Positions 1 through 64,000 of a stretch of DNA of 64,000 nucleotides are shown one piece after another. The first letter of the stretch is position 1; each line of letters begins with the position of its first letter. The notes under the pieces were generated by a model that saw nothing but the letters and a program-made list of their open reading frames with translations, was not told where the DNA came from and did no database searches. The stretch is from Elusimicrobiaceae bacterium (lineage in GTDB: Bacteria > Elusimicrobiota > Elusimicrobia > Elusimicrobiales > Elusimicrobiaceae). A program made the position numbers and the translations under genes. Location of the stretch: positions 1 to 64,000 of the forward strand of contig JAGCWX010000016.1 of the NCBI GenBank assembly GCA_017961585.1. The letters run 5' to 3'.

Positions 1-1329
1 AGTGGTAAATACGTTATCCTTATATGTTTGCAGTACAGTACGGATTTGATTAAGTGAAGTAACCGCACGGTCCAACTGCTCCGGTGAGTAAGTTAAATCT
101 TCGTCCAATGTTTCGTACATTTTGTGGCGAGTTTGGCGGTCTATTTTAGGGATTGTATAACCTGCTTCTACCTTGCCACCATGCTCGGAAATCTCTGTTT
201 TAATACGATAAATATCATACCCGACGTTTACGTTATCAGCCACGGAGCGTTCGTAAGGATATTCGGCTACTAGGTTTTGATTGAAATAACCCAACGTCTG
301 TTTGGAGGGAGTGGCTGTAAGCCCAATTAAGAAAGCGTCAAAATATTCCAAAACTTGCCGCCATAAGCCATAAATACTGCGGTGGCATTCGTCCGTAATG
401 ATGACATCAAAGAACTCCGGTGGAATGTTAGGATTATAAGTTACTTGCACGTTAGTTAAAGCGGGGGTCTCGTACGCGGAGGTTTCTTCATTAATTTCGT
501 TAAATTCGGCCTCGCCTTTTAACATGGAATACAAACGCTGAATGGTGGTAATTACTACTTCCGTATCCGGATTTAGCACGTTAGATTGCAGATGTTGCAC
601 CACGTGTAAATTGGTAAAGAGACGGTTATCGTCCGATGGCCGGAAAGATTGAAATTCTTTGAGGGTTTGGCGGCCTAAGTTGTTGCGATCCACTAAAAAT
701 AATATACGTTTGGCTTTTGCGTGTTTTAATAAACGATAGGTAAAATTACAAGCGGTATATGTTTTACCAGAGCCTGTGGCCAACTGGATGAGCGCACGTG
801 GGCGACCCTCACTCAGAGATTTTTCCAAGTGGGTAATAGCATCAAACTGACAATCACGCAAAGTGCCTTTTTCTAAAGTAGGAAAATGTTGAAGGCGTCC
901 TCGTAAAGAAGAACCTTGTTCTAGGGTGGTTTTTAGCGTTTCCGGTCTATGAAAGCTAAATATAGGACGGGCCATAGGTTTGGGATCTCGTCCATCTGTA
1001 AAAAATGTTTCGCTGCCATTGCTCTCATATATAAAAGGAAGAGGTAACATCCAATGCTTAACGTGATCAGGCAAAGAAGTGCTATATCCTTTAGACTGAT
1101 TTTCGATGCCACTTAAGGAGGTGTGAGCTCTTTTCGCTTCAATAACTCCAGCCGCTTTCCCGTCAATAAAGAGGAGGTAGTCTGCCTCGGTGCTGTCCGT
1201 CATGAGAAATTCCCGACAAACCACCCCAAGACCTGCATAACGATCAAAATTCTTGCGGTCTTGGATAATCCATCCGGCAGCAGTTAGTTTCTCGTCAATT
1301 AGCTGACGTGCCTCTTCTTCAGGGTTCAT
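1..1329 (-). CDS. hsdR: Type I restriction enzyme R subunit (HsdR), N-terminal part, cut by window edge
   Basis: The frame is open from an ATG at 1329 to the window edge (443 residues, no stop), so only the N-terminal part is present. The start reads MNPEEEARQLIDEKLTAAGW, as in EcoEI-type R subunits. A PD-(D/E)xK nuclease core is visible: Asp50 and the E-A-K of VIEAKR (residues 63-67). The SF2 motor follows: Walker A LATGSGKT (183-190), DECH box (313-316), LTATP (337-341). In this family R cuts DNA after ATP-driven translocation and needs HsdM and HsdS, which would lie further left. A TATAAT on the minus strand ends 8 nt before the ATG, so the leader is very short. Family call is firm; completeness of the system cannot be judged. 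Confidence 0.9.
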   Translation of the reverse strand, partial: MNPEEEARQLIDEKLTAAGWIIQDRKNFDRYAGLGVVCREFLMTDSTEADYLLFIDGKAAGVIEAKRAHTSLSGIENQSKGYSTSLPDHVKHWMLPLPFIYESNGSETFFTDGRDPKPMARPIFSFHRPETLKTTLEQGSSLRGRLQHFPTLEKGTLRDCQFDAITHLEKSLSEGRPRALIQLATGSGKTYTACNFTYRLLKHAKAKRILFLVDRNNLGRQTLKEFQSFRPSDDNRLFTNLHVVQHLQSNVLNPDTEVVITTIQRLYSMLKGEAEFNEINEETSAYETPALTNVQVTYNPNIPPEFFDVIITDECHRSIYGLWRQVLEYFDAFLIGLTATPSKQTLGYFNQNLVAEYPYERSVADNVNVGYDIYRIKTEISEHGGKVEAGYTIPKIDRQTRHKMYETLDEDLTYSPEQLDRAVTSLNQIRTVLQTYKDNVFTT

Positions 1330-1380
1330 CTCTTTTTATTATACTAATTTCCCTTTAAATTTACGGGCGTTTAAGTATTG

Positions 1381-1386
1381 TAAAAT
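1381..1386 (+). promoter_or_regulatory. -10 element of a predicted leaderless promoter
   Basis: TAAAAT after TTG, with exactly 6 nt to the ATG at 1393 and no Shine-Dalgarno sequence. Same geometry as at 4138, 7130, 11373, 29724, 43104 and 57530. Confidence 0.55.
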
Positions 1387-1392
1387 GATTAT

Positions 1393-2295
1393 ATGAATAC
1401 ACGGACGTTTCTTTCTAATTTTCCCACTTTTGTTAAACGATGGACATCTTATCGTAAAAAATTAGGTCCAACTGGCTTGGGTTGGACGGTCATGAGTGAT
1501 TATTGCCTAGATGGCGACAGCAAGAACGATTGTATAACCTTTACAATTAGCCCAAACTTTGGGCAACCAAATCAAATGGCTGAGTTTCTAAATAGGAATT
1601 TGCCTCATGATATTAAGAACGTAACGCATATTTCTCAGGATGTTATAAATTTTATTCGAGATTGTCATTTATTTTTCAATTTGGTTTTTGTATTCCCTCA
1701 AAAACAAGAACTTGTTGATATGCAGTACTTCAAAACCGATATGGTCGCACTATCTGAAAGTTCCATGATCCCTGAGGAAAATCGCAAAAGAATTCGAGAA
1801 TTCTCACAGAAGTTAAATAGAAAAGGAGGTCACAAAAAGGTACTACAAAATTTGTCATTAGTTACATTTTTATTTGGGAAAATTGTGGAATTTTTAACAA
1901 TTAAACATTTCGCAGAAGGAATAAATTGGTTCCCGGACAGAGATCCTGTAATGGACATTGGAAAAGGAATTATCAAAGAATTGTCAAATGTTGGTTATAC
2001 GAATGCTATTGCGGGACGAGTTAAAACACCTATTATTCATATGGGGATGGAAAATCCAGTCACAAAAGAGTTCGTCTTTGATCCCCTTGTTAGGTATCCG
2101 GACATTATAACCGGGGTTTTTTCTTCCATTAGCATTTATGAACAACGCACTCCTAAGGAAAAGCATATACGACTGTGGAACGAGGCCCTCTTAAATAATC
2201 CGCGTACTGTATTATTTACCATGCTCCCGAACGAAATTCGTTGTACTAGCCTGAGACTAGCAAGCACGCATATCAAAGCTCGCCAATCACTGTGA
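1393..2295 (+). CDS. Unknown AT-rich protein divergent from hsdR (300 aa)
   Basis: I do not recognise this protein. It is mostly soluble in character, with one hydrophobic stretch around residues 150-170 (LSLVTFLFGKIVEFL) and conserved-looking segments such as WFPDRDP and PLVRYPDIITG. No signal peptide or catalytic signature is evident. Its base composition is clearly more AT-rich than the housekeeping genes, which suggests acquisition. It starts 63 nt from hsdR in the opposite direction, so it may be cargo of the same accessory island, possibly a defence accessory; that is inference from position only. The start is supported by a TAAAAT placed 6 nt upstream. Confidence 0.7.
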   Translation: MNTRTFLSNFPTFVKRWTSYRKKLGPTGLGWTVMSDYCLDGDSKNDCITFTISPNFGQPNQMAEFLNRNLPHDIKNVTHISQDVINFIRDCHLFFNLVFVFPQKQELVDMQYFKTDMVALSESSMIPEENRKRIREFSQKLNRKGGHKKVLQNLSLVTFLFGKIVEFLTIKHFAEGINWFPDRDPVMDIGKGIIKELSNVGYTNAIAGRVKTPIIHMGMENPVTKEFVFDPLVRYPDIITGVFSSISIYEQRTPKEKHIRLWNEALLNNPRTVLFTMLPNEIRCTSLRLASTHIKARQSL

Positions 2296-2640
2296 AAGAG
2301 TATTTTCGAAGATAGCAAACGCATTCCTTGTGCTAATAGCAACAGGTATGCGGACTCATCTTTTTCTGCCAAAAAGTATGACAAATGGCAGAAAGAAAAT
2401 AGTAGATTTCTCAGAATGCGCTAGGACTATGGCAGAAAGTTTTTCTGCCATTTTTCTGCCGAGCGTTTGTATAGTTTTTGATATATAAGTTGTCTAATTT
2501 ACCCAAAATAATTGTGGTTTTATAGTGTGACCAAAAGTATGAAAAAAGGCACACTATAAAGTTATTGGTTCAAGTCCGGTCAGTAATAATTTCTATGACG
2601 AGAGGTGTGACCAAATAGTGACCACCTTCCGCATAGTTTA
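2296..2640. repeat. Gene-free stretch with repeated TTTCTGCCA and inverted repeats
   Basis: No gene is supported here. The stretch holds about five copies of TGGCAGAAA or its complement (near 2359, 2385, 2429, 2442, 2451), two of them forming a perfect 10-bp inverted repeat with a 3-nt spacer (2429-2438/2442-2451). A second perfect inverted repeat, TATAGTGTG/CACACTATA, lies at 2521-2529/2550-2558. GTGTGACCAAA occurs twice (about 2525 and 2605). A tRNA T-arm-like string GGTTCAAGTCC lies near 2569. This looks like the edge of an inserted element, but no integrase is seen. Confidence 0.5.
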
Positions 2641-2691
2641 CTATCACTAACTTTGCGAAAATTGCCAAAAAAAACACGTCGTAAAAGGGCC

Positions 2692-2723
2692 AAAAAAGGC
2701 CCGCTCTCTTCTGAGAACGGGCC
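2692..2723 (-). terminator. Rho-independent terminator of the CAT tRNA gene
   Basis: On the minus strand, a GC-rich stem (GGCCCG.../...CGGGCC, roughly 10 bp) is followed by six T residues. It sits 13 nt past the 3' end of the tRNA. Confidence 0.85.
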
Positions 2724-2735
2724 ACCGTCGAAGCA

Positions 2736-2809
2736 TGCGCCCACCAGGACTTGAACCTGGAACCCATCGATTATGAGTCGATTGCTCTAACCAATTGAGC
2801 TATAGGCGC
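2736..2809 (-). tRNA. tRNA with CAT anticodon (Met elongator or Ile2)
   Basis: A full cloverleaf can be drawn: acceptor GCGCCTA/TGGGCGC, anticodon stem ATCGA/TCGAT around loop CTCATAA (anticodon CAT), and T-arm with loop TTCAAGT. Discriminator is A and CCA is not encoded. It lacks initiator features. The GACTCATAATC anticodon arm and GGTTCAAGTCC T-arm resemble lysidine-modified tRNA-Ile2 as much as elongator tRNA-Met, so identity needs a tilS-identity check. Confidence 0.93.
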
Positions 2810-2819
2810 TAATACAGTT

Positions 2820-2867
2820 ATTATAACAAATTGCCACTCGGACAACAAACCCGAAATGTGCTATAAT
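2820..2867. promoter_or_regulatory. Divergent tRNA promoters with overlapping -35 boxes
   Basis: Leftward: TTGTTG (complement of 2843-2848), 17-nt spacer, TATAAT (2820-2825). Rightward: CGGACA (2839-2844), 17-nt spacer, TATAAT (2862-2867) preceded by TGC. The two -35 hexamers overlap, so the two tRNA genes probably compete for or share polymerase. Confidence 0.7.
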
Positions 2868-2878
2868 ATAGTTGTTAC

Positions 2879-2949
2879 TCCGGGATGGTGTAATGGTAAC
2901 ACGGGTGCCTCTGGAGCATTAATTCTAGGTTCGAATCCTAGTCCCGGAA
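2879..2949 (+). tRNA. tRNA-Gln (CTG)
   Basis: Acceptor stem TCCGGGA/TCCCGGA is perfect and begins with the U1-A72 pair typical of bacterial tRNA-Gln. The anticodon loop CTCTGGA gives CTG, and the T-loop is TTCGAAT. Discriminator A; CCA is not encoded. A near-consensus promoter lies immediately upstream and a terminator downstream, so it is a single-gene unit. Confidence 0.93.
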
Positions 2950-2963
2950 CGTTTCGTCTATGT

Positions 2964-3002
2964 GGCCTTTTAGCAATACAAACTTGTTAAAAGGCCTTTT
3001 TT
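2964..3002 (+). terminator. Terminator of tRNA-Gln
   Basis: GGCCTTTTAGCAA pairs with TTGTTAAAAGGCC (13 bp with one G-T wobble) around a short loop, followed by a run of T residues. Confidence 0.85.
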
Positions 3003-3034
3003 CTCGTCGTAAAATCTATCTTACAATAATAGGA

Positions 3035-3165
3035 AATTGCGGATAGGTGTGATAAGTTCGGTGTCATCATATTTGTCAGCACTCCGTCAGGAATTTTACC
3101 GGAAGGCGAACCCATCCAAAGATCCCGAAAAATAAAACCTCGCTTTGTGCGAGGTTTTTATTTTT
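3035..3165 (+). ncRNA. Candidate small structured RNA, family unknown
   Basis: This 220-nt gap between tRNA-Gln and the ankyrin gene has no ORF. TACAAT near 3024 could be a -10 and a strong rightward terminator lies at 3134-3165, so a transcript of about 130 nt is possible. Self-pairing is seen: GGAT with ATCC and GTTCG with CGAAC enclose an inner region containing CCGGAAGG. I compared it with SRP RNA, 6S and tmRNA and could not make it fit. The terminator may simply serve the opposing gene. Confidence 0.3.
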
Positions 3166-3166
3166 T
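3127..3166. terminator. Bidirectional terminator
   Basis: AAAACCTCGC/GCGAGGTTTT (10 bp, loop TTTGT) with T-rich tails on both strands. On the minus strand it ends the ankyrin gene, whose stop codon is 11 nt upstream. Confidence 0.85.
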
Positions 3167-3168
3167 AA

Positions 3169-4131
3169 TTATTTAGATTTTTCTTCACCCACAGGATTTT
3201 CTTTGATCGGTTCTTCAATGGGTTTTTCAGCTGCTTGCTGTGCCGATGGTTCTTCTTGTGTTTTGACGGGGGCCAACTGTATAAGCGGTCCTTGATCGGT
3301 AGGTTTGGGGTCCGCCTGCAAAGGGGAACCCGCCTTCTCTTCCGCGCGCTGTTCTTCAACGGCTTTCCCTAAATTTTCCGCCTCTTGGAGTACTTTTTGC
3401 AAGATCTTTTCCGTCTCACTGGGGGTCTCTTTTTGCCCTACTTTCTTTTCTACTTTTTTCTCATCCTTTTTCACCATTTGTTTTTCTTTGGGAGCTCGGA
3501 CCGTGGATGTATGTTGTCTAAATTGTTCGCGCGCTTCTAATACTTCCAACATCAGCAATACTTGGCGCCATTCCGTTTTTTCCTGGGCGGATAATTGTTC
3601 GTTTTCTGCCAGCAATTCTGCCACTGTTTTGCCGGCGCCGTCCTTCGTTGCGGGGCTGGCGTGAGCCGCCAACAACGCCTTAATCACCGGGGCTGTGTTA
3701 TGCCGGGCGGCCAACAAAAGGGCTTGGTTTTTATTTTCAATTTGCGCGGCCGAATCCCCCCCTTGCTTAGCCAGGGCCAGCACAATTTCCGGCTGCGTGT
3801 TGTAGCGCGCGGCAAGCATCAGCGGCGTGGCGCCGTGTTTATCTTTAGCAAAAGGATCCGCCCCGGCCACAATCAGTTTTTGCAACAATACCGGCTCGGT
3901 GGCATATCGGGCCGCATACGAAAGGGCCGTCTGCCCGGATTTATCGCGTGCGTTTACATCCGCGCCTTTTTCCAAAAGCTGGCGTGTTTTGGACACGTCA
4001 TTTTCTTCCAATGCCCGCATCAACCGCGTTGTTCCGCGCCAATCCACTTCCTGCGCAAAATGCCGGTAGAGTAATCCCCCGGCAACCAAACCGATACACA
4101 CCCCTAACCAAATCCACGTAGTTTTTTTCAT
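3169..4131 (-). CDS. Membrane-anchored ankyrin-repeat protein
   Basis: 320 residues. An N-terminal anchor (about residues 5-22, WIWLGVCIGLVAGGLLY) is followed by roughly four ankyrin repeats between residues 35 and 170, with typical GADVNARDKSGQTALSYAA and GATPLMLAARYNT units. The C-terminal 120 residues are low complexity, rich in Lys, Glu, Pro and Gln. Ankyrin repeats bind proteins; the partner is unknown. The domain order suggests an inner-membrane anchor with a periplasmic repeat domain, though topology is inferred. It is a single-gene unit with a predicted leaderless promoter and a terminator directly after the stop. Confidence 0.85.
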   Translation of the reverse strand: MKKTTWIWLGVCIGLVAGGLLYRHFAQEVDWRGTTRLMRALEENDVSKTRQLLEKGADVNARDKSGQTALSYAARYATEPVLLQKLIVAGADPFAKDKHGATPLMLAARYNTQPEIVLALAKQGGDSAAQIENKNQALLLAARHNTAPVIKALLAAHASPATKDGAGKTVAELLAENEQLSAQEKTEWRQVLLMLEVLEAREQFRQHTSTVRAPKEKQMVKKDEKKVEKKVGQKETPSETEKILQKVLQEAENLGKAVEEQRAEEKAGSPLQADPKPTDQGPLIQLAPVKTQEEPSAQQAAEKPIEEPIKENPVGEEKSK

Positions 4132-4137
4132 ACTTGT

Positions 4138-4143
4138 ATTTTA
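4138..4143 (-). promoter_or_regulatory. -10 element, predicted leaderless promoter of the ankyrin gene
   Basis: Minus-strand TGCTAAAAT, with exactly 6 nt between the hexamer and the ATG at 4131 and no Shine-Dalgarno sequence. Confidence 0.6.
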
Positions 4144-4201
4144 GCACATTGCGCCCCTTAAATTGCTAAAATATAGGTAATTACTTTTATTGAGGTATCT
4201 T

Positions 4202-5707
4202 ATGTCCGAACAACAACACAACACCGCCCTGGACGGCATTATCAAGCAACGCTATGCCGAGGTGGAAGAAATCCGCCAAATGGGCATTACCCCCTATCCC
4301 AACCGCTGTGACAAACAAATTTCGTGCGCGGCCGCCAAAGAATTGGCCGACAATGCCGACGCCGTAACCGCCGGCCGCCTGATGCAAATCCGCTTGATGG
4401 GCAAGGCCGCATTTGCACATTTGCGCGATTTTTCCGGCCGCATTCAGCTTTACGTAGCCAAGGATAATTTAGGCGAAGAGGCCTACACGTTCTTCAAAAA
4501 ACACATTGCCGTGGGGGATTTTGTATCGGTAAGCGGACATATTTTTGTGACCAAAACCGGCGAGAAAACCATCAAAGTCACCCAAATGACGTTGCTTTCC
4601 AAAGCCATCCGCCCCATGCCCGAAAAATACCACGGCTTGCAAGATACCGAGGTGCGCTTCCGCAAACGCCACCTGGATTTAATTGCCAACGAAGAAGTAA
4701 AAGACATTTTTGTCAAACGTGCCAAAATCATTTCTTCCATTCGCAAAACCTTGGATGAAAAGGGATTTTTAGAAGTGGAAACCCCTATTTTAAACCCGTC
4801 CTCCGGCGGGGCCATTGCGCGCCCGTTTGAAACCTTTCACAACGCACTGAAAATGCCGCTCTACATGCGCATTGCGTTGGAACTGCACCACAAACGCTTG
4901 ATTATCGGCGGGCTGGACCGGATTTACGAAATTGGGCATATGTTCCGCAACGAAGGGATTGATACCACCCACAACCCCGAATTTACGATGATGGAACTCT
5001 ATCAGGCCTACGGGGATGTAAACACCATGGCCGATTTGTTTGACGAAATTTTGGGCAACGCCGCCAAAGCTATTGGCGTGGAAAAAGTGCAATTCCGCGG
5101 GTACGAAGTGGACCTGCGCCCGCCGTATAAACGCCTTTATATCCCGGTGGCCTGGCAGGAAAAATTCGGCCATGATATTCACGAAGTGCTAGACGGCCGC
5201 AAATTCAACCGCGCCAAATTGGAAGAAGTAGCCAAAGAGCAAGGCGTTAAATTCTCGGCCGATGATTCCGACGGTGCAATTTTTGACGAACTTTTTGAAG
5301 GCAAATTGCTGGCCGACTATCACAACCCGGTCATCGCGCTAGATTATCCCACGGCCGTAAGCCCGTTCTCTAAAACCAAACCCGGCGATCCGGAACTGGT
5401 GGAACGCTTTGAAGTGTTTGTAAACGGGCAGGAACTCGGCAACGCTTATACCGAGCTTAACGACCCGGCCGACCAACTTCAACGCCTCAAAGATCAAGCC
5501 GCCGCCAAGGCCATTGCCAAAGGCGAAGATGCCGAAAATGCCGACATTTTAGACGCCGATTACATTGAAGCCATGGAATCGGGCATGCCGCCTACGGGGG
5601 GTATGGGCATTGGGATTGACCGCATCATCATGATGCTTACCGGTCAGGATTCCATCCGCGAAATTATTTTCTTCCCCACCTTGAAAAAGTTAGACGAAGA
5701 ACAATAA
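4202..5707 (+). CDS. lysS: Lysyl-tRNA synthetase, class II
   Basis: 501 residues, the normal length. It charges tRNA-Lys with lysine using ATP in the cytoplasm. An OB-fold anticodon-binding domain (about 55-165) precedes the class II core. Motif 2 is seen as FRNEGIDTTHNPEFTMMELY and motif 3 as GMGIGIDRIIMML near the C-terminus. The ATG at 4202 is chosen over an in-frame TTG at 4190 because GAGG (4192-4195) lies 6 nt before it. A TGCTAAAAT promoter element lies about 35 nt upstream. Unambiguous. Confidence 0.98.
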   Translation: MSEQQHNTALDGIIKQRYAEVEEIRQMGITPYPNRCDKQISCAAAKELADNADAVTAGRLMQIRLMGKAAFAHLRDFSGRIQLYVAKDNLGEEAYTFFKKHIAVGDFVSVSGHIFVTKTGEKTIKVTQMTLLSKAIRPMPEKYHGLQDTEVRFRKRHLDLIANEEVKDIFVKRAKIISSIRKTLDEKGFLEVETPILNPSSGGAIARPFETFHNALKMPLYMRIALELHHKRLIIGGLDRIYEIGHMFRNEGIDTTHNPEFTMMELYQAYGDVNTMADLFDEILGNAAKAIGVEKVQFRGYEVDLRPPYKRLYIPVAWQEKFGHDIHEVLDGRKFNRAKLEEVAKEQGVKFSADDSDGAIFDELFEGKLLADYHNPVIALDYPTAVSPFSKTKPGDPELVERFEVFVNGQELGNAYTELNDPADQLQRLKDQAAAKAIAKGEDAENADILDADYIEAMESGMPPTGGMGIGIDRIIMMLTGQDSIREIIFFPTLKKLDEEQ

Positions 5708-5738
5708 AAACAGTTCAGGAAAATTACAAAGATTATTT

Positions 5739-6434
5739 ATGTTAATCAAAATTGAAATGAGCGAAGAAAACATAGACAAAAATGTAATCGGATTTCCCTC
5801 TAACACCCAACGTTGGGGAATTGATGAAAATGCGACCCTTGAAACCCTTGTACAGAAAATCATTTCAAAGAAATATTTGCCAACGAATATGGATTTCGCT
5901 GATGGTTGGACTTTATACATAAATAATAAACCGATTTTCTACATTAGCAAGTCTTTAAATAAAGTTGATTACTATTTTGACAAGAATCAACTTCTTTCTC
6001 AATTTATAAATACCGGCTCAGTTATTTATTTAAAATTTGTCATAAAAACCAATGAAGCATACAATACTCTAAAATTAAATGCTGATAAAAAAGCAGAAAT
6101 TCACAAACTCGAATTAGAAAAACTCAAAAGTGCATACACCACAGAATATAAAGAAAGCGGTATAGAAAAAATTTACAACAAAATCATAGAATTGTACTAT
6201 ACAAATGATTTTTTTGAAAACTTATCGGAAATCATCTATGCCTTCTCTGGGGCACTAGCCAACAAAACACAAATTAACGTGGAAGAATATTTGGATGATA
6301 TGTTAGAAGGATTATATTTCATCGTACTTGAAGAAAATAAATTTAACAAATTAATTCAAGAAAAATATTCTTGGTTATCTATAGAAAATAGAAAGCTCAT
6401 CCATCTTAAACTGAGCTATAACGCCAACAAATAA
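5739..6434 (+). CDS. Unknown AT-rich protein (231 aa)
   Basis: I do not recognise it. The coding region is strikingly AT-rich beside lysS and uses AT-ending codons, which points to horizontal origin. The protein is soluble and charged, with a likely helical segment at about residues 105-130 rich in Lys and Glu. No signal peptide or catalytic motif is visible. It begins 31 nt after lysS without a convincing Shine-Dalgarno; a second in-frame ATG at 5757 (MSEENIDKN) is an equally plausible start. It is followed by a palindromic-repeat cluster, which may mark the insertion boundary. Confidence 0.7.
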   Translation: MLIKIEMSEENIDKNVIGFPSNTQRWGIDENATLETLVQKIISKKYLPTNMDFADGWTLYINNKPIFYISKSLNKVDYYFDKNQLLSQFINTGSVIYLKFVIKTNEAYNTLKLNADKKAEIHKLELEKLKSAYTTEYKESGIEKIYNKIIELYYTNDFFENLSEIIYAFSGALANKTQINVEEYLDDMLEGLYFIVLEENKFNKLIQEKYSWLSIENRKLIHLKLSYNANK

Positions 6435-6439
6435 ACAAG

Positions 6440-6720
6440 GACTGTTTCGGGTCTGTTTTTACCTCCTTCATGGAGACCAACAGCAAACAACAAGCGTGGA
6501 AGACCCTGAGCAACAACCCCTCAGGGAGTCGCCCTTTTTGTATTCCATTAAGCCGACGTCCTGAAAGGTTTCTGTTCAGGACCTACCACGTACACTGTTT
6601 TGCCGTTATTACATAAAGTGTCATTCCAAACTTGATTTGGAATCTTCCACGCACGCCGTTATCATATCAAGCGTCATCCCCAAAGGTTGTAATTGGGGAT
6701 CCCCACCGCGCTACATTCCA
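6440..6720. repeat. Cluster of palindromic repeats (REP-like), no gene
   Basis: Successive hairpins: CTCC/GGAG near 6471; CCCTGAG/CTCAGGG near 6507-6529 followed by CCCTTTTT; GTCCTGAA/TTCAGGAC near 6559; ATTCCAAA/TTTGGAAT near 6622; ATCCCCAA/TTGGGGAT near 6672. The last two begin with GTCAT, end with AATC or GATC, and are joined by similar linkers (CCACGYAC...GCCGTTAT), so they are tandem copies of one unit of about 50-60 nt. This is the pattern of dispersed GTCAT-type palindromic elements. The first part (6440-6540) could be a small RNA. Confidence 0.6.
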
Positions 6721-6748
6721 AACAAAAACACCCCGCTTGTGCGGGGTG
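6720..6748 (-). terminator. Terminator of rpsT
   Basis: Minus strand CACCCCGC/GCGGGGTG with loop ACAA, followed by TTTTTGTTT; 20 nt past the rpsT stop. Confidence 0.85.
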
Positions 6749-6767
6749 CTTTAGACATTAAAACTGC

Positions 6768-7046
6768 TTATTTGCCGGCTTTGTTGGCGGCTTTGGCTAA
6801 GCGGGATTTCTTGCGCGCAGCCGTTTTCCAGTGGATTACTTTCTTTTTAGCGGCTTTGTCAATGCAAGCATTCGCTTTCTTCAAGTCTTCTTTCAAGGTT
6901 TTGGCTTTCGTGGAGGCGGAAGCTTTTACCGTTTTGGTCGCCACGCGGACTTTTTTAATCAAGCCCTTATTGGCGGAGTTTCTTTTTTCAGCTTGACGCT
7001 GAGCTTTAAGGGCGCTGGTATGGCGGCCCGTTTTCAATTTTGCCAT
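6768..7046 (-). CDS. rpsT: 30S ribosomal protein S20
   Basis: 92 residues, highly basic, Lys/Ala-rich helices. The start MAKLKTGRHTSALKAQRQAE and the AKKKVIHWKTAARKKSRL segment match S20, which binds 16S rRNA early in 30S assembly. AGAGGT lies 9 nt before the ATG. The promoter TTGACC-18-TATAAT (7085-7114, minus strand) gives a leader of about 35 nt. Transcribed alone, as is usual for rpsT. Confidence 0.97.
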   Translation of the reverse strand: MAKLKTGRHTSALKAQRQAEKRNSANKGLIKKVRVATKTVKASASTKAKTLKEDLKKANACIDKAAKKKVIHWKTAARKKSRLAKAANKAGK

Positions 7047-7084
7047 GTTTACTAATACCTCTTATCAAAAAATCGGTTGTTTAT

Positions 7085-7135
7085 ATTATACTTTTTAGCG
7101 CACAGATTGGTCAACGGGTTTTTATTTGTTACAAT
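7085..7135. promoter_or_regulatory. Back-to-back promoters of rpsT and uvrC sharing their -35 region
   Basis: Leftward: TTGACC (complement of 7109-7114), 18-nt spacer, TATAAT (7085-7090). Rightward: TTGGTC (7107-7112), 17-nt spacer, TACAAT (7130-7135). The two -35 boxes overlap by four bases. The rightward -10 ends 6 nt before the uvrC ATG, so that transcript is predicted to be leaderless. Confidence 0.7.
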
Positions 7136-7141
7136 AAAACT

Positions 7142-8506
7142 ATGGATGAGCGTATCAATATTTTACCCCATTCGCCCGGCGTGTATGTCATGCGCGCTAA
7201 GGACGGCACCATTCTCTACATCGGCAAAGCTAAAAACTTGGCCGAACGGGTAAAACAGTATTTTCAAGAATCCAACTTATACTCGCGCGGGTGGAAGTTG
7301 CCCAGCTTGCTGCCGCTGATCGCCAAGATTGACTACGTTGCTTGCTCCAGCGAACGCGACGCCCTGGTGCTGGAAGAAAAACTCATCAAGCAATACCAAC
7401 CGTTTTTTAATTCGCTGGGCAAGGACGGTAAAACTTACCCCTACTTAAAACTTTCCTTGAGTGAGGATTTCCCCCGCCTGCAACTGGTGCGCAAAAGTGC
7501 CGCAGAGGCCGGCAAAAATTCCGCAGACGCATACTACGGCCCGTACCCCAAATCCTACATCATTAAAAATTTAATGCATTTTTTGTGGCGCAGCCAATAC
7601 GCACCGCTACGTCTATGCAAGTGGAAATTTTCGCGTGGAAATAAGCTTGCCGCGCAAAAAATTAATACCTGTATTTATTACCACACCGGTCAATGTCCCG
7701 CCCCGTGCGCCGGTAAAATTTCGTACGAAGATTACCAAAAAAATGCCCGGCGCATGGCCGAATTTTTAGACGGTAATTTTGGCAATTTGCAAAGCACGCT
7801 GGAAAAATTGATGAAGCTTCACTCCGACCATTTAGAATATGAACAAGCGGCCGTATATCGCAATTTCTTGCACGCTTTGGATCACATGAAGGAGCGCGTG
7901 CTGGTCGGCCGGTTTAAGGATGATTACATCACCACCGCCCTTGAAAATACCGACAAGCTAAAACGCCTGGCCGAAGTGATTGGCCTCAAAAAATTGCCCA
8001 CGCACATTGAGGCGTTTGATAACTCGCACCTATTCGGGCGGGAGGCCGTGGGTTGCATGGTTTGCTTTATAAACGGAGAGAAAAACCACGAGCACTACCG
8101 CCGCTTTAAAATCCGCTCCAAACTCCCCGAGAAAGGCGGCAGCGATTTTGCCATGATGGAAGAAAGTGTCTACCGCCGTCTGCGTCAATTAAAGCGCGAC
8201 CCGGCCCAAACCCCCGATCTCATTTTATTAGACGGTGGGAAAAGCCAAATCCACGCCGCTCTAAACGCTTACGAACGCGCTGGGATGTACATCCCGTTTA
8301 TTGCTTTGGCAGAAACGCACGAAGGCATTTACTTGCCCGGGGCCAAAGAAAGCATCAAGCTGCCTATTGGCGACCCGGCCCTCAATTTGCTCATGGAAAT
8401 ACGCGACGAGGTCCACCGCTTTGCTATCACTTACCATCGCAAACTGCGCGATAAGGCCCAATTGCAAGGGCACCAAACGGATTTTAAAAAAGGGCCCCGT
8501 AAATAG
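7142..8506 (+). CDS. uvrC: UvrC-type excinuclease lacking the C-terminal HhH domain
   Basis: 454 residues against about 600 for UvrC. In nucleotide excision repair UvrC cuts on both sides of a lesion held by UvrB. Present in order: GIY-YIG domain (residues 8-90, PGVYVMRAKDGTILYIGKAK); four Cys of the Fe-S site (LRLCKW ... CIYYHTGQCPAPC, about 155-190); UVR motif (about 220-255); RNase H-like nuclease with AFDNSHLFG, LILLDGGKSQ and RDEVHRFAITYH. The protein stops about 20 residues after that last motif, where the two helix-hairpin-helix repeats should start. A terminator stem begins before the stop codon, so the end looks natural. The upstream in-frame extension to 7040 has no support; a leaderless promoter fixes the start at 7142. 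Confidence 0.9.
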   Translation: MDERINILPHSPGVYVMRAKDGTILYIGKAKNLAERVKQYFQESNLYSRGWKLPSLLPLIAKIDYVACSSERDALVLEEKLIKQYQPFFNSLGKDGKTYPYLKLSLSEDFPRLQLVRKSAAEAGKNSADAYYGPYPKSYIIKNLMHFLWRSQYAPLRLCKWKFSRGNKLAAQKINTCIYYHTGQCPAPCAGKISYEDYQKNARRMAEFLDGNFGNLQSTLEKLMKLHSDHLEYEQAAVYRNFLHALDHMKERVLVGRFKDDYITTALENTDKLKRLAEVIGLKKLPTHIEAFDNSHLFGREAVGCMVCFINGEKNHEHYRRFKIRSKLPEKGGSDFAMMEESVYRRLRQLKRDPAQTPDLILLDGGKSQIHAALNAYERAGMYIPFIALAETHEGIYLPGAKESIKLPIGDPALNLLMEIRDEVHRFAITYHRKLRDKAQLQGHQTDFKKGPRK

Positions 8507-8517
8507 GGGCCCTTCTC
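8492..8517 (+). terminator. Terminator overlapping the uvrC stop
   Basis: GGGCCCC/GGGGCCC with loop GTAAATA, then TTCTCTCTT. The TAG stop of uvrC (8504-8506) lies across the loop and second arm. Confidence 0.75.
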
Positions 8518-8532
8518 TCTTACTTGTAGGAA

Positions 8533-9087
8533 TTAAAGCAAGGTACTAGTAGGATAAAGTTTGTGTAGCAAAGAGCGCACGTACTGGGCTTGTTCTTGAC
8601 TCATAGCGTGCTTGTTCATTAAGTCTTGCTCCGAGCGGATTCCCACCGCATCTCCGCTGGCCAAAGATACCATAAACGCATCAAACAGCAAGTCATACAC
8701 GCTGGTTGTTTCGGCATCTCTGGTATAGAAATAGCTGACAAAATAGGTAACCACAACTTCTTTTTTCAAATCCCAAGTAACCCCATCTTTTTCCCAGGAG
8801 TCCGAAGGAATTTTCGTCATTTGTTCGGCGACAGGCATAAAGAGCATCAACGCCTCATACTGTGCGTGTGTGTTTTGAGAATCCAGATGGGCGATTTCTT
8901 CTTCAAGCGTATCAAGCGCTTTCAAAAAATCGGGATATTCTTGCTCAAGAACCGCTTTAGCATGTTGATAATGCCCCAGGTAATAGGAAGGAACACCTAC
9001 TTGGGCGTGGCTTTCACAAAAAGCCAAGGGGACCAAAAAGCCCGCTAGTATAAGCGCGCTGAACCATTTTTTACTTAATTTAGACAT
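8533..9087 (-). CDS. Small exported protein, unknown function (184 aa)
   Basis: A signal peptide is clear: MSKLSKKWFSALILAGFLVP, with likely cleavage after the Ala of SHA (about residue 28). The mature part is about 155 residues, acidic and helical, with three Tyr-rich segments (PSYYLGHYQ, VSYFYTRD, LHKLYPTS). I do not recognise a family. The ATG at 9087 is preferred over a longer frame to 9150 because GAGGAG sits 5 nt before it and the signal peptide starts there. GCTACAAT about 40 nt upstream is a likely -10. It probably acts in the periplasm. Confidence 0.75.
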   Translation of the reverse strand: MSKLSKKWFSALILAGFLVPLAFCESHAQVGVPSYYLGHYQHAKAVLEQEYPDFLKALDTLEEEIAHLDSQNTHAQYEALMLFMPVAEQMTKIPSDSWEKDGVTWDLKKEVVVTYFVSYFYTRDAETTSVYDLLFDAFMVSLASGDAVGIRSEQDLMNKHAMSQEQAQYVRSLLHKLYPTSTLL

Positions 9088-9180
9088 GTTTTCTCCTCTA
9101 CTGCGTGTATTACTACTCCCATTGTAGCGAGAAAACGCCCCCTTGCACAAGGGTCAAAAGTCCCAAGCAAACACTAGGCC

Positions 9181-10272
9181 CTATAGTTTTAACCACTTAA
9201 ATTCTAAGAAGACCGCCACCGAGAAGAGAAGTACCGGTCCCCAACCGGCCAGATAGGGGTTTAAATATCCGTTTTGGCCCATGGAGGTTACCATGGACAT
9301 AATCCACCAAAACGCAAACGCAATGACTAAGGAAGCGATGATATTTAAAATCTTGCTCTTACGCCGCGTGCTAATGGCAAAGGGCATCCCCAGCAAACAC
9401 ATAATGACTGTGACAAACGGGGTAGCCAATTTGGATTGGCGCGCCGTTTCCGCCGCATAATGGGAAAGGCCGCTACGTCCGTAAAAATTGATTTTGGTGC
9501 TCAAAGCGCGGATGCTTAATAATTTGTCTTCTGCCTTACTTACCGCCATTTTTTGCGGAGGAATTGTGAAAGGGGCCTCTTGGCTGACAAAAGATTCTTC
9601 CGTCGTATCCATATCCGTTAAGAAGGTGCGCAAAATGCCGTTTTTGAAAGTCCAGTGGCGGGTGGTTAGATTCCAACTCATCTCTTGAGCAATTACTTGC
9701 GTGGCGATGTTCCACTCGCCATTTTGGTCGTTATAAGTATCCAAGGATACTTGATGCATGACGCCGTTTTTCAAATCCACCTGTTTGGCAAAAAGCATTT
9801 GCGTGGGAGAAATTTTAATCACAACGTCATTTTCCACGTGAGGGTTAAAATTGGCCGACGGTTTAATGCGGGTATAATAAATAGCGTCTGCTTTTAGGTT
9901 CAACCCCGGCACAATAAATTCTTGTACCCCCATTGTAACCAAAACCACCAACAAAATACACGCAATAATGGGTTTAAATAAATCTTTCGGTGCAAATCCG
10001 CCCGCCACGCAAGCGGTCCATTCGCCGTTGGAAACCATTTCTGAAATGACGGAAATCGCCCCCAGCAAACACGCCACCGGCACGATGGTAGTCAGCCAAT
10101 TTGGAAACGTGCACGCGGCATAAACCAGCAAATCCCACACGGTAGTCGTGCCGTTGGAGAGATTTTTTAATTTTTCAAAAATATCCCCCAGCACCACTAA
10201 AGTAGTAAAAATACCCAGCGCAAAAAAGAAAGGTCCCCAAAATTTGCGGGCTATGTAATAGTATAGGCGCAT
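9181..10272 (-). CDS. lptG: LPS export permease LptG
   Basis: 363 residues of the YjgP/YjgQ family. With LptF and the ATPase LptB it forms the inner-membrane transporter that extracts lipopolysaccharide and passes it to LptC/LptA. Layout is typical: two transmembrane helices near residues 15-35 and 55-80, one at 95-125, a periplasmic beta-jellyroll domain (about 130-265), then three helices to the C-terminus. The ATG overlaps the lptF stop (TAATG), so the two are translationally coupled. Assignment of F versus G rests on gene order. Confidence 0.88.
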   Translation of the reverse strand: MRLYYYIARKFWGPFFFALGIFTTLVVLGDIFEKLKNLSNGTTTVWDLLVYAACTFPNWLTTIVPVACLLGAISVISEMVSNGEWTACVAGGFAPKDLFKPIIACILLVVLVTMGVQEFIVPGLNLKADAIYYTRIKPSANFNPHVENDVVIKISPTQMLFAKQVDLKNGVMHQVSLDTYNDQNGEWNIATQVIAQEMSWNLTTRHWTFKNGILRTFLTDMDTTEESFVSQEAPFTIPPQKMAVSKAEDKLLSIRALSTKINFYGRSGLSHYAAETARQSKLATPFVTVIMCLLGMPFAISTRRKSKILNIIASLVIAFAFWWIMSMVTSMGQNGYLNPYLAGWGPVLLFSVAVFLEFKWLKL

Positions 10273-11366
10273 TAGATATTTAACCTCTTCTTCCACAAGT
10301 AGTATCCTGCCCCGATGCCCACAAATACCGGCAGCCACGGGGCCGGGTAAGCCAGTACGCCGTATTTTTTACCCAGCGAGATTCCCAAAGTCATCAGCAA
10401 ATAGAACAAGAAAATAATCACCACGCTAAAGAGCATCCCCCAGCCCTTATTGGTCCTTTTGCCCAGGGAAAACCCAAGCGGACAGCTGACAAACAGCAAA
10501 ATAAGGGGCGAAAGGGCCATCACATTACGCATACTGATTTCGGTGCGGTATTCGTTGCGGGTGGCTTTATCCAGCGGCGTCTTTTTAAGGCGGCGCAACA
10601 ATTTGGTGGTGGTCATTTCCCCTACACGAAGGCGCCGTTGCTGATTGCGAAAAAGCGATATATGCATCGTGTAATCGTCAAAATTGGCCGCAATAAAAGA
10701 GGAGGCATCTTTTCCGTCCAAACGGCGCATCTGCCCGTCGTGCAGTTGCAAGCCGATGGCACTGTCGCTAAGCAGCACCTTACCGCGCGACGCGTTGACC
10801 GTGGTGGATTGGGCCCCGGCATCATTTTTACGCAAGAGCTGTATTTGTTTGGCCTCGCCGGTTTTAGGGTCCAGGTCTTCTACATAAAGTTCCCATTCCC
10901 CCAGGTCCAAAAAAGTTTTAGGTTCTAAATTTACTTTGGTGATTTTGCTGCGGGCTTCGGTACGCAAATTAAGCACTTTTTGATAGCTGTGCGGCGTAAC
11001 CCAATTACTCATAATGACCAAAATAACAGCCAATACAATCGCGCAACCGGCCAGCGGGCGGACGATTTCTTTGAACGAAAACCCCGCCGCGCGCAAGGCA
11101 ATCAGTTCCCCTTGCTCGCTCATTCCCGTTAGCGTAAGCAAAATAGCAATTTGAAAGGCCATCGGTGCGCTTAAGCAAAAAACATCGGGCACCAGGTTTA
11201 ATAAAGAGGAAAACACCCAGCCCCAGCTGGTTCCGTACGTCATGGCCATATTCATCACGCGGATGAAATGGTTCATGAAAATAACAAACGTCAATATCCC
11301 CAATACGCCCACAAACAACGTAATCAAACTCTTGGCAATATAACGTGTAAAAATACGTACATGCAT
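10272..11366 (-). CDS. lptF: LPS export permease LptF
   Basis: 364 residues, same YjgP/YjgQ fold as the following gene: N-terminal helices (about 10-35, 50-80, 95-125), periplasmic domain (about 130-255) and three C-terminal helices. FSFKEIVRPLAGCAIVL and GELIALRAAGFSFKEI are typical of the coupling-helix region that contacts LptB. First gene of the lptF-lptG unit. No Shine-Dalgarno; the ATG is 6 nt after a TAAAAT hexamer. Presence of both permeases supports an LPS-bearing outer membrane. Confidence 0.9.
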   Translation of the reverse strand: MHVRIFTRYIAKSLITLFVGVLGILTFVIFMNHFIRVMNMAMTYGTSWGWVFSSLLNLVPDVFCLSAPMAFQIAILLTLTGMSEQGELIALRAAGFSFKEIVRPLAGCAIVLAVILVIMSNWVTPHSYQKVLNLRTEARSKITKVNLEPKTFLDLGEWELYVEDLDPKTGEAKQIQLLRKNDAGAQSTTVNASRGKVLLSDSAIGLQLHDGQMRRLDGKDASSFIAANFDDYTMHISLFRNQQRRLRVGEMTTTKLLRRLKKTPLDKATRNEYRTEISMRNVMALSPLILLFVSCPLGFSLGKRTNKGWGMLFSVVIIFLFYLLMTLGISLGKKYGVLAYPAPWLPVFVGIGAGYYLWKKRLNI

Positions 11367-11372
11367 ATTTAT

Positions 11373-11378
11373 ATTTTA
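11373..11378 (-). promoter_or_regulatory. -10 element, predicted leaderless promoter of lptF
   Basis: Minus-strand TTGCTAAAAT, 6 nt before the ATG at 11366; no Shine-Dalgarno. Confidence 0.6.
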
Positions 11379-11472
11379 GCAAAATAGGCCTATGAATGAA
11401 CGGCCGGGCCCGGAAAGTTATTTTTTTAGTGGCGCGCGTACGCGATAATTTATAAAATAAAGTGAGGGTTTA

Positions 11473-14400
11473 TTGCTTCTTATGAAGGCATTGCGGCTAC
11501 TATTAGCTTCGGTTTTATTGCTACAAGTATTTTTTGCTCCTATCGCGGGGGCAGAAACCTTGCCGTACAGCTTGGTAGACAAAAACCAATACGAAATTTT
11601 TGAAGAAGAACAACAAGCCCAACTTGAAAAAGAGCTCACGCTGGAAGATCCCCCCGATGACGCCGAACTGCTTAAATACTCCACCGATTTTTGGCGCCAG
11701 GCAGTTACCTCGGTAGAAGGGGCTTATACCCTAGACAAAGAGCCCGAGCCCATCCCCGATTTAACCCTGTTAAACCCCACCTTATCCCTGCCGCTTTACG
11801 GCACCAGCATTGCTTTGACCGGGCGCTACGTACTGGGCGTGAAAATGGCAGCCAAAAAGTTCAAGTCCGACCCAAACAGCACCGTAGACGACCGCAATGA
11901 TCGCTCCGTACAAATGGATCAGCAACTGCAACTCAAAATGCAGGGTAAAATTTTGGACCGCGTGTTTGTGGATATTGACTACGACGATCAACGCGAAGAA
12001 GAAAAAACCATCTCCGTAGCGTACCGCGGCAAACCCGGCGAACTGGTACAATTGGCCGAATTTGGCGATATCACTTTATCTTTGCCTCAAACGGAATTTA
12101 TCTCGTACGAAAAGCAACTCTTTGGGGCCAAAATGCACTTGCAACATAAAAACGCCAACTTGTATTTAATCGGCTCACAAACCAAAGGTTCCAGCAAACA
12201 AAAGCAATTTATAGGAAGCAGCGTTTCGGAAATTGTCTCGCTGGAAGATAAAAACTACATTCGCCGTACGTATTACGATTTGACATTCGGCGGCAACATA
12301 AAACCCACCAAAAAAGCCGACGGTAGCGAAACTTCCATTGTCAGCGGGGTAGCGTATAACGACTGGCGCAGCGCAATGGGTAACATCTCCGCTGGAACCG
12401 AAGAAATTTATTTGGATAATAACGCCACTTCTTACACGTATGTACCGGTAGACAAAACCGCTGAAGATGTATTAGGGGGCGGCGATTATCCCGCCAAGTG
12501 GGAATTACTAACCCGCGGGATTGACTACACCATTGATTACACGCGCGGGATTATCCAATTCAAACGCAATATCAAGGCCGATGCGGCTATCGCCGTGGAT
12601 TATTTGGATACCCGCGGCCAACGCCTCAGCCAAACCATGGGAACGCCCGGGTATATCAAATTTATCAAAACCCCCAACGACCGCTCCGTAGTAACCAGTT
12701 CCGACGAAACCGCCAACAAAATGGAACTAAAAACTTACTACAACATTGGTGCACAAAAAATCACACCCGATAACGGAAAAGGAAATTTTATCCTGCAATT
12801 GCAAGATGCCAACGGTCAGCCGCTAAACAATCCCTATTTTGTTTATCCCAATTACATGGAAATTGATTTCAACGCCGGTATCTTTAATTTGGACTACCGC
12901 CTAGACGACGCAAGACTGTACGATATTACCCCGGTTTCTTCCCGCAACTTAAAATTTAAAATCCAATACCAAAGCACCGTTAAAACGTATTTTGTGGAAG
13001 CGGGCATTGTGGTCCAATCCGAAACGGTCAAGCTAAACGGACGCACCCTGGCACGCAATAACGACTACTATATTGACTATACCTCCGGCTTTATTACCTT
13101 CTACAAAGGCGACACTATTACCGAAAATTCCGTCATTGATATTACTTACGATACCACGGCCGGGGATAATTCCAACAACACCGTGGTCGGCGGACGGTTG
13201 GATTACAAACTTTTTGATAAAGTCGTCATGGGGGCTACTGTCATCAAAGAAGGCGGCGAGAAGCCCAAATCCGTCCCGCAAGTGGGCGCATATTCCAAAG
13301 ATTTGCTCGTATACGGGGCGGACATCAACGGGAAAGATATCAAACTGGCAGAGCCCTTAGCGGTGGACTTTAGTGTGGAAGCCGCACGCAGCGTAAAAAA
13401 ACAAAACCTCTACGGTTACGCTATGATTGACAGCATGAACGACGCTAGTACATTGGTAGGCGGTAGTATGGTATTTAGAGACTGGATTTTTGCCTCCAAC
13501 CCCACCAAGCCCACTACGTTTTTAAATACGTTGCGCTGGGATACGCAAGACGTGCCTTCCTTGCAAATTAACCCTAAAGCCGCTGCCAATTATAACGACA
13601 AGCAACAAGTACTTGTCTTAAATTACGACTTCACCCAGGCCTTGGATTATGATTCCAATTTGGACGAAGTTTCTATCGTCTACCCATTAAGTACCGTGGG
13701 GATTGACCTCTCGGACAAGACCTCGTTCCAGGTAACTATGTTAGGGGAAGAAGGCGGCCCGGAAATGAACTTTACCTTTGGGGATATTTCCGAATATTCG
13801 GACCGCAGCTCCGGCATGACCACGCAGTGCAGCGCGGGCGGTTTAGTACCCAAAACCGAAGATGTATACTGCCGCAACAGCTTGGCCCCGAATGAAGATA
13901 TCGGCTGGGAATTTATCAACCCGGACGGTTCTTCCCAACGTTATAATCCCTTTACGCAAAATGAATATAACTACGAATCTCAGCCCAACGGCCGCATTGA
14001 CACCCAGGATTTAAACGGCAACAGCAAGTATGACCCGGAAAATATCCCTAGCAATGGGAACTTCGGGTTCGCCGGAACGGCTATCGTCCCTGCGCCGGGC
14101 CAACAGGACCCCGGGGTCAATACCACCTGGCAAACTTATTCCGTACCGCTGGAAATTACCAACAAAGCCGAATGGACGGCCGTGCACCATTTGCGTATTA
14201 CCCTTAAAAAAGGCGCCAACAAAAAAGGGCAAATTAAAATCGCTGGGGTGGGGCTCTCCGGTACCGCGTGGAACCCAAACAGCACTCCCAACGTCAACAA
14301 TTTTGCTATATCCGGCATTAACAACGTAGATAACGCCAATTACGAACCCATTTTCAACTCTCCCGGCGACGGGCAACGCGTATTTAACTACTTGTATGGC

Positions 14401-16851
14401 TCGCTTGATAATTACCGCGAAAACAACCAAACCACTACTGCACAAGACCAGGCCTTGCGGATGAAGTTTAACACCGTCAGCACCGATTGTGACGACGAGG
14501 CCTGCTACGCCAACCGCAACTTCCGCACCATGGACTTTAGCCAACACAAAGAGATGCGCTTCCTGCTGCACGGGGCCGGGAAAACCGCCGGTGTTGGGTC
14601 AGAATTTTTCTTAAAAGTAGGCACCGAACAAAATTACGACAAAATTATCGTGCCGATTAACTACGACGGCTGGCGTTTGGTTTCCGTCAAAATGGTGGAC
14701 ACCAATGGAGACGGCATCACCGATGCTTTTAAAAATGTGTCCGATGCTAGTTACGGCGTACGGGTGGATTCCACACGCGCCCCTAACGGGTTGGTCAACT
14801 TCCGCGAAATCAGTTTGATTTTAGCCGGGGTAGAAAAGGCAACTACTAAAGATGAAGACGGCAACATTCAGGTAACCGGCGGGGGTAGCTCGGGCGAAGT
14901 GTGGCTCAACGTCATCCACTTGGCCGAAGCCATCACGCTAACCGGCGATGCTTACAAAGGCGATGTGGTGGTACGTTTGGACAATTGGGGTAGCGCCGGG
15001 GCCAAATACGTCCACAAAGATGCCGATTTTGAAACCCCGCTGGCCGTTTCCAAACAGCAAGAAACCACCCAAGAAGAATATTTTGTAAAGATGACGCGTA
15101 TCAAAGAATTCCCGATGGAGGCCAATTGGACGCGCTCTACCGTAACCACGCCCCTCATTTCGGATAGTTCCAACTACAACACGGTAAGCATGCTTGATAA
15201 AGGCCGCGTGCAAAAAGAATTAGCCGTGGTGCGCGGGAATTTTGTCAAAGAAAACTACCCCAACATCGGCTTGGAATATACGCAAGACAGTACCACCTAC
15301 GATTTGATGCAGCGCAAGGATGATGCCCATACCTACGGGGCTACGCTTTCCCATACAGCAGGGTCCTTCAAAAATATCCAGGCCGGGTATCACTATACTA
15401 CGTCGTCCATAGATTACGCGCGCGAACGGCAAATTGCTTCCGGCGGTACGTATTACAATACGGACGAAGAAACCCAAAAAGTAAACGCAAAGGTTACGTT
15501 CCAGCCGTCCAACCGTTTCCACTTTACCCCCTCCTACAGTTTGAGTAAGAGCAAAGAGGATCGCACCCAATACACGGAACTGACGGAAGATTCCCGCAAA
15601 TACCCCAAAGCCCTTACCCAAAACACCGGGTTTAACTCCACCTGGAAGATTACCAAGTGGTTGGCTCCGTCGGTCAGTTACAACATCAACACGCAGGAAA
15701 ACAACAACTTAAGCAAACGCAAAAGCCACAACAATTTGACTTCATTTGAAATTGGCGAAGTAAAAACCGTTACGCGCAGTTCGGACGGGGGCGTTACATT
15801 AACCTTAAGCGGGAACGAATTACTCCCCAAGAGCAAGCTGTTTAATACGTTGGTGGTTTCTTCCAGCTACCGCTTGCAGGACGCCGACACGTGGGATGAT
15901 GTAGACAGCGGTTTTGATTCCCGCAAAGAGTTGTGGATCCGCGGCTCGCTAAAAGATACCGGGCGCTATGGTTACCGCCGCAGTCTTACCTTGCGCGACA
16001 CCTTTATGTCCACCCAGCGTTGGAGTCCGCTTTCCAAATACCAATTGCACGGTGCCTTGGCCCCGTTGCAAACGCTTACGCTAATCAACAACTTCTCCAG
16101 AACGTTGCAAAATAACGAGCAAACCGGCACAAAATTTGATTCCACCAGCTCAACCTTGCCGGATGCCACGGTATCCATTTCCGATTGGGAAAAGTTCTTC
16201 TTTGCCGGCCGATGGCTTAGCGACACCAACCTCAAGTTGCGCTACAACCGAATCAAGCAAACCAATATTGATGTGGATGAAAAAACCACCACCCAATACG
16301 GCGGCGATTTACGCTTTATGTTGTTCCGCCGCTTTGACACCGTGCTTAACTATACGCGTAACGAGTCCAACACGTGGGATCTGCGCTCCAACTACAGCGC
16401 GCAGCGCACCAAGGATGACGACGTATCTGTGCAGACTTCGTTCTACATCAAATCCTTGCGTGTTACCCCCAAATTACTCTACAATGCACACGATAAATGG
16501 TTGGTACGCGGGCTGATTAGCGAAAGCTCCACCCAGTGGACCCCCAGTTTGAATTTGCGGTGGGACTTTAACTTGCCGCGCGGCTTTACCTTGCCGTTTA
16601 TCAACCGGGTTTACAAAACCACCAACCGTATTATTTGGAACACCACCTTCTCTTACACGGATAAAAAATCCCCCGTGGAAGTAAAAGACAACTACCGCTT
16701 GTTTGATGCCACCACGTCGCTGGATTATGAACTCTCGCAAAACTTACGCTTAACGCTTAGCGGTGGGCTGTCGGTAATGGATCACGCATACGTGGAGAGC
16801 GAAGATTATACTGCCTACAACGTGGCCGCCAATGTTACTGTCCAATTTTAA
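11473..16851 (+). CDS. Giant outer-membrane beta-barrel protein, SprA-like
   Basis: 1,792 residues with a signal peptide (cleavage near GAET, residue 28) and a C-terminal Phe (NVTVQF), as in BAM substrates. Residues about 145-280 follow the SprA pattern known from Bacteroidota: VDIDYDDQREEEKTISVAY, a GDITLSLP segment, KQLFGAKMHLQ. Two later units, RGIDYTIDYTRGIIQFKR and NNDYYIDYTSGFITFYK, are also SprA-style. The C-terminal third alternates like beta strands. SprA is the type IX secretion translocon, usually about 2,400 residues, so this is shorter. No other type IX genes are in the window, so function is unproven. GAGGG favours the TTG start at 11473; ATG at 11482 is an alternative. It overlaps comF by 20 nt. 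Confidence 0.6.
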   Translation: MLLMKALRLLLASVLLLQVFFAPIAGAETLPYSLVDKNQYEIFEEEQQAQLEKELTLEDPPDDAELLKYSTDFWRQAVTSVEGAYTLDKEPEPIPDLTLLNPTLSLPLYGTSIALTGRYVLGVKMAAKKFKSDPNSTVDDRNDRSVQMDQQLQLKMQGKILDRVFVDIDYDDQREEEKTISVAYRGKPGELVQLAEFGDITLSLPQTEFISYEKQLFGAKMHLQHKNANLYLIGSQTKGSSKQKQFIGSSVSEIVSLEDKNYIRRTYYDLTFGGNIKPTKKADGSETSIVSGVAYNDWRSAMGNISAGTEEIYLDNNATSYTYVPVDKTAEDVLGGGDYPAKWELLTRGIDYTIDYTRGIIQFKRNIKADAAIAVDYLDTRGQRLSQTMGTPGYIKFIKTPNDRSVVTSSDETANKMELKTYYNIGAQKITPDNGKGNFILQLQDANGQPLNNPYFVYPNYMEIDFNAGIFNLDYRLDDARLYDITPVSSRNLKFKIQYQSTVKTYFVEAGIVVQSETVKLNGRTLARNNDYYIDYTSGFITFYKGDTITENSVIDITYDTTAGDNSNNTVVGGRLDYKLFDKVVMGATVIKEGGEKPKSVPQVGAYSKDLLVYGADINGKDIKLAEPLAVDFSVEAARSVKKQNLYGYAMIDSMNDASTLVGGSMVFRDWIFASNPTKPTTFLNTLRWDTQDVPSLQINPKAAANYNDKQQVLVLNYDFTQALDYDSNLDEVSIVYPLSTVGIDLSDKTSFQVTMLGEEGGPEMNFTFGDISEYSDRSSGMTTQCSAGGLVPKTEDVYCRNSLAPNEDIGWEFINPDGSSQRYNPFTQNEYNYESQPNGRIDTQDLNGNSKYDPENIPSNGNFGFAGTAIVPAPGQQDPGVNTTWQTYSVPLEITNKAEWTAVHHLRITLKKGANKKGQIKIAGVGLSGTAWNPNSTPNVNNFAISGINNVDNANYEPIFNSPGDGQRVFNYLYGSLDNYRENNQTTTAQDQALRMKFNTVSTDCDDEACYANRNFRTMDFSQHKEMRFLLHGAGKTAGVGSEFFLKVGTEQNYDKIIVPINYDGWRLVSVKMVDTNGDGITDAFKNVSDASYGVRVDSTRAPNGLVNFREISLILAGVEKATTKDEDGNIQVTGGGSSGEVWLNVIHLAEAITLTGDAYKGDVVVRLDNWGSAGAKYVHKDADFETPLAVSKQQETTQEEYFVKMTRIKEFPMEANWTRSTVTTPLISDSSNYNTVSMLDKGRVQKELAVVRGNFVKENYPNIGLEYTQDSTTYDLMQRKDDAHTYGATLSHTAGSFKNIQAGYHYTTSSIDYARERQIASGGTYYNTDEETQKVNAKVTFQPSNRFHFTPSYSLSKSKEDRTQYTELTEDSRKYPKALTQNTGFNSTWKITKWLAPSVSYNINTQENNNLSKRKSHNNLTSFEIGEVKTVTRSSDGGVTLTLSGNELLPKSKLFNTLVVSSSYRLQDADTWDDVDSGFDSRKELWIRGSLKDTGRYGYRRSLTLRDTFMSTQRWSPLSKYQLHGALAPLQTLTLINNFSRTLQNNEQTGTKFDSTSSTLPDATVSISDWEKFFFAGRWLSDTNLKLRYNRIKQTNIDVDEKTTTQYGGDLRFMLFRRFDTVLNYTRNESNTWDLRSNYSAQRTKDDDVSVQTSFYIKSLRVTPKLLYNAHDKWLVRGLISESSTQWTPSLNLRWDFNLPRGFTLPFINRVYKTTNRIIWNTTFSYTDKKSPVEVKDNYRLFDATTSLDYELSQNLRLTLSGGLSVMDHAYVESEDYTAYNVAANVTVQF

Positions 16852-17581
16852 AAATCACTTGCACAAAGCCGCGCAATACGCGCTGCATTTTTTCTTTCCG
16901 CGCACGTGCTTTTCCTGCGGGAAGGATTTGCCGTACGACCGCCAAACTCCCTTGTGCGACGTTTGTGAAAACGGGCTTACCCTGCCCGGCCCGCTGATTT
17001 GCCAGCGTTGCGGCGTGGTGCTAAAATCCGGTGGGGCGCACTGTTACCACTGCCGCGGCAGCAAAGCCGATACCTATAAATGTAAGCTCATCCGCTCGGC
17101 GTGTAATTTTAATGAATTTTCCGGCGGGCTGGTTCACGCTTTAAAATACCACGGGGCCGATTACGTAGCCCCTTATATGGGCCAGTTGATGGCCCGGCGG
17201 TTTAGCTCGCTGGGCGAACTGGCCGACGTCAATTTGGTGATCCCCGTGCCGCTATTTAAAAAGCGCGAGAAAAAACGCGGCTACAATCAAAGTGAATTAC
17301 TGGCCCGCACGTTTGCCACTCAAACCGGGCTTGCGCTAGATAGCACGTCTTTGGTGCGGGTGCGTGATACCGGCTCTCAAACCAAATTGGGGCGTGCCGC
17401 GCGTTTAACCAATATGACTGGCGCGTTTACCGTCAAAGATCCCACCGTTGTAAAAGGCAAAATTATTTTACTGATAGATGATGTAGCTACTACGGGCAGT
17501 ACGCTGGAAGCATGCGCCCAAGCGTTGCGTGCGGCCGGAGCCAAACGGGTTTTGGCTTACACGTTTGCGCGTGAGAATTAA
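16832..17581 (+). CDS. comF: ComF-family phosphoribosyltransferase-like protein
   Basis: 249 residues. N-terminal zinc-finger-like Cys pairs (CFSCGK, CDVC, CQRC, CYHC between residues 27 and 76) are followed by a PRTase domain with KKRGYNQSELLA and the PRPP-binding loop LLIDDVATTGST (about 211-222). ComF proteins assist DNA uptake in competent bacteria; their exact reaction is unsettled. The start lies 20 nt inside the SprA-like gene, so the two are probably co-transcribed. The end overlaps the opposing gene by 4 nt. Confidence 0.9.
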   Translation: MLLSNFKNHLHKAAQYALHFFFPRTCFSCGKDLPYDRQTPLCDVCENGLTLPGPLICQRCGVVLKSGGAHCYHCRGSKADTYKCKLIRSACNFNEFSGGLVHALKYHGADYVAPYMGQLMARRFSSLGELADVNLVIPVPLFKKREKKRGYNQSELLARTFATQTGLALDSTSLVRVRDTGSQTKLGRAARLTNMTGAFTVKDPTVVKGKIILLIDDVATTGSTLEACAQALRAAGAKRVLAYTFAREN

Positions 17582-18057
17582 ATCTCGTCTTCTGTCTCTA
17601 AAAATTGTTGTTCTTGGATGTTTTGCCACGTTTGCAGCGAAATGGGCTGTTCGGCAAAAAATTTATTTCTTTTTTGTTTTAGCCCTAACTTACGAAGTGT
17701 ACGCAAAAGATGTTGTTTATCTGCTGCAGTCAAATAATGGAAATCATTTAAATCGCAATTTTTGTTTGTACGTAGTGTAAAAGTAAGAACCGTACGGAGA
17801 GTTGGTCTTACCAAGAAAGACTTTTTAGCAACCTGGAAACAAACAATATCTTTAAACAATAATTTGTAATCTTTCCATGAAATATAATCCTTGCCGACTG
17901 CACATACTTGCTTGGGGTGGTAGGCACGGGAAAGCAGCCAAATAGCCGGGATTACAAGGACAATCGTAGCGAGCATCAAAAACCCTATATATAGCTCTGG
18001 GTTGTTCATTATGTCTCTGCAATATATCGTGCATCCGTCCTCTGCCGGTTGTATCAT
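17578..18057 (-). CDS. Single-span membrane protein, unknown (159 aa)
   Basis: One transmembrane segment (about residues 22-42, YIGFLMLATIVLVIPAIWLL) is followed by a basic cytoplasmic-looking domain with a PH-like feel (YISWKDYKLLFKDIVCFQV), though I cannot assign a family. GGAG lies 5 nt before the ATG at 18057 and overlaps the end of radC, which indicates an operon with radC. MNNPELY at 18009 is a less likely start. Somewhat richer in AT than radC. Confidence 0.75.
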   Translation of the reverse strand: MIQPAEDGCTIYCRDIMNNPELYIGFLMLATIVLVIPAIWLLSRAYHPKQVCAVGKDYISWKDYKLLFKDIVCFQVAKKSFLVRPTLRTVLTFTLRTNKNCDLNDFHYLTAADKQHLLRTLRKLGLKQKRNKFFAEQPISLQTWQNIQEQQFLETEDEI

Positions 18058-18065
18058 GCAATCTC

Positions 18066-18749
18066 CTAAATATGCCCGTTGGCGTGTAAACTGTAGTGCG
18101 CGCCGCCATTCCCTATAATAATGTGGTCATGCACGCGGATGTTAAATAAGGCCGCGGCGCGGATGACATCCTGCGTCAGGGAAATATCTTCTTTGGATGG
18201 GGAAGCATCCCCCGAAGGGTGATTGTGTACTAAAATAATCGCGCTGGCCTTGGCTGCCAAAGCGCACTCCACAATCTTACGCGCCGATACGGCCACCCGG
18301 TCAATCAGCCCCGTGGCCACCACCTGGGTGCCAATTACCGTATTGCGGATAGATAAGAAAATCAGCTCTAAACACTCTTCCGGCTTGTCGGCCAAAGCCG
18401 CTTTGCAATAGTCAATGACTTGTTCCGGCGAGCGGATAGAAGTTTGCTTTTTAACCTTTTCAAGCGAATATTGCTTAAATACCGCCCGGATGAGTTTTAA
18501 AAATTGCGCCGTATGCGGGCCCACCCCATCCACAGTTTGTAAGTCGCGCTCGTCGGCATCCAGCACGCCGCGCAGGGAACCGAATTTCTTGAGCAATGCC
18601 CACGCAATGGGCTTGGTATCTTTGCGCGCAATAGAATAGGTGAGCAGCATTTCCAGCACTTCGTGCGGCAAAAAAGCATCCAATTTGCGTTGAGTAAATT
18701 TGTTGCGCAAGCGTTCACGATGCCCTACAAAAGATGGTTTTTCACTCAT
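18066..18749 (-). CDS. radC: RadC-family JAB1/MPN domain protein
   Basis: 227 residues, normal length. An N-terminal helix-hairpin-helix region (about 20-80, VDGVGPHTAQFLKL) precedes the MPN metalloprotease-like domain with the JAMM signature HNHPSGDASPSKEDI (about 174-188). RadC's role is uncertain; the early link to DNA repair has been questioned and it may act in competence or recombination. Expressed leftward from TATAAT located 11 nt before the ATG, so its leader is only a few bases. It is opposite lpd. Confidence 0.92.
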   Translation of the reverse strand: MSEKPSFVGHRERLRNKFTQRKLDAFLPHEVLEMLLTYSIARKDTKPIAWALLKKFGSLRGVLDADERDLQTVDGVGPHTAQFLKLIRAVFKQYSLEKVKKQTSIRSPEQVIDYCKAALADKPEECLELIFLSIRNTVIGTQVVATGLIDRVAVSARKIVECALAAKASAIILVHNHPSGDASPSKEDISLTQDVIRAAALFNIRVHDHIIIGNGGAHYSLHANGHI

Positions 18750-18811
18750 ACTATTTATCTATTATACTGTTTTTAATGCTACAATAGATATAATCTATTT
18801 GGGGGATTTCT

Positions 18812-20179
18812 ATGAAACAAATTGTGGTAATTGGCGGGGGCCCCGCAGGATATCCGGCCGCGTTGGAAGCGGCGCGTTTGGGGGCGCAAGTAACGTTAAT
18901 TGAAAAAAATAAAGTGGGCGGCGTGTGCCTAAATTGCGGGTGCATTCCTTCCAAATCTTTGTTGGACGCTGCTCATAAATTAGCCGCTGTTTTAACCGCC
19001 AGCCACTTGTGCCAAGAGGATGCCGCCCCATTAGCACAAGCGTTGTTTGAAAAACGCGATTGGAAAAAACTTCAAGCCCGCCAACAAAAAGCTACCCAAA
19101 AATTAGTGCAAGGTATTGGGTTTTTGCTCAAAAAAGCCGGCGTAACTGTAGTGCAGGGCGAAGCCAGCTTTGTGGACGAGCATACCCTCTCCGTAAAAAC
19201 CGCGCAAGGCACCCAAACCCTAGCCGCGGACGGCGTGATTGTGGCCACCGGGTCCAGTGCGTTTTTCCCCGCCCCGTTGGATACCCTTAAAGACCAAATT
19301 TATGATAATTCCACCCTTTTTGATATGCCCGCACTGCCGACCAGCATCACCATTGTAGGCGGCGGGGTCATTGGGTGCGAAATGGCCGATTTTTTAAGTG
19401 CCCTGGGCGTAACCGTGCACGTAGTAGAAATGCAGCCGCGTATTTTGCCGCAGGAAGACGAAACCGCCGCCCGCACCCTGGAACGCACACTTACCAAGCG
19501 CGGGGTTATCTTGCATACCGGGGTATCGGTCACGCAGGCCCAAGCCGACGGGGATCAGTGGAAATTGACCCTGTCTGACGGGAAAGAATTACATACCGAG
19601 AAAATTTTAGCCGCTATCGGGCGCAGCGTGGACACGAGTGCCTTGCATTTGGAAAACATCGGTGTGCAAGCCACGCGCAAAGGCCTTAGCGTAAACCCGC
19701 AAACGTTGCAACTAAAGGGCTCTGTTTACGCTGCCGGCGACGTAACCGGGCTATGTCAATTAGCGCACGCCGCCACCCGCCAGGGCGAAGTAGCTGCACG
19801 CAATTTGTGCGGGCAAACCGCTGTGTATCACAATGAAAATGTACCGCGGGCCATTTACACCGCGCCCGAAATTGCAGGCGTGGGTTTAACAAAAGCCCAG
19901 GCGGCAGCACAAGATCTGGCTGTTAAGGCCCACAAAACTTTTTTCTTAGCCAACGGACGCGCCGTTGCACAGGATCAAACCGACGGCTATATAGAACTGC
20001 TTAGCGCGGCCGATACGGGCAAGCTTGTGGGGGCCACTATCGTCGGGGCACACGCTTCCGAGCTCATTCACATCCTCAGCGTGGCGTTGCAAGCCGGGTT
20101 CACGCTGGCGCAATTAAAAGAAGTGATTTTTGCACATCCCACCTTGGCGGAAGCCGTGTCCGAGGCCACCCGCGTATGA
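18812..20179 (+). CDS. lpd: Dihydrolipoyl dehydrogenase-type flavoprotein
   Basis: 455 residues. FAD-binding GGGPAGYPAALEAARLGA (8-25), redox disulphide CLNCGCIPSK (about 42-51), NAD-binding VGGGVIGCEMADFLSALG (about 180-197), and the active-site HPTLAEAVSEA at the C-terminus are all present. It reoxidises dihydrolipoamide in 2-oxoacid dehydrogenase or glycine-cleavage complexes. It has no E1 or E2 neighbours, so its complex is unknown. Pro in GYPAA replaces the usual Val or Ala. A TGCTACAAT element about 25 nt upstream and GGGGGA before the ATG support the start. Confidence 0.92.
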   Translation: MKQIVVIGGGPAGYPAALEAARLGAQVTLIEKNKVGGVCLNCGCIPSKSLLDAAHKLAAVLTASHLCQEDAAPLAQALFEKRDWKKLQARQQKATQKLVQGIGFLLKKAGVTVVQGEASFVDEHTLSVKTAQGTQTLAADGVIVATGSSAFFPAPLDTLKDQIYDNSTLFDMPALPTSITIVGGGVIGCEMADFLSALGVTVHVVEMQPRILPQEDETAARTLERTLTKRGVILHTGVSVTQAQADGDQWKLTLSDGKELHTEKILAAIGRSVDTSALHLENIGVQATRKGLSVNPQTLQLKGSVYAAGDVTGLCQLAHAATRQGEVAARNLCGQTAVYHNENVPRAIYTAPEIAGVGLTKAQAAAQDLAVKAHKTFFLANGRAVAQDQTDGYIELLSAADTGKLVGATIVGAHASELIHILSVALQAGFTLAQLKEVIFAHPTLAEAVSEATRV

Positions 20180-20880
20180 ACTTTTGTGTGGTATTAGTTC
20201 GCCCGCGCGACCCCAATAACATTGGGGCTTGTGCCCGTGCCATGGCCAACTTTGGGCTGACCGATTTGCGCGTGGTGGATCCGTTTACCCCCGTTTGGCG
20301 CGAAGCCGTCAGCGCGGTGGGAGCCGAAGACCTGATGAAAAACGCCGCGCAATTAAGCACGCTGGATGAGGCCCTAAAAGATTGCACCTTTTCCTTAGCG
20401 GCTACGGCGTTGCGCAACCGCGGCGTAGTGCAAGAAGTAGTTACGCTCCCCAAATTAAACCAACGTCTGGAAACGTGCGCCAATCAACAAGTGGCGCTTG
20501 TGTTTGGGAACGAAAAAACAGGGCTTTCCAACGAAGATATTGAACGGTGCGACGCCATTTTAAACATCCCCACTGTGGCCAAGCAGCCGTCTATCAACTT
20601 GGCGCAAGCGGTGATTTTGACGTGTTATGAACTCTCGCGCCGCAGTGATTTTATGCCGCTTCGCTCGGTCCCGGCTGCTAACGACCAGCCCACGGATGCC
20701 CAGCGCGAAATGTTTTTGGGCGCCGTAGAACAATTGTGCGAGAAAGTGGACCTGCGCAACGATTTATCGCTTCAGCAGCGCAAAGATTTTTTGCGGCATG
20801 CGCTCTCGCGCCATCCGGTTTCCACCGTGCAATTATTTTTCTTAAAAACGTTGGTGGACCGCCTCAACCAACGGTTGTAA
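20176..20880 (+). CDS. trmJ: tRNA 2'-O-methyltransferase TrmJ (SPOUT family)
   Basis: 234 residues. VLVRPRDPNNIGACARAMAN at the start and the knot region VFGNEKTGLS ... CDAILNIPT ... PSINLAQAV are characteristic of TrmJ, which methylates position 32 of several tRNAs with SAM. The helical C-terminal dimer domain (about 170-234) is present. It overlaps lpd by 4 nt (ATGA), indicating translational coupling, though the two functions are unrelated. Confidence 0.9.
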   Translation: MNFCVVLVRPRDPNNIGACARAMANFGLTDLRVVDPFTPVWREAVSAVGAEDLMKNAAQLSTLDEALKDCTFSLAATALRNRGVVQEVVTLPKLNQRLETCANQQVALVFGNEKTGLSNEDIERCDAILNIPTVAKQPSINLAQAVILTCYELSRRSDFMPLRSVPAANDQPTDAQREMFLGAVEQLCEKVDLRNDLSLQQRKDFLRHALSRHPVSTVQLFFLKTLVDRLNQRL

Positions 20881-20910
20881 AATTTCAACGGGAGCCAAAA
20901 GGATCAAGCA

Positions 20911-23625
20911 ATGTTAAAATTTAACGGAACCTGGCGCAATTACCAACAGCGTATTTTAGATAGTCTAGAACTTCATTTGGTGGATAACAAAATCCACGTC
21001 GTAGCTGCTCCCGGCGCGGGGAAAACCACACTGGGGCTGGAAGTAATTGCCCGCCTGAATCGGCCCACCCTGATTTTGGCCCCCACCATTACCATCCGTG
21101 CCCAATGGAAACAACGCTTGGCAGCTTCCTTTTTAAACGGACAAAGTCCCGATATTATTTCCACCGATATCCGCCACCCCGGCCTTATTACAATTACCAC
21201 TTACCAGGCGTTATTAGCTGCCTTCTGCGGCAAAGAAGAGCCCACCGAAACGGAAGAAAATGAAGAAGAACTGTTGGAAGAAGAGACCGAGGAAAATGAA
21301 AAAAATTTGACGCGGTTGAAAAAAGAAAAAGCAGATGAAGTAATCGCTATTTTGAAACAAGCCCACATAGATTTATTGTGTTTTGATGAAGCCCATCACT
21401 TGCGTAATGAGTGGTGGAAAGCTTTAGTCTACCTGTTGGACAACCTCAAACCCAAACAAACCATTTCATTGACGGCTACTCCCCCTTATGATGCGGACAC
21501 GGCCGAATGGGATAGATATAGTAGTTTGTGTGGGTCTATTGATGAAGTTATTTCCATCCCGGAATTGGTACAAAATGGGGATTTATGCCCCCACCAGGAT
21601 TTTATCCACTTTTCGTTGTTGCGCAAGACCGAGTCCGAACAAATCAACAAAACTTTAGAACGAATTGCCCAATTTATAGAAGCATTGGCGGATAATGAAA
21701 TTTTGCTCCAAGCCGTAACGGATACGCTCCTGCACGAGAGCGAAGAAGTTATGCTGGATAATCCACCCACTTACGTGGCTTTGGCTTCTTTTCTTAAATG
21801 GGCGGACGCCCCCGTCCCTGAAAGATTTTTAGACTTATTTGGGTTCAGCTCTTTTTATGTGCCTCCTTTTAATTCAAAATACCAAAAACTTTTTTTATCG
21901 TTTGTGCTATTTAAACATCCCACCGGTTTTGCAGCTTCTTACCCGGAGCTAATAGAAAAATTGCGCGGGCAAGCCAAAGCAGCCGGAATTATATCCAGCA
22001 AATCGATATATATTAACGACGGTCCTAAAATCAAACGGCAAATTGCCAACAGCTTAGGAAAATTGGATTCTATCCAAGACATTGTAACCCTAGAAACGGA
22101 ATGTTTAGGCAAACAATTGCGCCTGGTTATTTTGGCCGACTATATTAAGTATGACATCACCGATTGCTCCGCCTTGGGCGTTATCCCTATTTGGCAGACA
22201 CTCAAAGAAAGAAAAAATATTTCTTTAGGGGTTTTGACAGGAACTATCATCTTATTGCCGCAACCGGTAGTGGCCGTATTTAAAGAACGTTTGCAACAAG
22301 CCCAACTGCACGAGCAAGTAACCGCTACCGCGTTTGACAGAGACCCCTATTTCTTCAAAATTACGGTCCCCGGTAGCAAAAAAGCGGGGGTTGTGCGGCT
22401 AATTACTCAATTATTCAATGAGGGATATTTGACTGTATTAGTAGGCACCCAAGCTTTGTTAGGGGAAGGATGGGACGCGCCAAGCATCAACTCGCTTATT
22501 TTATCCAGCACGGTCAGTTCGTATATGCTTTCTAACCAAATGCGCGGGCGGGCTATCCGCAAGGATAAAAACAACCCGGACAAGGTAGCCAATATTTGGC
22601 ATTTGGCCTCCGTTAAAATACCTTCCTTGTTAGAGCGATTAAAACAACACGCCCCCACGGCTTCCAAAACAGAATTTGAATCGGCATTTGAGTTTTTTGA
22701 CTTGGCCCAACTGGAACAGCGCTTCAAGGGGTACGAAGCCCCTGGGATTTATGAGCCGTACTACATTGAAAACGGTTTAGACCGTATTTTACCCACAACC
22801 GTTATGACCCTAATCATGACGCGCGGGCCTCAAGAATCTGATTTCATAGGTATGAATAGCGGCATGAAAGCACGCGCCCGGAACCGCGCCCTTACCCGAA
22901 AACTTTGGGAAAAAGGGTTGCATCTTGCTTACAGCAATCCGGAAAAAGCACTACGCAAAGGTATTCAAACCGAAGCTAAAATGAAAGAATTTTACTATTC
23001 CGGGGGATACTTTAGTATTTTGACCTTTTGGGCTTTTTTGCTAGGAACCCCGGGATGGCTATGTGCACATAACATGGCATACAAACCGGCTATATTCTTT
23101 TTCACTCTTTTTGTTTTGGTGATGCTCAAACCCACTTATAAATTTTTGAAATGTTCCAGCCCCGAAAAAATAATGCGGCAAATTGGCATTGTGGTATTGG
23201 AAACTTTGTCCTATATGGGGCTCATTAAAACCAGTTTACAGCAAGTAAACATTAAATGCAAAAATATTCCTGGGGGAGGAATCTTTTTTTCCGTAACCAA
23301 CGTATCCCCGGAAGAAAACAACCTCATCATCAAATGTATGCAGGAAATTGTGGATCCCATTGAAAATCCGCGCTATATCTTTGTACGTAAAAGCAAATTG
23401 GACTTTTTGAGCACCACCGATTACCACTCCATACCTACTATCATTGGGCAAAAGCAAGCCAACGTACAAGTATTTGAAGGGTTATGGAATAAATACATTG
23501 GCGGCTGTCACGCCGTTTATACCCGTACCCGAGAAGGGCGCAAATTATTATTAAAAGCCCGCAAAGCAGCTTTTTCTTCCTTAGTACGCACTAAAAAGAG
23601 TAAAAAACTCAGCCGCTATGAATAG
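20911..23625 (+). CDS. SF2 DEAH-box helicase with C-terminal membrane segments
   Basis: 904 residues. Walker A APGAGKTT (33-40), DEAH (159-162), SLTATPP (about 189-195), and a second RecA domain with LLGEGWDAPSINSLIL and QMRGRAIRKD (about 540-551), typical of restriction-type SF2 translocases. A Glu-rich insert lies at 108-130. About residues 695-745 form two transmembrane helices, followed by 150 more residues of no recognised fold. The combination of a translocase with a membrane anchor is unusual; a defence or DNA-uptake role is possible but unproven. It begins 30 nt after trmJ and ends 57 nt before buk. Confidence 0.8.
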   Translation: MLKFNGTWRNYQQRILDSLELHLVDNKIHVVAAPGAGKTTLGLEVIARLNRPTLILAPTITIRAQWKQRLAASFLNGQSPDIISTDIRHPGLITITTYQALLAAFCGKEEPTETEENEEELLEEETEENEKNLTRLKKEKADEVIAILKQAHIDLLCFDEAHHLRNEWWKALVYLLDNLKPKQTISLTATPPYDADTAEWDRYSSLCGSIDEVISIPELVQNGDLCPHQDFIHFSLLRKTESEQINKTLERIAQFIEALADNEILLQAVTDTLLHESEEVMLDNPPTYVALASFLKWADAPVPERFLDLFGFSSFYVPPFNSKYQKLFLSFVLFKHPTGFAASYPELIEKLRGQAKAAGIISSKSIYINDGPKIKRQIANSLGKLDSIQDIVTLETECLGKQLRLVILADYIKYDITDCSALGVIPIWQTLKERKNISLGVLTGTIILLPQPVVAVFKERLQQAQLHEQVTATAFDRDPYFFKITVPGSKKAGVVRLITQLFNEGYLTVLVGTQALLGEGWDAPSINSLILSSTVSSYMLSNQMRGRAIRKDKNNPDKVANIWHLASVKIPSLLERLKQHAPTASKTEFESAFEFFDLAQLEQRFKGYEAPGIYEPYYIENGLDRILPTTVMTLIMTRGPQESDFIGMNSGMKARARNRALTRKLWEKGLHLAYSNPEKALRKGIQTEAKMKEFYYSGGYFSILTFWAFLLGTPGWLCAHNMAYKPAIFFFTLFVLVMLKPTYKFLKCSSPEKIMRQIGIVVLETLSYMGLIKTSLQQVNIKCKNIPGGGIFFSVTNVSPEENNLIIKCMQEIVDPIENPRYIFVRKSKLDFLSTTDYHSIPTIIGQKQANVQVFEGLWNKYIGGCHAVYTRTREGRKLLLKARKAAFSSLVRTKKSKKLSRYE

Positions 23626-23681
23626 AAAGTAGGATGTTTGCAAACCCCCTCTATTTTGCTAAAATATGGGTAGGAGGGACT

Positions 23682-24791
23682 ATGGCGCATAACATCCTGG
23701 TAATTAACCCGGGGTCTACGTCGGACGACATTGGTTACTACCGCGGCAACAAAGCTGTGTTTGAAGTGACTATGCGCTATTCTATGACGGACCTGGAGCC
23801 CTACGAGGGCCAAAACGTAACCGCTCAACTCCCTTTGCGCCGCAAGCTTATCTTAGATTATCTCTTGGATCATAAAATCCCCTTGAAAGAAATTGACGCC
23901 GTGATCGGGCGCGGGGGCTTGTTGCACGCCTTGGAAGGCGGCGTATATGCCGTCAATAAACCCATGATTGTGGATTTAACCTCCAGCAAATACGGCAATC
24001 ACGCCAGCAATTTAGGCGGCATTTTGGCACACGACATTGCCGAATATGCCAACTGCCCCAGCTTTATTGCCAACCCCGTGATCGTGGACGAATTTGAACC
24101 CGTGGCCCGCTATTCCGGCATGCCGGAAAATCCGCGTATTTCCATTTTCCACGCGTTAAGCCAAAAACGGGTGGCCCGTTTGGTGGCCGAAAAACGCCGC
24201 AAAACGTACGAAGAAATTAACTGTATTGTCTGCCACGGCGGGGGCGGGGTATCCGTAGGAGCCCACCGCAAAGGGCGCGTGATTGACGTAACCAACGGTT
24301 TTGAAGGCGACGGCCCCATGACCCCCCAACGCAGCGGCAGCACCCCCGGTTCCAAACTGGTAGAGATGTGCTTTTCGGGCAAATATACCGAACAAGAATT
24401 GCGCTTAAAAATGTGCGGCAAAGGCGGGCTGGTGGCTTATACGGGCACTTCGGACGTAAAAGAATTGGAAGAATTTATTGCAACCGGCAAAAAACGCCCG
24501 GGCAGTATGATTACTTGCACGCGCGCAAAAGCCAAATTGGCTTTGGAAGCCCTCATTTATCAGCTCTCTAAAGCCATTGGTGAAATGGCCGTAGTGTTAG
24601 AAGGCAAAGTAGATTTTATTGCGCTCACGGGCGGGCTGATGCACAGTAAGTATATCCCGCAAAAAATCAGTGAGTACACAGGGTGGATCGCCCCTATTTA
24701 CGTATTCCCCGGCAGCGAAGAAAAAGATGCCCTGCGCGCTGCCGCCCAACGGGCCTTAGAACACCCCAAAATCGTAAAGCAATATACTTGA
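23682..24791 (+). CDS. buk: Butyrate kinase
   Basis: 369 residues, ASKHA fold: VINPGSTSDDIGYY at the start (nucleotide/acyl phosphate loop), VIGRGGLLHALEGGVY, VCHGGGGVSVGAH (about residue 186-198) and ALTGGLMHSKYI near the end. It converts butyryl phosphate and ADP to butyrate and ATP, giving substrate-level ATP. Related enzymes use isobutyrate. Start at 23682 has AGGAGGG 5 nt upstream and TGCTAAAAT before it; an in-frame ATG at 23634 precedes the promoter and is rejected. Paired with ptb downstream. Confidence 0.93.
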   Translation: MAHNILVINPGSTSDDIGYYRGNKAVFEVTMRYSMTDLEPYEGQNVTAQLPLRRKLILDYLLDHKIPLKEIDAVIGRGGLLHALEGGVYAVNKPMIVDLTSSKYGNHASNLGGILAHDIAEYANCPSFIANPVIVDEFEPVARYSGMPENPRISIFHALSQKRVARLVAEKRRKTYEEINCIVCHGGGGVSVGAHRKGRVIDVTNGFEGDGPMTPQRSGSTPGSKLVEMCFSGKYTEQELRLKMCGKGGLVAYTGTSDVKELEEFIATGKKRPGSMITCTRAKAKLALEALIYQLSKAIGEMAVVLEGKVDFIALTGGLMHSKYIPQKISEYTGWIAPIYVFPGSEEKDALRAAAQRALEHPKIVKQYT

Positions 24792-24824
24792 TTTGTAGTT
24801 ATAATACTTAAGGAGATGAACATT

Positions 24825-25739
24825 ATGAAGTTTAGTAGTTTTGCAGATTTAATCAACCAAGTGAAAGGAAAAACCAACCGGGTCGTTGTGCCGGGTGCCA
24901 ATAACAAAGAAGCCCTCACCGCTATTAAAATGGCTGATGACAACGGGCTGATTTCACACGGTATTTTAATTGGGCCTTTGGCCGCCGTAAAAGAAATGGT
25001 CAAAACCGTCGGTCTAAACGAAAGCAAGTTTGAATTTATTGACTGTGAAGACGTACCCACCATGTGCAAATTGGCCGTGGATCAAATTTTGGCCGGCAAG
25101 GGCGACTTTTTGATCAAAGGGCTTGTGGATACCAAGTACTACATGAAAGCTATTTTAAATAAAGAGGCCCACTTGGTGCCCGAAGGGGCGTTGCTTTCTC
25201 ACTTTGTGCTTTTCAGCACGCCCAAATACAAAAAACCGTTTGCAGTGACGGACTCGGCCGTGGTAATTGCCCCCACCTTGGAACAAAAAGTAAAAATCGT
25301 ACAAAACGCCGTAAACACCATGCACAAATTAGGGCTTGAAAACCCCAAAGTGGCCTGCGTGTGCCCGGTGGAAAAAGTGAACGAAAAAATCCCCAGCACG
25401 GTAGATGCCGCCGCTTTGGAACAAATGAACAAAGAAGGCAAAATCACCGGCTGTGTGGTAGAAGGGCCGTATGATTTCTATATCTCTATGTCCCCCGAAC
25501 GCGCTGCCGAAAAAGGCATCCAAGGCAAACAAGTAGCCGGCGACGCCGATATCCTCATGCTGCCGGATTTGGACGCCGGAAACCCGCTCTACAAAGCGTT
25601 GGCGTTCTTTGGGGCCGATATGGAAGCCGCGGCCGTGCTCGTAGGACCGAAAATCCCGGTCATTTTGCCCTCGCGCGCCGATGACCCGAAAGTAAAACTC
25701 AACGCCATTGCGTTGTGCTCTTTCTTAAAAGAAAAATAA
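24825..25739 (+). CDS. ptb: Phosphate butyryltransferase
   Basis: 304 residues of the phosphotransacetylase family. NNKEALTAIKMADDNGLI, VKGLVDTKYYMKAILNKE (as GDFLIKGLVDTKYYM), AVTDSAVVIAPTLEQK and ILMLPDLDAGNPLYKAL are typical of Ptb. It exchanges CoA of butyryl-CoA for phosphate, feeding Buk. ATG at 24825 is chosen over 24816 because AGGAG (24811-24815) would touch the earlier ATG but is 9 nt from the later one. A separate TATAAT at 24800 suggests it can also be transcribed on its own. Confidence 0.93.
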   Translation: MKFSSFADLINQVKGKTNRVVVPGANNKEALTAIKMADDNGLISHGILIGPLAAVKEMVKTVGLNESKFEFIDCEDVPTMCKLAVDQILAGKGDFLIKGLVDTKYYMKAILNKEAHLVPEGALLSHFVLFSTPKYKKPFAVTDSAVVIAPTLEQKVKIVQNAVNTMHKLGLENPKVACVCPVEKVNEKIPSTVDAAALEQMNKEGKITGCVVEGPYDFYISMSPERAAEKGIQGKQVAGDADILMLPDLDAGNPLYKALAFFGADMEAAAVLVGPKIPVILPSRADDPKVKLNAIALCSFLKEK

Positions 25740-25745
25740 AACCGT

Positions 25746-25774
25746 GGGCGGGTACTCAGTGCCCGCCCTACTTT
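25746..25774 (+). terminator. Hairpin after ptb, weak terminator
   Basis: GGGCGGG/CCCGCCC with a 9-nt loop followed by TACTTTG. The T run is poor, so it may only attenuate readthrough into the peptidase gene. Confidence 0.45.
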
Positions 25775-25782
25775 GTAACCTC

Positions 25783-27066
25783 ATGAAAGAAAAATTTTTG
25801 GCTTTGTTGCAACGTAATTACTTGCGCTATCACGACATTGTGTTTTATTTGTTGGTTTTGTGCGTGATTGGCGTAAGCACCTACATTGCTTTGCACGTAA
25901 AACAGGCCTACCAACAGCGCGAACAGGAATTGTTGGACGCACAGCGGGAAATCCCCGTCGTGGAATATACCATTAAACAAAAACCCATTTATGCCGCGTT
26001 GGAAGAATCGGGCTTGCCCCGCCAAGATGTGATCCAAATTGTGGCCAAGCTTTCCGGCGTGGTCAACACCCGCCGCTTAAAACCGCAAGATACCTATTCC
26101 CTTTCCGTAGAAAACGGGCACTTGATTTTGCTCCTGCTCACGCAAGGTTTTACACGTTACTATGTAGCCAACGTAGATGATTATTTAGTAGCCGGTAAAA
26201 GTGAAGTGGAACTAAAAACCCGGATACAAACCGCCGCGGGAACGATCCACAGTTCGCTCTTCCAAACCATGGTGGCAGACGGGCTGCAAGTGCCGCTTAT
26301 CTTGGATTTTACGGATGCTTTTTCGTGGACGGTAGACTTCAATACCGATACCCGCAACGGCGACGAATATACCGCTTTGTGGGAAGAAAATTATACCCCC
26401 AGCGGCGAAGTGGTCAGCCAAGATTTGCTGGCCGCCTCGTACAAAAATGTCAATGAATCCAAGCCCACGTACGCCTTCTATTTTGAAGATGATTTTTACG
26501 ATGAAACGGGCAAAGTCAGCAAAAAAATGTTCTTAAAATCCCCCATCAGCTTCCGCGGGTATCGGATTTCTTCGCACTTTAATCCGGCGCGGTTGCACCC
26601 GATTTTAAAAATCCGCCGCCCGCACCTGGGCATTGATTATGCCGCACCTACCGGCACGCCCGTGCAGGCCGTGGCCGACGGAACAGTCCGTTTTGCGGGA
26701 TGGAAAGGCGGATTTGGAAACTTTGTAGAAATTCATCACGCCAACAATTACACCACTATGTATGGGCACTTAAAAAGTTTTGGCAAAGGTGTAAAAGTAG
26801 GTGCCAAAATCAAGCAAGGTTCTACAGTGGGATATGTAGGCAGCACCGGATTAGCCACCGGGCCGCATTTGGATTTTCGCATCAAAGAAAAAGAGAAATT
26901 TTTGGATTTCTTACACATGAAAAACCGCAACTCGGCCGTGCGAGATATCCCCCCCGAAAAGAAAGCCGAATTTGATGAACTCAAAGAACTTTATTTAAAA
27001 GAATTAAACGCAGCCAAAAAGGCGGACACGGCACCCGCCGAGGAGCAAACCCATGAAAAGGCCTAA
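25783..27066 (+). CDS. M23-family peptidoglycan peptidase, membrane anchored
   Basis: 427 residues from the ATG at 25783. One anchor helix (about 15-37) is followed by a coiled stretch, an OapA/LysM-like N-domain, and the LytM/M23 domain near residues 260-370. Zinc-site residues: H and D of RRPHLGIDYA, and GPHLDFRIK, where the usual HxH is H-x-D, so one ligand is Asp. Other members with HLD exist, so activity is not excluded. It would cut peptide cross-links during growth. The upstream frame to 25744 runs through the hairpin and is rejected. The end overlaps the next gene by 14 nt. Confidence 0.88.
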   Translation: MKEKFLALLQRNYLRYHDIVFYLLVLCVIGVSTYIALHVKQAYQQREQELLDAQREIPVVEYTIKQKPIYAALEESGLPRQDVIQIVAKLSGVVNTRRLKPQDTYSLSVENGHLILLLLTQGFTRYYVANVDDYLVAGKSEVELKTRIQTAAGTIHSSLFQTMVADGLQVPLILDFTDAFSWTVDFNTDTRNGDEYTALWEENYTPSGEVVSQDLLAASYKNVNESKPTYAFYFEDDFYDETGKVSKKMFLKSPISFRGYRISSHFNPARLHPILKIRRPHLGIDYAAPTGTPVQAVADGTVRFAGWKGGFGNFVEIHHANNYTTMYGHLKSFGKGVKVGAKIKQGSTVGYVGSTGLATGPHLDFRIKEKEKFLDFLHMKNRNSAVRDIPPEKKAEFDELKELYLKELNAAKKADTAPAEEQTHEKA

Positions 27067-27625
27067 AAAAATTGCTTTAACCGGTGGACCCAACAGCGGC
27101 AAAACCACCGCTTTGACGGTGCTTAAAGAAACCTTTGGCCCGCAAGTAGAACTGGTGCGCGAAGCGGCCACCATGGTATTTAGCGGCGGATTTCCGCGTA
27201 CGGATAATTCCGTACCGCATATTGAAGCGGCACAAAAAATTATTTTTGTGGCCACGCGCGAAATGGAAGCCCTGGCCGAAGAATATTCACACGCAGATTT
27301 AATTGTGTGCGACCGCGGCACCGTAGATGCTGCCGTGTATTGGCCCAAAGGAATAGAAGATTTTTTCAAAACCATGGGAACCTCCTTGGAAGCGGAATTG
27401 GCCCGCTACGACGCGGTATTGCACTTATCCCCGCCTACCAACCCGGCTTTTTATCAATCCACCCACGTACGTACCGAAAGCTTGGACGAAGCTTTCAAAA
27501 TTGATGAAAAGATTATGCAAATTTGGAAAAATCACCCTAAACGCTTTGTTATTGAAGGCAAAGAACACTTCTTTGAAAAAGCAGAGCTGATTAAAGATTT
27601 TGTAGAAAAAATTATTAAAGGATAA
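27053..27625 (+). CDS. P-loop ATPase/GTPase (AAA_28-like), copy 1
   Basis: 190 residues. Walker A GGPNSGKTT (11-19), a Walker B-like region DLIVCDRGTVDAAVYW (about 82-97), and lid residues HVRTESLDEAF. It resembles small kinase-like P-loop proteins (AAA_28/Ttd14 type) whose substrates are mostly unknown. It is followed after 4 nt by a close paralogue with the same motifs, so a recent tandem duplication is clear. The start lies inside the M23 gene. Confidence 0.8.
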   Translation: MKRPKKIALTGGPNSGKTTALTVLKETFGPQVELVREAATMVFSGGFPRTDNSVPHIEAAQKIIFVATREMEALAEEYSHADLIVCDRGTVDAAVYWPKGIEDFFKTMGTSLEAELARYDAVLHLSPPTNPAFYQSTHVRTESLDEAFKIDEKIMQIWKNHPKRFVIEGKEHFFEKAELIKDFVEKIIKG

Positions 27626-27629
27626 CTCT

Positions 27630-28193
27630 ATGAAAAAAATTGTTTTAACTGGCGGACCTAGCGGCGGGAAAACAACCGCGCTGTCCATTCTAAAAGAAAC
27701 TTTCGGCAAGAAAATTGCCCTCGTGCAAGAAGCGGCTACCTTGATCTACAGCGGTGGTTTTCCCCGTACGGACAATAGCCCCATTCACATTGTGCACGCG
27801 CAAAAAATTATTTATTACACGGTCAAACAGTTGGAAGAATTGGCCGAAAAAACCTCGGATGCTAACGTAATGGTGTGCGACCGCGGCACCATTGACGGCG
27901 CAGTATATTGGCCCTACGGACCGGATGATTTTTTCAAAAATATGGAGTCCAGCTTAGAGGCCGAACTGGCCCGCTACGATGCGGTGATTCACCTTTCCCC
28001 ACCGCCAGAGAAAGATTACTATCAGGCCACCAATGTACGCACGGAAAACTTGCAACAGGCCTTTGAAATTGACGACAAGATTTTAGCCATTTGGGCCAAG
28101 CACCCTAACCGTTTGGTCGTCCCACGCGAAAAGCATTATTTTGAAAAAGCGGAGATTATTAAAAACTTCGTTGAAAATTTGCTGGATAAATAG
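27630..28193 (+). CDS. P-loop ATPase/GTPase (AAA_28-like), copy 2
   Basis: 187 residues, colinear with the preceding gene over its whole length (for example [28 protein letters not shown] and [13 protein letters not shown]). Walker A is GGPSGGKTT. Differences are spread along the protein rather than in one region, which suggests two functional copies, maybe acting as a heterodimer. A good GGATAA/CTATG context lies between the two. Substrate unknown. Confidence 0.8.
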
Positions 28194-28201
28194 GAGTAAC
28201 T

Positions 28202-28588
28202 ATGATTTGGAATCCATTTAAAAAGAAAGAACAAGAAACTGCGCCCGAGCAGCAACCTACGCAGGGGTCTTCTTCCATTGCCGACAAACTGGAAAAAGAA
28301 ATTGATGCTTTGCCGGATATGTTCAAGCAGCAGCTTAAAGACCCCAAAGTCAAAGAACGCTTTATGAACATTGCCCGGCGTATGGAAGCCGACGGCGTAA
28401 ACTTTAAGAGCATCCGCCAAATGAAAAAGTGGATGAAAGAGCACGAGGCCGAACTGCGCGCCGAAGGCAACCCCGAGCAGCCCCACGTGGAAACCGTGGT
28501 GCACGAGGGCCCGCGCATTGGCCGCAACGACCCCTGCCCGTGTGGCAGCGGCAAGAAGTACAAAAAATGTTGCGGAGTGGGAAAATAA
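28202..28588 (+). CDS. SEC-C motif protein
   Basis: 128 residues. The C-terminus [18 protein letters not shown] is the zinc-binding SEC-C motif found at the end of SecA, where it contacts SecB and ribosomes; here it stands on a short helical, charged protein (about residues 25-85) with no other SecA part. Such proteins are probably adaptors. GGAG lies 5 nt before the ATG, and it is the last gene of the run from the M23 peptidase, ending at a strong hairpin. Confidence 0.88.
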
Positions 28589-28607
28589 ACTTACCCCTTA
28601 ATGACAT

Positions 28608-28640
28608 AATAAACCCCCGGGTTGTAGCCGGGGGTTTATT
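28608..28640. terminator. Strong bidirectional hairpin
   Basis: AATAAACCCCCGG/CCGGGGGTTTATT, 13-bp perfect stem, loop GTTGTAG. It ends the rightward operon; the T-tail comes mainly from the stem itself. Confidence 0.7.
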
Positions 28641-28697
28641 CTATATACAGAGAAGAAGAAACCTCTCACATTTCAATATCACAGGAATTTACTTGTT

Positions 28698-29222
28698 TCA
28701 GCAGGGGCTCCCGTCGTTATCACATGCATAACTGTCATCCAGATCGTGCAGTGCCTTGCATATCTTTAACCCTTCATCATAATTGGTTGAACATCCTTTA
28801 TTTACACTTCCATTGGCATAATGTTCAAAAAGAATCATTAAGTAATTCTCTGAACTTGCTTCCGAATTACTAATCATACTTCCCCAATAACCTCCCTCAT
28901 TTGGCTCTGCGTATACGTCATAGACAAAGTTGTTTTTTGTGCATCTTGTCCCTGAACAATCCATCCCCCTCGTCAAGTCTATATCTAATGAGGCATCCGC
29001 ATCTGGCCCTATAAAGGAATGGTATTCTTCTTGTGGGTATCCATTTTCCAATACCCAAGCATCTGTAGCCATCATGGCATTCTTTTGGAATAACACCACT
29101 TCCGCTAACTTGGATTTAAGTACTGCCTTCTGATATTGCGGCAACGCTACCGCCGCCAAAATACCGATAATCAACACAACCACTAAGAGTTCTATTAGTG
29201 TGAATGCTTGTTTGTTGTCCAT
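28698..29222 (-). CDS. Type IV pilin-like protein
   Basis: 174 residues. The class III signal MDNKQA|FTLIELLVVVL has Ala rather than the usual Gly before the cleavage site, and Glu5 of the mature protein is kept. A 25-residue hydrophobic helix is followed by LPQYQKAVLKSKLAEV, typical of PilE/PilA and pseudopilins. The globular part has six Cys (CSGTRC, CSTNY, CKAL, ACDNDGSPC) and likely disulphides. No other pilus genes are near, so it could be a major pilin, minor pilin or competence pseudopilin. AGGAGA precedes the ATG. Confidence 0.88.
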   Translation of the reverse strand: MDNKQAFTLIELLVVVLIIGILAAVALPQYQKAVLKSKLAEVVLFQKNAMMATDAWVLENGYPQEEYHSFIGPDADASLDIDLTRGMDCSGTRCTKNNFVYDVYAEPNEGGYWGSMISNSEASSENYLMILFEHYANGSVNKGCSTNYDEGLKICKALHDLDDSYACDNDGSPC

Positions 29223-29249
29223 TTTTGTCTCCTATTTTATGACTCAAAT

Positions 29250-29717
29250 TTAATTGGCTGGGGCCGCAGCGGCAGGAGTAGCGGTAGCCCGCGCCGGGAA
29301 AAGCTCCTGCGCCATTTTTTCCACCCGTTCGCGCGCCGTGTTGTAATCCTCGGCGGCTTGTAAAAATTGGGCGGTGGGGCGGTTGGTTTCCACGTTTTTA
29401 GCCATTTCCAATTCCAAAATAGCTTTTTTAAGCTGAAAATCTTCCAACGCTACCCATAATTTGATGTGATTGACCAAGCGGTCTTTCTCTTCGCCCACTA
29501 CCACCGGGCAGGATTGCAATGCTTGATCCAAAACGCTTAGTTCCCGTTCGGCACCTTCGCGGTCCGTACGGGCAAAAATGGGGTTGCTTGTGTCCAATTC
29601 CGGCACGGAAACAGCGGCCGCACGCACGGTGGAATGTTCAGGCAGATACATATTGCCCACCATCATCCCGCCGGCAAACAAAAGCAACATAACCAATACG
29701 TAGAGGATATACTTCAT
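29250..29717 (-). CDS. Membrane-anchored helical protein, unknown (155 aa)
   Basis: N-terminal anchor (about residues 3-25, YILYVLVMLLLFAGGMMVG) followed by a mainly helical periplasmic part with conserved Glu/Lys-rich helices and an Ala/Pro tail. I do not recognise a family. It lies 27 nt before the pilin gene in the same direction, so they may be co-transcribed. No Shine-Dalgarno; the ATG lies 6 nt after TATAAT. Confidence 0.75.
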   Translation of the reverse strand: MKYILYVLVMLLLFAGGMMVGNMYLPEHSTVRAAAVSVPELDTSNPIFARTDREGAERELSVLDQALQSCPVVVGEEKDRLVNHIKLWVALEDFQLKKAILELEMAKNVETNRPTAQFLQAAEDYNTARERVEKMAQELFPARATATPAAAAPAN

Positions 29718-29723
29718 AGTTGC

Positions 29724-29729
29724 ATTATA
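29724..29729 (-). promoter_or_regulatory. -10 element, predicted leaderless promoter
   Basis: Minus-strand TTTGCTATAAT, 6 nt before the ATG at 29717, placed between that gene and the end of yajQ. Confidence 0.6.
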
Positions 29730-29738
29730 GCAAATAAA

Positions 29739-30233
29739 CTACCGGTAATTTGTAAACTGCAAATCCACCCCAAAATCGTGCCCTTTAAGCAGTGCGATGA
29801 CGGCTTGCAGCTCGTCCTTGGATTTAGAGGACACGCGCAGTTGATCGCCCTGGATAGAGGCCGATACTTTCAGTTTAGCGTCCTTAATGGTTTTGGTGAT
29901 TTCTTTGGCTTTATCGGCCGGGATACCTTGCTGAATTTTAACCGTTTGTTTGGCATTACCGCCTAACGCCGCCTCAATTTTTTGCGGCTGAAGGTTTTTT
30001 AGCGCAATGCCGCGCTTGGCCATACGGGTAAAAATAATATCGCGCAAGGTGTTTACCTTGTACTCATCCGACGAGGCCAACTTCAGCTCGCTTTCTTTTT
30101 GCAACAGCTCAATAGAGGAATTGGTCCCCTTAAAATCATAGCGGTTGGTAATTTCTTTATTCGCGGCGGATACGGCCTCGCTAATTACGTTCAAATCCAC
30201 CTTGGAAACAACGTCAAAACTAAAATCTGCCAT
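29739..30233 (-). CDS. yajQ: YajQ-family nucleotide-binding protein
   Basis: 164 residues, full length. MADFSFDVVSKVDLNVISEA, NRYDFKGTN and the C-terminal DLQFTNYR are diagnostic. Members bind nucleotides or RNA, and a Xanthomonas member binds cyclic di-GMP; role here is unknown. AGGAGG lies 8 nt before the ATG and a TATAAT about 35 nt upstream. Confidence 0.95.
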   Translation of the reverse strand: MADFSFDVVSKVDLNVISEAVSAANKEITNRYDFKGTNSSIELLQKESELKLASSDEYKVNTLRDIIFTRMAKRGIALKNLQPQKIEAALGGNAKQTVKIQQGIPADKAKEITKTIKDAKLKVSASIQGDQLRVSSKSKDELQAVIALLKGHDFGVDLQFTNYR

Positions 30234-30279
30234 TTTTTTACCTCCTAAATGTCTATTTTCCTACATTATACTTTTTTTG

Positions 30280-30369
30280 TACAATGGTTTTAAGGTGGGC
30301 ACAACGCCCGCTAATTTAAAGGAGGAAGTACGTATCGTGCTGACGGGGAAACCCGTATACTTACTATGA
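30280..30369 (+). promoter_or_regulatory. nupG leader: promoter, two hairpins and a possible 10-codon leader ORF
   Basis: TACAAT (30280-30285) is a likely -10. The leader then has GGGC/GCCC (30297-30309), AGGAGG (30320-30325), a GTG at 30337 that opens VLTGKPVYLL and stops with TGA overlapping the nupG ATG (ATGA), and an ACGGG-GAAA-CCCGT hairpin (30343-30356). nupG itself has no Shine-Dalgarno, so its translation probably depends on this small ORF. Confidence 0.5.
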
Positions 30370-31664
30370 ACATCAAAATTCGCTTAACTGTGATGAACTT
30401 CCTGGAATTTGCCGTATGGGGTGCTTATTTAACCTCTATGGGCATCTTCCTGGCCGGGGCCGGATTTGCCGACAAAATCGGCTGGTTTTATGCCACGCAG
30501 GGGTTTGTGTCCTTGTTTATGCCCGCCGTGATGGGCATTGTGGCGGACCGCTGGATCCCCGCCCAAAAAATGCTGGGGCTGTGCCACTTGTTAGCGGCCG
30601 CTTTTATTGCAGGGGCGGCGTGGTTTGGCTCGCAAGCGCATATTAGCTTTGCCAGTTTGTTTACCTGCTACACGTTAAGTGTGGCTTTTTATATGCCCAC
30701 GCTAGCGCTTTCCAACTCGGTAGCGTACACGGCGTTGCGCCAACAAAATTTTGATACGGTTAAGGCATTTCCCCCCATCCGCGTGTTCGGAACGGTAGGT
30801 TTTATTATCGCAATGTGGACAACCAACTTTGCCCACTTTGCCGGTTCTTACACACAATGGTATTTCTCGGCCGTGCTGGGCATTATTTTAGGCGTGTATT
30901 GCTTCACCTTGCCCAACTGCCCCGTAAGCACCGAAAAAGCCAAAACCTTGGGCGAAGCCCTGGGGCTGAAAGCGTTTGCTTTGTTTAAAGAGAAGAAAAT
31001 GGCCACGTTCTTTATCTTCTCCATGCTGTTGGGGATGTCCTTGCAGATTACCAACGGGTTTGCCGGGCCGTTTATCACCGGGTTTAACTCCCTGGCCGGA
31101 TATACCGGTTCTTGGGGGGCCAACAACGCAACGGCGTTGATTTCGCTCTCGCAAATTTCGGAAACGTTGTGTATTTTGCTCATTCCGTTCTTCTTAAAAC
31201 GCTATGGTATTAAGAAAGTAATGCTCATTAGTATGTTGGCGTGGGTATGCCGCTTTGGATTGTTAGGTTTGGGCAACCCGGCCACCGCTTTTGGGGTCTT
31301 ATTACTGATTGCGTCCATGATCATCTATGGCGTGGCGTTTGACTTCTTCAACATTTCCGGTTCTTTGTATGTAGACCAGGAAACCGACCCGTCCATCCGC
31401 TCATCGGCGCAGGGGGTGTTTATGCTGATGACTAACGGTTTTGGGGCGGCCATCGGCTCGCTGGCGGCACAAAAAGTAATTAACTGCCTGGTGAATGTAC
31501 ACTTGGACCCCACCCAAATGATTAACGGCGTGTACCCGCCGGCCTTGTCCAAACTGATTATGAACGGATGGAGTGAGGCCTGGTTTGTGTTTGCGGGGTT
31601 CTCGCTGGTGGTAGCGGTATTGTTTGCATGGCTGTTTAAATACGAACATACCCCGGAACATTAA
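30366..31664 (+). CDS. Nucleoside:H+ symporter-like MFS transporter
   Basis: 432 residues with about twelve hydrophobic segments. The start MNIKIRLTVMNFLEFAVWGAYLTSMG, the MPAVMGIVADRWIPAQ loop between helices 2 and 3, and the YVDQETDPSIRSSAQGVFMLMTNGFG segment match the NupG/XapB branch of the major facilitator superfamily. It would import nucleosides by proton symport. This fits with Hpt salvage and the periplasmic 5'-nucleotidases in the window. Exact substrate is inferred. Confidence 0.85.
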   Translation: MNIKIRLTVMNFLEFAVWGAYLTSMGIFLAGAGFADKIGWFYATQGFVSLFMPAVMGIVADRWIPAQKMLGLCHLLAAAFIAGAAWFGSQAHISFASLFTCYTLSVAFYMPTLALSNSVAYTALRQQNFDTVKAFPPIRVFGTVGFIIAMWTTNFAHFAGSYTQWYFSAVLGIILGVYCFTLPNCPVSTEKAKTLGEALGLKAFALFKEKKMATFFIFSMLLGMSLQITNGFAGPFITGFNSLAGYTGSWGANNATALISLSQISETLCILLIPFFLKRYGIKKVMLISMLAWVCRFGLLGLGNPATAFGVLLLIASMIIYGVAFDFFNISGSLYVDQETDPSIRSSAQGVFMLMTNGFGAAIGSLAAQKVINCLVNVHLDPTQMINGVYPPALSKLIMNGWSEAWFVFAGFSLVVAVLFAWLFKYEHTPEH

Positions 31665-31678
31665 AATTGAATGAATCT

Positions 31679-31715
31679 AAAAAGAGGAGGCCGTTTAAAG
31701 ACCTCCTCTTTTTTA
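31679..31715. terminator. Bidirectional terminator
   Basis: AAAGAGGAGG/CCTCCTCTTT, loop of 11 nt, with A and T runs on both sides; shared by the transporter and the opposing receiver gene. Confidence 0.85.
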
Positions 31716-31728
31716 TCAATAAATTGAT

Positions 31729-32085
31729 TTATTTTAGCCGTTCCATGGCGGTTAGCAGGTCGTCGGTATCAAAGGGTTTATAAAGCACTCCGTCCGCACC
31801 CAGGCGCTGGGCCTCGGCCAAGATCGTTTCCTGGCGCATGCCGGTTACCAAAAGCACTTTGAGTTTGGGCGAAATACGTTTTAATTTGGCCAGCATATCC
31901 AGCCCGTTTTCATTGGGAAAGAAAACATCTAACAATACTAGCTCCGCCTTGCTTTTTTCCAAGAGGGAAAACAGCTCTTTAGAGCCACCGGCCTCCAACA
32001 CTACTTGGTAGCCGGAAGATTCCAATACGTTTTTGAGGGCGGAACGCAAAATGACAGAATCGTCCACCAATGCAATTTTAACCAT
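31729..32085 (-). CDS. Single-domain response regulator (CheY-like)
   Basis: 118 residues, one receiver domain and nothing else. Acidic pair LVDDS (residues 7-9), phospho-acceptor Asp52 in LLDVFF, conserved Thr in LLVTGM and Lys in LYKPFD are all present, so phosphorylation should work. No histidine kinase is near. It starts 2 nt after the phosphohexomutase stop in the same direction, so it is co-transcribed with a metabolic gene; target unknown. Confidence 0.92.
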   Translation of the reverse strand: MVKIALVDDSVILRSALKNVLESSGYQVVLEAGGSKELFSLLEKSKAELVLLDVFFPNENGLDMLAKLKRISPKLKVLLVTGMRQETILAEAQRLGADGVLYKPFDTDDLLTAMERLK

Positions 32086-32087
32086 AA

Positions 32088-33494
32088 TTATTTTAAATTC
32101 ACTCCTGCAGCTTTGGCCCCAAGATCTAACAAGGCCAGGGTTTCTTTTTTAGAGGCACTTTCCGCATAGATGCGCAACACGGGTTCGGTGCCGGAAGGAC
32201 GAATGAGGACCCAGTCGTCATTGTCCAAAATCACTTTAAGCCCGTCTTGCGTATTGAGCTCGGCCACTTTGTGGGTGCCTATTTTTTTAGGCATTTTTTT
32301 GCGTAATTTTTCGGTAAAGGCCGCTTTATCAAGCGGTTTGGATAAAGCAAAATCTTTACGCAAATAAACGGAAGCTCCATATTCCGAAGCAATATCGGCG
32401 CACAACTGGCTGGCTTTTTTGCCCGTATCCACCATCACAGCCAGGAACGCCAACGCTACCAGTAAACCGTCCCGGTCCGAAGTGCCCCCCTTCCAGGCAA
32501 ACCCGCCCGATTCTTCCACGCCAAAGGCCACATCGTCCAGGTTCATCCGTTCGGCTACGTGTTTAAAGCCCACGCTAACTTCTTCAAAACGCATTTGATA
32601 CGCCCGGGCAATCCGTTTGAGCAAAAAGCCCATGGAAACGGTCTGCACAATGTTGCCGGTAAGTTTTTTGCGCTTGATAAAATAATCGCACAATACAGCC
32701 GCTATCACGCACGGAGTTAAATAGGTCCCTTTTTCATCCACCAGGCCCACACGGTCCCCATCGCCGTCAAAGGCAATACCCAGGGCGGCCTTCTTTTCTA
32801 CTACCGTTTTTTTGAGTTCGGCTAAATTTTTCTCTACCGGTTCGGGCTGGACGTTGCCAAAATCGGGGGTATGTGTATCATGCAAAGCAATGACTTGGCG
32901 AGTAGGCAGAAATTTTTCCACGTATCCGGCTACAGCCCCATGCATGTAGTCCACTACTACTTTGCCTTTAAAATTTTTAAGTTTTTTAGTGTTTACGTGA
33001 GCAGAAATATACTTAAAATAGAGATCCGTCAAATCTTTTTCTTCCGCCTTTTGACCGTACAATTTTAAGACGGAATTTTGGCCGATAAGGGCTTCAATGT
33101 CTTTGGTCATACGGGCCGGGGCTGAACGACCGGCTACTTTAATTTTAATCCCATTAAAATGAGCCGGATTGTGGCTGGCCGTTACCACAATAGCCATCCA
33201 GCATTTGTTAATACTTAAGCAGGAAGCTACCGGGGTAGAAATGGGCCGGTCGGACAAAATGACATCAATCTTATTGGAACGGAAAATAGCAGCAATATCG
33301 GCGGCAAAGCGGTCGGACATAAAACGGCGATCGTACCCTACAAAAATTTTAGGCATTTTCCCATTTTCCAGCACGGGAGCATTACCGTTAATATAGTCCG
33401 CCATAGCTTGTGCGAGCAAATAGACATTCTCAAAGGTAAAATCCCACGCAATGATCCCGCGCCAGCCGTCGGTTCCAAATTTAATATCTGCCAT
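32088..33494 (-). CDS. Phosphoglucomutase/phosphomannomutase
   Basis: 468 residues of the alpha-D-phosphohexomutase family. KFGTDGWRGII at the start, the phosphoserine loop TASHNPAHFNGIK (about 107-119), metal-binding DGDGDR (about 243-248), sugar-binding GVEESGG (about 320-326) and phosphate-binding RPSGTEPVLRIY (about 432-443). It interconverts hexose 1- and 6-phosphates. It is distinct from glmM at 53.5 kb. Substrate preference (glucose or mannose) is not resolved from sequence. Confidence 0.93.
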   Translation of the reverse strand: MADIKFGTDGWRGIIAWDFTFENVYLLAQAMADYINGNAPVLENGKMPKIFVGYDRRFMSDRFAADIAAIFRSNKIDVILSDRPISTPVASCLSINKCWMAIVVTASHNPAHFNGIKIKVAGRSAPARMTKDIEALIGQNSVLKLYGQKAEEKDLTDLYFKYISAHVNTKKLKNFKGKVVVDYMHGAVAGYVEKFLPTRQVIALHDTHTPDFGNVQPEPVEKNLAELKKTVVEKKAALGIAFDGDGDRVGLVDEKGTYLTPCVIAAVLCDYFIKRKKLTGNIVQTVSMGFLLKRIARAYQMRFEEVSVGFKHVAERMNLDDVAFGVEESGGFAWKGGTSDRDGLLVALAFLAVMVDTGKKASQLCADIASEYGASVYLRKDFALSKPLDKAAFTEKLRKKMPKKIGTHKVAELNTQDGLKVILDNDDWVLIRPSGTEPVLRIYAESASKKETLALLDLGAKAAGVNLK

Positions 33495-33546
33495 AATTTC
33501 TCCTTATAATAAATCCAATCCAATTTCTGTATAGTAAAGGGTAAAG

Positions 33547-33887
33547 TGGAGGTGGGGGGATTCGCACCCCCGTCCGAACATCCTCTCCCATCAGGCCCTA
33601 CAAGTTTATCCTTGCTAGTTACTACCGGCTAAGCGCAAGGAAGCACGCCGATAGTTTGGTTCGTTTGTCTTATCCAGCCCGGACGAACCGCGCCAAAGCT
33701 GTAGCATCCCGTGAGTTTGACCGCCGTTCTTTCCCGCGCGGGAAACAGGAAAGAGGCAGTGGACTAAGCGTTAGCCCAAGCGACTTGATTGTCGTTAGTT
33801 ATTTTTTTGGCTCTATTTTAGCTGGCCTAGCCAACCAGCACTTGCTCCCGAAAGGCAACAGATACCCGTCAAATCTATTACACCCCC
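33547..33887 (-). ncRNA. ssrA: Transfer-messenger RNA (tmRNA)
   Basis: About 341 nt. The 5' end GGGGGTG pairs with the 3' CACCTCC to give a tRNA-Ala-like acceptor with the G3-U70 identity pair and discriminator A; CCA is not encoded. The 5' conserved GATTTGACGGG and 3' T-arm (GGGGG/CCCCC around TGCGAAT) are seen. The tag reading frame most likely lies at 33764-33796 (AAC resume codon after TAACT, TAG stop) and gives NDNQVAWANA after the charged Ala. It rescues ribosomes stalled on broken mRNA. A TTGACA and weak -10 lie just upstream. Confidence 0.93.
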
Positions 33888-33975
33888 GAAATACAGAAAT
33901 TGTCAAAGAACTGCAAAATCTAAGCATTATATTGTATCATTTTCTTATAACAATTTTGCAAGGAAAAGGCAACCT

Positions 33976-34386
33976 ATGTATACCTCTACCAAACCTACCA
34001 TTTATTTGATTGACGGCCTAAACCTGGTGCGCAGTTTCCTCTACGAATTTGCTCGCAGCGAGGAAGATGTCACCGCCGATTTTTTGGATTTCTTGGAAGA
34101 AATGTCTTGCGACCCGCGCTACAGCATGCATTCTTACGAAGTGATTTTTGACGGCACTTTTCGCCCGGTGGGGCCGCTGTACCGCGCCGGGGTGCATATT
34201 TCCTTTGCCGAAGAAAACTCCGCCGACCAAGTCATTTACGAACAAGCCAGCTATTTGGCGCAAACCAATCAGCGTGTGATTGCCGTAACCGACGACCGCG
34301 CCCTGCAAGAAGACTTAAAAGCCCTAGGTGTTAAAACCCAATTCTGCCGGAAATTCTACAACAGTTTTAAGCCCAGCGAAAAATAA
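33976..34386 (+). CDS. YacP-like NYN/PIN-fold nuclease
   Basis: 136 residues. Acidic residues at the expected places of the NYN fold: LIDGLNLVRS (11-20), EVIFDG (about 54-59), SADQVIYEQA (about 82-91) and VTDDRALQED (about 102-111). The best-known relative is Rae1/YacP of Bacillus, which cuts mRNA on ribosomes; several relatives are uncharacterised. AAGGAAAAGG lies before the ATG. It is divergent from tmRNA, an interesting neighbour as both act on stalled translation, although chance cannot be excluded. Confidence 0.85.
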   Translation: MYTSTKPTIYLIDGLNLVRSFLYEFARSEEDVTADFLDFLEEMSCDPRYSMHSYEVIFDGTFRPVGPLYRAGVHISFAEENSADQVIYEQASYLAQTNQRVIAVTDDRALQEDLKALGVKTQFCRKFYNSFKPSEK

Positions 34387-34433
34387 ATTTTTTGCGTACC
34401 ATTTCCCTTTTTTGTTATAATATTTTTGTAAGA

Positions 34434-34516
34434 GGGCTGGTGGCGGAATGGCAGACGCGACAGACTTAAAATCTGTTGGCCGCAAGGCCGTGGGGGTTCA
34501 AGTCCCCCCCTGCCCA
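34434..34516 (+). tRNA. tRNA-Leu (TAA)
   Basis: 83 nt with the long variable arm of class II tRNAs (TTGGCCGCAAGGCCGT). Anticodon loop CTTAAAA gives TAA; T-arm GGGGG/CCCCC around TTCAAGT. The acceptor stem has a U5-U68 mismatch. Discriminator A, as required by LeuRS; CCA not encoded. TTGTTATAAT immediately upstream is the promoter. Confidence 0.93.
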
Positions 34517-34560
34517 CTTCACAGGGCCTGCCGCAAACTAATCCCACCAGTAGTAAAATC

Positions 34561-35229
34561 ATGATTAAAGATATTTTGCGTACACTTACTAAATCCGTTA
34601 ATTGGATTGGAACGGTTTTACCGTTGGGGCTTAAATTTTGCGCAGCTGGGATGCTCGTAGCTGCTATTTTGTTTGCCATTGGCTGGCCGAAGACCGCTGT
34701 TTTGTTCATGTTAATAGGCACCTTCTGCGCCTATTTCTTCCGCGATCCAAACCGCCACGTGCAATTTGCCGATGACGAAGTGGCCTGCCCGGCCGACGGG
34801 ACGGTGCTATCCATCAAAACAGAGGAAGACCCCAACTCCGTCGTCGTGCGGATTTTTCTCTCTATTTTTGATATTCACGTGCAACGCTCTACTATTAGCG
34901 GAAAAACCGGGGATATTTTTTATAACAAAGGCACCTTCTTGTTTGCCGATAATCCCGCCGCCGTAAAGAACGAGCGCAACCTGATCCAGCTTTTCAAAGA
35001 TGGCGACCCAACCAAATTTGCCCACGTGGAGCAAATCACCGGGGCTATTGCCCGGCGTATTGAATGCTGGGTCCACTCCAACGAACCTATTAAACAAGAC
35101 CGCCGCCTCGGGCTGGTGCGTTTTGGTTCGCAAGTGGCGGTTTATTTGCCCAAAGACAAAGTGCGCGTGATCGTAAAAGAAGGGCAAAAAGTGCAAGGCG
35201 GTATTACCGTCCTCGCGCTGTGGAAATAG
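34561..35229 (+). CDS. psd: Phosphatidylserine decarboxylase, short type
   Basis: 222 residues. One or two hydrophobic helices (about 20-60), the YFFRDPNRH segment, catalytic region FDIHVQRSTISG and the self-cleavage site RFGSQVAVYLP (Ser becomes the pyruvoyl group). It converts phosphatidylserine to phosphatidylethanolamine in the inner membrane. It is the short class typical of many non-enteric bacteria. 45 nt after tRNA-Leu and 11 nt before pssA, which makes its substrate. Confidence 0.93.
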   Translation: MIKDILRTLTKSVNWIGTVLPLGLKFCAAGMLVAAILFAIGWPKTAVLFMLIGTFCAYFFRDPNRHVQFADDEVACPADGTVLSIKTEEDPNSVVVRIFLSIFDIHVQRSTISGKTGDIFYNKGTFLFADNPAAVKNERNLIQLFKDGDPTKFAHVEQITGAIARRIECWVHSNEPIKQDRRLGLVRFGSQVAVYLPKDKVRVIVKEGQKVQGGITVLALWK

Positions 35230-35240
35230 GAGTAAACCCT

Positions 35241-36014
35241 ATGGAAAACGAACCGAAAGAAACTACCAAACTGGCTATTGCGGCCCCTTCTTTATTCACG
35301 CTAGGGAATTTGGCGTGCGGATTTTTCTCCATTCTAGCTGCTACCAAGGGCAATTTTGCTCACGCCGGATGGCTGATTTTAATTGCCGCCGTATTTGATA
35401 TGTTTGACGGACGTGTAGCCCGCTTGTTAGGGGTGGAAAGCGAATTTGGCATTGAAATGGATTCATTGGCAGATGCAATTTCGTTCTGCGCCGCGCCTGC
35501 ATTTTTGATGTATTTTATGGTATTAAGCACGCAACCCACGTGGGGCGCCCCCATTGCCTGTGTATATACGTGTTTTGGGGTGCTGCGCCTGGCCAAATTT
35601 AATACCATGGCCCGTGCAGGGGAAGGATCCAAAAAATACTTTTGCGGGCTCCCTGTCCCGGCACCGGCTGCCCTTTTGGCATCCTTTGCAATTTCGTACT
35701 CCATTATGCAAGGAACCGGGAACGGACACAACATCCCGCTGGTAGAAACCTACATCACCCACCTGTACAACTTTGTATGGTTTATGATGTTGGTGTTGGC
35801 CCTGCTTATGGTATCCAACGTACCCTACGCTGCTTTTAAAGCCAAACGGGAAAAGAAATTTACTCCGTGGTTTTTGCTTTTAGTGGTATTTTTGGTAGTA
35901 ATGCTCATCAAATTCCCGCAGAACGTGGTGCTGGTGGTATTTTCGCTCTACATTTTGTTTGGGCTTTTGGCCGTATTATACCGTGCCTTCCGCGGCATTA
36001 AGATAGAAAAGTAA
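35241..36014 (+). CDS. pssA: CDP-diacylglycerol-serine O-phosphatidyltransferase
   Basis: 257 residues, multi-span membrane protein. The CDP-alcohol phosphatidyltransferase signature is complete: DMFDGRVARLLGVESEFG followed by EMDSLAD. It makes phosphatidylserine from CDP-diacylglycerol and serine, which Psd then decarboxylates. AGGAG lies 8 nt before the ATG at 35241; an in-frame start inside psd (35220) is less likely. Last gene before a terminator. Confidence 0.95.
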   Translation: MENEPKETTKLAIAAPSLFTLGNLACGFFSILAATKGNFAHAGWLILIAAVFDMFDGRVARLLGVESEFGIEMDSLADAISFCAAPAFLMYFMVLSTQPTWGAPIACVYTCFGVLRLAKFNTMARAGEGSKKYFCGLPVPAPAALLASFAISYSIMQGTGNGHNIPLVETYITHLYNFVWFMMLVLALLMVSNVPYAAFKAKREKKFTPWFLLLVVFLVVMLIKFPQNVVLVVFSLYILFGLLAVLYRAFRGIKIEK

Positions 36015-36032
36015 TAATAATTTGTATGAAGA

Positions 36033-36060
36033 AATCCCCGCCCTGTGCGGGGATTTTTAT
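36033..36060 (+). terminator. Terminator of psd-pssA
   Basis: AATCCCCG/CGGGGATT with a 7-nt loop followed by TTTAT. Confidence 0.85.
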
Positions 36061-36064
36061 TGCA

Positions 36065-36095
36065 CTAAAAAACCCCTGCCATAAGCAGGGGTTTT
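36065..36095 (-). terminator. Terminator of rplM-rpsI
   Basis: AAACCCCTGC/GCAGGGGTTT with a run of T on the minus strand, 22 nt after the rpsI stop. Confidence 0.85.
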
Positions 36096-36117
36096 TGCAA
36101 ACGGATAATACGTCCAA

Positions 36118-36510
36118 TTAACGTTTGGAGAATTGGAAGCGTTTGCGCGCACCCGGTTGGCCCGGTTTTTTCCGTTCCACCATGCGGGGATCGCGCGTTA
36201 AATAGCCGGCTTTTTTGACGGCTTTTTTCAAGTCTTCGCCCAATTCAGCAATGGAGCGAGCAATAGCGTGGCGCAACGCACCGGCTTGGCTGGATACACC
36301 GCCGCCGACTACTTTGGCGTTAACGTCGTAGGTTTTATCAAGCCCGGTTACGGCCAAAGGCGCTTTTACAGCGGCTTTGCAGCGGGCATGATTACCAAAA
36401 TACTCATCTAAAGACTTGGTGTTGACGGTGATGTTCCCTTTGCCTTTTAAAAGTTCAACTTGGGCAACGGAGGTTTTGCGTCTTCCGGTTTTTAAATCTT
36501 TCGTGTTCAT
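36118..36510 (-). CDS. rpsI: 30S ribosomal protein S9
   Basis: 130 residues. GRRKTSVAQVELLKGKG, VVGGGVSSQAGALRHAIARS and the C-terminal RKKPGQPGARKRFQFSKR tail, which reaches the ribosomal P site, define S9. Located 12 nt after rplM, the standard pair. GAGGAA precedes the ATG. Confidence 0.98.
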   Translation of the reverse strand: MNTKDLKTGRRKTSVAQVELLKGKGNITVNTKSLDEYFGNHARCKAAVKAPLAVTGLDKTYDVNAKVVGGGVSSQAGALRHAIARSIAELGEDLKKAVKKAGYLTRDPRMVERKKPGQPGARKRFQFSKR

Positions 36511-36522
36511 GGTTGATTCCTC

Positions 36523-36948
36523 TTATTTGCCAAAACGTTGCGTAAAGTCGTGCGCTTCGCCGGCAAACAAGCGTAAGCGTTTCATGCGCGGGGCACGCAG
36601 TTTGTTTTCATCCAACATGCGTTTTACCGCTAATTCCAATACGCGGGTCGGGTTGTTTTCTAACACGCGTTTGACCGGGGTTTCTTTACCACCTTTGGCA
36701 TAGCCGGAGTGGGAGAAATACACTTTTTGTTCCAATTTTTTGCCGGTCAATTTTACTTTGGCGGCATTGGTAACGACTACAAAATCCCCACAGTCCATAT
36801 TGGGCGTATAGGTTTTTTTGTGTTTACCCATTAGAAGAACGGCAATTTTGCTGGCCAATCTTCCCAGGGTTTGGCCGTTGGCATCCAAGTGGTGCCATTG
36901 GCGGCTGGTTTCTACTTCCTTGACGGAAGGTAAGAATGTTTTCGTCAT
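36523..36948 (-). CDS. rplM: 50S ribosomal protein L13
   Basis: 141 residues. WHHLDANGQTLGRLASKIA, LMGKHKKTYTPNMDCGDFVVV and KRLRLFAGEAHDF are typical of L13, an early assembly protein of the 50S subunit that can repress its own operon. First gene of rplM-rpsI. A weak AAAGGT lies 15 nt before the ATG. Confidence 0.98.
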   Translation of the reverse strand: MTKTFLPSVKEVETSRQWHHLDANGQTLGRLASKIAVLLMGKHKKTYTPNMDCGDFVVVTNAAKVKLTGKKLEQKVYFSHSGYAKGGKETPVKRVLENNPTRVLELAVKRMLDENKLRAPRMKRLRLFAGEAHDFTQRFGK

Positions 36949-37037
36949 AAGTTCTTGTTTTTACCTTTTGTAATTAGTCACGCGGAGTGGTGGCCGCGTG
37001 TATAATGACTCGTGGTGTGTATATATTATATAAAAAT

Positions 37038-38024
37038 TTAGGGGGTTTGTGGTAAATTGTTCAATACTTCTGCAAATAACTTCTTAATTTCGGGCAAAGT
37101 ATCCAGCCGTACAAAGCGGGCCCGCACCTCGGCCGCACCGGGGAAATTGTTGATCCAATAGCCGGCGGTTTTGCGGCTGCGGTTTACACCGATACGCTCA
37201 CCATAATAGGCCACGTTTTCTTCAATAAGTGCTTGATAAATTTGTAACCGCTGGGCCGGCGTCATAGGGGGTACGGCTTGCCCTTCCAATTGCGCTTGAA
37301 TTTGCTGAAAAATAAACGGATTTCCCACCGCGGCGCGGCCAATCATCACCCCGGCACATCCGGCCTGTAAAAATTGTTTGGCCACTTCCGCGTTCTGAAC
37401 GCCGCCATTGCCAATCACCGGGATTTGCACTGCGGCGCACGCTTCACCCACGGCCTCTATGAGGGGAGCCCCGGCATGTACATCCACGGCTGCCCGCGCG
37501 TGCAACGTAATTGCGCTGGCCCCCGCACTTTGCGCCAGTTTGGCCATCCGCACCGCCAAAAGCTCTTTGTGATTAAGCGCAATACGGGTTTTAAGCGTAA
37601 CCGGAATTTGAACCGCTTTGACAGCCGCTTCAATTAAACGGCCCAGTTTTAATTCGTCCTTCATCAGCACGCAGCCCGCCCCGGCTTTGTTTATTTTTTT
37701 GACGGGGCACCCGGCGTTAAGGTCCACCATATCGGCCCCTTGCTCTTGCGCTTGCCGGGCCGCTTTTGCAATGGTTTGCTCGTCCGCACCGAAAATTTGC
37801 ATGGACACGGGATGTTCTTTAGCGGCCACTTGCAGCATACGCCCACTTCTGGGATTGCCGTAATGCAACGCGTGTGCGGAAACCATTTCCGCACATACCA
37901 GCCCCGCCCCGCCCTTTAGACATAAAATACGAAAGGGCGTATCGGTAATCCCTGCCATGGGGGCCAATACCAAATTATTGGGCGCGGTGAACGTGCCTAT
38001 TTTTAAAGGTTTAATAAAACTCAT
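37038..38024 (-). CDS. dus: tRNA-dihydrouridine synthase
   Basis: 328 residues. FMN TIM-barrel with LAPMAGITDTPFR, the DLNAGCPVKKINKAGAGC motif containing the catalytic Cys (about residue 100), ITLHAR, and PVIGNGGV. It reduces uridine to dihydrouridine in tRNA D-loops. Subfamily (DusA, B or C) not certain; the compact C-terminal helical domain resembles DusB. ATG at 38024 overlaps the previous stop by 4 nt; an in-frame start at 38087 inside that gene is rejected. Confidence 0.93.
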   Translation of the reverse strand: MSFIKPLKIGTFTAPNNLVLAPMAGITDTPFRILCLKGGAGLVCAEMVSAHALHYGNPRSGRMLQVAAKEHPVSMQIFGADEQTIAKAARQAQEQGADMVDLNAGCPVKKINKAGAGCVLMKDELKLGRLIEAAVKAVQIPVTLKTRIALNHKELLAVRMAKLAQSAGASAITLHARAAVDVHAGAPLIEAVGEACAAVQIPVIGNGGVQNAEVAKQFLQAGCAGVMIGRAAVGNPFIFQQIQAQLEGQAVPPMTPAQRLQIYQALIEENVAYYGERIGVNRSRKTAGYWINNFPGAAEVRARFVRLDTLPEIKKLFAEVLNNLPQTP

Positions 38025-39505
38025 TGGATTAATTTCCAGCGGCCTTGCGAAGAAGGAACTTCTACCGTTTTTTGACGTACAATGCACGAGCGCATAATTT
38101 GACGGGCTTCTACAAATGTACTCTTAAATTCCAGCGCGTTGATAAATTCGTCGTGTCCAAACCCACCGGCCAATACGTGGTCCGTTACCGCCAAACGGTA
38201 CGTTTCCTGCGGGCGGATAATACGCCCGTTATCTAGCGTAATGCGGGTAATACGTTTGGTGCCGTTAGGTGCTACGGCATATTGGACATTAAAACCAGCA
38301 ATTTGCGGGAAATTATCCTCCGCATTCAGGGAAGCTTGCAACGCGTTGATGAAGGCCTGCCCCTTGAGGGTGAGAAAGGTAATATTGTCGCCATACGGAT
38401 ACGCTTTATAAAGGTCAAATTCGGTCAATTCGCCGGCGGGCAAATCACTGCGGATAGAGGCGGCATTGAGTACAGCCCCATCTAATTTGGCCCACCGATG
38501 CAAACATTGCGCCAGCAACGTGCCCAAGGGGGATTGTTGTTCTAAATCCGTCGCAATCACTTGTTTAGTCTTAGCCAAAGGGCGGGCCATTTGTCGACGG
38601 GTTTGGGCCAACAATTCGGTCGCTTGCGTAGCAATGGTTTCATCTTCTCCATACGTTTGCGCAAGAAGGGGTTCATCCTTAAACGAAGAATCTTTAAGCT
38701 GATTATTTTGGTCAAAACGTAACGTCAATCGGCCCACGCTATCTAGTTTAGAACCTGGATACACAATCAGGGTATGTTTGACGGTTTCTACTTCGGGGTT
38801 TTCGCTATCCTGATTGGAACTTAAAATTAAATCAATCCCTTCTACTTCGGCCGCCAATGCGGCATTGCCTACCCCCGGCTGGTCGGACAATCCCAACGAA
38901 CTAAGCACAATCACATAATCCACCCCTTTTTCTTTGAGCAGGGTGGTCATTTGTTGCGCTACTTCTATCGGGTCCAATGTGGATAAGCCGGGCAAACGTT
39001 CCTGGTTCTTTTGCCAGGGAGTAATCAACCCAAAGATGCCAAATTTAATGCCGTCTATGGTGCGGATTTGATAATCGTGCAACGGCCAGGGAATTTGATT
39101 TTCCAGCCGCAAATTGGCCACTACTAGCGGATAAGAAAGTTCTTTTACAATGTTACGCGCGGAAGGCCAACCATACACTAGGTCTTTATCGCTTAGCGTA
39201 CCCACCGTAAACGGAATGGTTTGCGTAAGAGCCGGCACATAGGAACCCTTAGACAGTGTCCCTTCCGCGCTAGAACCAAACCAGTTACCGCCATCAAATA
39301 ACAAAAAATTGCCGGATTGAGCTGCCAAAAAATTTTTGAGTACGCCGTATCCGCCGGCTACTTGATTATCCAGGCGCGGTTCCGGGCGGGAGAAATAAAA
39401 CCCTTGTACATCTGCTACAAAAAATACATTTACGGTTTTAAGTTCCCCACGCCCGCAGCCACCGATCAGTAAAACAAAAATTAACCACCGCGCCCATTTA
39501 TGCAT
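38021..39505 (-). CDS. Lipoprotein related to 5'-nucleotidase, metal site degenerate
   Basis: 494 residues. Lipobox LLIGGC at residues 12-17 predicts a lipoprotein. It is colinear with the adjacent UshA-type gene, but key motifs are lost: the DxH motif is FFVADVQGFYF, the GD motif is FDGGNWF, and GNHEFD is replaced by LSDKDLVYG. The C-terminal nucleotidase domain (about 320-494) is better kept. It is therefore unlikely to hydrolyse by the standard two-metal route and may bind nucleotides or another ligand. Overlaps dus by 4 nt; 3 nt after its paralogue. Confidence 0.85.
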   Translation of the reverse strand: MHKWARWLIFVLLIGGCGRGELKTVNVFFVADVQGFYFSRPEPRLDNQVAGGYGVLKNFLAAQSGNFLLFDGGNWFGSSAEGTLSKGSYVPALTQTIPFTVGTLSDKDLVYGWPSARNIVKELSYPLVVANLRLENQIPWPLHDYQIRTIDGIKFGIFGLITPWQKNQERLPGLSTLDPIEVAQQMTTLLKEKGVDYVIVLSSLGLSDQPGVGNAALAAEVEGIDLILSSNQDSENPEVETVKHTLIVYPGSKLDSVGRLTLRFDQNNQLKDSSFKDEPLLAQTYGEDETIATQATELLAQTRRQMARPLAKTKQVIATDLEQQSPLGTLLAQCLHRWAKLDGAVLNAASIRSDLPAGELTEFDLYKAYPYGDNITFLTLKGQAFINALQASLNAEDNFPQIAGFNVQYAVAPNGTKRITRITLDNGRIIRPQETYRLAVTDHVLAGGFGHDEFINALEFKSTFVEARQIMRSCIVRQKTVEVPSSQGRWKLIQ

Positions 39506-39508
39506 GTA

Positions 39509-40975
39509 TTATTTCACTTCCAAAATACGGCCCGTGGGCAGAGGAGTCAACGGCCCCTTTTGCAGCCCCTCTTCCATCAAATCGCGGATGCTTTTGGAAC
39601 CTGCCAATTTTTTGGCACTCTCGGGGATTTTTTTGAACAAATACCCTTCACTGCCGCCGCCTGCAATATAGGCATTGGTCGCAATAGTATATTGTTTTTT
39701 ATTCTCTAAAGGTTTACCGTTGAAGAGAATTTGAATATCTTTAATTTTGCCTTTTTTATTGGTTTTGTAAGTAATATCCAAGCCGGCATACGTAAACAAG
39801 CTACGCGGCGCAAACCCCGTTTTGATAAACTTCTTTAAGAATTTGCCGCTTACCGTTACAATGGATACTTGGTTATCAAACGGGTGGATTTCAATTAAAT
39901 CACGCCGGGTAACTTGCCCCTTTGGCATATCCACACGGGTACCGCCGTTATTGTGAATGGCAATTTGCGTACCGGCGTAATCTTTCAGCAAATCGGCAAT
40001 CCAGTCGTTTAAGGGGGAATCCAACCGGTCATTACTCGTAGGGTTTTTGGCAATGGTCTGCGTGGCACTGCCTACCACCACGTCCACGTTCGGTTCGCGC
40101 AACGTTTCCAAAAACGCTTGAATTTCTTTATCTTGCCCGGTGTTTGCAACAATCAAAGGAATTAATTCCGACTGGGCCGATACAAATTTACCGGTTTGAT
40201 CGTCCGTAGTAACGGTTACTTTGCTCACGTTGTCTACGTAAGAACCGCTTTCCACAAACAACACTCCGTTTTCCACTTTATTTTGAATAATTTTGTGCGC
40301 ATGTCCCCCAAACACAACATGCACCCGGCCACCAAATTTTTTGGCGATTTCGGTTACATAAGATTGCGTGCCGTGTTTGTCATCAGCAGTAGAATCGTGT
40401 ACAATTACAATCACCACATCGGGTTTTTCTTTTTCCACTTGCTCCAAAGCGTTGCCCAAGGCCACCAGCGGTTTGGTGAAATAATATCCATCCGCCGGAT
40501 TGGTGGGGGTACGGTTCCCTAAACCGATTACCGCAAATTTTACGCCGTTTTTTTCCGTAATTAAGTACGGGGAAATATGCGGAGGATATTGGCGGGTATC
40601 TTTTTCAAAGAAGTTTGCCGCTAACATCGGGAATTGCAACTGCGCTACCAACGCCGGGAAATTTTTGGCCTTAAAATCAAATTCGTGATTGCCCAAGGTG
40701 GTGGCATCGTAGCCCATTTTATTCATAATTTGCACGGCCTTGATACCCTTGGAGTTACGGGTTTCCACGGTACCGTTGGCAAAGTCCCCACTGTCCAAAA
40801 GCAAATAGGGTTGTGGGCCTTTTTTAAGAACGGCCGCCAACGCAGCAAAGCCGCCTTGCCCATTACGCGGGAAGAAAAATCCGTGCGTATCACTGGTATG
40901 ATAAACTACCGTTGTTTTGGCAAGCAACAGCAACGGGGTAAATAATACGATCGCTAATAAGCTAAGTTTTTTCAT
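39509..40975 (-). CDS. Secreted 5'-nucleotidase/cyclic phosphodiesterase (UshA family)
   Basis: 488 residues with a signal peptide (about 1-19, cleavage after LLA). Complete metallophosphoesterase motifs: HTSDTHGFFF, LLDSGDFANG, TLGNHEFDF, VHDST, VFGGHAHKI. The C-terminal substrate domain has NNGGTRVDMPKG and the FDNQVSIV and YIAGGGSEGY elements that stack bases. It would dephosphorylate nucleotides outside the cytoplasm, supplying the NupG-type transporter and Hpt. AAGGAG precedes the ATG. Followed by its degenerate copy. Confidence 0.92.
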   Translation of the reverse strand: MKKLSLLAIVLFTPLLLLAKTTVVYHTSDTHGFFFPRNGQGGFAALAAVLKKGPQPYLLLDSGDFANGTVETRNSKGIKAVQIMNKMGYDATTLGNHEFDFKAKNFPALVAQLQFPMLAANFFEKDTRQYPPHISPYLITEKNGVKFAVIGLGNRTPTNPADGYYFTKPLVALGNALEQVEKEKPDVVIVIVHDSTADDKHGTQSYVTEIAKKFGGRVHVVFGGHAHKIIQNKVENGVLFVESGSYVDNVSKVTVTTDDQTGKFVSAQSELIPLIVANTGQDKEIQAFLETLREPNVDVVVGSATQTIAKNPTSNDRLDSPLNDWIADLLKDYAGTQIAIHNNGGTRVDMPKGQVTRRDLIEIHPFDNQVSIVTVSGKFLKKFIKTGFAPRSLFTYAGLDITYKTNKKGKIKDIQILFNGKPLENKKQYTIATNAYIAGGGSEGYLFKKIPESAKKLAGSKSIRDLMEEGLQKGPLTPLPTGRILEVK

Positions 40976-41005
40976 GTGGTCTCCTTCCCGCTTATGGGAT
41001 ATTTA

Positions 41006-42175
41006 CTATGCCATCCGTGAAAATGGCGAAATTTCACGCAGCCGCTTAATGATAGGCGGCAATTCTTTAAGCACCAGGTCAATATCGGCTTGTGTGGTTT
41101 GGTCCGACAACGAAAACCGGATAGACCCGTGTGCAAATTGAAAGGGCACCTTCATTGCGCGCAATACGTGCGACGGTTCCAACGAGCCCGATGTGCACGC
41201 CGAACCCGATGAAGCGCAAATACCAAAATCATTTAAATACATCAAAATGGATTCGCCTTCAATGTAACCAAAACTGATGTTGGTGGTATTGGGTACGCGG
41301 TGGGCCGGATCCCCGTTTACTTTTACGTCGGGAATAGACTTCAAAATACCCTGTTCTAATTGATCGCGCAAGGCAGCCACCTTATCCATGGTACCGTCTG
41401 CCAAGCGTTTTTGAGCCAACTCGGCCGCTTTGGCAATCCCCACAATGTAGGGAACGTTTTCCGTACCGGCACGGCGATGTTTTTCCTGGTGGCCGCCCAT
41501 TAAGTACGGCAAAAAGCGTGTGCCGCGTTTAACGTAGAGCACTCCAATGCCTTTGGGCCCGTGAAATTTATGCGCCGAAAGCGAGAGCATATCCACCCCT
41601 GCCGCTTGCACGTCCACGGGGATTTTGCCCACGGCTTGTACGGCATCGGTATGAAAAAGGACGCCTTTTTCGTGCGCTAGTTTAGCAATGTCCGCAATCG
41701 GGAAAATGGTTCCTGTTTCGCTGTTGGCCCACATCACGGACACAAGTGCCGTATCTTCATCCAGCACGGCTTTAAACTGGTCCATATCAAAGCGGCCCAG
41801 CTCATCTACGCCAATATAATCCACCCGATACCCTTGCGTTTGCAAATAGCGAAACGGCTCCAGCACGGCCGGATGTTCCACCGCGGAAGTAATGATATGT
41901 TTTTTGTTGCGGTTTGCGCGCACGGCCGAGAAAATAGCCGTATCATCACTTTCCGAGGCACACGAGGTAAAAATAATTTCGTCGTCATATTGCGCGTTAA
42001 TAAATTGGGCTACCGTGTGGCGCGCTTGATCAATAACGTGTCGGTTCTCCCCCCCAAAGTTATGCATGCTGGACGCGTTGCCGTACTTTTGGGCAAAATA
42101 AGGCAACATGGCCTCCACCACAGCAGGGACACATTGGGTAGTAGCGTTATTATCTAAATAAATTACTTTGGTCAT
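41006..42175 (-). CDS. nifS: Cysteine desulfurase, NifS/IscS family
   Basis: 389 residues. YLDNNATTQ start, PLP lysine in SLSAHKFHGPKG (about residue 202) and the mobile catalytic Cys loop ASSGSACTSGSLEPSHVL (about 324-341). It takes sulfur from cysteine and passes it to NifU. ATG overlaps the nifU stop by 1 nt (TAATG). No nitrogenase gene is seen, so this pair probably serves general Fe-S assembly, as in Campylobacterota. Confidence 0.95.
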   Translation of the reverse strand: MTKVIYLDNNATTQCVPAVVEAMLPYFAQKYGNASSMHNFGGENRHVIDQARHTVAQFINAQYDDEIIFTSCASESDDTAIFSAVRANRNKKHIITSAVEHPAVLEPFRYLQTQGYRVDYIGVDELGRFDMDQFKAVLDEDTALVSVMWANSETGTIFPIADIAKLAHEKGVLFHTDAVQAVGKIPVDVQAAGVDMLSLSAHKFHGPKGIGVLYVKRGTRFLPYLMGGHQEKHRRAGTENVPYIVGIAKAAELAQKRLADGTMDKVAALRDQLEQGILKSIPDVKVNGDPAHRVPNTTNISFGYIEGESILMYLNDFGICASSGSACTSGSLEPSHVLRAMKVPFQFAHGSIRFSLSDQTTQADIDLVLKELPPIIKRLREISPFSRMA

Positions 42176-43023
42176 TATGCTTGCTCCACGGTAAGACCTT
42201 TAAAAAGACGATCTTGCAACACTTTTTCAATGAAATTTTTGAGCGTGCCTTGAGCCCCCGCACAACCGCTGCACATTCCGATCAGGCGCACCTTAACGAT
42301 ATTGCCGGACAAATCAACCAGTTCTACCGAGCCGCCGTCCATATTCAATTTAGGGCGAATGTCTTCTTCCAGCACGCTTTCAATGGCTTTGATTTTTTCA
42401 ACCAACGTCATTTGCTCATAGGTTTTGGTAGCGGGTTGCGGCACTTCGCACGCACCGTTTACTTTGTCTAAAATCTTTTGGATTTCCCCTTTGCACTGGC
42501 CGCATGCGCCGCCGGCTTTGGTAAAGTGGGTAACATCTTCCACGGTGGTTAAGTGATTGGTGCGGATGGCCTTAATGATGGCCTCTTCGGACACATTAAA
42601 ACATTTGCACACAATCTTTTCGGCCTCTTGTTCAAAAATAACCGGTTTGCCACCTTGGCGGTAGCTTTGCACGGCCGCTTCCAACGCTTCCATGCCCATT
42701 ACCGAGCAGTGCATTTTTTCAGCTGGCAAACTCCCTAAAGCGTTGGCAATATCCTGGTTGGTAATTTTGGAGGCCTCTGCAATGGTTTTGCCTTTAATCA
42801 TTTCGGTTAAAATAGAAGAAGAAGCAATCGCGCTGGCACAACCAAAAGTTTCAAATTTGGCGTCTTCAATGACGTCGGTTTCTTTGTTTACTTTAATGGT
42901 CAAGCGCAACGCGTCACCGCAAACCAAGCTACCCACTTGGCCGGTACCGTCCGCATTGGGGATCGTCCCCACGTTGCGCGGATGTTTAAAATGATCCATT
43001 ACTTTATCGGTATAATCCCACAT
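42175..43023 (-). CDS. nifU: NifU-type Fe-S scaffold protein (three domains)
   Basis: 282 residues in NifU order: IscU-like scaffold (1-125, Cys in SLVCGDAL, TFGCASAIA, EKMHCSVMG), central BFD-type [2Fe-2S] domain (about 135-185, CKCFNVSEE ... GACGQC) and C-terminal Nfu domain (about 205-282, GMCSGCAGAQGTLK). It assembles Fe-S clusters with NifS. AAGGAG lies 7 nt before the ATG and GATATAAT about 30 nt upstream. First gene of the pair. Confidence 0.96.
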   Translation of the reverse strand: MWDYTDKVMDHFKHPRNVGTIPNADGTGQVGSLVCGDALRLTIKVNKETDVIEDAKFETFGCASAIASSSILTEMIKGKTIAEASKITNQDIANALGSLPAEKMHCSVMGMEALEAAVQSYRQGGKPVIFEQEAEKIVCKCFNVSEEAIIKAIRTNHLTTVEDVTHFTKAGGACGQCKGEIQKILDKVNGACEVPQPATKTYEQMTLVEKIKAIESVLEEDIRPKLNMDGGSVELVDLSGNIVKVRLIGMCSGCAGAQGTLKNFIEKVLQDRLFKGLTVEQA

Positions 43024-43103
43024 AAAAGTACTCCTTAGATATGTTATTTATATTATATCATTTATGGGAATGGGCAAGTTTCGCTTTTGCTCCCACAAAT
43101 TGC

Positions 43104-43109
43104 TACAAT
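43104..43109 (+). promoter_or_regulatory. -10 element, predicted leaderless promoter of nadK
   Basis: TTGCTACAAT, 6 nt before the ATG at 43116; no Shine-Dalgarno. The upstream in-frame start at 43041 would place the promoter inside the gene. Confidence 0.6.
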
Positions 43110-43115
43110 ATAGCT

Positions 43116-43937
43116 ATGCAATTAAACCGCGTGGGTGTATTCTTTAATGAACAAAAACAGTACGTCCTGCCGCTGGCACAAAAGGCGGTAGATTTTTTGC
43201 GCCAAAAAAATATACAAGCACAGCTTTTGCCCAACCTGGAAAATCTGCCCGATTTTGACGTACTGATCAGCATGGGGGGCGACGGAACCCTATTGCGTTG
43301 TGCCCGCGCATTTGCCCCCAAAAACGTTCCGATTTTAGGTATTAACTGCGGCACGCTGGGATTTTTGGCCACGGCCGAACAGGAAGAAATGCCCCAAGTT
43401 CTGCAAGCTTTGTTAGACGGGAAATGTACCTCTCTTAACCGCTTAATGCTGCAAGTGAGCGTACGCCAAAATGGGGAAACCCAGGTTATGTATGCACTTA
43501 ATGACTGCGTGCTGCACGCTTCCACCATGCGCGCTTTTTTTGTACACGGCACGTTTAACGGGGTAGAAATCCCCCCTTATTTTGGCGACGGAGTCATCAT
43601 CTCTACCCCAACCGGGTCCACCGCCTATTCATTGGCGGCAGGCGGCCCGATTGTGGCCCCCAATGTAGATGTATTGGTAATCACCCCCGTGTGTCCGCAT
43701 TCGTTAAGCGAACGGCCCATGGTTTTACCGGCCGGCGGGCAGCTATGCCTAAAACCCGCTTTCAAAAGTGCCGAAGAAAGTGCCATTGCCAGTTTTGACG
43801 GACAAATTCACATCCCTTTAGCCGCCGGAGCCGAAGTTCAAATTACAAAAGCCCCCTTTGCTTTACAGCTTTTGACTTGGCCCCAACGCGGCTTTTTCAA
43901 CGTACTGCATAAAAAACTTTCCTGGGGGCGACCGTAA
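43116..43937 (+). CDS. nadK: NAD kinase
   Basis: 273 residues. GGDGTLLRCAR (about 55-65), GINCGTLGFL, NDCVLHAS in place of the usual NE-x-V, and TPTGSTAYSLAAGGPIVAP (about 167-185) are present. It phosphorylates NAD to NADP. The C-terminal DGQ motif (SFDGQIHIPL) completes the fold. Stop overlaps the recN ATG by 1 nt, so the two are coupled, an arrangement common in bacteria. Confidence 0.96.
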   Translation: MQLNRVGVFFNEQKQYVLPLAQKAVDFLRQKNIQAQLLPNLENLPDFDVLISMGGDGTLLRCARAFAPKNVPILGINCGTLGFLATAEQEEMPQVLQALLDGKCTSLNRLMLQVSVRQNGETQVMYALNDCVLHASTMRAFFVHGTFNGVEIPPYFGDGVIISTPTGSTAYSLAAGGPIVAPNVDVLVITPVCPHSLSERPMVLPAGGQLCLKPAFKSAEESAIASFDGQIHIPLAAGAEVQITKAPFALQLLTWPQRGFFNVLHKKLSWGRP

Positions 43938-45595
43938 TGCTGGTAAATTTGCGCGTACAGCATTTTGCCATTATTAGCGACCTGACGCTGAATTTTGCCC
44001 CGGGGCTCAATGTGTTTTCCGGCGAAACAGGGGCCGGTAAATCCATTGTCATAGAGGCCCTTGGTTTTGTGCTGGGGGCGCGCGGGGACGTGAGCTTAAT
44101 TGAAGAAGGGGCGGAAAAAATGTCCGTGCAAGCCACGTTTACTTCCAACATTTTGCCCAAAGAAACCCGCAAGCAATACGGCTTAACCGCCGATCAATTT
44201 ACCCTGCGCCGCGAATTGGACCGCAAGGGCAAAAATAAGGCCTTTATAGAAGGGCGCGCCACCACCGTAACAGCCCTGGCGCAGTTGGGGCAGCAACTAG
44301 TGGATTTCCACGGCCAGCACGATCACCAAAGTTTGCTACACGCCAATGTGCATTTAAATTTATTGGACCAATTTGCCAAACACGAAAAACTAGTTTCTCA
44401 AGTGGCGCAAGCTTGGCAACACACACAAACGCTTAAAAACAAATTGGAAACGCTGCGTCTATCGGCCCAAGAAAAAGAACGCTTGCTGGATATGAGCCAA
44501 TATCAACTGCAAGAAATTGAACGCGTCAACCCCAAACCCGGCGAAGATAGCGAACTGGACCAAACCTTGCCTAAATTGAAACACGCGGGGAAACTGTTGG
44601 AATGGGCCAACCAAGCGTACGAAGAATTATACGCGGCGGATGCCTCGGCCACTTCCCGCGCCGGAAAGGCCGCCCGGGCCTTAGCGTCCATGGCAGAGTT
44701 GGATGAGAATTTAGCTCCTTTGGCGGAAAATGTACAAAATGCACTTATCACGTTGGAAGATGCCGCCAACACATTAAGCGATTATAAAGACGATTTAAAT
44801 ATAGACGAAGATTCTTTAGATAAAATGCTGGAGCGGCACGAAAAAATCAAACGCCTCAAATTAAAATACGGCCCCGAAATCAGCGACGTCCTTAAAACCG
44901 CCGAAGATTTGCGCGTAAAAATTGACAATTTAAACCATGCCGAAGAACACGAGCAAGATTTAGTCCGCGAGTTGGACCACGCTCAAAAAGAATTAGTAAA
45001 TTTGGCGCAAGAGCTCCACGAAAAACGCCTCAAAGCTGCCGACAAATTATCCACGCAAATCACCGCCCAAATTAAACCCCTGGGGTTCAACCAGGTAAAA
45101 TTTGGCGTAGCGGTGGAAATGGACGAAGAAAATATCACTTCCACCGGGGCCGATAAAGTGGAATTTCTTTTTTCCCCCAACCCGGGTGCCTCTCTGCGCC
45201 CGCTGAAAAACATCGCTTCAGGCGGGGAAATTTCCCGTGTGATGTTGGGGCTTAAAACGGTGCTGGCACCCACGGTGCCCGTCATGGTATTTGATGAAGT
45301 AGATGCCGGTATCGGTGGCGAAACCGGCTGGCTGGTGGGCGAAAAACTCCACGCCTGCGCCCAAGGCCGCCAAGTGCTTTGCGTCACCCACTTGGCCCAG
45401 GTGGCCTCTCAAGCAGACCAAAATTTTCAAGTAACCAAAACCGCAGATAAAAACGCAACCCATGTGGGAATTATCCCGCTAAATGACGAAAATCTAACCG
45501 CCGAAATCGCCCGTATGCTAGGCGGTGCCAAAGGGAAAAATTCCGCCGCGTTTGCCCATGCGGAAGAACTCCTTAAAAACGCGCAACGCAACTAG
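43937..45595 (+). CDS. recN: DNA repair protein RecN
   Basis: 552 residues, normal length. SMC-like: Walker A GETGAGKS (about 30-37), Q-loop region FHGQHDHQSLL, two coiled-coil arms (about 150-380), ABC signature ASGGEISRVMLGLK, and Walker B VMVFDEVDAGIGG. RecN holds DNA ends during double-strand break repair. Coupled to nadK and ends 70 nt before the next gene. Confidence 0.96.
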   Translation: MLVNLRVQHFAIISDLTLNFAPGLNVFSGETGAGKSIVIEALGFVLGARGDVSLIEEGAEKMSVQATFTSNILPKETRKQYGLTADQFTLRRELDRKGKNKAFIEGRATTVTALAQLGQQLVDFHGQHDHQSLLHANVHLNLLDQFAKHEKLVSQVAQAWQHTQTLKNKLETLRLSAQEKERLLDMSQYQLQEIERVNPKPGEDSELDQTLPKLKHAGKLLEWANQAYEELYAADASATSRAGKAARALASMAELDENLAPLAENVQNALITLEDAANTLSDYKDDLNIDEDSLDKMLERHEKIKRLKLKYGPEISDVLKTAEDLRVKIDNLNHAEEHEQDLVRELDHAQKELVNLAQELHEKRLKAADKLSTQITAQIKPLGFNQVKFGVAVEMDEENITSTGADKVEFLFSPNPGASLRPLKNIASGGEISRVMLGLKTVLAPTVPVMVFDEVDAGIGGETGWLVGEKLHACAQGRQVLCVTHLAQVASQADQNFQVTKTADKNATHVGIIPLNDENLTAEIARMLGGAKGKNSAAFAHAEELLKNAQRN

Positions 45596-45665
45596 CCCGA
45601 AAAACTTGTACCCAAACCGTTTACTTTTGCTACAATAAGGGTATAGATTATATAAGGAGTGAACT

Positions 45666-46004
45666 ATGTCTAACTGCTGCAAAAACAAATGCTGGACCAA
45701 ATACCTGCCGCACAATTGGCTGTGCCTCAAAGGGCTGTATGTAGTATTTATTGTGCTTTTCTACTTAGCGTTGGGGTTGGCTATTTATACCACGATAGAA
45801 ATCGTGCGTCACCCGCTTTTCGCTAGCGGCGAACTGTGGGGAACGCTCCTCATTGCCGTGGGCCAAATGTTGGGGATAGCGCTAGCGTGTTTAACCACTG
45901 CCAAATTCCTCAAAGCTGTGGCTAAAATCAAACACGCGGTTGCTCCGTGCTGCTGCCACGAAGAAAAAGCCAAAGAAACTAAAAAAGAAGAAAAAGCCAA
46001 ATAA
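45666..46004 (+). CDS. Small Cys-rich two-span membrane protein (112 aa)
   Basis: Two transmembrane segments (about 20-45 and 57-82) are framed by Cys clusters: CCKNKCW at the N-terminus and CCCH near residue 97, then a Lys/Glu tail. The clusters are on the same predicted side and could bind a metal or be acylated. I do not recognise the family. TGCTACAAT and AGGAG upstream give a leadered transcript; a terminator follows. Confidence 0.75.
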   Translation: MSNCCKNKCWTKYLPHNWLCLKGLYVVFIVLFYLALGLAIYTTIEIVRHPLFASGELWGTLLIAVGQMLGIALACLTTAKFLKAVAKIKHAVAPCCCHEEKAKETKKEEKAK

Positions 46005-46010
46005 TTATTT

Positions 46011-46042
46011 GCGGTGCGCACGTAACCTGCGCACCGCTTTTT
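46011..46042 (+). terminator. Terminator
   Basis: GCGGTGCGCA/TGCGCACCGC, perfect 10-bp stem, loop CGTAACC, tail TTTTT. Confidence 0.9.
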
Positions 46043-46057
46043 ATATTGTGAGGGTTT

Positions 46058-47374
46058 ATGAAACGTACTTTATTAACGATTTTATTTATTTCTTTCGCCG
46101 CCGTTTTATCCGCAGAAACTATTAAAATGAAAGACGGCAATTTAATTACCGGGTCTATCGTTTCGCAGACGGAATATGTTCTCAATTTGGCCACCTCTTT
46201 TGGTACTATCACCCTCAACCAAAAAGAAATTGACCAAATCCTGCCCGATAAACACCGCATTGTCCTTAAGGGCGGTTCTCAATTAGTAGGCCAAATTTTA
46301 GATTTGGACGAATTCAACTTGAAATTAAAAACGGACGAAGGCGCCGTGGTCAACATTGATATGCCGCAAATTGTATCCGTGGAAACGTACGATTATGACC
46401 GCGGAGAAAACGCCCAAAAAGAATTTGTAGAAAAAACTCAACAAGAAGAAGCAGCCCGGCAAGCACACGCTGCCGCTGTTGCCGCCGGAACCGCCGCTGC
46501 CGGTGTAGCTGCCGCGGGCGGGCTTACCTTTGACAACGACATTGACCAAGTATTTGACACACAAAAAGCCCAGGTAGTCAACGGGCAGGTAGTTTCCCGC
46601 ACGGAGGCAGTGGCTACGGCCCCGGTATCCACGCAAACCATGAGCGATGAAGAGGCCTTTATTAAAGGGGTTAAAACAGGGGCTGTATCTCAACAAGAAT
46701 ATGCTGCCGCCGCAAAAGAAGAATTAACCGCCAAAAAAGAAAAAAATAAAAAAACCGAAAAAAAGGCCCCCAAAGTACATAACGAGGCCGATTACAATAA
46801 ATATTTTTCCGTGCAAGCCGGCGTAATGCCTTTGGATTTAAAATTAGATAATTCCGGTCGGGCAGGTTACAGTGCCGGGGATCAATACGACGTAGGGGGC
46901 ACCAGTGTAGCCGTATCCAGTAAATTTTTGTGGCGTATTAAAAACAGCAATTTTTGGTTAGGGCCGGAATTGGGTATCGGCAGTATCGCTAACAATAAAT
47001 TTGAAGAAAAAGATCCTTCCGTGGTTTCCAAACCCGACTCTTACCCAGACCCAAAGGTCCGTACCAGCGGCCAAATTTGGCGCGGCGGGCTGACGGCGCA
47101 TTATTACATAAACCCCAAAAGCCGCTTCGCTTTTTATCTTACCGGTAGTGCCATGTATGAAATGTTGCACCTCAATTACCGCGGGGAAGAACAAAGTGAA
47201 AAAATTTCCTCCAACGGCTTTGCCGGCGCCGGTGGATTAGGGGTGGAAACCTGGGTGGATGATTTGATGATTGGTTTGGAAGTGCGCGAAGTGTTTGCCC
47301 AACGCACTGGAGACTTAAAAAAATCATCCGAAGTTAACACGCTAGTCCAACTGCAACTTAGCTGGAAATTTTAA
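46058..47374 (+). CDS. Outer-membrane beta-barrel protein with N-terminal periplasmic domain
   Basis: 438 residues. Signal peptide (cleavage after LSA, about residue 19). Residues 20-115 contain two repeats of a small beta domain (KMKDGNLITGSIVSQTEY and VLKGGSQLVGQILDLDEF), followed by an Ala-rich, then Lys-rich linker (about 125-245) and a barrel-like region ending in QLSWKF, the outer-membrane insertion signature. Function unknown; an adhesin or porin-like role is possible. GAGGG precedes the ATG. Confidence 0.8.
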   Translation: MKRTLLTILFISFAAVLSAETIKMKDGNLITGSIVSQTEYVLNLATSFGTITLNQKEIDQILPDKHRIVLKGGSQLVGQILDLDEFNLKLKTDEGAVVNIDMPQIVSVETYDYDRGENAQKEFVEKTQQEEAARQAHAAAVAAGTAAAGVAAAGGLTFDNDIDQVFDTQKAQVVNGQVVSRTEAVATAPVSTQTMSDEEAFIKGVKTGAVSQQEYAAAAKEELTAKKEKNKKTEKKAPKVHNEADYNKYFSVQAGVMPLDLKLDNSGRAGYSAGDQYDVGGTSVAVSSKFLWRIKNSNFWLGPELGIGSIANNKFEEKDPSVVSKPDSYPDPKVRTSGQIWRGGLTAHYYINPKSRFAFYLTGSAMYEMLHLNYRGEEQSEKISSNGFAGAGGLGVETWVDDLMIGLEVREVFAQRTGDLKKSSEVNTLVQLQLSWKF

Positions 47375-48483
47375 TGAAAATTCTACTCCTGCCCGGCGCA
47401 TTTAAAGGCACGCTCAGTGCTACAAAAGCCGGGCAGATTTTAACACAACAACTGCGCGGCAAACATACTTTGCGCTCCCTGCCTATATCAGACGGGGGCG
47501 ACGGATTTATTGACTTTTTTCGCGCGCTGGATCCCAACGCTTCCCTAATCAAAACTCGCGCCAAAAACGCTTTCCTCAAAACCAAAAATACTTCTTTTTT
47601 ATTGCTTTCCGATAAAAAAACAGCGGTTATTGAAGTGGCTCGCATTTGCGGTTTAGGCACAGCCAAACCCCACGAATTGGACCCCTTGGGGGCTAGCTCG
47701 TATGGCGTAGGGCAAGTTATCCTAAAAGCTATTGGGCAGGGCGCGCGCAAAATTTACATAGGGTTGGGTGGCGTGGCTTGCAACGACGGTGGCGCCGGGA
47801 TGGCCGTTGCATGCGGGGCCAAACTATTTGATAAAGCAGGCCAAAAACTTGCCTTGGGGGCCGCCCCACTTTTGGCACTATCCCACGCCGATTTTACACA
47901 CGTTACCCAAAACCTCAAAGGCATTGAAATTTGGGGCGTGGCCGACGTAACTAATCCCCTTTTAGGGCCGCATAGCTCGGCCAAAGTATTTGGCCCGCAA
48001 AAAGGAGCCACCCCTGCGCAAGTAAAACTTTTGGACCGGGCCCTGGCCCGTTGGGCACGCGTCATGATGCAATCTGGCGGACGCACCACTGCTCACACCC
48101 CCTCCACCGCTGCCGCCGGAGCGATTGCCGCCGGACTATATGGATGTTTAGGTGGAGAATTACTTTTGGGCTCGGATTTTTTATTTCAAAAAGCCCACCT
48201 AGAAAAACAAAGTAAATGGGCGGATCTTATCATCACTTCCGAAGGGAAATTGGACGCCCAGACTTTTTACGGAAAGGCCCCTTTAGCTGTATTAAAACTA
48301 GCGAAAAAACATCATAAACCTGTGTTATTTATTTGCGGCAGTGCCGATTGGAAGGCCCTCCAAAAGCAACCCTTAACCCATGTTTGCGTAGCGGAATTAG
48401 TGGATTTTGCTTCCTCTTTACAAGCAGCCAAAAAACAGGCGCCGCGTGTTTTTGCACGCCTGATTAAAACTTTGTGGCCCTAA
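47374..48483 (+). CDS. Glycerate kinase (GarK/GlxK family)
   Basis: 369 residues. MKILLLPGAFKGTLSATKAG, SDGGDGFIDFF, the GLGGVACNDGGAGMA segment and TSEGKLDAQTFYGKAP are characteristic. It phosphorylates glycerate, giving 2-phosphoglycerate in this family. ATG overlaps the previous stop by 1 nt (TAATG), so it is coupled to an outer-membrane protein gene, an unexpected pairing. The end overlaps the opposing gph by 4 nt. Confidence 0.92.
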   Translation: MKILLLPGAFKGTLSATKAGQILTQQLRGKHTLRSLPISDGGDGFIDFFRALDPNASLIKTRAKNAFLKTKNTSFLLLSDKKTAVIEVARICGLGTAKPHELDPLGASSYGVGQVILKAIGQGARKIYIGLGGVACNDGGAGMAVACGAKLFDKAGQKLALGAAPLLALSHADFTHVTQNLKGIEIWGVADVTNPLLGPHSSAKVFGPQKGATPAQVKLLDRALARWARVMMQSGGRTTAHTPSTAAAGAIAAGLYGCLGGELLLGSDFLFQKAHLEKQSKWADLIITSEGKLDAQTFYGKAPLAVLKLAKKHHKPVLFICGSADWKALQKQPLTHVCVAELVDFASSLQAAKKQAPRVFARLIKTLWP

Positions 48484-49121
48484 ATAAGTTGTAACAATTC
48501 GCGCGGATGGTCAATCACATACGCAGGATGATAAACTTCCAATTCTTCCCGAGTACGAAATCCCCACGTTACTGCGCATGCTTTTACCGCTGCTTGTTGG
48601 GCGGTTTGCATATCTGTTTGGGAATCCCCTACATAGAAACAATGGGAAGCGTCCTCGTTAGCCAAGCGTAAAATATCGTGTACTATTTGCGGATTTGGTT
48701 TCAAGGGCACGTCGGGCCGTTGCCCAAACACAGCCACAAAAGAAACAGTCGGGAAAAAATGCGTAATTAATTTTTCGGTAGCTTGTTGGTATTTGTTGGA
48801 CGCCACTGCCAACTTTATCCCGCGTGCTTGCAACGCCGTTAAAGTTTCCAAAATTCCGTCGTACGGGCGGGTGGCATCTGCTAAATGTAGGGAATAATAA
48901 TGAACAAACGCCCCTTTCATTTTGGCTAAATTTTCGGGCGTACGTTGGCCCGCAGGCAATGCACGTTCCAACAATTTGTTGACTCCGTTACCCACAAATT
49001 GGCGGCATTCTTCCACACTGCGCGTTGCAAAACCACAAGTACGCAAGGCATGGTTTGCCGCAGCGGCTAAATCGTCAATGGTATTTAATAAAGTCCCGTC
49101 CAGATCAAAAACAAACAGCAT
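48480..49121 (-). CDS. gph: HAD-family phosphatase, phosphoglycolate phosphatase-like
   Basis: 213 residues. Motif I FVFDLDGTLLNT (3-14), motif II VASNKYQ (about 110), motif III lysine KPNPQ (about 145) and motif IV YVGDSQTDM (about 168-176). A cap domain at about 15-85 fits phosphoglycolate phosphatase, but HAD substrates are hard to predict. ATG at 49121 overlaps nothing; the longer frame to 49205 runs into the previous gene and is rejected. Last gene of the long leftward operon. Confidence 0.88.
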   Translation of the reverse strand: MLFVFDLDGTLLNTIDDLAAAANHALRTCGFATRSVEECRQFVGNGVNKLLERALPAGQRTPENLAKMKGAFVHYYSLHLADATRPYDGILETLTALQARGIKLAVASNKYQQATEKLITHFFPTVSFVAVFGQRPDVPLKPNPQIVHDILRLANEDASHCFYVGDSQTDMQTAQQAAVKACAVTWGFRTREELEVYHPAYVIDHPRELLQLI

Positions 49122-49122
49122 A

Positions 49123-50019
49123 TTATAAATATTTTTGGAAGAAATTTGCCAATCGTTCCTTATATTCAAAACCGCCCACTTCGCCACATTTATCGTGCCG
49201 AGCATTGGGCACTAACCAAAGGGCTTTGGGTTCCCCGGCTTGACGGTACAAACGCCGCGCATGATTGGCTGGCACTAGGTTGTCATATCGCCCATGAATA
49301 ATAAACACAGGCCGGGGCGCAATTTTTGAAATGGTATATTTGGGGCTGTATCGTTCCGGATTGGCTTTTAATTGACGGCGAACGTAATGTAGAATAATAG
49401 GGATCAAAGGGAAATAGGGTACCCGGTAATGGATCCAAGCCCAGCGGGAAACAACCCGTCTGAACGAATAGTAAGGGGCTTCGGCCACTACACATGTTAT
49501 ATCCAAGTTGCGTGCCGCTTCGCTAATAGCTACCATCCCCCCTAAGGATAGCCCATATAAGCCAATTTTTTTACATTGAGCCGGATGTTCTTTACGCAAA
49601 AAGTCAATTGCTCCACGTACATCCTTGAGTTCTAAAAATCCGATAGAGCTGGTATCCCCGCCGCTTTCCCCCAACGCGCGGAAATCAAAATAAAACAAAT
49701 TGTATCCCAGCCCATGTAAAAAGCAGGTATGCGGCAAAATAGCCGAACGATTCATCCCCCAGCCGTGCATTAAAATAATGGTTTTTTCTGAATTTTCCGC
49801 CGGGATAAACCACCCTTTGAGCATAACTCCATCTTGTGTGGGGAAAGATACATTTTCATATTTTAAATCAAATTCATCCGGCCAAGCAAAAAGAGCTTTG
49901 CGTTTTGTCTTCGGGTGTAACACTTTTTTAGCGGCCCGCTTACAAAATATAACCACTACCAAAACCAGCAGGGCAATCCCCAACAAAATCCCAAAAATAA
50001 TATGCAAAAATGCGTACAT
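49123..50019 (-). CDS. Membrane-anchored alpha/beta hydrolase
   Basis: 298 residues. N-terminal transmembrane helix (about 5-27), then an alpha/beta hydrolase fold: oxyanion region MHGWGMNRS, nucleophile elbow GLSLGGM (Ser about 154), Asp in HGRYDNLVP and His in NARHDKCG. Substrate unknown; resembles BEM46/YqkD-type serine hydrolases. ATG overlaps the nnrD stop by 1 nt. Confidence 0.85.
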   Translation of the reverse strand: MYAFLHIIFGILLGIALLVLVVVIFCKRAAKKVLHPKTKRKALFAWPDEFDLKYENVSFPTQDGVMLKGWFIPAENSEKTIILMHGWGMNRSAILPHTCFLHGLGYNLFYFDFRALGESGGDTSSIGFLELKDVRGAIDFLRKEHPAQCKKIGLYGLSLGGMVAISEAARNLDITCVVAEAPYYSFRRVVSRWAWIHYRVPYFPLIPIILHYVRRQLKANPERYSPKYTISKIAPRPVFIIHGRYDNLVPANHARRLYRQAGEPKALWLVPNARHDKCGEVGGFEYKERLANFFQKYL

Positions 50020-50927
50020 TATTTTCCCTCCGCAACCACAAAGGCCCGCGGCAGATAAGCAATCACATCCCGTGCTAACACACTAAAATTGCCTTTTTCT
50101 TGGGCGGCCAAATCGCCTGCCAAACCGTGCAAATAAACCCCACAGGCAGCCGCTTTAAAAGCAGTATGTTTTGAAAAACCTTCCGCACTTCCCAACTGCG
50201 CCCACAATCCACCGATAAGGCCTGCAAGCACATCCCCCGCCCCTGCCTTTGCCAAGGCAGAGCTACCGGTGGGGTTCTTCCACGTTTGTAATTTAGAGCT
50301 ATTTGCCCAAGAAATCAGCGTGCCGGCTCCCTTTAATAAACAAACCGCTCCCGTTAATTGGGCCAACGTTTCCACTTGGCTTTGGCGCGCCTTTTCATCC
50401 GCGGCCACCGGTTGCCCCAACAAGCGGGCCATTTCACCCGGATGCGGGGTTAAAATGCCGGGCCGTTCTTGCGCCCACGTACGGTGCCAGCCGGCTTGAC
50501 GAGAAAGCGCATTGAGTCCATCGGCATCTACCAGCAAAGGCAAGGCGCAGTTTTCAAGCAAAACGGGCAACAGCGGGCTTTTGCCCATACCGGGGCCCAA
50601 AATGACAAGGGAAGGATTGTATTTTTTACAAAATTCCGGGAAGAATTCCCAAGCGGATTGCGCAATTTCACCGGTTGCATTTTCGGCTAAAGGGATTGTG
50701 ATAACTTCGGGCAATTGGGCGGCAAAACCGGGTTGCATGCTGGCCGGCAAAGCCCAATACACAAGCCCCGCTCCGGCCGTGAGCGCACTGCAAGCGCACA
50801 AAAAACCAGCCCCGCACATAGACCGGGAACCGGCTACAATCAGCACCCGCCCAAATAGACCCTTGTGTGCATTTTTAGGGCGGGCAGGAAGCCAACTTTT
50901 GATTTGCGTTTGCGAGAGGATCTCCAT
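50019..50927 (-). CDS. nnrD: ADP-dependent NAD(P)H-hydrate dehydratase
   Basis: 302 residues, ribokinase-like fold. GRVLIVAGSRSMCGAG, VDADGLNAL, TPHPGEMARLLG and GAGDVLAGLIGG are all present. It repairs hydrated NAD(P)H. In many bacteria it is fused to an epimerase (NnrE); here only the dehydratase half exists. GAGGAGG precedes the ATG, 22 nt after glmS. Confidence 0.93.
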   Translation of the reverse strand: MEILSQTQIKSWLPARPKNAHKGLFGRVLIVAGSRSMCGAGFLCACSALTAGAGLVYWALPASMQPGFAAQLPEVITIPLAENATGEIAQSAWEFFPEFCKKYNPSLVILGPGMGKSPLLPVLLENCALPLLVDADGLNALSRQAGWHRTWAQERPGILTPHPGEMARLLGQPVAADEKARQSQVETLAQLTGAVCLLKGAGTLISWANSSKLQTWKNPTGSSALAKAGAGDVLAGLIGGLWAQLGSAEGFSKHTAFKAAACGVYLHGLAGDLAAQEKGNFSVLARDVIAYLPRAFVVAEGK

Positions 50928-50948
50928 CCCATGCCCTCCTCGTTTGGG

Positions 50949-52790
50949 CTATTCTACCGTAACGCTTTTGGCTAGGTTGCGTGGCTGATCAATATCGCAC
51001 CCTAAACGTTTTGCAATCCAATAAGCTAAAAATTGCAAGGGTACCACGTTTAAAACCGGTTGCAATAGTTCCCCCGTACTCGGGACTACAAACACTTTAT
51101 GGGCCACGTTCTTGGCTTGTTTTTCCCCTTCGCGGGTGGTAATAGCCACTACATAAGCCCCACGGGCGCCACATTCTTGGCAGGCGGAAAGCATCTTTTC
51201 AAACAAGCTATCCGCTGGCATCAACACAAACACGGGGGTTCCTTTAGCAATAATAGAAATGGGGCCATGCTTAATTTCCCCGGCGGCAAACCCCTCGGCA
51301 CTGCGGTAGGAAACTTCTTTTAATTTTAAAGCTCCTTCCAACGCAATGGGGAAATTTACATGCCGGCCCAAAAAGATAAACCGCTCCGCTTTATAAATTT
51401 TGCGCGTCAAATGGCGTACATCATATTCCATTTTAACGGTTTGTACCATATCTTTGGGCAGGCGGGTAAGCTCCTTGGTGTATTTATTGAAATCGGCATC
51501 ACTGATATGGCCGTTGGCTTTCCCTAAACACACAGCCAGCGCAAAAAGCGACGTAATTTGGCTGGTGAATGCTTTGGTAGAAGCCACACTGATTTCCGGC
51601 CCGCAGTGCGTAAAAAATGTTCCGTTGCATAGACGGGTCAACGTAGAACCCAACACGTTGCAAATGGCTAGCGTTTTAAAACCTAGCTTTTGTGCTTTTT
51701 TGATAGCGCCTATCGTATCGGCCGTTTCGCCCGATTGACTAATAGCAATGGCTAACGTGTTTTCAAACGGCGGGATGACCCGGTATTTGTATTCACTGGC
51801 CAAATCCACACTGGTGGGAATGCCGGCTAATTGTTCCAAATAATACTTCCCTACAAGCCCCGCGTGATAAGCCGTTCCGCAAGCGATAATGTGGATATTG
51901 CGCAACTTGCGCAACGTTTTTTCATCCGTGCCCAACAGTTTGGCAAAATCTGTACGGGCGGTACGCAAAGTATCTTCCAAGGCTTGGGGCTGGTCGTAAA
52001 TTTCCTTAATCATAAAGTGGGCATAGCCGCCTTTTTGAGCAGTTTTTTGATCCCACGAAATTTTAGTCGCTTTTACTTTTTTCTCTTTTCCGTTAACATC
52101 CAGCACGGTTACTTTATCGGTGCGCAAAATGACCATTTCCCCATCATCCAAGAAAAGGGCTTTATTGGTATGTTGTAAAAAAGCAGGAATGTCAGACGCC
52201 AAAAAATTTTCTTTTTTACCTAGCCCCACTACTAAAGGGCTTTGGGTTTTTACCCCTACCAACATCCCCGGGGTACGGGCCCACATCACTCCGATGGCAA
52301 AAGCTCCCGCAATTTGGACATTCGTTTTTTGAACGGCTTTAATCAGTTTATCTTCGTCATTGGAAGCACGGGTATGTTTCAAATTTTCTTCTATCAGGTG
52401 AGCAATTACTTCTGTGTCTGTTTCGCTGCGGAAACGATGCCCCAGCTGAGTTAGTTTATCGCGCAACGTGAGATAATTTTCAATAATTCCGTTATGTACT
52501 ACCACTAACTCACCGGAACAATCGCGGTGCGGGTGAGAATTTTCTTCACTGGGTTTGCCGTGAGTAGCCCAACGTGTATGCCCCAAACCTGTGTTGCCTT
52601 GCGGGCGGGATTGCAAAGCGGCCTTTTCCAGCTCGGCCACTTTTCCTACGGCACGCACGGTAACAATTTTGCCTTCTTGCAAAATAGAAATACCTGCAGA
52701 ATCGTATCCGCGATATTCCAATTTTTTCAAACCGTCAATGATATAGGGAACGCTATTGTTTTTACCCACGTAACCAATGATACCGCACAT
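50949..52790 (-). CDS. glmS: Glucosamine-fructose-6-phosphate aminotransferase
   Basis: 613 residues. N-terminal glutaminase starts with the catalytic Cys (MCGIIGYVG), with GHTRWATHG; two SIS isomerase domains follow (ISQSGETADTIGAIK; LGRHVNFPIALEGALKLKE) and the family ending KSVTVE. It makes glucosamine 6-phosphate, which GlmM, three genes upstream, isomerises. The 10-nt gap before it excludes a glmS ribozyme. Confidence 0.98.
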   Translation of the reverse strand: MCGIIGYVGKNNSVPYIIDGLKKLEYRGYDSAGISILQEGKIVTVRAVGKVAELEKAALQSRPQGNTGLGHTRWATHGKPSEENSHPHRDCSGELVVVHNGIIENYLTLRDKLTQLGHRFRSETDTEVIAHLIEENLKHTRASNDEDKLIKAVQKTNVQIAGAFAIGVMWARTPGMLVGVKTQSPLVVGLGKKENFLASDIPAFLQHTNKALFLDDGEMVILRTDKVTVLDVNGKEKKVKATKISWDQKTAQKGGYAHFMIKEIYDQPQALEDTLRTARTDFAKLLGTDEKTLRKLRNIHIIACGTAYHAGLVGKYYLEQLAGIPTSVDLASEYKYRVIPPFENTLAIAISQSGETADTIGAIKKAQKLGFKTLAICNVLGSTLTRLCNGTFFTHCGPEISVASTKAFTSQITSLFALAVCLGKANGHISDADFNKYTKELTRLPKDMVQTVKMEYDVRHLTRKIYKAERFIFLGRHVNFPIALEGALKLKEVSYRSAEGFAAGEIKHGPISIIAKGTPVFVLMPADSLFEKMLSACQECGARGAYVVAITTREGEKQAKNVAHKVFVVPSTGELLQPVLNVVPLQFLAYWIAKRLGCDIDQPRNLAKSVTVE

Positions 52791-52800
52791 AGACTAGCTC

Positions 52801-53517
52801 CTAGAGTAAATTTTTCATTTCTTCCACCGCGCTGGGAAGCCCGGTAAATATAGCCCGTTGCACAATGGAAAAGCCAATGTTGAGGCAAGAGAATTCTCCA
52901 ATATCGGCCACGGCCAATACATTGCGATAGTTGAGCCCATGCCCGGCGTGCACCTCTAGCCCCAGTTCTTGAGCCAACAGCGCAGACAAAGCCAATTCCT
53001 GCAAACGTTCTTTGGTTTGTTTAGGAGTTTTGGCTTCACTATAAGCGCGAGTGCAAAGCTCTACCATATCCGCCCCTAATTTGGCTGCAATACGTAAATC
53101 GGTAGCAACAGGATCTACAAATAAGCTTACTAAAATATGCTTTTGATGTAATTTTTTAATCACGCCGGCCAATTTCTTTTGCAAGGCCGGGGTAAATTTA
53201 AGCCCGCCGGTGGTGGTTACTTCGCCGGGTAATTCCGGCACGATACATACGGAATGAGGTTTGTATTTCAAAACCGCTTTTTGAGCAAAATCATCTACCG
53301 AGCATTCCACGTGGATATGCTTGGCAAACAATTTGCACAAAGCAGCCACGTCTTTTTCTTGAATATGGCGTTGGTCTTTGCGCAGGTGAACCACTACGTA
53401 GTTTGCCCCGGCCGATAGCACCACCGCCGCAGCATCTAAGGGATCCGGCCGCGTAGAACGGCGTGCTTGGCGCAACGTAGCAATATGATCAATATTTACA
53501 CCTAATTTCAAACTCAT
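52801..53517 (-). CDS. pdxJ: Pyridoxine 5'-phosphate synthase
   Basis: 238 residues. GVNIDHIATLRQARR at the start, HLRKDQRHIQ, VPELPGEVTTTGGL and EVHAGHGLNYRNV are diagnostic. It makes pyridoxine phosphate in the DXP-dependent vitamin B6 route. It starts 4 nt inside glmM. B6 supply relates to NifS and other PLP enzymes only in general terms. Confidence 0.97.
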   Translation of the reverse strand: MSLKLGVNIDHIATLRQARRSTRPDPLDAAAVVLSAGANYVVVHLRKDQRHIQEKDVAALCKLFAKHIHVECSVDDFAQKAVLKYKPHSVCIVPELPGEVTTTGGLKFTPALQKKLAGVIKKLHQKHILVSLFVDPVATDLRIAAKLGADMVELCTRAYSEAKTPKQTKERLQELALSALLAQELGLEVHAGHGLNYRNVLAVADIGEFSCLNIGFSIVQRAIFTGLPSAVEEMKNLL

Positions 53518-54866
53518 TTGCGTACCTCCGTTTTTTGTTGGTACAATTTTTCTACTTCATCTAATACACGTTTTACCATTTGTTCCTCTTGTCCTTCCAC
53601 TAAAATACGCAGTTTAGGTTCCGTGCCGCTATAGCGCACTACCACCCGGCCTTTGCCTTGCATGGTTTTTTCAATTTGAGCCACGCCCGGCAAAAACCCA
53701 TCTAAACTTTCCAAGGGCGGCTTGGCCGTTACCGGGATTGCCTTAAGTTGGCTGGGGTATTTTTGCCATTGGTCTAAGAACCAGCTGGCGGGCTTACCTG
53801 ATTTTTTAACAAACTGCAAAAATTGTAAGGCCGACAAAACCCCATCGCCCGTATTGGCAAACTGTCTAAAAATAATATGGCCCGAGGTCTCCCCCCCGAT
53901 GGACAAATTCCCTTTTTCCAACGCTTCGGAAACGTACTTATCGCCCACGGTGGTTAGTTCTACATCCACTCCGTTTTCTTTCAAATAGTTAATGCAGCCC
54001 AAATTGGCCATTACGGTAAGTACCGCTTTGTTGGAGGCCAACGTGCCGGCTTGTTTCATGCAAAGAGCCGAAGAAGCAATGATATTATCGCCATCTAATT
54101 GACGGCCTTTCTCGTCGGATGCAATGACCCGGTCGGCATCGCCATCAAAGCTAAAGCCCATAAAAGCGTGCTCGCGCACAGTTAAATCTTGCATGAACTG
54201 GGTATGTAAGGCCCCTACATTTTTGTTGATATTAGTACCGTCCGGCTTGGCGGCGGTAACGGTTACGGGCATCCCCAGTCCGGCAAATACATTGACGGCC
54301 ACTTGATAGCTGGCCCCGTTCGCACAATCCAACACAATTTTGGTCCCTTTTAGAATTTCTTTATCTACGGTGGACATCAAAAATTGTTCATATTGTTTGA
54401 CTAATGAAAAATCTTCCACCCATTTTCCCGTAGGGGCAGGAACGGTAGCCAAGGCATCAATTTTGGCTTCAATCGCATTTTCCAAGGTTTCCGGCAATTT
54501 GGTACCGCGGTTGGTAAAAAATTTAATTCCGTTAAACTCGGCCGGGTTGTGGCTGGCGGAAATAACAATGCCGCACAAGCTGTTTGTTTTTTTAACCAGG
54601 TACGCTACGGACGGCGTAGGGGATATCCCAACACTGATAACATCCACTCCGCTGGCGCGAATCCCTTTTTGCAAGGCATCCAAAATGCCCGGGCCCGAAG
54701 CCCGCGAATCCTGCGCAATGATAACCTGCGGGAGGAGTTTTTTGTTTTGGGCACTGGCCTTGAGTTCATTTAACGCCACATAACCTAGCTTTGTAATAAA
54801 ATCATCTACCAGCGGGAATTGCCCTGCAATTGCACGTATCCCGTCTGTTCCAAAATATTTTCCCAT
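53514..54866 (-). CDS. glmM: Phosphoglucosamine mutase
   Basis: 450 residues. YFGTDGIRAIAG, phosphoserine loop SASHNPAEFNGIKFF (about 100-114), metal loop DGDADR (about 240-245) and C-terminal RYSGTEPKLRI. It converts glucosamine 6-phosphate to the 1-phosphate for UDP-GlcNAc. In one operon with glmS, separated by pdxJ. AAGGA precedes the ATG. Confidence 0.97.
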   Translation of the reverse strand: MGKYFGTDGIRAIAGQFPLVDDFITKLGYVALNELKASAQNKKLLPQVIIAQDSRASGPGILDALQKGIRASGVDVISVGISPTPSVAYLVKKTNSLCGIVISASHNPAEFNGIKFFTNRGTKLPETLENAIEAKIDALATVPAPTGKWVEDFSLVKQYEQFLMSTVDKEILKGTKIVLDCANGASYQVAVNVFAGLGMPVTVTAAKPDGTNINKNVGALHTQFMQDLTVREHAFMGFSFDGDADRVIASDEKGRQLDGDNIIASSALCMKQAGTLASNKAVLTVMANLGCINYLKENGVDVELTTVGDKYVSEALEKGNLSIGGETSGHIIFRQFANTGDGVLSALQFLQFVKKSGKPASWFLDQWQKYPSQLKAIPVTAKPPLESLDGFLPGVAQIEKTMQGKGRVVVRYSGTEPKLRILVEGQEEQMVKRVLDEVEKLYQQKTEVRK

Positions 54867-54902
54867 AATTTATCCTTCCAAATTGCCGTAATCATGCACT
54901 GT

Positions 54903-56849
54903 CTACGGTTCTATTTCAAATAAATCACCTTGTTTGGCTTTTGGTTTTTCCGTTTGAGCCACCGGGGTGGTTTCCTGCGCCAACTCGTCCGCCGCCTGCT
55001 GTGCGGTTTCGGTTTGTTGGGCTTGGGCCGGTTTTAAACCTAAAATTTCATCAATTTCTTTGGCCTCTACTACTTCTTTTTCCAATAGTACAGACACCAA
55101 CTTATCAAACGCAGGCCGGTGGGCTGTAATAATCTCTTTGGCACGTGCGTAAGAAGTTTTGATCAAATTCATAATTTCTTCGTCAATCACCTTGGCTAAT
55201 TGCTGCGAATAGGTGGTATGGCGGGAAATATCGCGTCCCAAGAACACTTCACCTTCGTCGGCACTGGGCAAGGAAATGGGGCCTAACTTTTCGCTCATCC
55301 CCAACTCCATGACCATTTTACGGGCATAAGCCATGGCCTTGTTCAAATCGTCACTAGCGCCGGAAGTAATTTCGCCGAACACAATTTCTTCGGCTCCACG
55401 TCCCGCCAGCAGAATACACAACCGGTCCTTAAATTCGGACTTGCTGACCAAAAATTTATCTTCCACCGGCAACTGTAAAGTATATCCCAACGCTTGTCCC
55501 CGCGGAATGATAGACACTTTATGTACCGGGTCCGAATGGTCGGTAAGGCGCGCTACCAGCGTATGCCCTACTTCGTGCGCGGCAATTACCTGCAATTCGT
55601 GCTTGGAAATAATGCGGCTCTTCTTTTGCGGGCCGGCAATCACACGTTCAATGGCTTCATCCATATCGGAGGGTTCCACCGCTTCTTTATCGGCACGAGC
55701 CGCCAAAATGGCAGCTTCGTTGACAACGTTGGCTAAATCGGCCCCTACAAAACCGGGGGTTCCCTTGGCCACGGTTTTCAAGTCTACATCTTCGGCCAAT
55801 TTTACTTTTTTGGCGTGTACCTTTAAAATCTCTTCGCGGCCCTTCAAGTCCGGTGCGGGCACGGAAATATGCCGATCAAAGCGACCGGGACGAATGAGCG
55901 CCGGGTCCAACACGTCCGGGCGGTTGGTGGACGCCATCAAAATAATCCCTTGTTTGCTTTCAAACCCGTCCAGTTCAATGAGCAATTGGTTAAGCGTTTG
56001 TTCGCGCTCGTCGTGTCCGCCACCGATACCGGCAAAACGTCGGCGGCCTACGGCGTCCAATTCGTCAATAAAGATAATCGCGGGGGAATTCTTTTTGGCT
56101 TGGTCAAACAAGTCCCGCACGCGGGCGGCACCCACCCCCACAAACATTTCCACAAATTCAGAGGCGGAAGCAGAGAAGAACGCCACCCCGGCTTCGCCCG
56201 CTACGGCTTTCGCCAACAAGGTTTTACCGGTGCCCGGGGCTCCATACAAAAGCACCCCTTTGGGTAATTTTCCCCCTAATTTTTGGAATTTTTTGGGATT
56301 TTTCAAAAATTTAATGATATCTTCCAGCTCTTCTTTGGCTTCATCACAACCGGCCACATCTTTGAAGGTAACGGTTTGTTGGCTGGGATCTTGCATTTTG
56401 GCTTTACTGCGCGCAAAGCTCATCGCGCTTTTGCCGTCGCTACGTTGCGGGCGCAAAAAGATAAACCACCACAGCCCTACCAAAAGTACAATCCACAAGA
56501 TATTAAATAACATGCTGCCAATCCAGCTGTTATCTTTTTGGGCTTTGTATTTGATATTGGCGGCGGATAATTCCTTGACCAAATCCGGGTCGGCCATGCG
56601 AACGGTTTTAAAAGGGACGAATTGGTCCTTATCGTTTTTGTACAGGCCGGAAATCACTTCCGGAGCAACAGTTAAATCCGACACTTGGGCCGCGGCAACT
56701 TTCTGTTTGAATTCTGAATAGTCCAACGTAGCTTGTTTAGCTCCCGGGCGGTTAAATAGCACAATCATCAATACAAAAACGGCAATCCACCCAAGGATCT
56801 GCCCCACCGAAATCATTTTACGGTTATGGGAATGTTTATTGTTTTTCAT
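54903..56849 (-). CDS. ftsH: ATP-dependent zinc metalloprotease FtsH
   Basis: 648 residues. Two transmembrane helices (about 13-31 and 111-130) flank a small periplasmic domain; AAA module with GAPGTGKT (about 204-211), FIDELDAVG and RPGRFDRHI; protease domain with HEVGH (about 426-430). It degrades membrane proteins and regulators. The tail (about 600-648) is Gln/Ala/Thr-rich. Start overlaps the hpt stop by 1 nt; hpt-ftsH order is also known from Firmicutes. Confidence 0.98.
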
Positions 56850-57376
56850 TATTTCTTAAAGACCCCTATGTAAGGTAAGTTACGGTATAGTTCGTTATAA
56901 TCCAAACCATAGCCAATGACGAAATCGTCCCCCACTTCAAAACCAATGTATTTGGGGTGAATATCCACTTTGCGGTTGCACGGTTTATCCAGCAGGCAGC
57001 AAATCTCCAAGCTGGCCGCTCCGCGCGATTGTAAGTTGGACATCAAATACTCCAGCGTCAAGCCGGTATCCACAATATCCTCTACCACTACCACGTGGCG
57101 GCCTTTGATACTTTCGCGCAGGTCCAACATGGTGCGCACTTGTCCCATGCTAGACGTGCCGGAATAGGAAGACAGGCACATAAAATCCATGTTGCAATCC
57201 ACGCTGATTTGCTTCATCAAATCGGAATAGAACAAAATACAGCCGCGTAAAATCCCCACAAACAGGGGCATTTTCCCTCGGTAATCAGCGGAAATTTGGC
57301 GGCCCAGTTCGGCTACGCGCTGGGCTAATTGCTCTTGCGAAAATAAAATACGGTCCAAAACGGGTGTTTGAGCCAT
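56849..57376 (-). CDS. hpt: Hypoxanthine phosphoribosyltransferase
   Basis: 175 residues. PRPP motif VVVVEDIVDTGLTL (about 95-108), FVGILRGCILF (residues 38-48) and CLSSYSGTSSMG flexible loop, all typical of Hpt. It salvages hypoxanthine or guanine to nucleotides. First gene of the leftward operon down to gph. AGGGAGGG precedes the ATG. Confidence 0.95.
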   Translation of the reverse strand: MAQTPVLDRILFSQEQLAQRVAELGRQISADYRGKMPLFVGILRGCILFYSDLMKQISVDCNMDFMCLSSYSGTSSMGQVRTMLDLRESIKGRHVVVVEDIVDTGLTLEYLMSNLQSRGAASLEICCLLDKPCNRKVDIHPKYIGFEVGDDFVIGYGLDYNELYRNLPYIGVFKK

Positions 57377-57524
57377 AAACCCTCCCTAAGAGAATATATA
57401 TAAAAGGATACCTTTTTTTAGAGGAAAAGGGAAGGCCTTGCGCTCTATAGCCGCTCCAAGGGCCTAGGCCCTAAATCTTGTACGCGTAGGTCCAAAGGCC
57501 CTGGTAGCTTACCGGTATGTTTGC

Positions 57525-57535
57525 AATAATATAAT
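57525..57535 (+). promoter_or_regulatory. -10 region, predicted leaderless promoter
   Basis: TTGCAATAATATAAT: TATAAT at 57530-57535 is 6 nt before the ATG at 57542; the overlapping AATAAT is 8 nt before ATG 57539. No Shine-Dalgarno. Upstream (57459-57472) lies a perfect 14-bp palindrome AGGGCCTAGGCCCT. Confidence 0.5.
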
Positions 57536-57541
57536 TGTATG

Positions 57542-59065
57542 ATGAAAAAACCAATCCTTATGTTTGCCGTTTTAAGCTGTTTCTTAAGCAACATCCCCGC
57601 CGCGGCGTTAGCGGCCGATAAGCTGCAACAAGCTGTTACCCAGCGGGTAGAAGGCCTGGCCTCAACCCAAACCCCCGGCCCGATTACCAGCTGGTATGGG
57701 CTGCCTGTAATTACCTGGCAACAAGCCGATCAATATATTGCGCAAGGGAAGAAAGATCAAGCCCAAATTCAACAAGATCTTAGCGAACTGGCCGGCGTGA
57801 AGGTACAATTAACCAAAGCCCAATGGATGCAACGTAAAGTAGAAATGCAACCCCAGCAAGGCACGCTAAATTATGCCGAAGTGACCAAAGGCAAAAAATA
57901 TATTTTTATTTCTGAATTGCACGAAGTGGCCCCTGTCCAAGCGGAAGTACAACAAATCCTTAAAGCAGTGCGCGCTAAAAACCCGGGTAAAAAAATCTTA
58001 CTGGCCACGGAATTTGCCAGTCTGCAACACCCGCAGTCTAACCCTTTGCAACTCAATAACCGCAGCTCTTTGCACGACTATGGGTACGATTGGATTCCCG
58101 ATACAGCCGACAAACTTAAAATAGACGTATTGGCTTTGGATGATGAAATTGTGCAATTTCTCGCCGATGGAACTACGCTAGTTAAAGTTGGCGAACAATA
58201 CTTGCGTACCAACGTAGAAACGGACCCTCGCTCCGTGCAAATTTTGCAACGCTTTCCGGATGATTTCAAGGGGCCTTTCCCCTCTAAACCCGGGATTGAA
58301 AATACTTGTGCGTTTGAAGTGTTACACAAAAAAGCACCGGCCGCTTTCAAAGCCGTTACCGCTCAACAAATAAAAGAAGCCACTGCTGCTATCGCGCCAA
58401 ACCCCGGGGATGAAAAATGGTATGCCGTATATATGAACTGTGTCAAAACCAGCAGGGCCACCCAAGTCAGCCAGGCGGATCTGAAACGTTTGCTCAAAGC
58501 ACAATACGTGGGTCGGGAAATTTTAGGCAGCTATTGGGGTATCATCCAACGCAACAAACAATGGGCCAACCGCATTAATCAAGTAGCCCCCAATTATGAT
58601 ATCGTAATCGTTTGGGCGGGAGGAGCCCATGTGGACAATCCGGACTCTTGGCCCAGCACCGATGTACTTTTAAATCAAGCGGAAAACTCCGTTTACTTTT
58701 CCGTCAATTTAACAACCGCCGGTTTAGAGGCACACCGCAGCCAAATACAAAGATACATCAGCTTTTATGAAAATGTGAACATGCGCAATTCAAGTGCTAC
58801 GTTGGACCAAATCATAGCCAAACAGCGCAACACGCATCAAAGCATGTTCCCGTCTATCAACCCGGATCGGCCTTTCTTTGTAAATCAAACAATCTCGGTC
58901 GGGTTGCAAATTCCAGCAGAACTGGAGGATTCTTCTCAAACTGCGCTCTTGCAGCACCTTGTAACTTACGGGAAAAGTCTGCAAGAAAAACTAAACACTA
59001 CCGTGTGCACTAAGCAGCAATTCCCGGCGGCCGAACCGTCCACTTATTATGTTTTTGTACAGTAG
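57542..59065 (+). CDS. Exported TIKI/ChaN-like protein, copy 1
   Basis: 507 residues with a signal peptide (cleavage after ALA, about residue 25). Motifs of the TIKI/TraB/ChaN superfamily: KYIFISELHEVAP (about 120-132, normally GExH, here SELH), ILLATEF, LALDDEIVQFL, and YDIVIVWAGGAHVDNP (GxxH type) near 355-370. Related proteins are metal-dependent proteases or haem-binding; function here unknown. A downstream paralogue shares TSWYGLPVITW and the same motifs. ATG 57539 is equally possible. Confidence 0.72.
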   Translation: MKKPILMFAVLSCFLSNIPAAALAADKLQQAVTQRVEGLASTQTPGPITSWYGLPVITWQQADQYIAQGKKDQAQIQQDLSELAGVKVQLTKAQWMQRKVEMQPQQGTLNYAEVTKGKKYIFISELHEVAPVQAEVQQILKAVRAKNPGKKILLATEFASLQHPQSNPLQLNNRSSLHDYGYDWIPDTADKLKIDVLALDDEIVQFLADGTTLVKVGEQYLRTNVETDPRSVQILQRFPDDFKGPFPSKPGIENTCAFEVLHKKAPAAFKAVTAQQIKEATAAIAPNPGDEKWYAVYMNCVKTSRATQVSQADLKRLLKAQYVGREILGSYWGIIQRNKQWANRINQVAPNYDIVIVWAGGAHVDNPDSWPSTDVLLNQAENSVYFSVNLTTAGLEAHRSQIQRYISFYENVNMRNSSATLDQIIAKQRNTHQSMFPSINPDRPFFVNQTISVGLQIPAELEDSSQTALLQHLVTYGKSLQEKLNTTVCTKQQFPAAEPSTYYVFVQ

Positions 59066-59094
59066 GATGAGCTTAATTTACGAGGAAAAACACC

Positions 59095-60618
59095 ATGAAA
59101 AAATCGTTATTTGTTCTAACCCTAGTTTCTTGCTTGTTAACTTACCTACCGGCCGGTGCCGTAGGGCAAAAAACGTTGCAAAACGCGCTGGAACGGCGGG
59201 TAGCCGTTGCGCGTAAAACAGCAACCCCTGCCTCCCCGAAACACCCCACGTTTCAAACAGGTGCCCCCACCTCTTGGTATGGGCTGCCTGTAATTACCTG
59301 GGAAGATTTGGAGCAAAGCATCCACAAATTTACTAACCAGATGGAACAAGTTAATCTGCTCAACAATTTATTAGTAGAATTGGAATACGACGAAATGGCA
59401 ACCGTTATAAATCAGCAACTTCAACAGGGCTCCCCGGACTACAAAACCGCCATTGCAAATAAAAAATATATCTACATCGGGGAAACGCACGACTTTCCTG
59501 CCGTACAAGAAGAAGTTTTTAAATTGTTACGTATCATTCGCCAGGAAAATCCAAATAAAAAAATACTATTGGCTACCGAGTTTTTAGCCCCGAAACACCC
59601 AATGTTTGCACCGTTATTCCTTCAAGGGAAAGCAACTTTTGCGGAAGAAGGATACCCGGGATTGCTGGCGCAAGCAAATAATTTGCAAATGGACCTTTTG
59701 GCCCTGGATGATGAAATTATCCAAATGTTGCCGGACGGGAGCGACTTGATAAAGATAGGGCAAAAATACCTGCACACCGATATACGCTTTGACTTCCGCG
59801 CGCAACAGCTTTTAAACCCTTTTTTACAAGAAATAAAAGAGGCCGCGCAAGAAACTGATTTGGCTCATTCAGACAGTTGTCTATTTGAAACCCTATACCA
59901 AGCCAAAACCCCGGCCGATTTCCAAGCAGCCCCGCGTCGTCAACTTTCCCTGGAAGAAACCGCAATCATTACCCCCGGGAGTGAACTCTTTTGGCAAGTG
60001 TATTTTCAATGCTTATATTCGGACGAGAAGAAACCTCAACTTACCCAAGAGCAAGTTCTGCGTCTATACAAAGCTCAAAGACTCATGGAACTAATAAAGG
60101 CAAGCGAGTGGGGCGCAGTGGAACGAAACAAACAATGGCATAAGCACCTTGAAGAAGTACAAGCCAATTACGACATTGTCATTGTGTGGGTCGGTTCCGG
60201 TCATTTAGAAGGGAGAGCATTCTCTCATCCTTCCCTTACCCGGCTTTTAAACCACCCGGAAAATTCCGTAGAAATACACATTCAACCCGCCGAAATGGCT
60301 AAAATGGATTCGGACGACGGTTATGCACAACGGGGTGAATGGTTGGAAGACCAAGGATTAGCGCTCCAAGACGAATTTACGCATATAGATAAAGAGCCGC
60401 TTGTGGACTTTTCTAAACCGTTTTTTATAAAACTCACCGCCCCTGTTAAAGAAAAGAAGGAACCTCAATCCGCAAAATCTATAGAAGATTTTACCTGGGA
60501 ACAACCCCGGAAAGATTTTATGGAACAAGTGCTCATAGATCGGATGGAGCAGTATATTGAGGCCCCGGCAAACAGCCAAGAACCCATCAGAACCCTTTAC
60601 ATAGTTAATGTGAAATAG
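59095..60618 (+). CDS. Exported TIKI/ChaN-like protein, copy 2
   Basis: 507 residues, signal peptide (cleavage near AGA, about residue 22). Same layout as the preceding gene: TSWYGLPVITWEDLEQ, KYIYIGETHDFPAVQEEV with a canonical GETH, KILLATEFLAPKHP, LLALDDEIIQML, and YDIVIVWVGSGHLEG. GAGGA precedes the ATG and the gap is 29 nt, so the pair is probably co-transcribed. The C-terminal 130 residues diverge. One Cys pair (CLFETLY...CLYSDE) is shared in position with copy 1, perhaps a disulphide. Confidence 0.75.
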   Translation: MKKSLFVLTLVSCLLTYLPAGAVGQKTLQNALERRVAVARKTATPASPKHPTFQTGAPTSWYGLPVITWEDLEQSIHKFTNQMEQVNLLNNLLVELEYDEMATVINQQLQQGSPDYKTAIANKKYIYIGETHDFPAVQEEVFKLLRIIRQENPNKKILLATEFLAPKHPMFAPLFLQGKATFAEEGYPGLLAQANNLQMDLLALDDEIIQMLPDGSDLIKIGQKYLHTDIRFDFRAQQLLNPFLQEIKEAAQETDLAHSDSCLFETLYQAKTPADFQAAPRRQLSLEETAIITPGSELFWQVYFQCLYSDEKKPQLTQEQVLRLYKAQRLMELIKASEWGAVERNKQWHKHLEEVQANYDIVIVWVGSGHLEGRAFSHPSLTRLLNHPENSVEIHIQPAEMAKMDSDDGYAQRGEWLEDQGLALQDEFTHIDKEPLVDFSKPFFIKLTAPVKEKKEPQSAKSIEDFTWEQPRKDFMEQVLIDRMEQYIEAPANSQEPIRTLYIVNVK

Positions 60619-60651
60619 CGGGGCTGTTTCTCAACGTTTGCTCGGCGATTC

Positions 60652-62520
60652 TTATCGTCCAAACAACTTGCCGATTTCTTCCATGCTAAGTTGTGCTAAC
60701 ACAGGGCGGCCATGCGGGCAATGCATACCGTCTTTGCAGTTTTTCATATTTTCCAGCAAGGTTTCGGCCTCGGCCGCAGTTAAGGCATCGTGCGCTTTTA
60801 CAGCCCGTTTACAAGCCAACATCGCAATCATTTTACGTTTTAAAGTGTCCGTGGATTTGGCCGGATCCCCCACCACATCGGCTAGCGACACAATAAACGC
60901 TTTGATATCTGCTTCTTTAAAACGCACTACGTTGGGCATTGTTTTTACCAACACCGTACGGGCCGAAAAGGGTTCTATTTCAAACCCGGCACTTTTAAGC
61001 CAGGCCGTCCACGAGAGCAAACTCTCCACCTGAGAAGGCGGCAAATCTACATGCAAAGGGAACAGCAATTTTTGCGTTTGCAAGGATTGTTTTTCAAAGG
61101 CATCTAAATACTGTTCAAAAAGTACCCGTTCCTGGGCTGCGTGCTGATCAATAACCACCAACCCTTGCGGGTTTTCAAATAATAAATAGCTACGTTGTAA
61201 CTGCCCCAAATAATGATATGGGCCTTGGTACCACTGCGGCCCGTCCGAGGTTTTTTCCGTTTGCGGGGCGGCCTTGGCGGGAGCTTCCTCCCGGGCAGAT
61301 TGTTCCGCAGGACGGTGGCTGTACTCAACCGGTTCTTCGGTTTCGCGCAAATCTTTAACAGGTTTCACAAAAAAACTGTCTAGCGACGCCGTAGAAATCG
61401 GTTTGGGGGATTGGGCCTGGGCGGCAAAATCTTCCATGGGCTTGTTGAACAGTTTGGTGGCCGCCGGTTGAGCGGGCTTGGGCAGATCCAGGGTCGGCTT
61501 CGTCAACTGCACTTCCACCGGGCGTGCGTTGCCAAAAATAGTTTGCCCGGCATTTTTCATTACGGTATAAAAAACCGCGTGTTCATCTTCAAAACGCACA
61601 TCGCGTTTTTGTGGGTGGATATTGACGTCAAACGCAGCCGGTGGCAACGTCATATACATTAAAAACGCAGGGTGCGTATTTTGCCCGCGTGCATTTTGAT
61701 AGGCCTTATAGACAGCTTGCGTAATGGTTTTGGAATCAATCGGCCGGCGGTTGACAAAAATATACTGCAAATCTCGCACGTGCACCAATTTATCTGCCGG
61801 AGTAATAAAAAGCTGCAAGCCCATTTCATCAAAGGACTTATACACCAAACTGTCTGCCACTTCTTCCCCTAAAATTTGGCGGGCACGGGCCAACACGCCC
61901 TCTTTAAAATCACCTTCCTGGGCCGGCAGATGGTACACTTCCCGCCCGTTTACGGTAACATGATACCCCACGTTTAAATTAGCCAGGGCACTTTCCTCTA
62001 TTACTTTTAAAAGGCAGGCGCGTTCGTGCGAATCACTTTTCAAAAATTTAAGACGGGCAGGTACATTGTAAAACAAATCTCGTATTTCCACGGTAGTGCC
62101 AGCAATCGCAGGGGCCGGGCTTTGCGCAATTACTTTACCACCGTGCACTTCCAAACGTGCCCCATTCCCACCGGGCTGGCAGCTGGTGATAGTCATTTTG
62201 GAAACTGCCGCCACGGAGTACAATGCCTCCCCCCGGAAGCCAAACGTATGTAACGAAGACAAATCTTCAAACGCACTAATTTTGCTGGTGGCGTGACGCA
62301 GCACGCTTAACTTCAAATCCTCCGCGTCCATCCCGCACCCATTGTCATTGATGCGGATGAGTGCCCGCCCGGATCCTTCTATCGTAATATGCACCGCACT
62401 AGCCCCGGCGTCTACGGCATTTTCCAAAAGCTCTTTAAGCACACCGGCCGGGCGTTCAATTACTTCTCCCGCGGCAATTTGGCCGGCGGTTTTTTCGTCT
62501 AGTACGTGGATATTACTCAT
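60652..62520 (-). CDS. mutL: DNA mismatch repair protein MutL (endonuclease type)
   Basis: 622 residues. GHKL ATPase domain: [38 protein letters not shown]-terminal nuclease with [12 protein letters not shown] (about 450-461), [10 protein letters not shown] and CPHGRP (about 603-608), the metal-binding motifs of MutL that nicks DNA itself. This implies repair without MutH. The middle is a Pro/Ala/Glu linker (about 335-425). ATG lies 8 nt inside mutS. Confidence 0.97.
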
Positions 62521-64000
62521 TGATTCGTTTCTTCCATTCGCAAATTAATTGCAACGCGGCCAACGGGGTAAGTTTATCCGGGTCCGCCATTTTGATTTCT
62601 TCTACGATAGGCGAAGAAAATAAATCTTTCACCATGTCTTGTTCTTTGGCAGAGATTTTGACCCCTTTTTTGGCCTCTAAATCTTTTAATACTTTTTTAG
62701 CGCGCAACGTGCAAGCTGCCGGCAAACCGGCTAGTTCCGCCACGTGAATCCCGTACGACTGGTCCGCCGCACCGGGCTTAATTTGATACAAAAATGCCAA
62801 CTTGCTGTGGCCCTGTTCGTCCTTATATTCTTGCGCTTCTACGTGAAAATTTTTCACCCGTGCGTATTTGTTTTCCAAGTCAATTAGTTCAAAATAGTGT
62901 GTAGCAAAAATAACCTTGGCCCCACCCTTGGGTTTGTATAGATATTCCACAATCGCCCAGGCAATAGAAATGCCATCAAACGTAGAAGTACCGCGCCCCA
63001 CTTCATCCAACAAAATCAAACTGCGCGGCGTCATGGAAGCTAAAATATGGGCGGTTTCGTTCATTTCCACCATAAAGGTGGAATTACCGCGGCTTAACGC
63101 GTCATGCGCGCCGATACGTGTCATAATCCGGTCCACCAGCCCCATGTGTGCATGTTGAGCAGGCACAAAACTTCCCATTTGGGCTAAAATTACAATAATA
63201 GCGGTTTGCTTTAAAAATACACTTTTTCCACCCATATTGGGGCCGGTAATAAGCATAATTTGATTTTCCGGCGTGCCGATATGAATCCCGTTGGGCACAA
63301 ACTGCCCGGCCGGCAAAATGTTTTCCACCAACGGATGGCGGCCGTTTTCGTAATACAGTTCGGTGCTATTATCCACCACAGGTTTTGTGTAGTTGCCTTT
63401 CAGCGCGCACAACGCCAACGCCTCATATACATCCAGTTCCGACACAATCCGCGCAAACTGTTTAAAAGCCCCCAAGTGCTGGGCCAGGGTTTCTCTTAAG
63501 GCGTCAAACAAAGCGGCTTCCAAACGCAAAATCTTTTGCTCGGCGTGAGTGATTTTATCTTCCAATTGTTTGAGTTCTTCCGTGATAAAGCGCTCGGCAT
63601 TGACTAGGGTTTGCTTGCGCACATACCCATAGGGAACCTTGGAAAGGTGCGATTTGGTGACTTCAAAATAATATCCAAAGACGGAATTGACGCCTACTTT
63701 TAGAGTAGAAATTCCGGTTTTGGCGCGTTCGCGCTCGCAAATTTCGTTCAGTGTGTCGCGGGAATTGGCTTTTAGCGCGCGCAGTTCATCCAAGTCCGCG
63801 TTATAGCCAGCGCGGATGACATCCCCGTCGGACAAATGCAAGGGCGGGGCCTCGTTAATGGCACTATACAACAAGCGCGACATTTCTTCCAATGTAGGAT
63901 AAATAGCATCAAATTCTGCCTTGAGGTGCGGGGCAATTTGCGGATAATTTTTAAACCATTGATCAATGGCTTGCACATTCAGTAGCGAGCGGCGCAACCC
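62513..64000 (-). CDS. mutS: DNA mismatch recognition protein MutS, C-terminal part, cut by window edge
   Basis: About 495 residues are present; the frame is open at the right edge, so the N-terminal mismatch-binding half lies outside. Seen: lever and clamp (about the first 230 residues), Walker [16 protein letters not shown], Walker [17 protein letters not shown], and HYFELI. It recognises mispairs and recruits MutL. The stop overlaps the mutL start, the standard mutS-mutL order. The C-terminus after the ATPase ([17 protein letters not shown]) is usual. Confidence 0.97.

What the first reader, a model, noticed from the sequence alone, without database searches (positions are those of the whole stretch)
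11473..16851. SprA-like giant outer-membrane protein outside the usual type IX lineages
The N-terminal third follows SprA signature order and the C-terminus looks like a large barrel ending in Phe. SprA is the type IX translocon, known mainly from Bacteroidota and relatives. If this organism is Elusimicrobiota, it may carry a shortened or ancestral type IX-like exporter.
Basis: partly seen in the sequence, partly recalled or inferred. Interest (0 to 1): 0.65.

Follow-up and report, generated by a model that had tools for sequence, protein, structure and literature searches.

The report
Elusimicrobiota SprA-type outer-membrane translocon
A gut bacterium of the phylum Elusimicrobiota carries a genuine relative of SprA, the giant outer-membrane channel of the type IX secretion system, plus one matching carrier protein and one cargo protein but no recognisable motor or sorting protease, so the system extends beyond the phyla it was thought confined to, in what looks like a stripped-down form.

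Summary
The finding holds. Window 11473-16851 (+) is one 1,792-codon ORF homologous to SprA/Sov. TIGR04189 matches at E 2.9e-29 (101 bits, below the curated 200). A profile of Elusimicrobiota relatives finds only F. johnsoniae SprA in the PDB (E 1.9e-17). AlphaFold models of both halves match SprA chains first (E 7e-29 and 8e-18).

The genome is Elusimicrobiota (gut Elusimicrobiaceae). The gene is single-copy in nearly all genomes of the phylum examined. It is missing or broken only in Endomicrobia-like family f10, mostly small genomes, and largely the same ones that lack PorV.

It is not an orphan. Free-living relatives carry up to 36 PorV-family hits and up to 22 proteins ending in type-A T9SS C-terminal domains. 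Many of these sit as cargo-then-PorV gene pairs. The window's own genome keeps one such pair, beside a Tad pilus operon.

I found no GldL, GldM or PorU; these searches lacked a positive control.

Most likely mechanism: SprA receives CTD cargo from the periplasm, and a dedicated PorV carries it out sideways and keeps it anchored, since no sortase was found. The energy source is unknown.

Verdict: a new variant of a known kind, outside the FCB phyla.

The parts
11473..16851 (+). SprA-like outer-membrane translocon gene (1,792 codons; start TTG 11473 or, more likely, ATG 11482)
   Evidence: TIGR04189 E 2.9e-29; PDB SprA E 1.9e-17; Foldseek of both halves to SprA
11482..11559 (+). N-terminal hydrophobic segment read as a Sec signal peptide (MKALRLLLASVLLLQVFFAPIAGA)
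   Evidence: read from the sequence and kept in relatives; no signal-peptide predictor was available
11692..12276 (+). N-terminal SprA signature region (GTSIALTGR ... DIDYDD ... FGDITLSLPQTEFISYEKQLFGAK)
   Evidence: TIGR04189 model positions 58-254; near-invariant columns
12955..13329 (+). Second SprA signature region (NNDYYIDYTSGFITFY)
   Evidence: TIGR04189 model positions 585-712
14890..16848 (+). C-terminal barrel: about 28 consecutive long beta strands, ending VQF
   Evidence: AlphaFold model m08f184a2bc7e, mean pLDDT 80.7; best PDB match SprA 8gl6_A E 8.4e-18
10272..11366 (-). lptF-like permease, divergent neighbour; conserved context
   Evidence: PF03739 E 8.7e-71; synteny
9181..10338 (-). 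lptG-like permease; conserved context
   Evidence: PF03739 E 5e-67; synteny
16832..17581 (+). comF-like gene overlapping the 3' end by 20 bp; conserved context, no functional link shown
   Evidence: comF TIGR00201 E 4.7e-29; synteny

Best explanation
The gene encodes a SprA-family outer-membrane translocon that exports proteins bearing type-A T9SS C-terminal domains (CTDs) with the help of PorV-family carriers. Cargo enters the periplasm by Sec, its CTD docks in the SprA pore on a PorV bound at the side opening, and the PorV-cargo complex leaves laterally to the cell surface. Each cargo gene is typically followed by its own PorV gene and no PorU sortase was found, so PorV probably stays bound and anchors the cargo, as SprF-type carriers do for type-B cargo in Flavobacterium. 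The window's own genome is reduced to one SprA, one PorV and one large (1.8 kDa-residue-scale, about 1,806 aa) cargo beside a Tad pilus operon. Shown here: homology, fold, presence and pairing of PorV and CTD cargo, and co-occurrence. Inferred: transport, lateral exit, anchoring. Unknown: what powers extraction, since GldL and GldM were not found.
For: Homology and fold of SprA. PorV family in 40/41 relatives and 168/199 phylum genomes. Type-A CTDs in all 16 free-living-type (f2) genomes, 2-22 each; the CTD profile matches solved CTDs of PorZ (E 1e-12), PorU (2e-6) and two CTDs trapped inside SprA (7e-5, 2e-3). 67 of 149 listed CTDs have a PorV within 1 kb downstream on the same strand, 0 upstream, 0 on the other strand. 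Own genome: cargo + PorV pair, its CTD matches the f2 CTD profile at 99.4% probability. SprA and PorV are absent together: 161 both, 26 neither, 12 discordant of 199. Mechanism by analogy from F. johnsoniae (PMC10994853, PMC12618676).
Against: TIGR04189 score is half its curated cut-off; own PorV is just under its cut-off (88.8 against 90 bits); own cargo's CTD scores E 0.15 or is missed by TIGR04183 itself and is recognised only through PorZ/PorU-type models and the f2 profile. In F. johnsoniae extraction needs the GldLM motor, and no such motor was found here. Seven genomes without SprA keep PorV hits. TM-scores are low (0.30-0.37) because truncated halves were folded. The co-loss is concentrated in one family, so it is not many independent events.
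Confidence: 0.8

Rival explanations
1. It is a complete T9SS whose motor and sortase parts are simply too divergent for the NCBIfam/Pfam models used. GldLM-, PorU- and SprE-like proteins exist under other names.
For: SprA itself scores only 101 of 200 bits, so other parts may have drifted below detection. The GldM, GldL and PorU searches had no positive control genome. One marginal GldL hit, E 1.8e-5 in G070, was not followed up. Energy is needed for extraction in F. johnsoniae (PMC10994853).
Against: PorV and CTD models of the same libraries ring repeatedly in the same genomes. GldL gives 1 marginal hit in 199 genomes and GldM 0 in 41. The 1:1 cargo-PorV pairing fits lack of a sortase.
Confidence: 0.35
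2. The SprA-like protein has a different job, for example in lipopolysaccharide or envelope transport, suggested by its conserved position beside lptF and lptG, and the PorV/CTD proteins use another route.
For: lptF-lptG neighbour sprA-comF across two families of the order.
Against: Both halves match SprA and no LptD chain with comparable score (LptD complexes appear only as weak matches). Presence follows PorV. The lpt genes are divergently transcribed, not in the same operon. comF is also linked and has no envelope role.
Confidence: 0.08
3. It is a decaying relic in the gut genus: the translocon persists but the system has lost most of its function.
For: PorV hits fall from 9-36 per genome in f2 to about one in the gut genus; Endomicrobia-like f10 genomes show fragments or absence.
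Against: The ORF is intact in nearly all gut genomes at 57-80% identity with hundreds of conserved columns. The one remaining cargo-PorV pair is kept too, with the same gene neighbours.
Confidence: 0.07

Closest known systems
SprA/Sov translocon of the type IX secretion system (Flavobacterium johnsoniae, Porphyromonas gingivalis; TIGR04189)
   Same: Collinear sequence motifs, both halves match SprA by fold first, works in genomes with PorV and type-A CTD proteins
   Different: About 600 residues shorter than F. johnsoniae SprA; half the curated score; in a phylum outside FCB; no GldL, GldM or PorU found
Type-B cargo with dedicated SprF/PorP-like carrier in F. johnsoniae (PMC12618676)
   Same: Cargo gene immediately followed by its own carrier gene; carrier presumably stays as anchor
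   Different: Here the carriers are PorV/PorQ family (NF033709) and the CTDs are type-A-like (TIGR04183/PorZ), not SprF and type B
PorV/PorQ family (NF033709) and UPF0164 (PF03687)
   Same: Own carrier matches both
   Different: In Bacteroidota one PorV serves many type-A cargoes; here up to dozens of copies, often one per cargo

Membership tests
SprA/Sov (TIGR04189) | Sequence match over the curated cut-off (200 bits) | tested here: not met
   101.1 bits, E 2.9e-29; best of 9 relatives E 3.1e-41
SprA/Sov (TIGR04189) | Significant collinear homology to a solved SprA | tested here: met
   6h3i/6h3j E 1.9e-17, three collinear stretches, no other protein
SprA/Sov (TIGR04189) | SprA fold | tested here: met
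   Foldseek: SprA chains ranks 1-4 for both halves, E 6.8e-29 and 8.4e-18; next unrelated 6.7e-4 and 4.9e-7. TM-scores 0.30-0.37
SprA/Sov (TIGR04189) | 36-strand barrel with lateral opening | tested here: inconclusive
   About 28 long strands in the C-terminal part plus several in the N-terminal half (mean pLDDT 68.9); whole chain too long to fold in one job
Type IX secretion system | PorV-family carrier | tested here: met
   Own genome 88.8 bits, just under the cut-off of 90; relatives far over it
Type IX secretion system | Cargo with CTD | tested here: met
   f2 genomes over cut-off, match solved CTDs; own CTD by profile comparison and PorZ model
Type IX secretion system | GldL/GldM proton-driven motor | tested here: inconclusive
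   GldM 0/41, GldL one marginal hit in 199; no positive control genome in either search
Type IX secretion system | GldK/GldN ring, SprE, SprT, SkpA, Plug | not tested
Type IX secretion system | PorU sortase (C25 peptidase) | tested here: inconclusive
   PF01364 0/41 genomes; no positive control. PorU is not required for all T9SS cargo

The most novel reading that the evidence does not exclude
Elusimicrobiota use a motorless and sortase-less type IX-like export route in which each CTD cargo is extracted and permanently anchored by its own PorV, and gut lineages have pared it down to one translocon, one carrier and one cargo that serves the Tad pilus or surface attachment.
Probability: 0.35. Interest if true: 0.85.

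Novelty: new variant of a known kind. Interest (0 to 1): 0.68.

Why it matters
A 2024 paper (PMC11285876) states that T9SS genes are absent outside the FCB phyla, and my searches of the held library found no paper describing T9SS in Elusimicrobiota. A phylum-wide SprA there moves the origin of this translocon earlier or implies an old transfer. If the GldLM motor is really missing, these organisms could show what SprA and PorV can do by themselves, and whether the motor is a later addition. Small genomes with a single cargo make a simple test case.

Tried and rejected
A lone profile of gut-heavy half alignments (A2, A3) found nothing in the PDB at E 0.1, although the mixed full-length A1 did, so that negative was not taken as evidence against. 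The single protein by phmmer finds no SprA. A weak CTD-like hit in the window at 6234-6347 (E 0.15) lies in a 231-aa protein without a signal peptide and was rejected. The second PorV hit of the own genome (C32) is a FadL protein (PF03349 E 1e-61) and was rejected. The 'phage tail tube' match (NF052337, E 8e-5) is a short strand-rich stretch below cut-off. Dates of loss and direction of transfer were not tested.

Full report
What is there. The window holds one open reading frame, 11473-16851 on the + strand, 1,792 codons. Relatives start at the equivalent of the ATG at 11482, which is the likelier start. The N-terminus reads as a signal peptide and the protein ends in QF, invariant in nine relatives.

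Is it SprA? Yes, as a divergent homolog. NCBIfam TIGR04189 matches with E 2.9e-29, 101 bits, half the curated cut-off. All nine Elusimicrobiota relatives scanned match, best E 3.1e-41. A profile of these nine finds only F. johnsoniae SprA among solved structures, E 1.9e-17, in three collinear stretches. A single-sequence search does not find it. The protein was folded in two overlapping halves because of the length limit. The C-terminal half (mean pLDDT 80.7) shows about 28 consecutive long strands; the N-terminal half is less certain (68.9). For both, the four best PDB matches are SprA chains (E 8.4e-18 and 6.8e-29), well ahead of anything else (4.9e-7 and 6.7e-4). TM-scores are only 0.30-0.37, so this supports SprA-type fold by ranking and E-value and not by full superposition. 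A strand count of 36 was not established.

Whose genome is it? The closest named relatives are Elusimicrobiaceae from rumen and gut. The gene is in 41 of 41 relatives and 166 of 199 phylum genomes (135 of 143 good ones), mostly one copy. The 20 listed genomes without it all belong to one family, f10, many with 0.4-1.4 Mb; 13 further genomes without a match were not listed by the tool. Two f10 genomes have only remnants (E about 1e-10).

Is there a system? PorV family NF033709 is found in 40 of 41 relatives and 168 of 199 phylum genomes. In f2 genomes the type-A CTD model TIGR04183 rings 2-22 times per genome. A profile of f2 CTDs matches solved CTDs of PorZ (1.1e-12), PorU (2.3e-6) and two CTDs solved inside the SprA translocon (7.2e-5 and 2.1e-3). 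Among the 149 listed CTDs, 67 have a PorV gene within 1 kb downstream on the same strand, none upstream and none on the opposite strand. The PorV list was truncated, so 67 is a minimum.

The own genome. It has one PorV (G000:C33:51382-52365, 88.8 bits against a cut-off of 90) about 35 bp after one cargo gene of 1,806 aa (C33:45930-51347) with four FlgD_ig domains. TIGR04183 does not find its CTD. The PorZ model does (2e-7 over the last 150 aa), and the profile of this cargo family aligns to the f2 CTD profile at 99.4% probability, E 1.8e-21. That alignment includes one shared sequence (L182) in both profiles, which helps the score. The pair is conserved in the genus. It stands beside Tad/Flp pilus genes: TadE, RcpC and a secretin by Pfam in the own genome, and related genes by BLAST in G015, G028, G040 and G031. 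The names of the further pilus genes there are my reading.

Co-occurrence. Combining: 161 genomes have both SprA and PorV, 26 neither, 5 SprA only, 7 PorV only. The counts for unlisted genomes were inferred from the tallies. Fisher's test gives 2e-21 for all and 4e-9 within f10, but the genomes are related, so these are not independent events and the p-values overstate the case.

What is not found. GldM 0 of 41, GldL one marginal hit of 199, PorU-type C25 peptidase 0 of 41. None of these had a positive control, and SprA's own low score shows that parts here can be divergent. GldK, GldN, SprE, SprT, SkpA and Plug were not tested. Absence is therefore likely but not shown.

Mechanism. In F. johnsoniae, CTDs bind PorV loops in the SprA pore, loading needs no energy, and GldLM-driven energy extracts the PorV-cargo complex (PMC10994853). 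Type-B cargoes have dedicated carriers encoded next door, which then hold them at the surface (PMC12618676). The Elusimicrobiota arrangement combines a type-A-like CTD and PorV-family carriers with the type-B gene pairing. Without a sortase, PorV would not be freed for reuse, which would explain one carrier per cargo. This is inference. What powers extraction is open: an undetected motor, another envelope motor, or binding and folding outside.

Context. lptF and lptG lie divergently upstream and comF overlaps the 3' end; the order is kept in two families. No functional link is shown.

Novelty. The library holds no paper on T9SS in Elusimicrobiota, and PMC11285876 states that T9SS genes are absent outside FCB phyla. 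Subscription journals and preprints are not in the library, and databases may already label these genes. I file it as a new variant of a known kind.

Noticed in passing
L145:3931-16815 (G000:C33:45930-58814); L208-L211: The single cargo-PorV pair of the own genome lies directly upstream of a Tad/Flp pilus operon, and the link recurs in other families of the order.
   Followed up: partly
G026:C6:189665-189931; G025:C20:113856-114101; G034:C15:674507-674740: CTD matches at the end of enormous open frames (13,077, 6,998 and 6,824 aa).
   Followed up: no
G057, G131, G099 (phylum search): SprA fragments, or one copy with an in-frame TAG, in small f10 genomes: decay in progress or assembly error.
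   Followed up: no
G070:C31:149120-149470 (L207): The only GldL-like hit in 199 genomes (E 1.8e-5, below cut-off).
   Followed up: no
window 27053-28193: Two adjacent AAA_28 (PF13521) genes of similar size, possibly a duplication.
   Followed up: no
window 3169-4131: Ankyrin-repeat protein in a gut bacterium.
   Followed up: no
window 20911-23625: 904-aa helicase with weak similarity to XPB and restriction-type helicases.
   Followed up: no
G000:C32:44753-46018 (L146:8750-10018): FadL-family protein that the PorV model also hits; a source of false PorV counts.
   Followed up: yes

What the first reader, a model, noticed from the sequence alone, without database searches (positions are those of the whole stretch)
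57542..60618. Tandem exported TIKI/ChaN-like proteins
Two 507-residue secreted paralogues keep the GExH-type and GxxH-type motifs of a superfamily of metal-dependent proteases and haem-binding proteins, with a shared TSWYGLPVITW leader motif. Copy 1 has SELH instead of GETH. They may be a new gut-linked subgroup, acting on host or bacterial peptides or on haem.
Basis: partly seen in the sequence, partly recalled or inferred. Interest (0 to 1): 0.6.

Follow-up and report, generated by a model that had tools for sequence, protein, structure and literature searches.

The report
Expanded family of exported TIKI-like hydrolases
Two neighbouring genes in a gut bacterium encode exported proteins that look like working members of a known enzyme superfamily (TIKI / erythromycin-esterase / ChaN-like), and they belong to an unnamed family that has multiplied into long gene arrays in this one genus, some of them inside a conserved phage-derived gene cluster.

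Summary
In detail: two tandem 507-aa exported paralogues (36% identical) between hpt and mutL. Both copies keep the 2His/2Glu residues and the Arg of active TIKI-type enzymes; 'SELH' loses only the glycine. No Pfam, NCBIfam or PHROG model matches over a cut-off. The pair belongs to a family expanded in one genus: 48 of 66 genus genomes match, against 3 of 24 in sister genera; 181 of 187 full-length members keep E/D-H-E-R-H although within-genome paralogues are about 33% identical. Best reading: a radiating family of exported hydrolases, substrate unknown; haem binding neither shown nor excluded. Unexpectedly, in 18 of 53 resolvable genomes 1-10 members lie between the terminase and portal genes of an epsilon15-like head-tail module, present in 61 of 66 genus genomes and tracking ftsH (Spearman 0.89), so resembling a gene-transfer agent. 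The window pair itself is not in that module.

The parts
57542..59065 (+). Copy 1 (P0001), 507-aa exported TIKI/EreA-ChaN-like protein; alternative in-frame start at 57539
   Evidence: AF2 model and VIA-align
57686..57718 (+). Copy 1 TSWYGLPVITW segment (residues 49-59), just after the signal peptide
   Evidence: coordinates computed
57911..57922 (+). Copy 1 SELH (E125, H127): first Glu/His of the 2His/2Glu site
58010..58012 (+). Copy 1 E157 (TEF): second Glu
58550..58552 (+). Copy 1 R337 (RNKQW): counterpart of the conserved basic residue
58619..58630 (+). Copy 1 GGAH (H363): second His
59066..59094 (+). 29-nt gap between the copies, with a Shine-Dalgarno-like GAGG before copy 2; suggests one transcript
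   Evidence: sequence
59095..60618 (+). Copy 2 (P0002), 507-aa exported TIKI/EreA-ChaN-like protein
   Evidence: AF2 model; folds
59269..59301 (+). Copy 2 TSWYGLPVITW segment (residues 59-69)
59479..59490 (+). Copy 2 GETH (E130, H132)
59578..59580 (+). Copy 2 E162 (TEF)
60124..60126 (+). Copy 2 R344 (RNKQW)
60193..60204 (+). Copy 2 GSGH (G367, H370)
56849..57376 (-). hpt-like gene, conserved left neighbour of the family locus (name from general knowledge of the sequence)
60652..62520 (-). mutL-like gene, conserved right neighbour (name from general knowledge of the sequence)

Best explanation
The two genes encode exported hydrolases with the EreA/ChaN-like (TIKI) fold. They are members of an unnamed family that has expanded by tandem duplication in one genus of gut Elusimicrobia. 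Each most likely folds outside the cytoplasm around a parallel beta-sheet. At the strand ends, E130-x-H132, E162 and H370 (copy 2 numbering) would activate water, with R344 holding the substrate, to cut an ester or peptide bond, as proposed for Ere esterases and the RRSP endopeptidase. The variable N-terminal part, the insertion between E162 and R344, and the C-terminal part would set the specificity, so the array widens the range of molecules cut outside the cell (peptides, antimicrobials or other esters). Shown here: pairing, export-like signals, expansion, residue conservation, predicted fold. Inferred: catalysis, the bond cut, and the biological role.
For: Fold: copy 2 model (7-row alignment, pTM 0.71, pLDDT mostly 80-96 in the core strands and helices). 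The top 12 VIA-align rows are all superfamily: 2qgm Z 14.2 (rmsd 3.6, 196 aligned), 2rad 13.6, EreC 6xcq/6xcs 13.4/13.3, ChaN 2g5g 13.3 (2.8, 167 aligned), 3b55 13.2, HopBA1 10.8, RRSP 9.3-9.7, PMT 8.3; the first other row is 7.7. Sites: RRSP needs E3900, H3902, E3930 and H4030, plus Arg-4001, described as the counterpart of a basic residue conserved in all TIKI proteases (PMC6254334, passages). In 187 full-length family members, 174 have EHERH and 7 DHERH at these five columns. The H-to-E spacing is 30 in 174 of those 181, against 28 in RRSP and Bcr135. These are among the most conserved columns of the 203-row alignment, while within-genome paralogues have a median core identity of 33%. Pfam: PF04187 is matched by 12 of 31 members at E up to 0.1, best 3.3e-6. 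Export: 179 of 187 against 18 of 93. Expansion: 48 of 66 genus genomes.
Against: No activity, substrate or metal was tested. Both models rest on 6-7 sequences, and the copy 1 model is weak (pTM 0.66; best Z 8.6). Foldseek alone gives no match at E 0.001 or better (best 4.3e-3). Four of 187 members have lost site residues, so some copies need not be enzymes. PMT shows that this fold can lack the 2His/2Glu site, and ChaN, one of the best structural matches, binds haem.
Confidence: 0.66

Rival explanations
1. ChaN-like haem-binding or haem-handling proteins: the pair binds haem at the cell surface or in the periplasm and does not hydrolyse anything.
For: The ChaN structure is among the best fold matches of both models (Z 13.3 and 8.6), and PF04187 (Cofac_haem_bdg) is the Pfam family that most members touch (12 of 31).
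Against: The most conserved columns are the 2His/2Glu/Arg set of active hydrolases. EreC and BcR135/136 match as well as ChaN does. The sequence match of copy 2 to PF04187 covers only the GExH-to-E segment (residues 119-166), and both copies are under its cut-off. The haem-ligand residues of ChaN were not examined.
Confidence: 0.12
2. Secreted effectors aimed at eukaryotic cells (gut protists or the animal host), like RRSP or HopBA1, each paralogue cutting a different target protein.
For: Fold matches to HopBA1 and RRSP; strong divergence between paralogues with a fixed active site; a gut habitat suggested by the record titles of the nearest loci.
Against: The matches to Ere esterases are better. 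The proteins carry Sec-type signals only, and no delivery domain or injection apparatus was looked for. No eukaryotic target is known.
Confidence: 0.08
3. Accessory genes of a phage-derived, gene-transfer-agent-like element: the family serves particle release, uptake or competition, and the hpt-mutL pair are chromosomal relatives.
For: In 18 of 53 genus genomes where terminase and portal genes are both in hand, 1-10 family genes (83 in all) lie between them: 56 in 10 genomes and 27 in 8 genomes, all 27 on the module's strand. The module's portal gene is in 61 of 66 genus genomes.
Against: In 35 of the same 53 genomes nothing of the family lies there, including the window's own genome. Family genes also sit at hpt-mutL and near rplA/obgE. 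No family member was found in isolated phages (two queries) or viral contigs (two queries).
Confidence: 0.1
4. Non-enzymatic surface proteins (binding, decoy or adhesion) that merely keep an old fold.
For: 4 of 187 members lost site residues, for example L090:3151-4788, in which all but the first Glu of the five are changed.
Against: 181 of 187 keep all five residues although the rest of the sequence has diverged widely.
Confidence: 0.04

Closest known systems
Erythromycin esterase (Ere) family: EreC, and BcR135/BcR136 of Bacillus cereus
   Same: Best fold matches (Z 13.2-14.2); His-Glu pair with about the same spacing (30 here, 28 in Bcr135)
   Different: 12-17% identity in the structural alignments; exported here; not matched by NCBIfam and no erythromycin-esterase match in Pfam; no resistance role known
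ChaN (Campylobacter jejuni haem-binding protein; Pfam PF04187)
   Same: Fold (Z 13.3, rmsd 2.8); weak sequence match over the GExH-to-E segment
   Different: 507 aa against 255, with extra N-terminal, inserted and C-terminal parts; under the Pfam cut-off; haem binding untested
RRSP of Vibrio vulnificus (metal-independent TIKI-family Ras/Rap1 endopeptidase)
   Same: 2His/2Glu plus a conserved Arg in the same order; fold Z 9.3-9.7
   Different: Part of a MARTX toxin with a membrane-targeting lobe; the window proteins are stand-alone Sec-type exports
TraB/PrgY/gumN and animal Tiki proteases (Pfam PF01963)
   Same: Weak match of copy 2 over the Arg-to-GxxH segment (residues 342-374, E 0.0018)
   Different: Under cut-off; no PF01963 match in the window's genome at E 0.001
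FpGTA of Faecalibacterium (podovirus-like GTA-like operon, PMC12946183, passages)
   Same: For the phage-derived module only: about 10-12 kb, podovirus-like, near-ubiquitous in a gut genus
   Different: Different phylum; that paper has 0 occurrences of 'Elusimicro'; no packaging data here

Membership tests
EreA/ChaN-like (TIKI) superfamily | Parallel beta-sheet core shared with Ere, ChaN and TIKI structures | tested here: met
   Copy 2: 12 top VIA-align rows, Z 8.3-14.2, first other row 7.7. Copy 1: top 10 rows of the same set, Z 5.7-8.6, next 5.5. Predicted models, not structures.
EreA/ChaN-like (TIKI) superfamily, catalytic type | 2His/2Glu motif | tested here: met
   E130/H132/E162/H370 in copy 2, E125/H127/E157/H363 in copy 1; 181 of 187 family members
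EreA/ChaN-like (TIKI) superfamily, catalytic type | Conserved basic residue near the active site | tested here: met
   R344 in 195 of 199 rows with a residue there; role from PMC6254334. Spatial nearness in the model was not measured.
Pfam PF04187 (ChaN) | Score over the gathering cut-off 27.7 bits | tested here: not met
   Copy 2 18.8 bits, copy 1 no match. Matches over the cut-off occur in 21 of 66 genus genomes, not in the window's own.
Pfam PF01963 (TraB/PrgY/gumN) | Score over the gathering cut-off 26.8 bits | tested here: not met
   Copy 2 18.6 bits, copy 1 no match
ChaN haem-binding proteins | Binds haem | not testable with these tools
   none
Tiki metalloproteases | Metal-dependent peptide cleavage | not testable with these tools
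   none
Gene transfer agent (for the phage-derived module, not the window pair) | Vertically kept phage structural cluster in most members of a lineage | tested here: met
   Portal in 61 of 66 genus genomes; portal against FtsH bit scores, Spearman 0.89 over 50 genomes with near-full-length rows. Based on one gene of the module.
Gene transfer agent (for the phage-derived module, not the window pair) | No genes for its own replication or integration | tested here: inconclusive
   Conserved components with a PHROG function are terminase, portal, protease/scaffold, capsid and tail only; flanks look chromosomal; not searched systematically
Gene transfer agent (for the phage-derived module, not the window pair) | Particles that package host DNA without preference | not testable with these tools
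   none

The most novel reading that the evidence does not exclude
Gut Elusimicrobia of this genus carry a near-universal, vertically inherited, epsilon15-like (podovirus-type) gene-transfer-agent-like cluster, and in one third of resolvable genomes it has taken up arrays of exported TIKI-type hydrolases between the packaging and portal genes. The family is thus a diversified enzyme arsenal that is, in part, produced together with phage-derived particles, for example to act on neighbouring or recipient cells.
Probability: 0.2. Interest if true: 0.82.

Novelty: new variant of a known kind. Interest (0 to 1): 0.57.

Why it matters
A single genome of about 1.4 Mb devotes at least 19 genes (G017) to one exported family with a fixed active site and a widely diverged remainder. 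That is the pattern expected of an enzyme family adapting to many substrates, in a superfamily that includes antibiotic esterases, Wnt-inactivating proteases and Ras-cutting effectors. Finding the substrates would say what these little-known gut bacteria do outside their cells. The link with a genus-wide phage-derived module gives a direct test of whether such elements carry public-goods or competition enzymes.

Tried and rejected
P0002 alone found no relative in genome contigs; a profile of five close members found 3 loci. NCBIfam gave nothing, and a profile search of PDB sequences gave only an unrelated weak hit. GDSL-lipase (PF13472) hits, in copy 1 (E 0.0034) and in 4 of 31 members (best 0.0016), are weak and were rejected because the fold and sites are TIKI-type. 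The BFVD fold search gave no significant match. The idea that the pair itself is prophage cargo was rejected: it lies between hpt and mutL, and the module of this genome is on contig C5 without family genes between terminase and portal. Promoter and terminator scans are little better than shuffles. Paper searches by terms listed nothing that, by title or abstract start, joins this enzyme family or a gene transfer agent with Elusimicrobia; apart from three papers read in passages (PMC6254334, PMC8939145, PMC12946183), listings only were seen. The pdb_via lists contain no TraB/Tiki chain; this is not evidence against kinship.

Caveats on counts. One search scored at most 20 candidates per genome and at most 5, so match numbers are lower bounds, and one gene can give several matches. 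The stretches for the 203 sequences were chosen because they hold matches, so they are not a random sample. In the tree the locus labels were set by hand; at least L012 was labelled hpt-mutL wrongly (its contig shows other neighbours), and L016 and L022 were not checked. In one search the lines 'no family between' for eight loci arise because those loci were not scanned for the family; they were fetched as family matches. In one search two members with a gap at one column (L013:1492-3054, L071:5900-7177) show GExH by eye but are not counted among the 181. L040 and L011 are the same genomic place; L041, L090 and L012 likewise.
Full report
What is there. Two complete genes stand head to tail on the + strand, 57542-59065 and 59095-60618. 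Their 507-aa products are 36% identical, E 4e-85. The gap between them is 29 nt and holds a GAGG before copy 2, so one transcript is likely. The neighbours point the other way: hpt and ftsH on the left, mutL and mutS on the right (names given from general knowledge of the sequences; one search shows the ORFs).

Family membership by sequence. No curated model recognises the pair. Pfam gives copy 2 two partial matches below cut-off, PF04187 (ChaN) over residues 119-166 and PF01963 (TraB) over 342-374, and gives copy 1 only a weak GDSL hit. NCBIfam and PHROGs give nothing. The two partial matches cover the two halves of the TIKI-type site. Across 31 family members PF04187 is touched by 12, best E 3.3e-6; over 66 genus genomes, 21 have a match over its cut-off, not including the window's genome.

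Fold. The AlphaFold2 model of copy 2, made from 7 sequences, has pTM 0.71, with the core strands and helices mostly at pLDDT 80-96. VIA-align places twelve EreA/ChaN-like or TIKI chains on top: 2qgm Z 14.2, BcR135 2rad 13.6 and 3b55 13.2, EreC 13.4 and 13.3, ChaN 13.3, HopBA1 10.8, RRSP 9.3 to 9.7, PMT 8.3. The next, unrelated, row is 7.7. The copy 1 model is weaker (pTM 0.66), but its ten top rows are from the same set, Z 5.7 to 8.6, with the next row at 5.5. Foldseek alone gives only E 4.3e-3 at best.

Active site. In RRSP the residues E3900, H3902, E3930 and H4030 are all needed for cleavage in vitro. Arg-4001, the counterpart of a basic residue conserved in all TIKI proteases, is needed too (PMC6254334, passages read). 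The corresponding residues here are E130, H132, E162, H370 and R344 in copy 2, and E125, H127, E157, H363 and R337 in copy 1. The SELH of copy 1 loses only the glycine of GExH. Of 187 full-length family members found in the stretches I fetched, 174 have EHERH and 7 DHERH. Two have an alignment gap there, and four have lost residues. These columns are among the most conserved in the 203-row alignment (H132 194 of 198, E162 194 of 198, R344 195 of 199, H370 194 of 199), although paralogues in one genome share a median of only 33% in the core (655 pairs). The H-to-E spacing is 30 in 174 of 181; it is 28 in RRSP and Bcr135. The distance from E162 to R344 varies from 59 to 195 residues, so a variable lobe is inserted there. 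I read this as constraint on catalysis with freedom elsewhere; activity itself is not shown.

Export. A simple Sec-signal rule fires on 179 of 187 members and on 18 of 93 other long ORFs of the same loci. Both window copies begin with MKK, a hydrophobic stretch and small residues. No proper signal-peptide program was available.

How large the family is. The window's genome (1.49 Mb, 98% complete) has six members: this pair, one on C5, one on C27 and a tandem pair on C15. A family profile matches 51 of 90 genomes of the taxonomic family at E 1e-5: 48 of 66 in the window's genus, 2 of 3 and 1 of 18 in two sister genera, and none of the other 3 genomes. In the phylum it matches 69 of 340 genomes and 6 of 100 genera at E 1e-3, the distant ones only weakly. 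G017 has at least 19 genes and G063 at least 15. The nearest named records are MAGs titled Elusimicrobium sp. RUG14410 and Elusimicrobiaceae bacterium Tb.RUG.245; that 'RUG' stands for rumen genomes is recalled.

Three conserved settings. First, hpt-mutL: a family gene lies within 600 bp of hpt in 25 genus genomes, and 14 of these also have it near mutL in the stretch held (other genomes were not all examined). In a FastTree tree the window pair falls in a 39-row set with support 100 that is mostly from this locus (with the label caveat given under Tried and rejected). Second, between rplA-side genes and obgE in G064 and G052, with the rplA-side genes also flanking the array of G046 (names from general knowledge). 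Third, and unexpected, inside a phage-derived module.

The phage-derived module. In the window's genome it spans about C5:198760-210649: terminase small and large subunits, head-tail adaptor (portal), protease/scaffold-like, major head protein, two tail proteins and a tail-fibre-like protein by PHROGs. The portal of G013 has 39-42% identity to Salmonella phage epsilon15 and the other best phage records. The portal is found in 61 of 66 genus genomes, mostly once, and in only 2 of the other 83 genomes of the order, at about 30% identity. Its similarity to the window's genome tracks that of FtsH over the 50 genomes with near-full-length rows for both (Spearman 0.89; rows share ancestry, so the P value is not meaningful). 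Flanking chromosomal genes recur between genomes. Viral-contig relatives (14 loci) carry no family gene, and only 0-3 small ORFs lie between terminase and portal in the 7 displayed.

Family arrays in the module. Over the 61 genomes with a portal, terminase and portal are both in hand in 53. In 18 of these, 1 to 10 family genes lie between them (10 genomes and 56 genes; 8 genomes and 27 genes). In the other 35 the gap holds none (6, 29; the 29 gaps measured are 314-1162 bp). Of the 8 unresolved, 3 (G046, G047, G049) show family genes upstream of the portal on short contigs. All 27 genes are on the module's strand. No family member was found in isolated phages or viral contigs with two queries each, so the direction is probably host genes into the module. 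A podovirus-like GTA-like element, FpGTA, was reported in Faecalibacterium in 2026 as the first of that morphology (PMC12946183, passages), and that paper does not mention Elusimicrobia. I therefore call the module GTA-like, not a GTA.

Most likely mechanism. Exported hydrolases cutting ester or peptide bonds with a water activated by the His/Glu site, diversified by duplication. Confidence is about two in three for hydrolysis and low for any one substrate. Haem binding, eukaryote-directed effectors, a particle-linked role and non-enzymatic roles are kept as rivals with lower weight.

Verdict. The important additions are that both copies have intact sites, that the pair is a small piece of a large genus-specific radiation, and that sister arrays occupy a conserved slot in a phage-derived module.

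Noticed in passing
G000:C5:198760-210649 (L093, L094); portal of the same module in 61 of 66 genus genomes: A vertically kept epsilon15-like terminase-portal-capsid-tail cluster, about 12 kb, near-universal in the genus: a candidate gene-transfer-agent-like element in gut Elusimicrobia.
   Followed up: partly
L053-L061, L067, L072, L083 and others; for example L056:4114-17569: Arrays of up to 10-11 family genes; in 18 of 53 resolvable genomes family genes lie between terminase and portal genes of that module.
   Followed up: partly
L090:3151-4788 (same gene as L041:6360-7940): A full-length paralogue in G018 that has lost the first His, second Glu, Arg and second His of the site: a possible pseudoenzyme beside an intact tandem partner.
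   Followed up: no
L093:6911-7411, L094:17542-17997 and other ORFs labelled c7: Many small type IV pilin-like ORFs (MNKGFTLIELLVVVLIIG...) scattered near the module, 28 ORFs in 13 of 18 genomes in that cluster.
   Followed up: no
window 57377-57541: The region between hpt and copy 1 holds a GGGCCTAGGCCC palindrome and a TATAAT just before the first ATG, without a clear ribosome-binding site; possibly a leaderless transcript.
   Followed up: no
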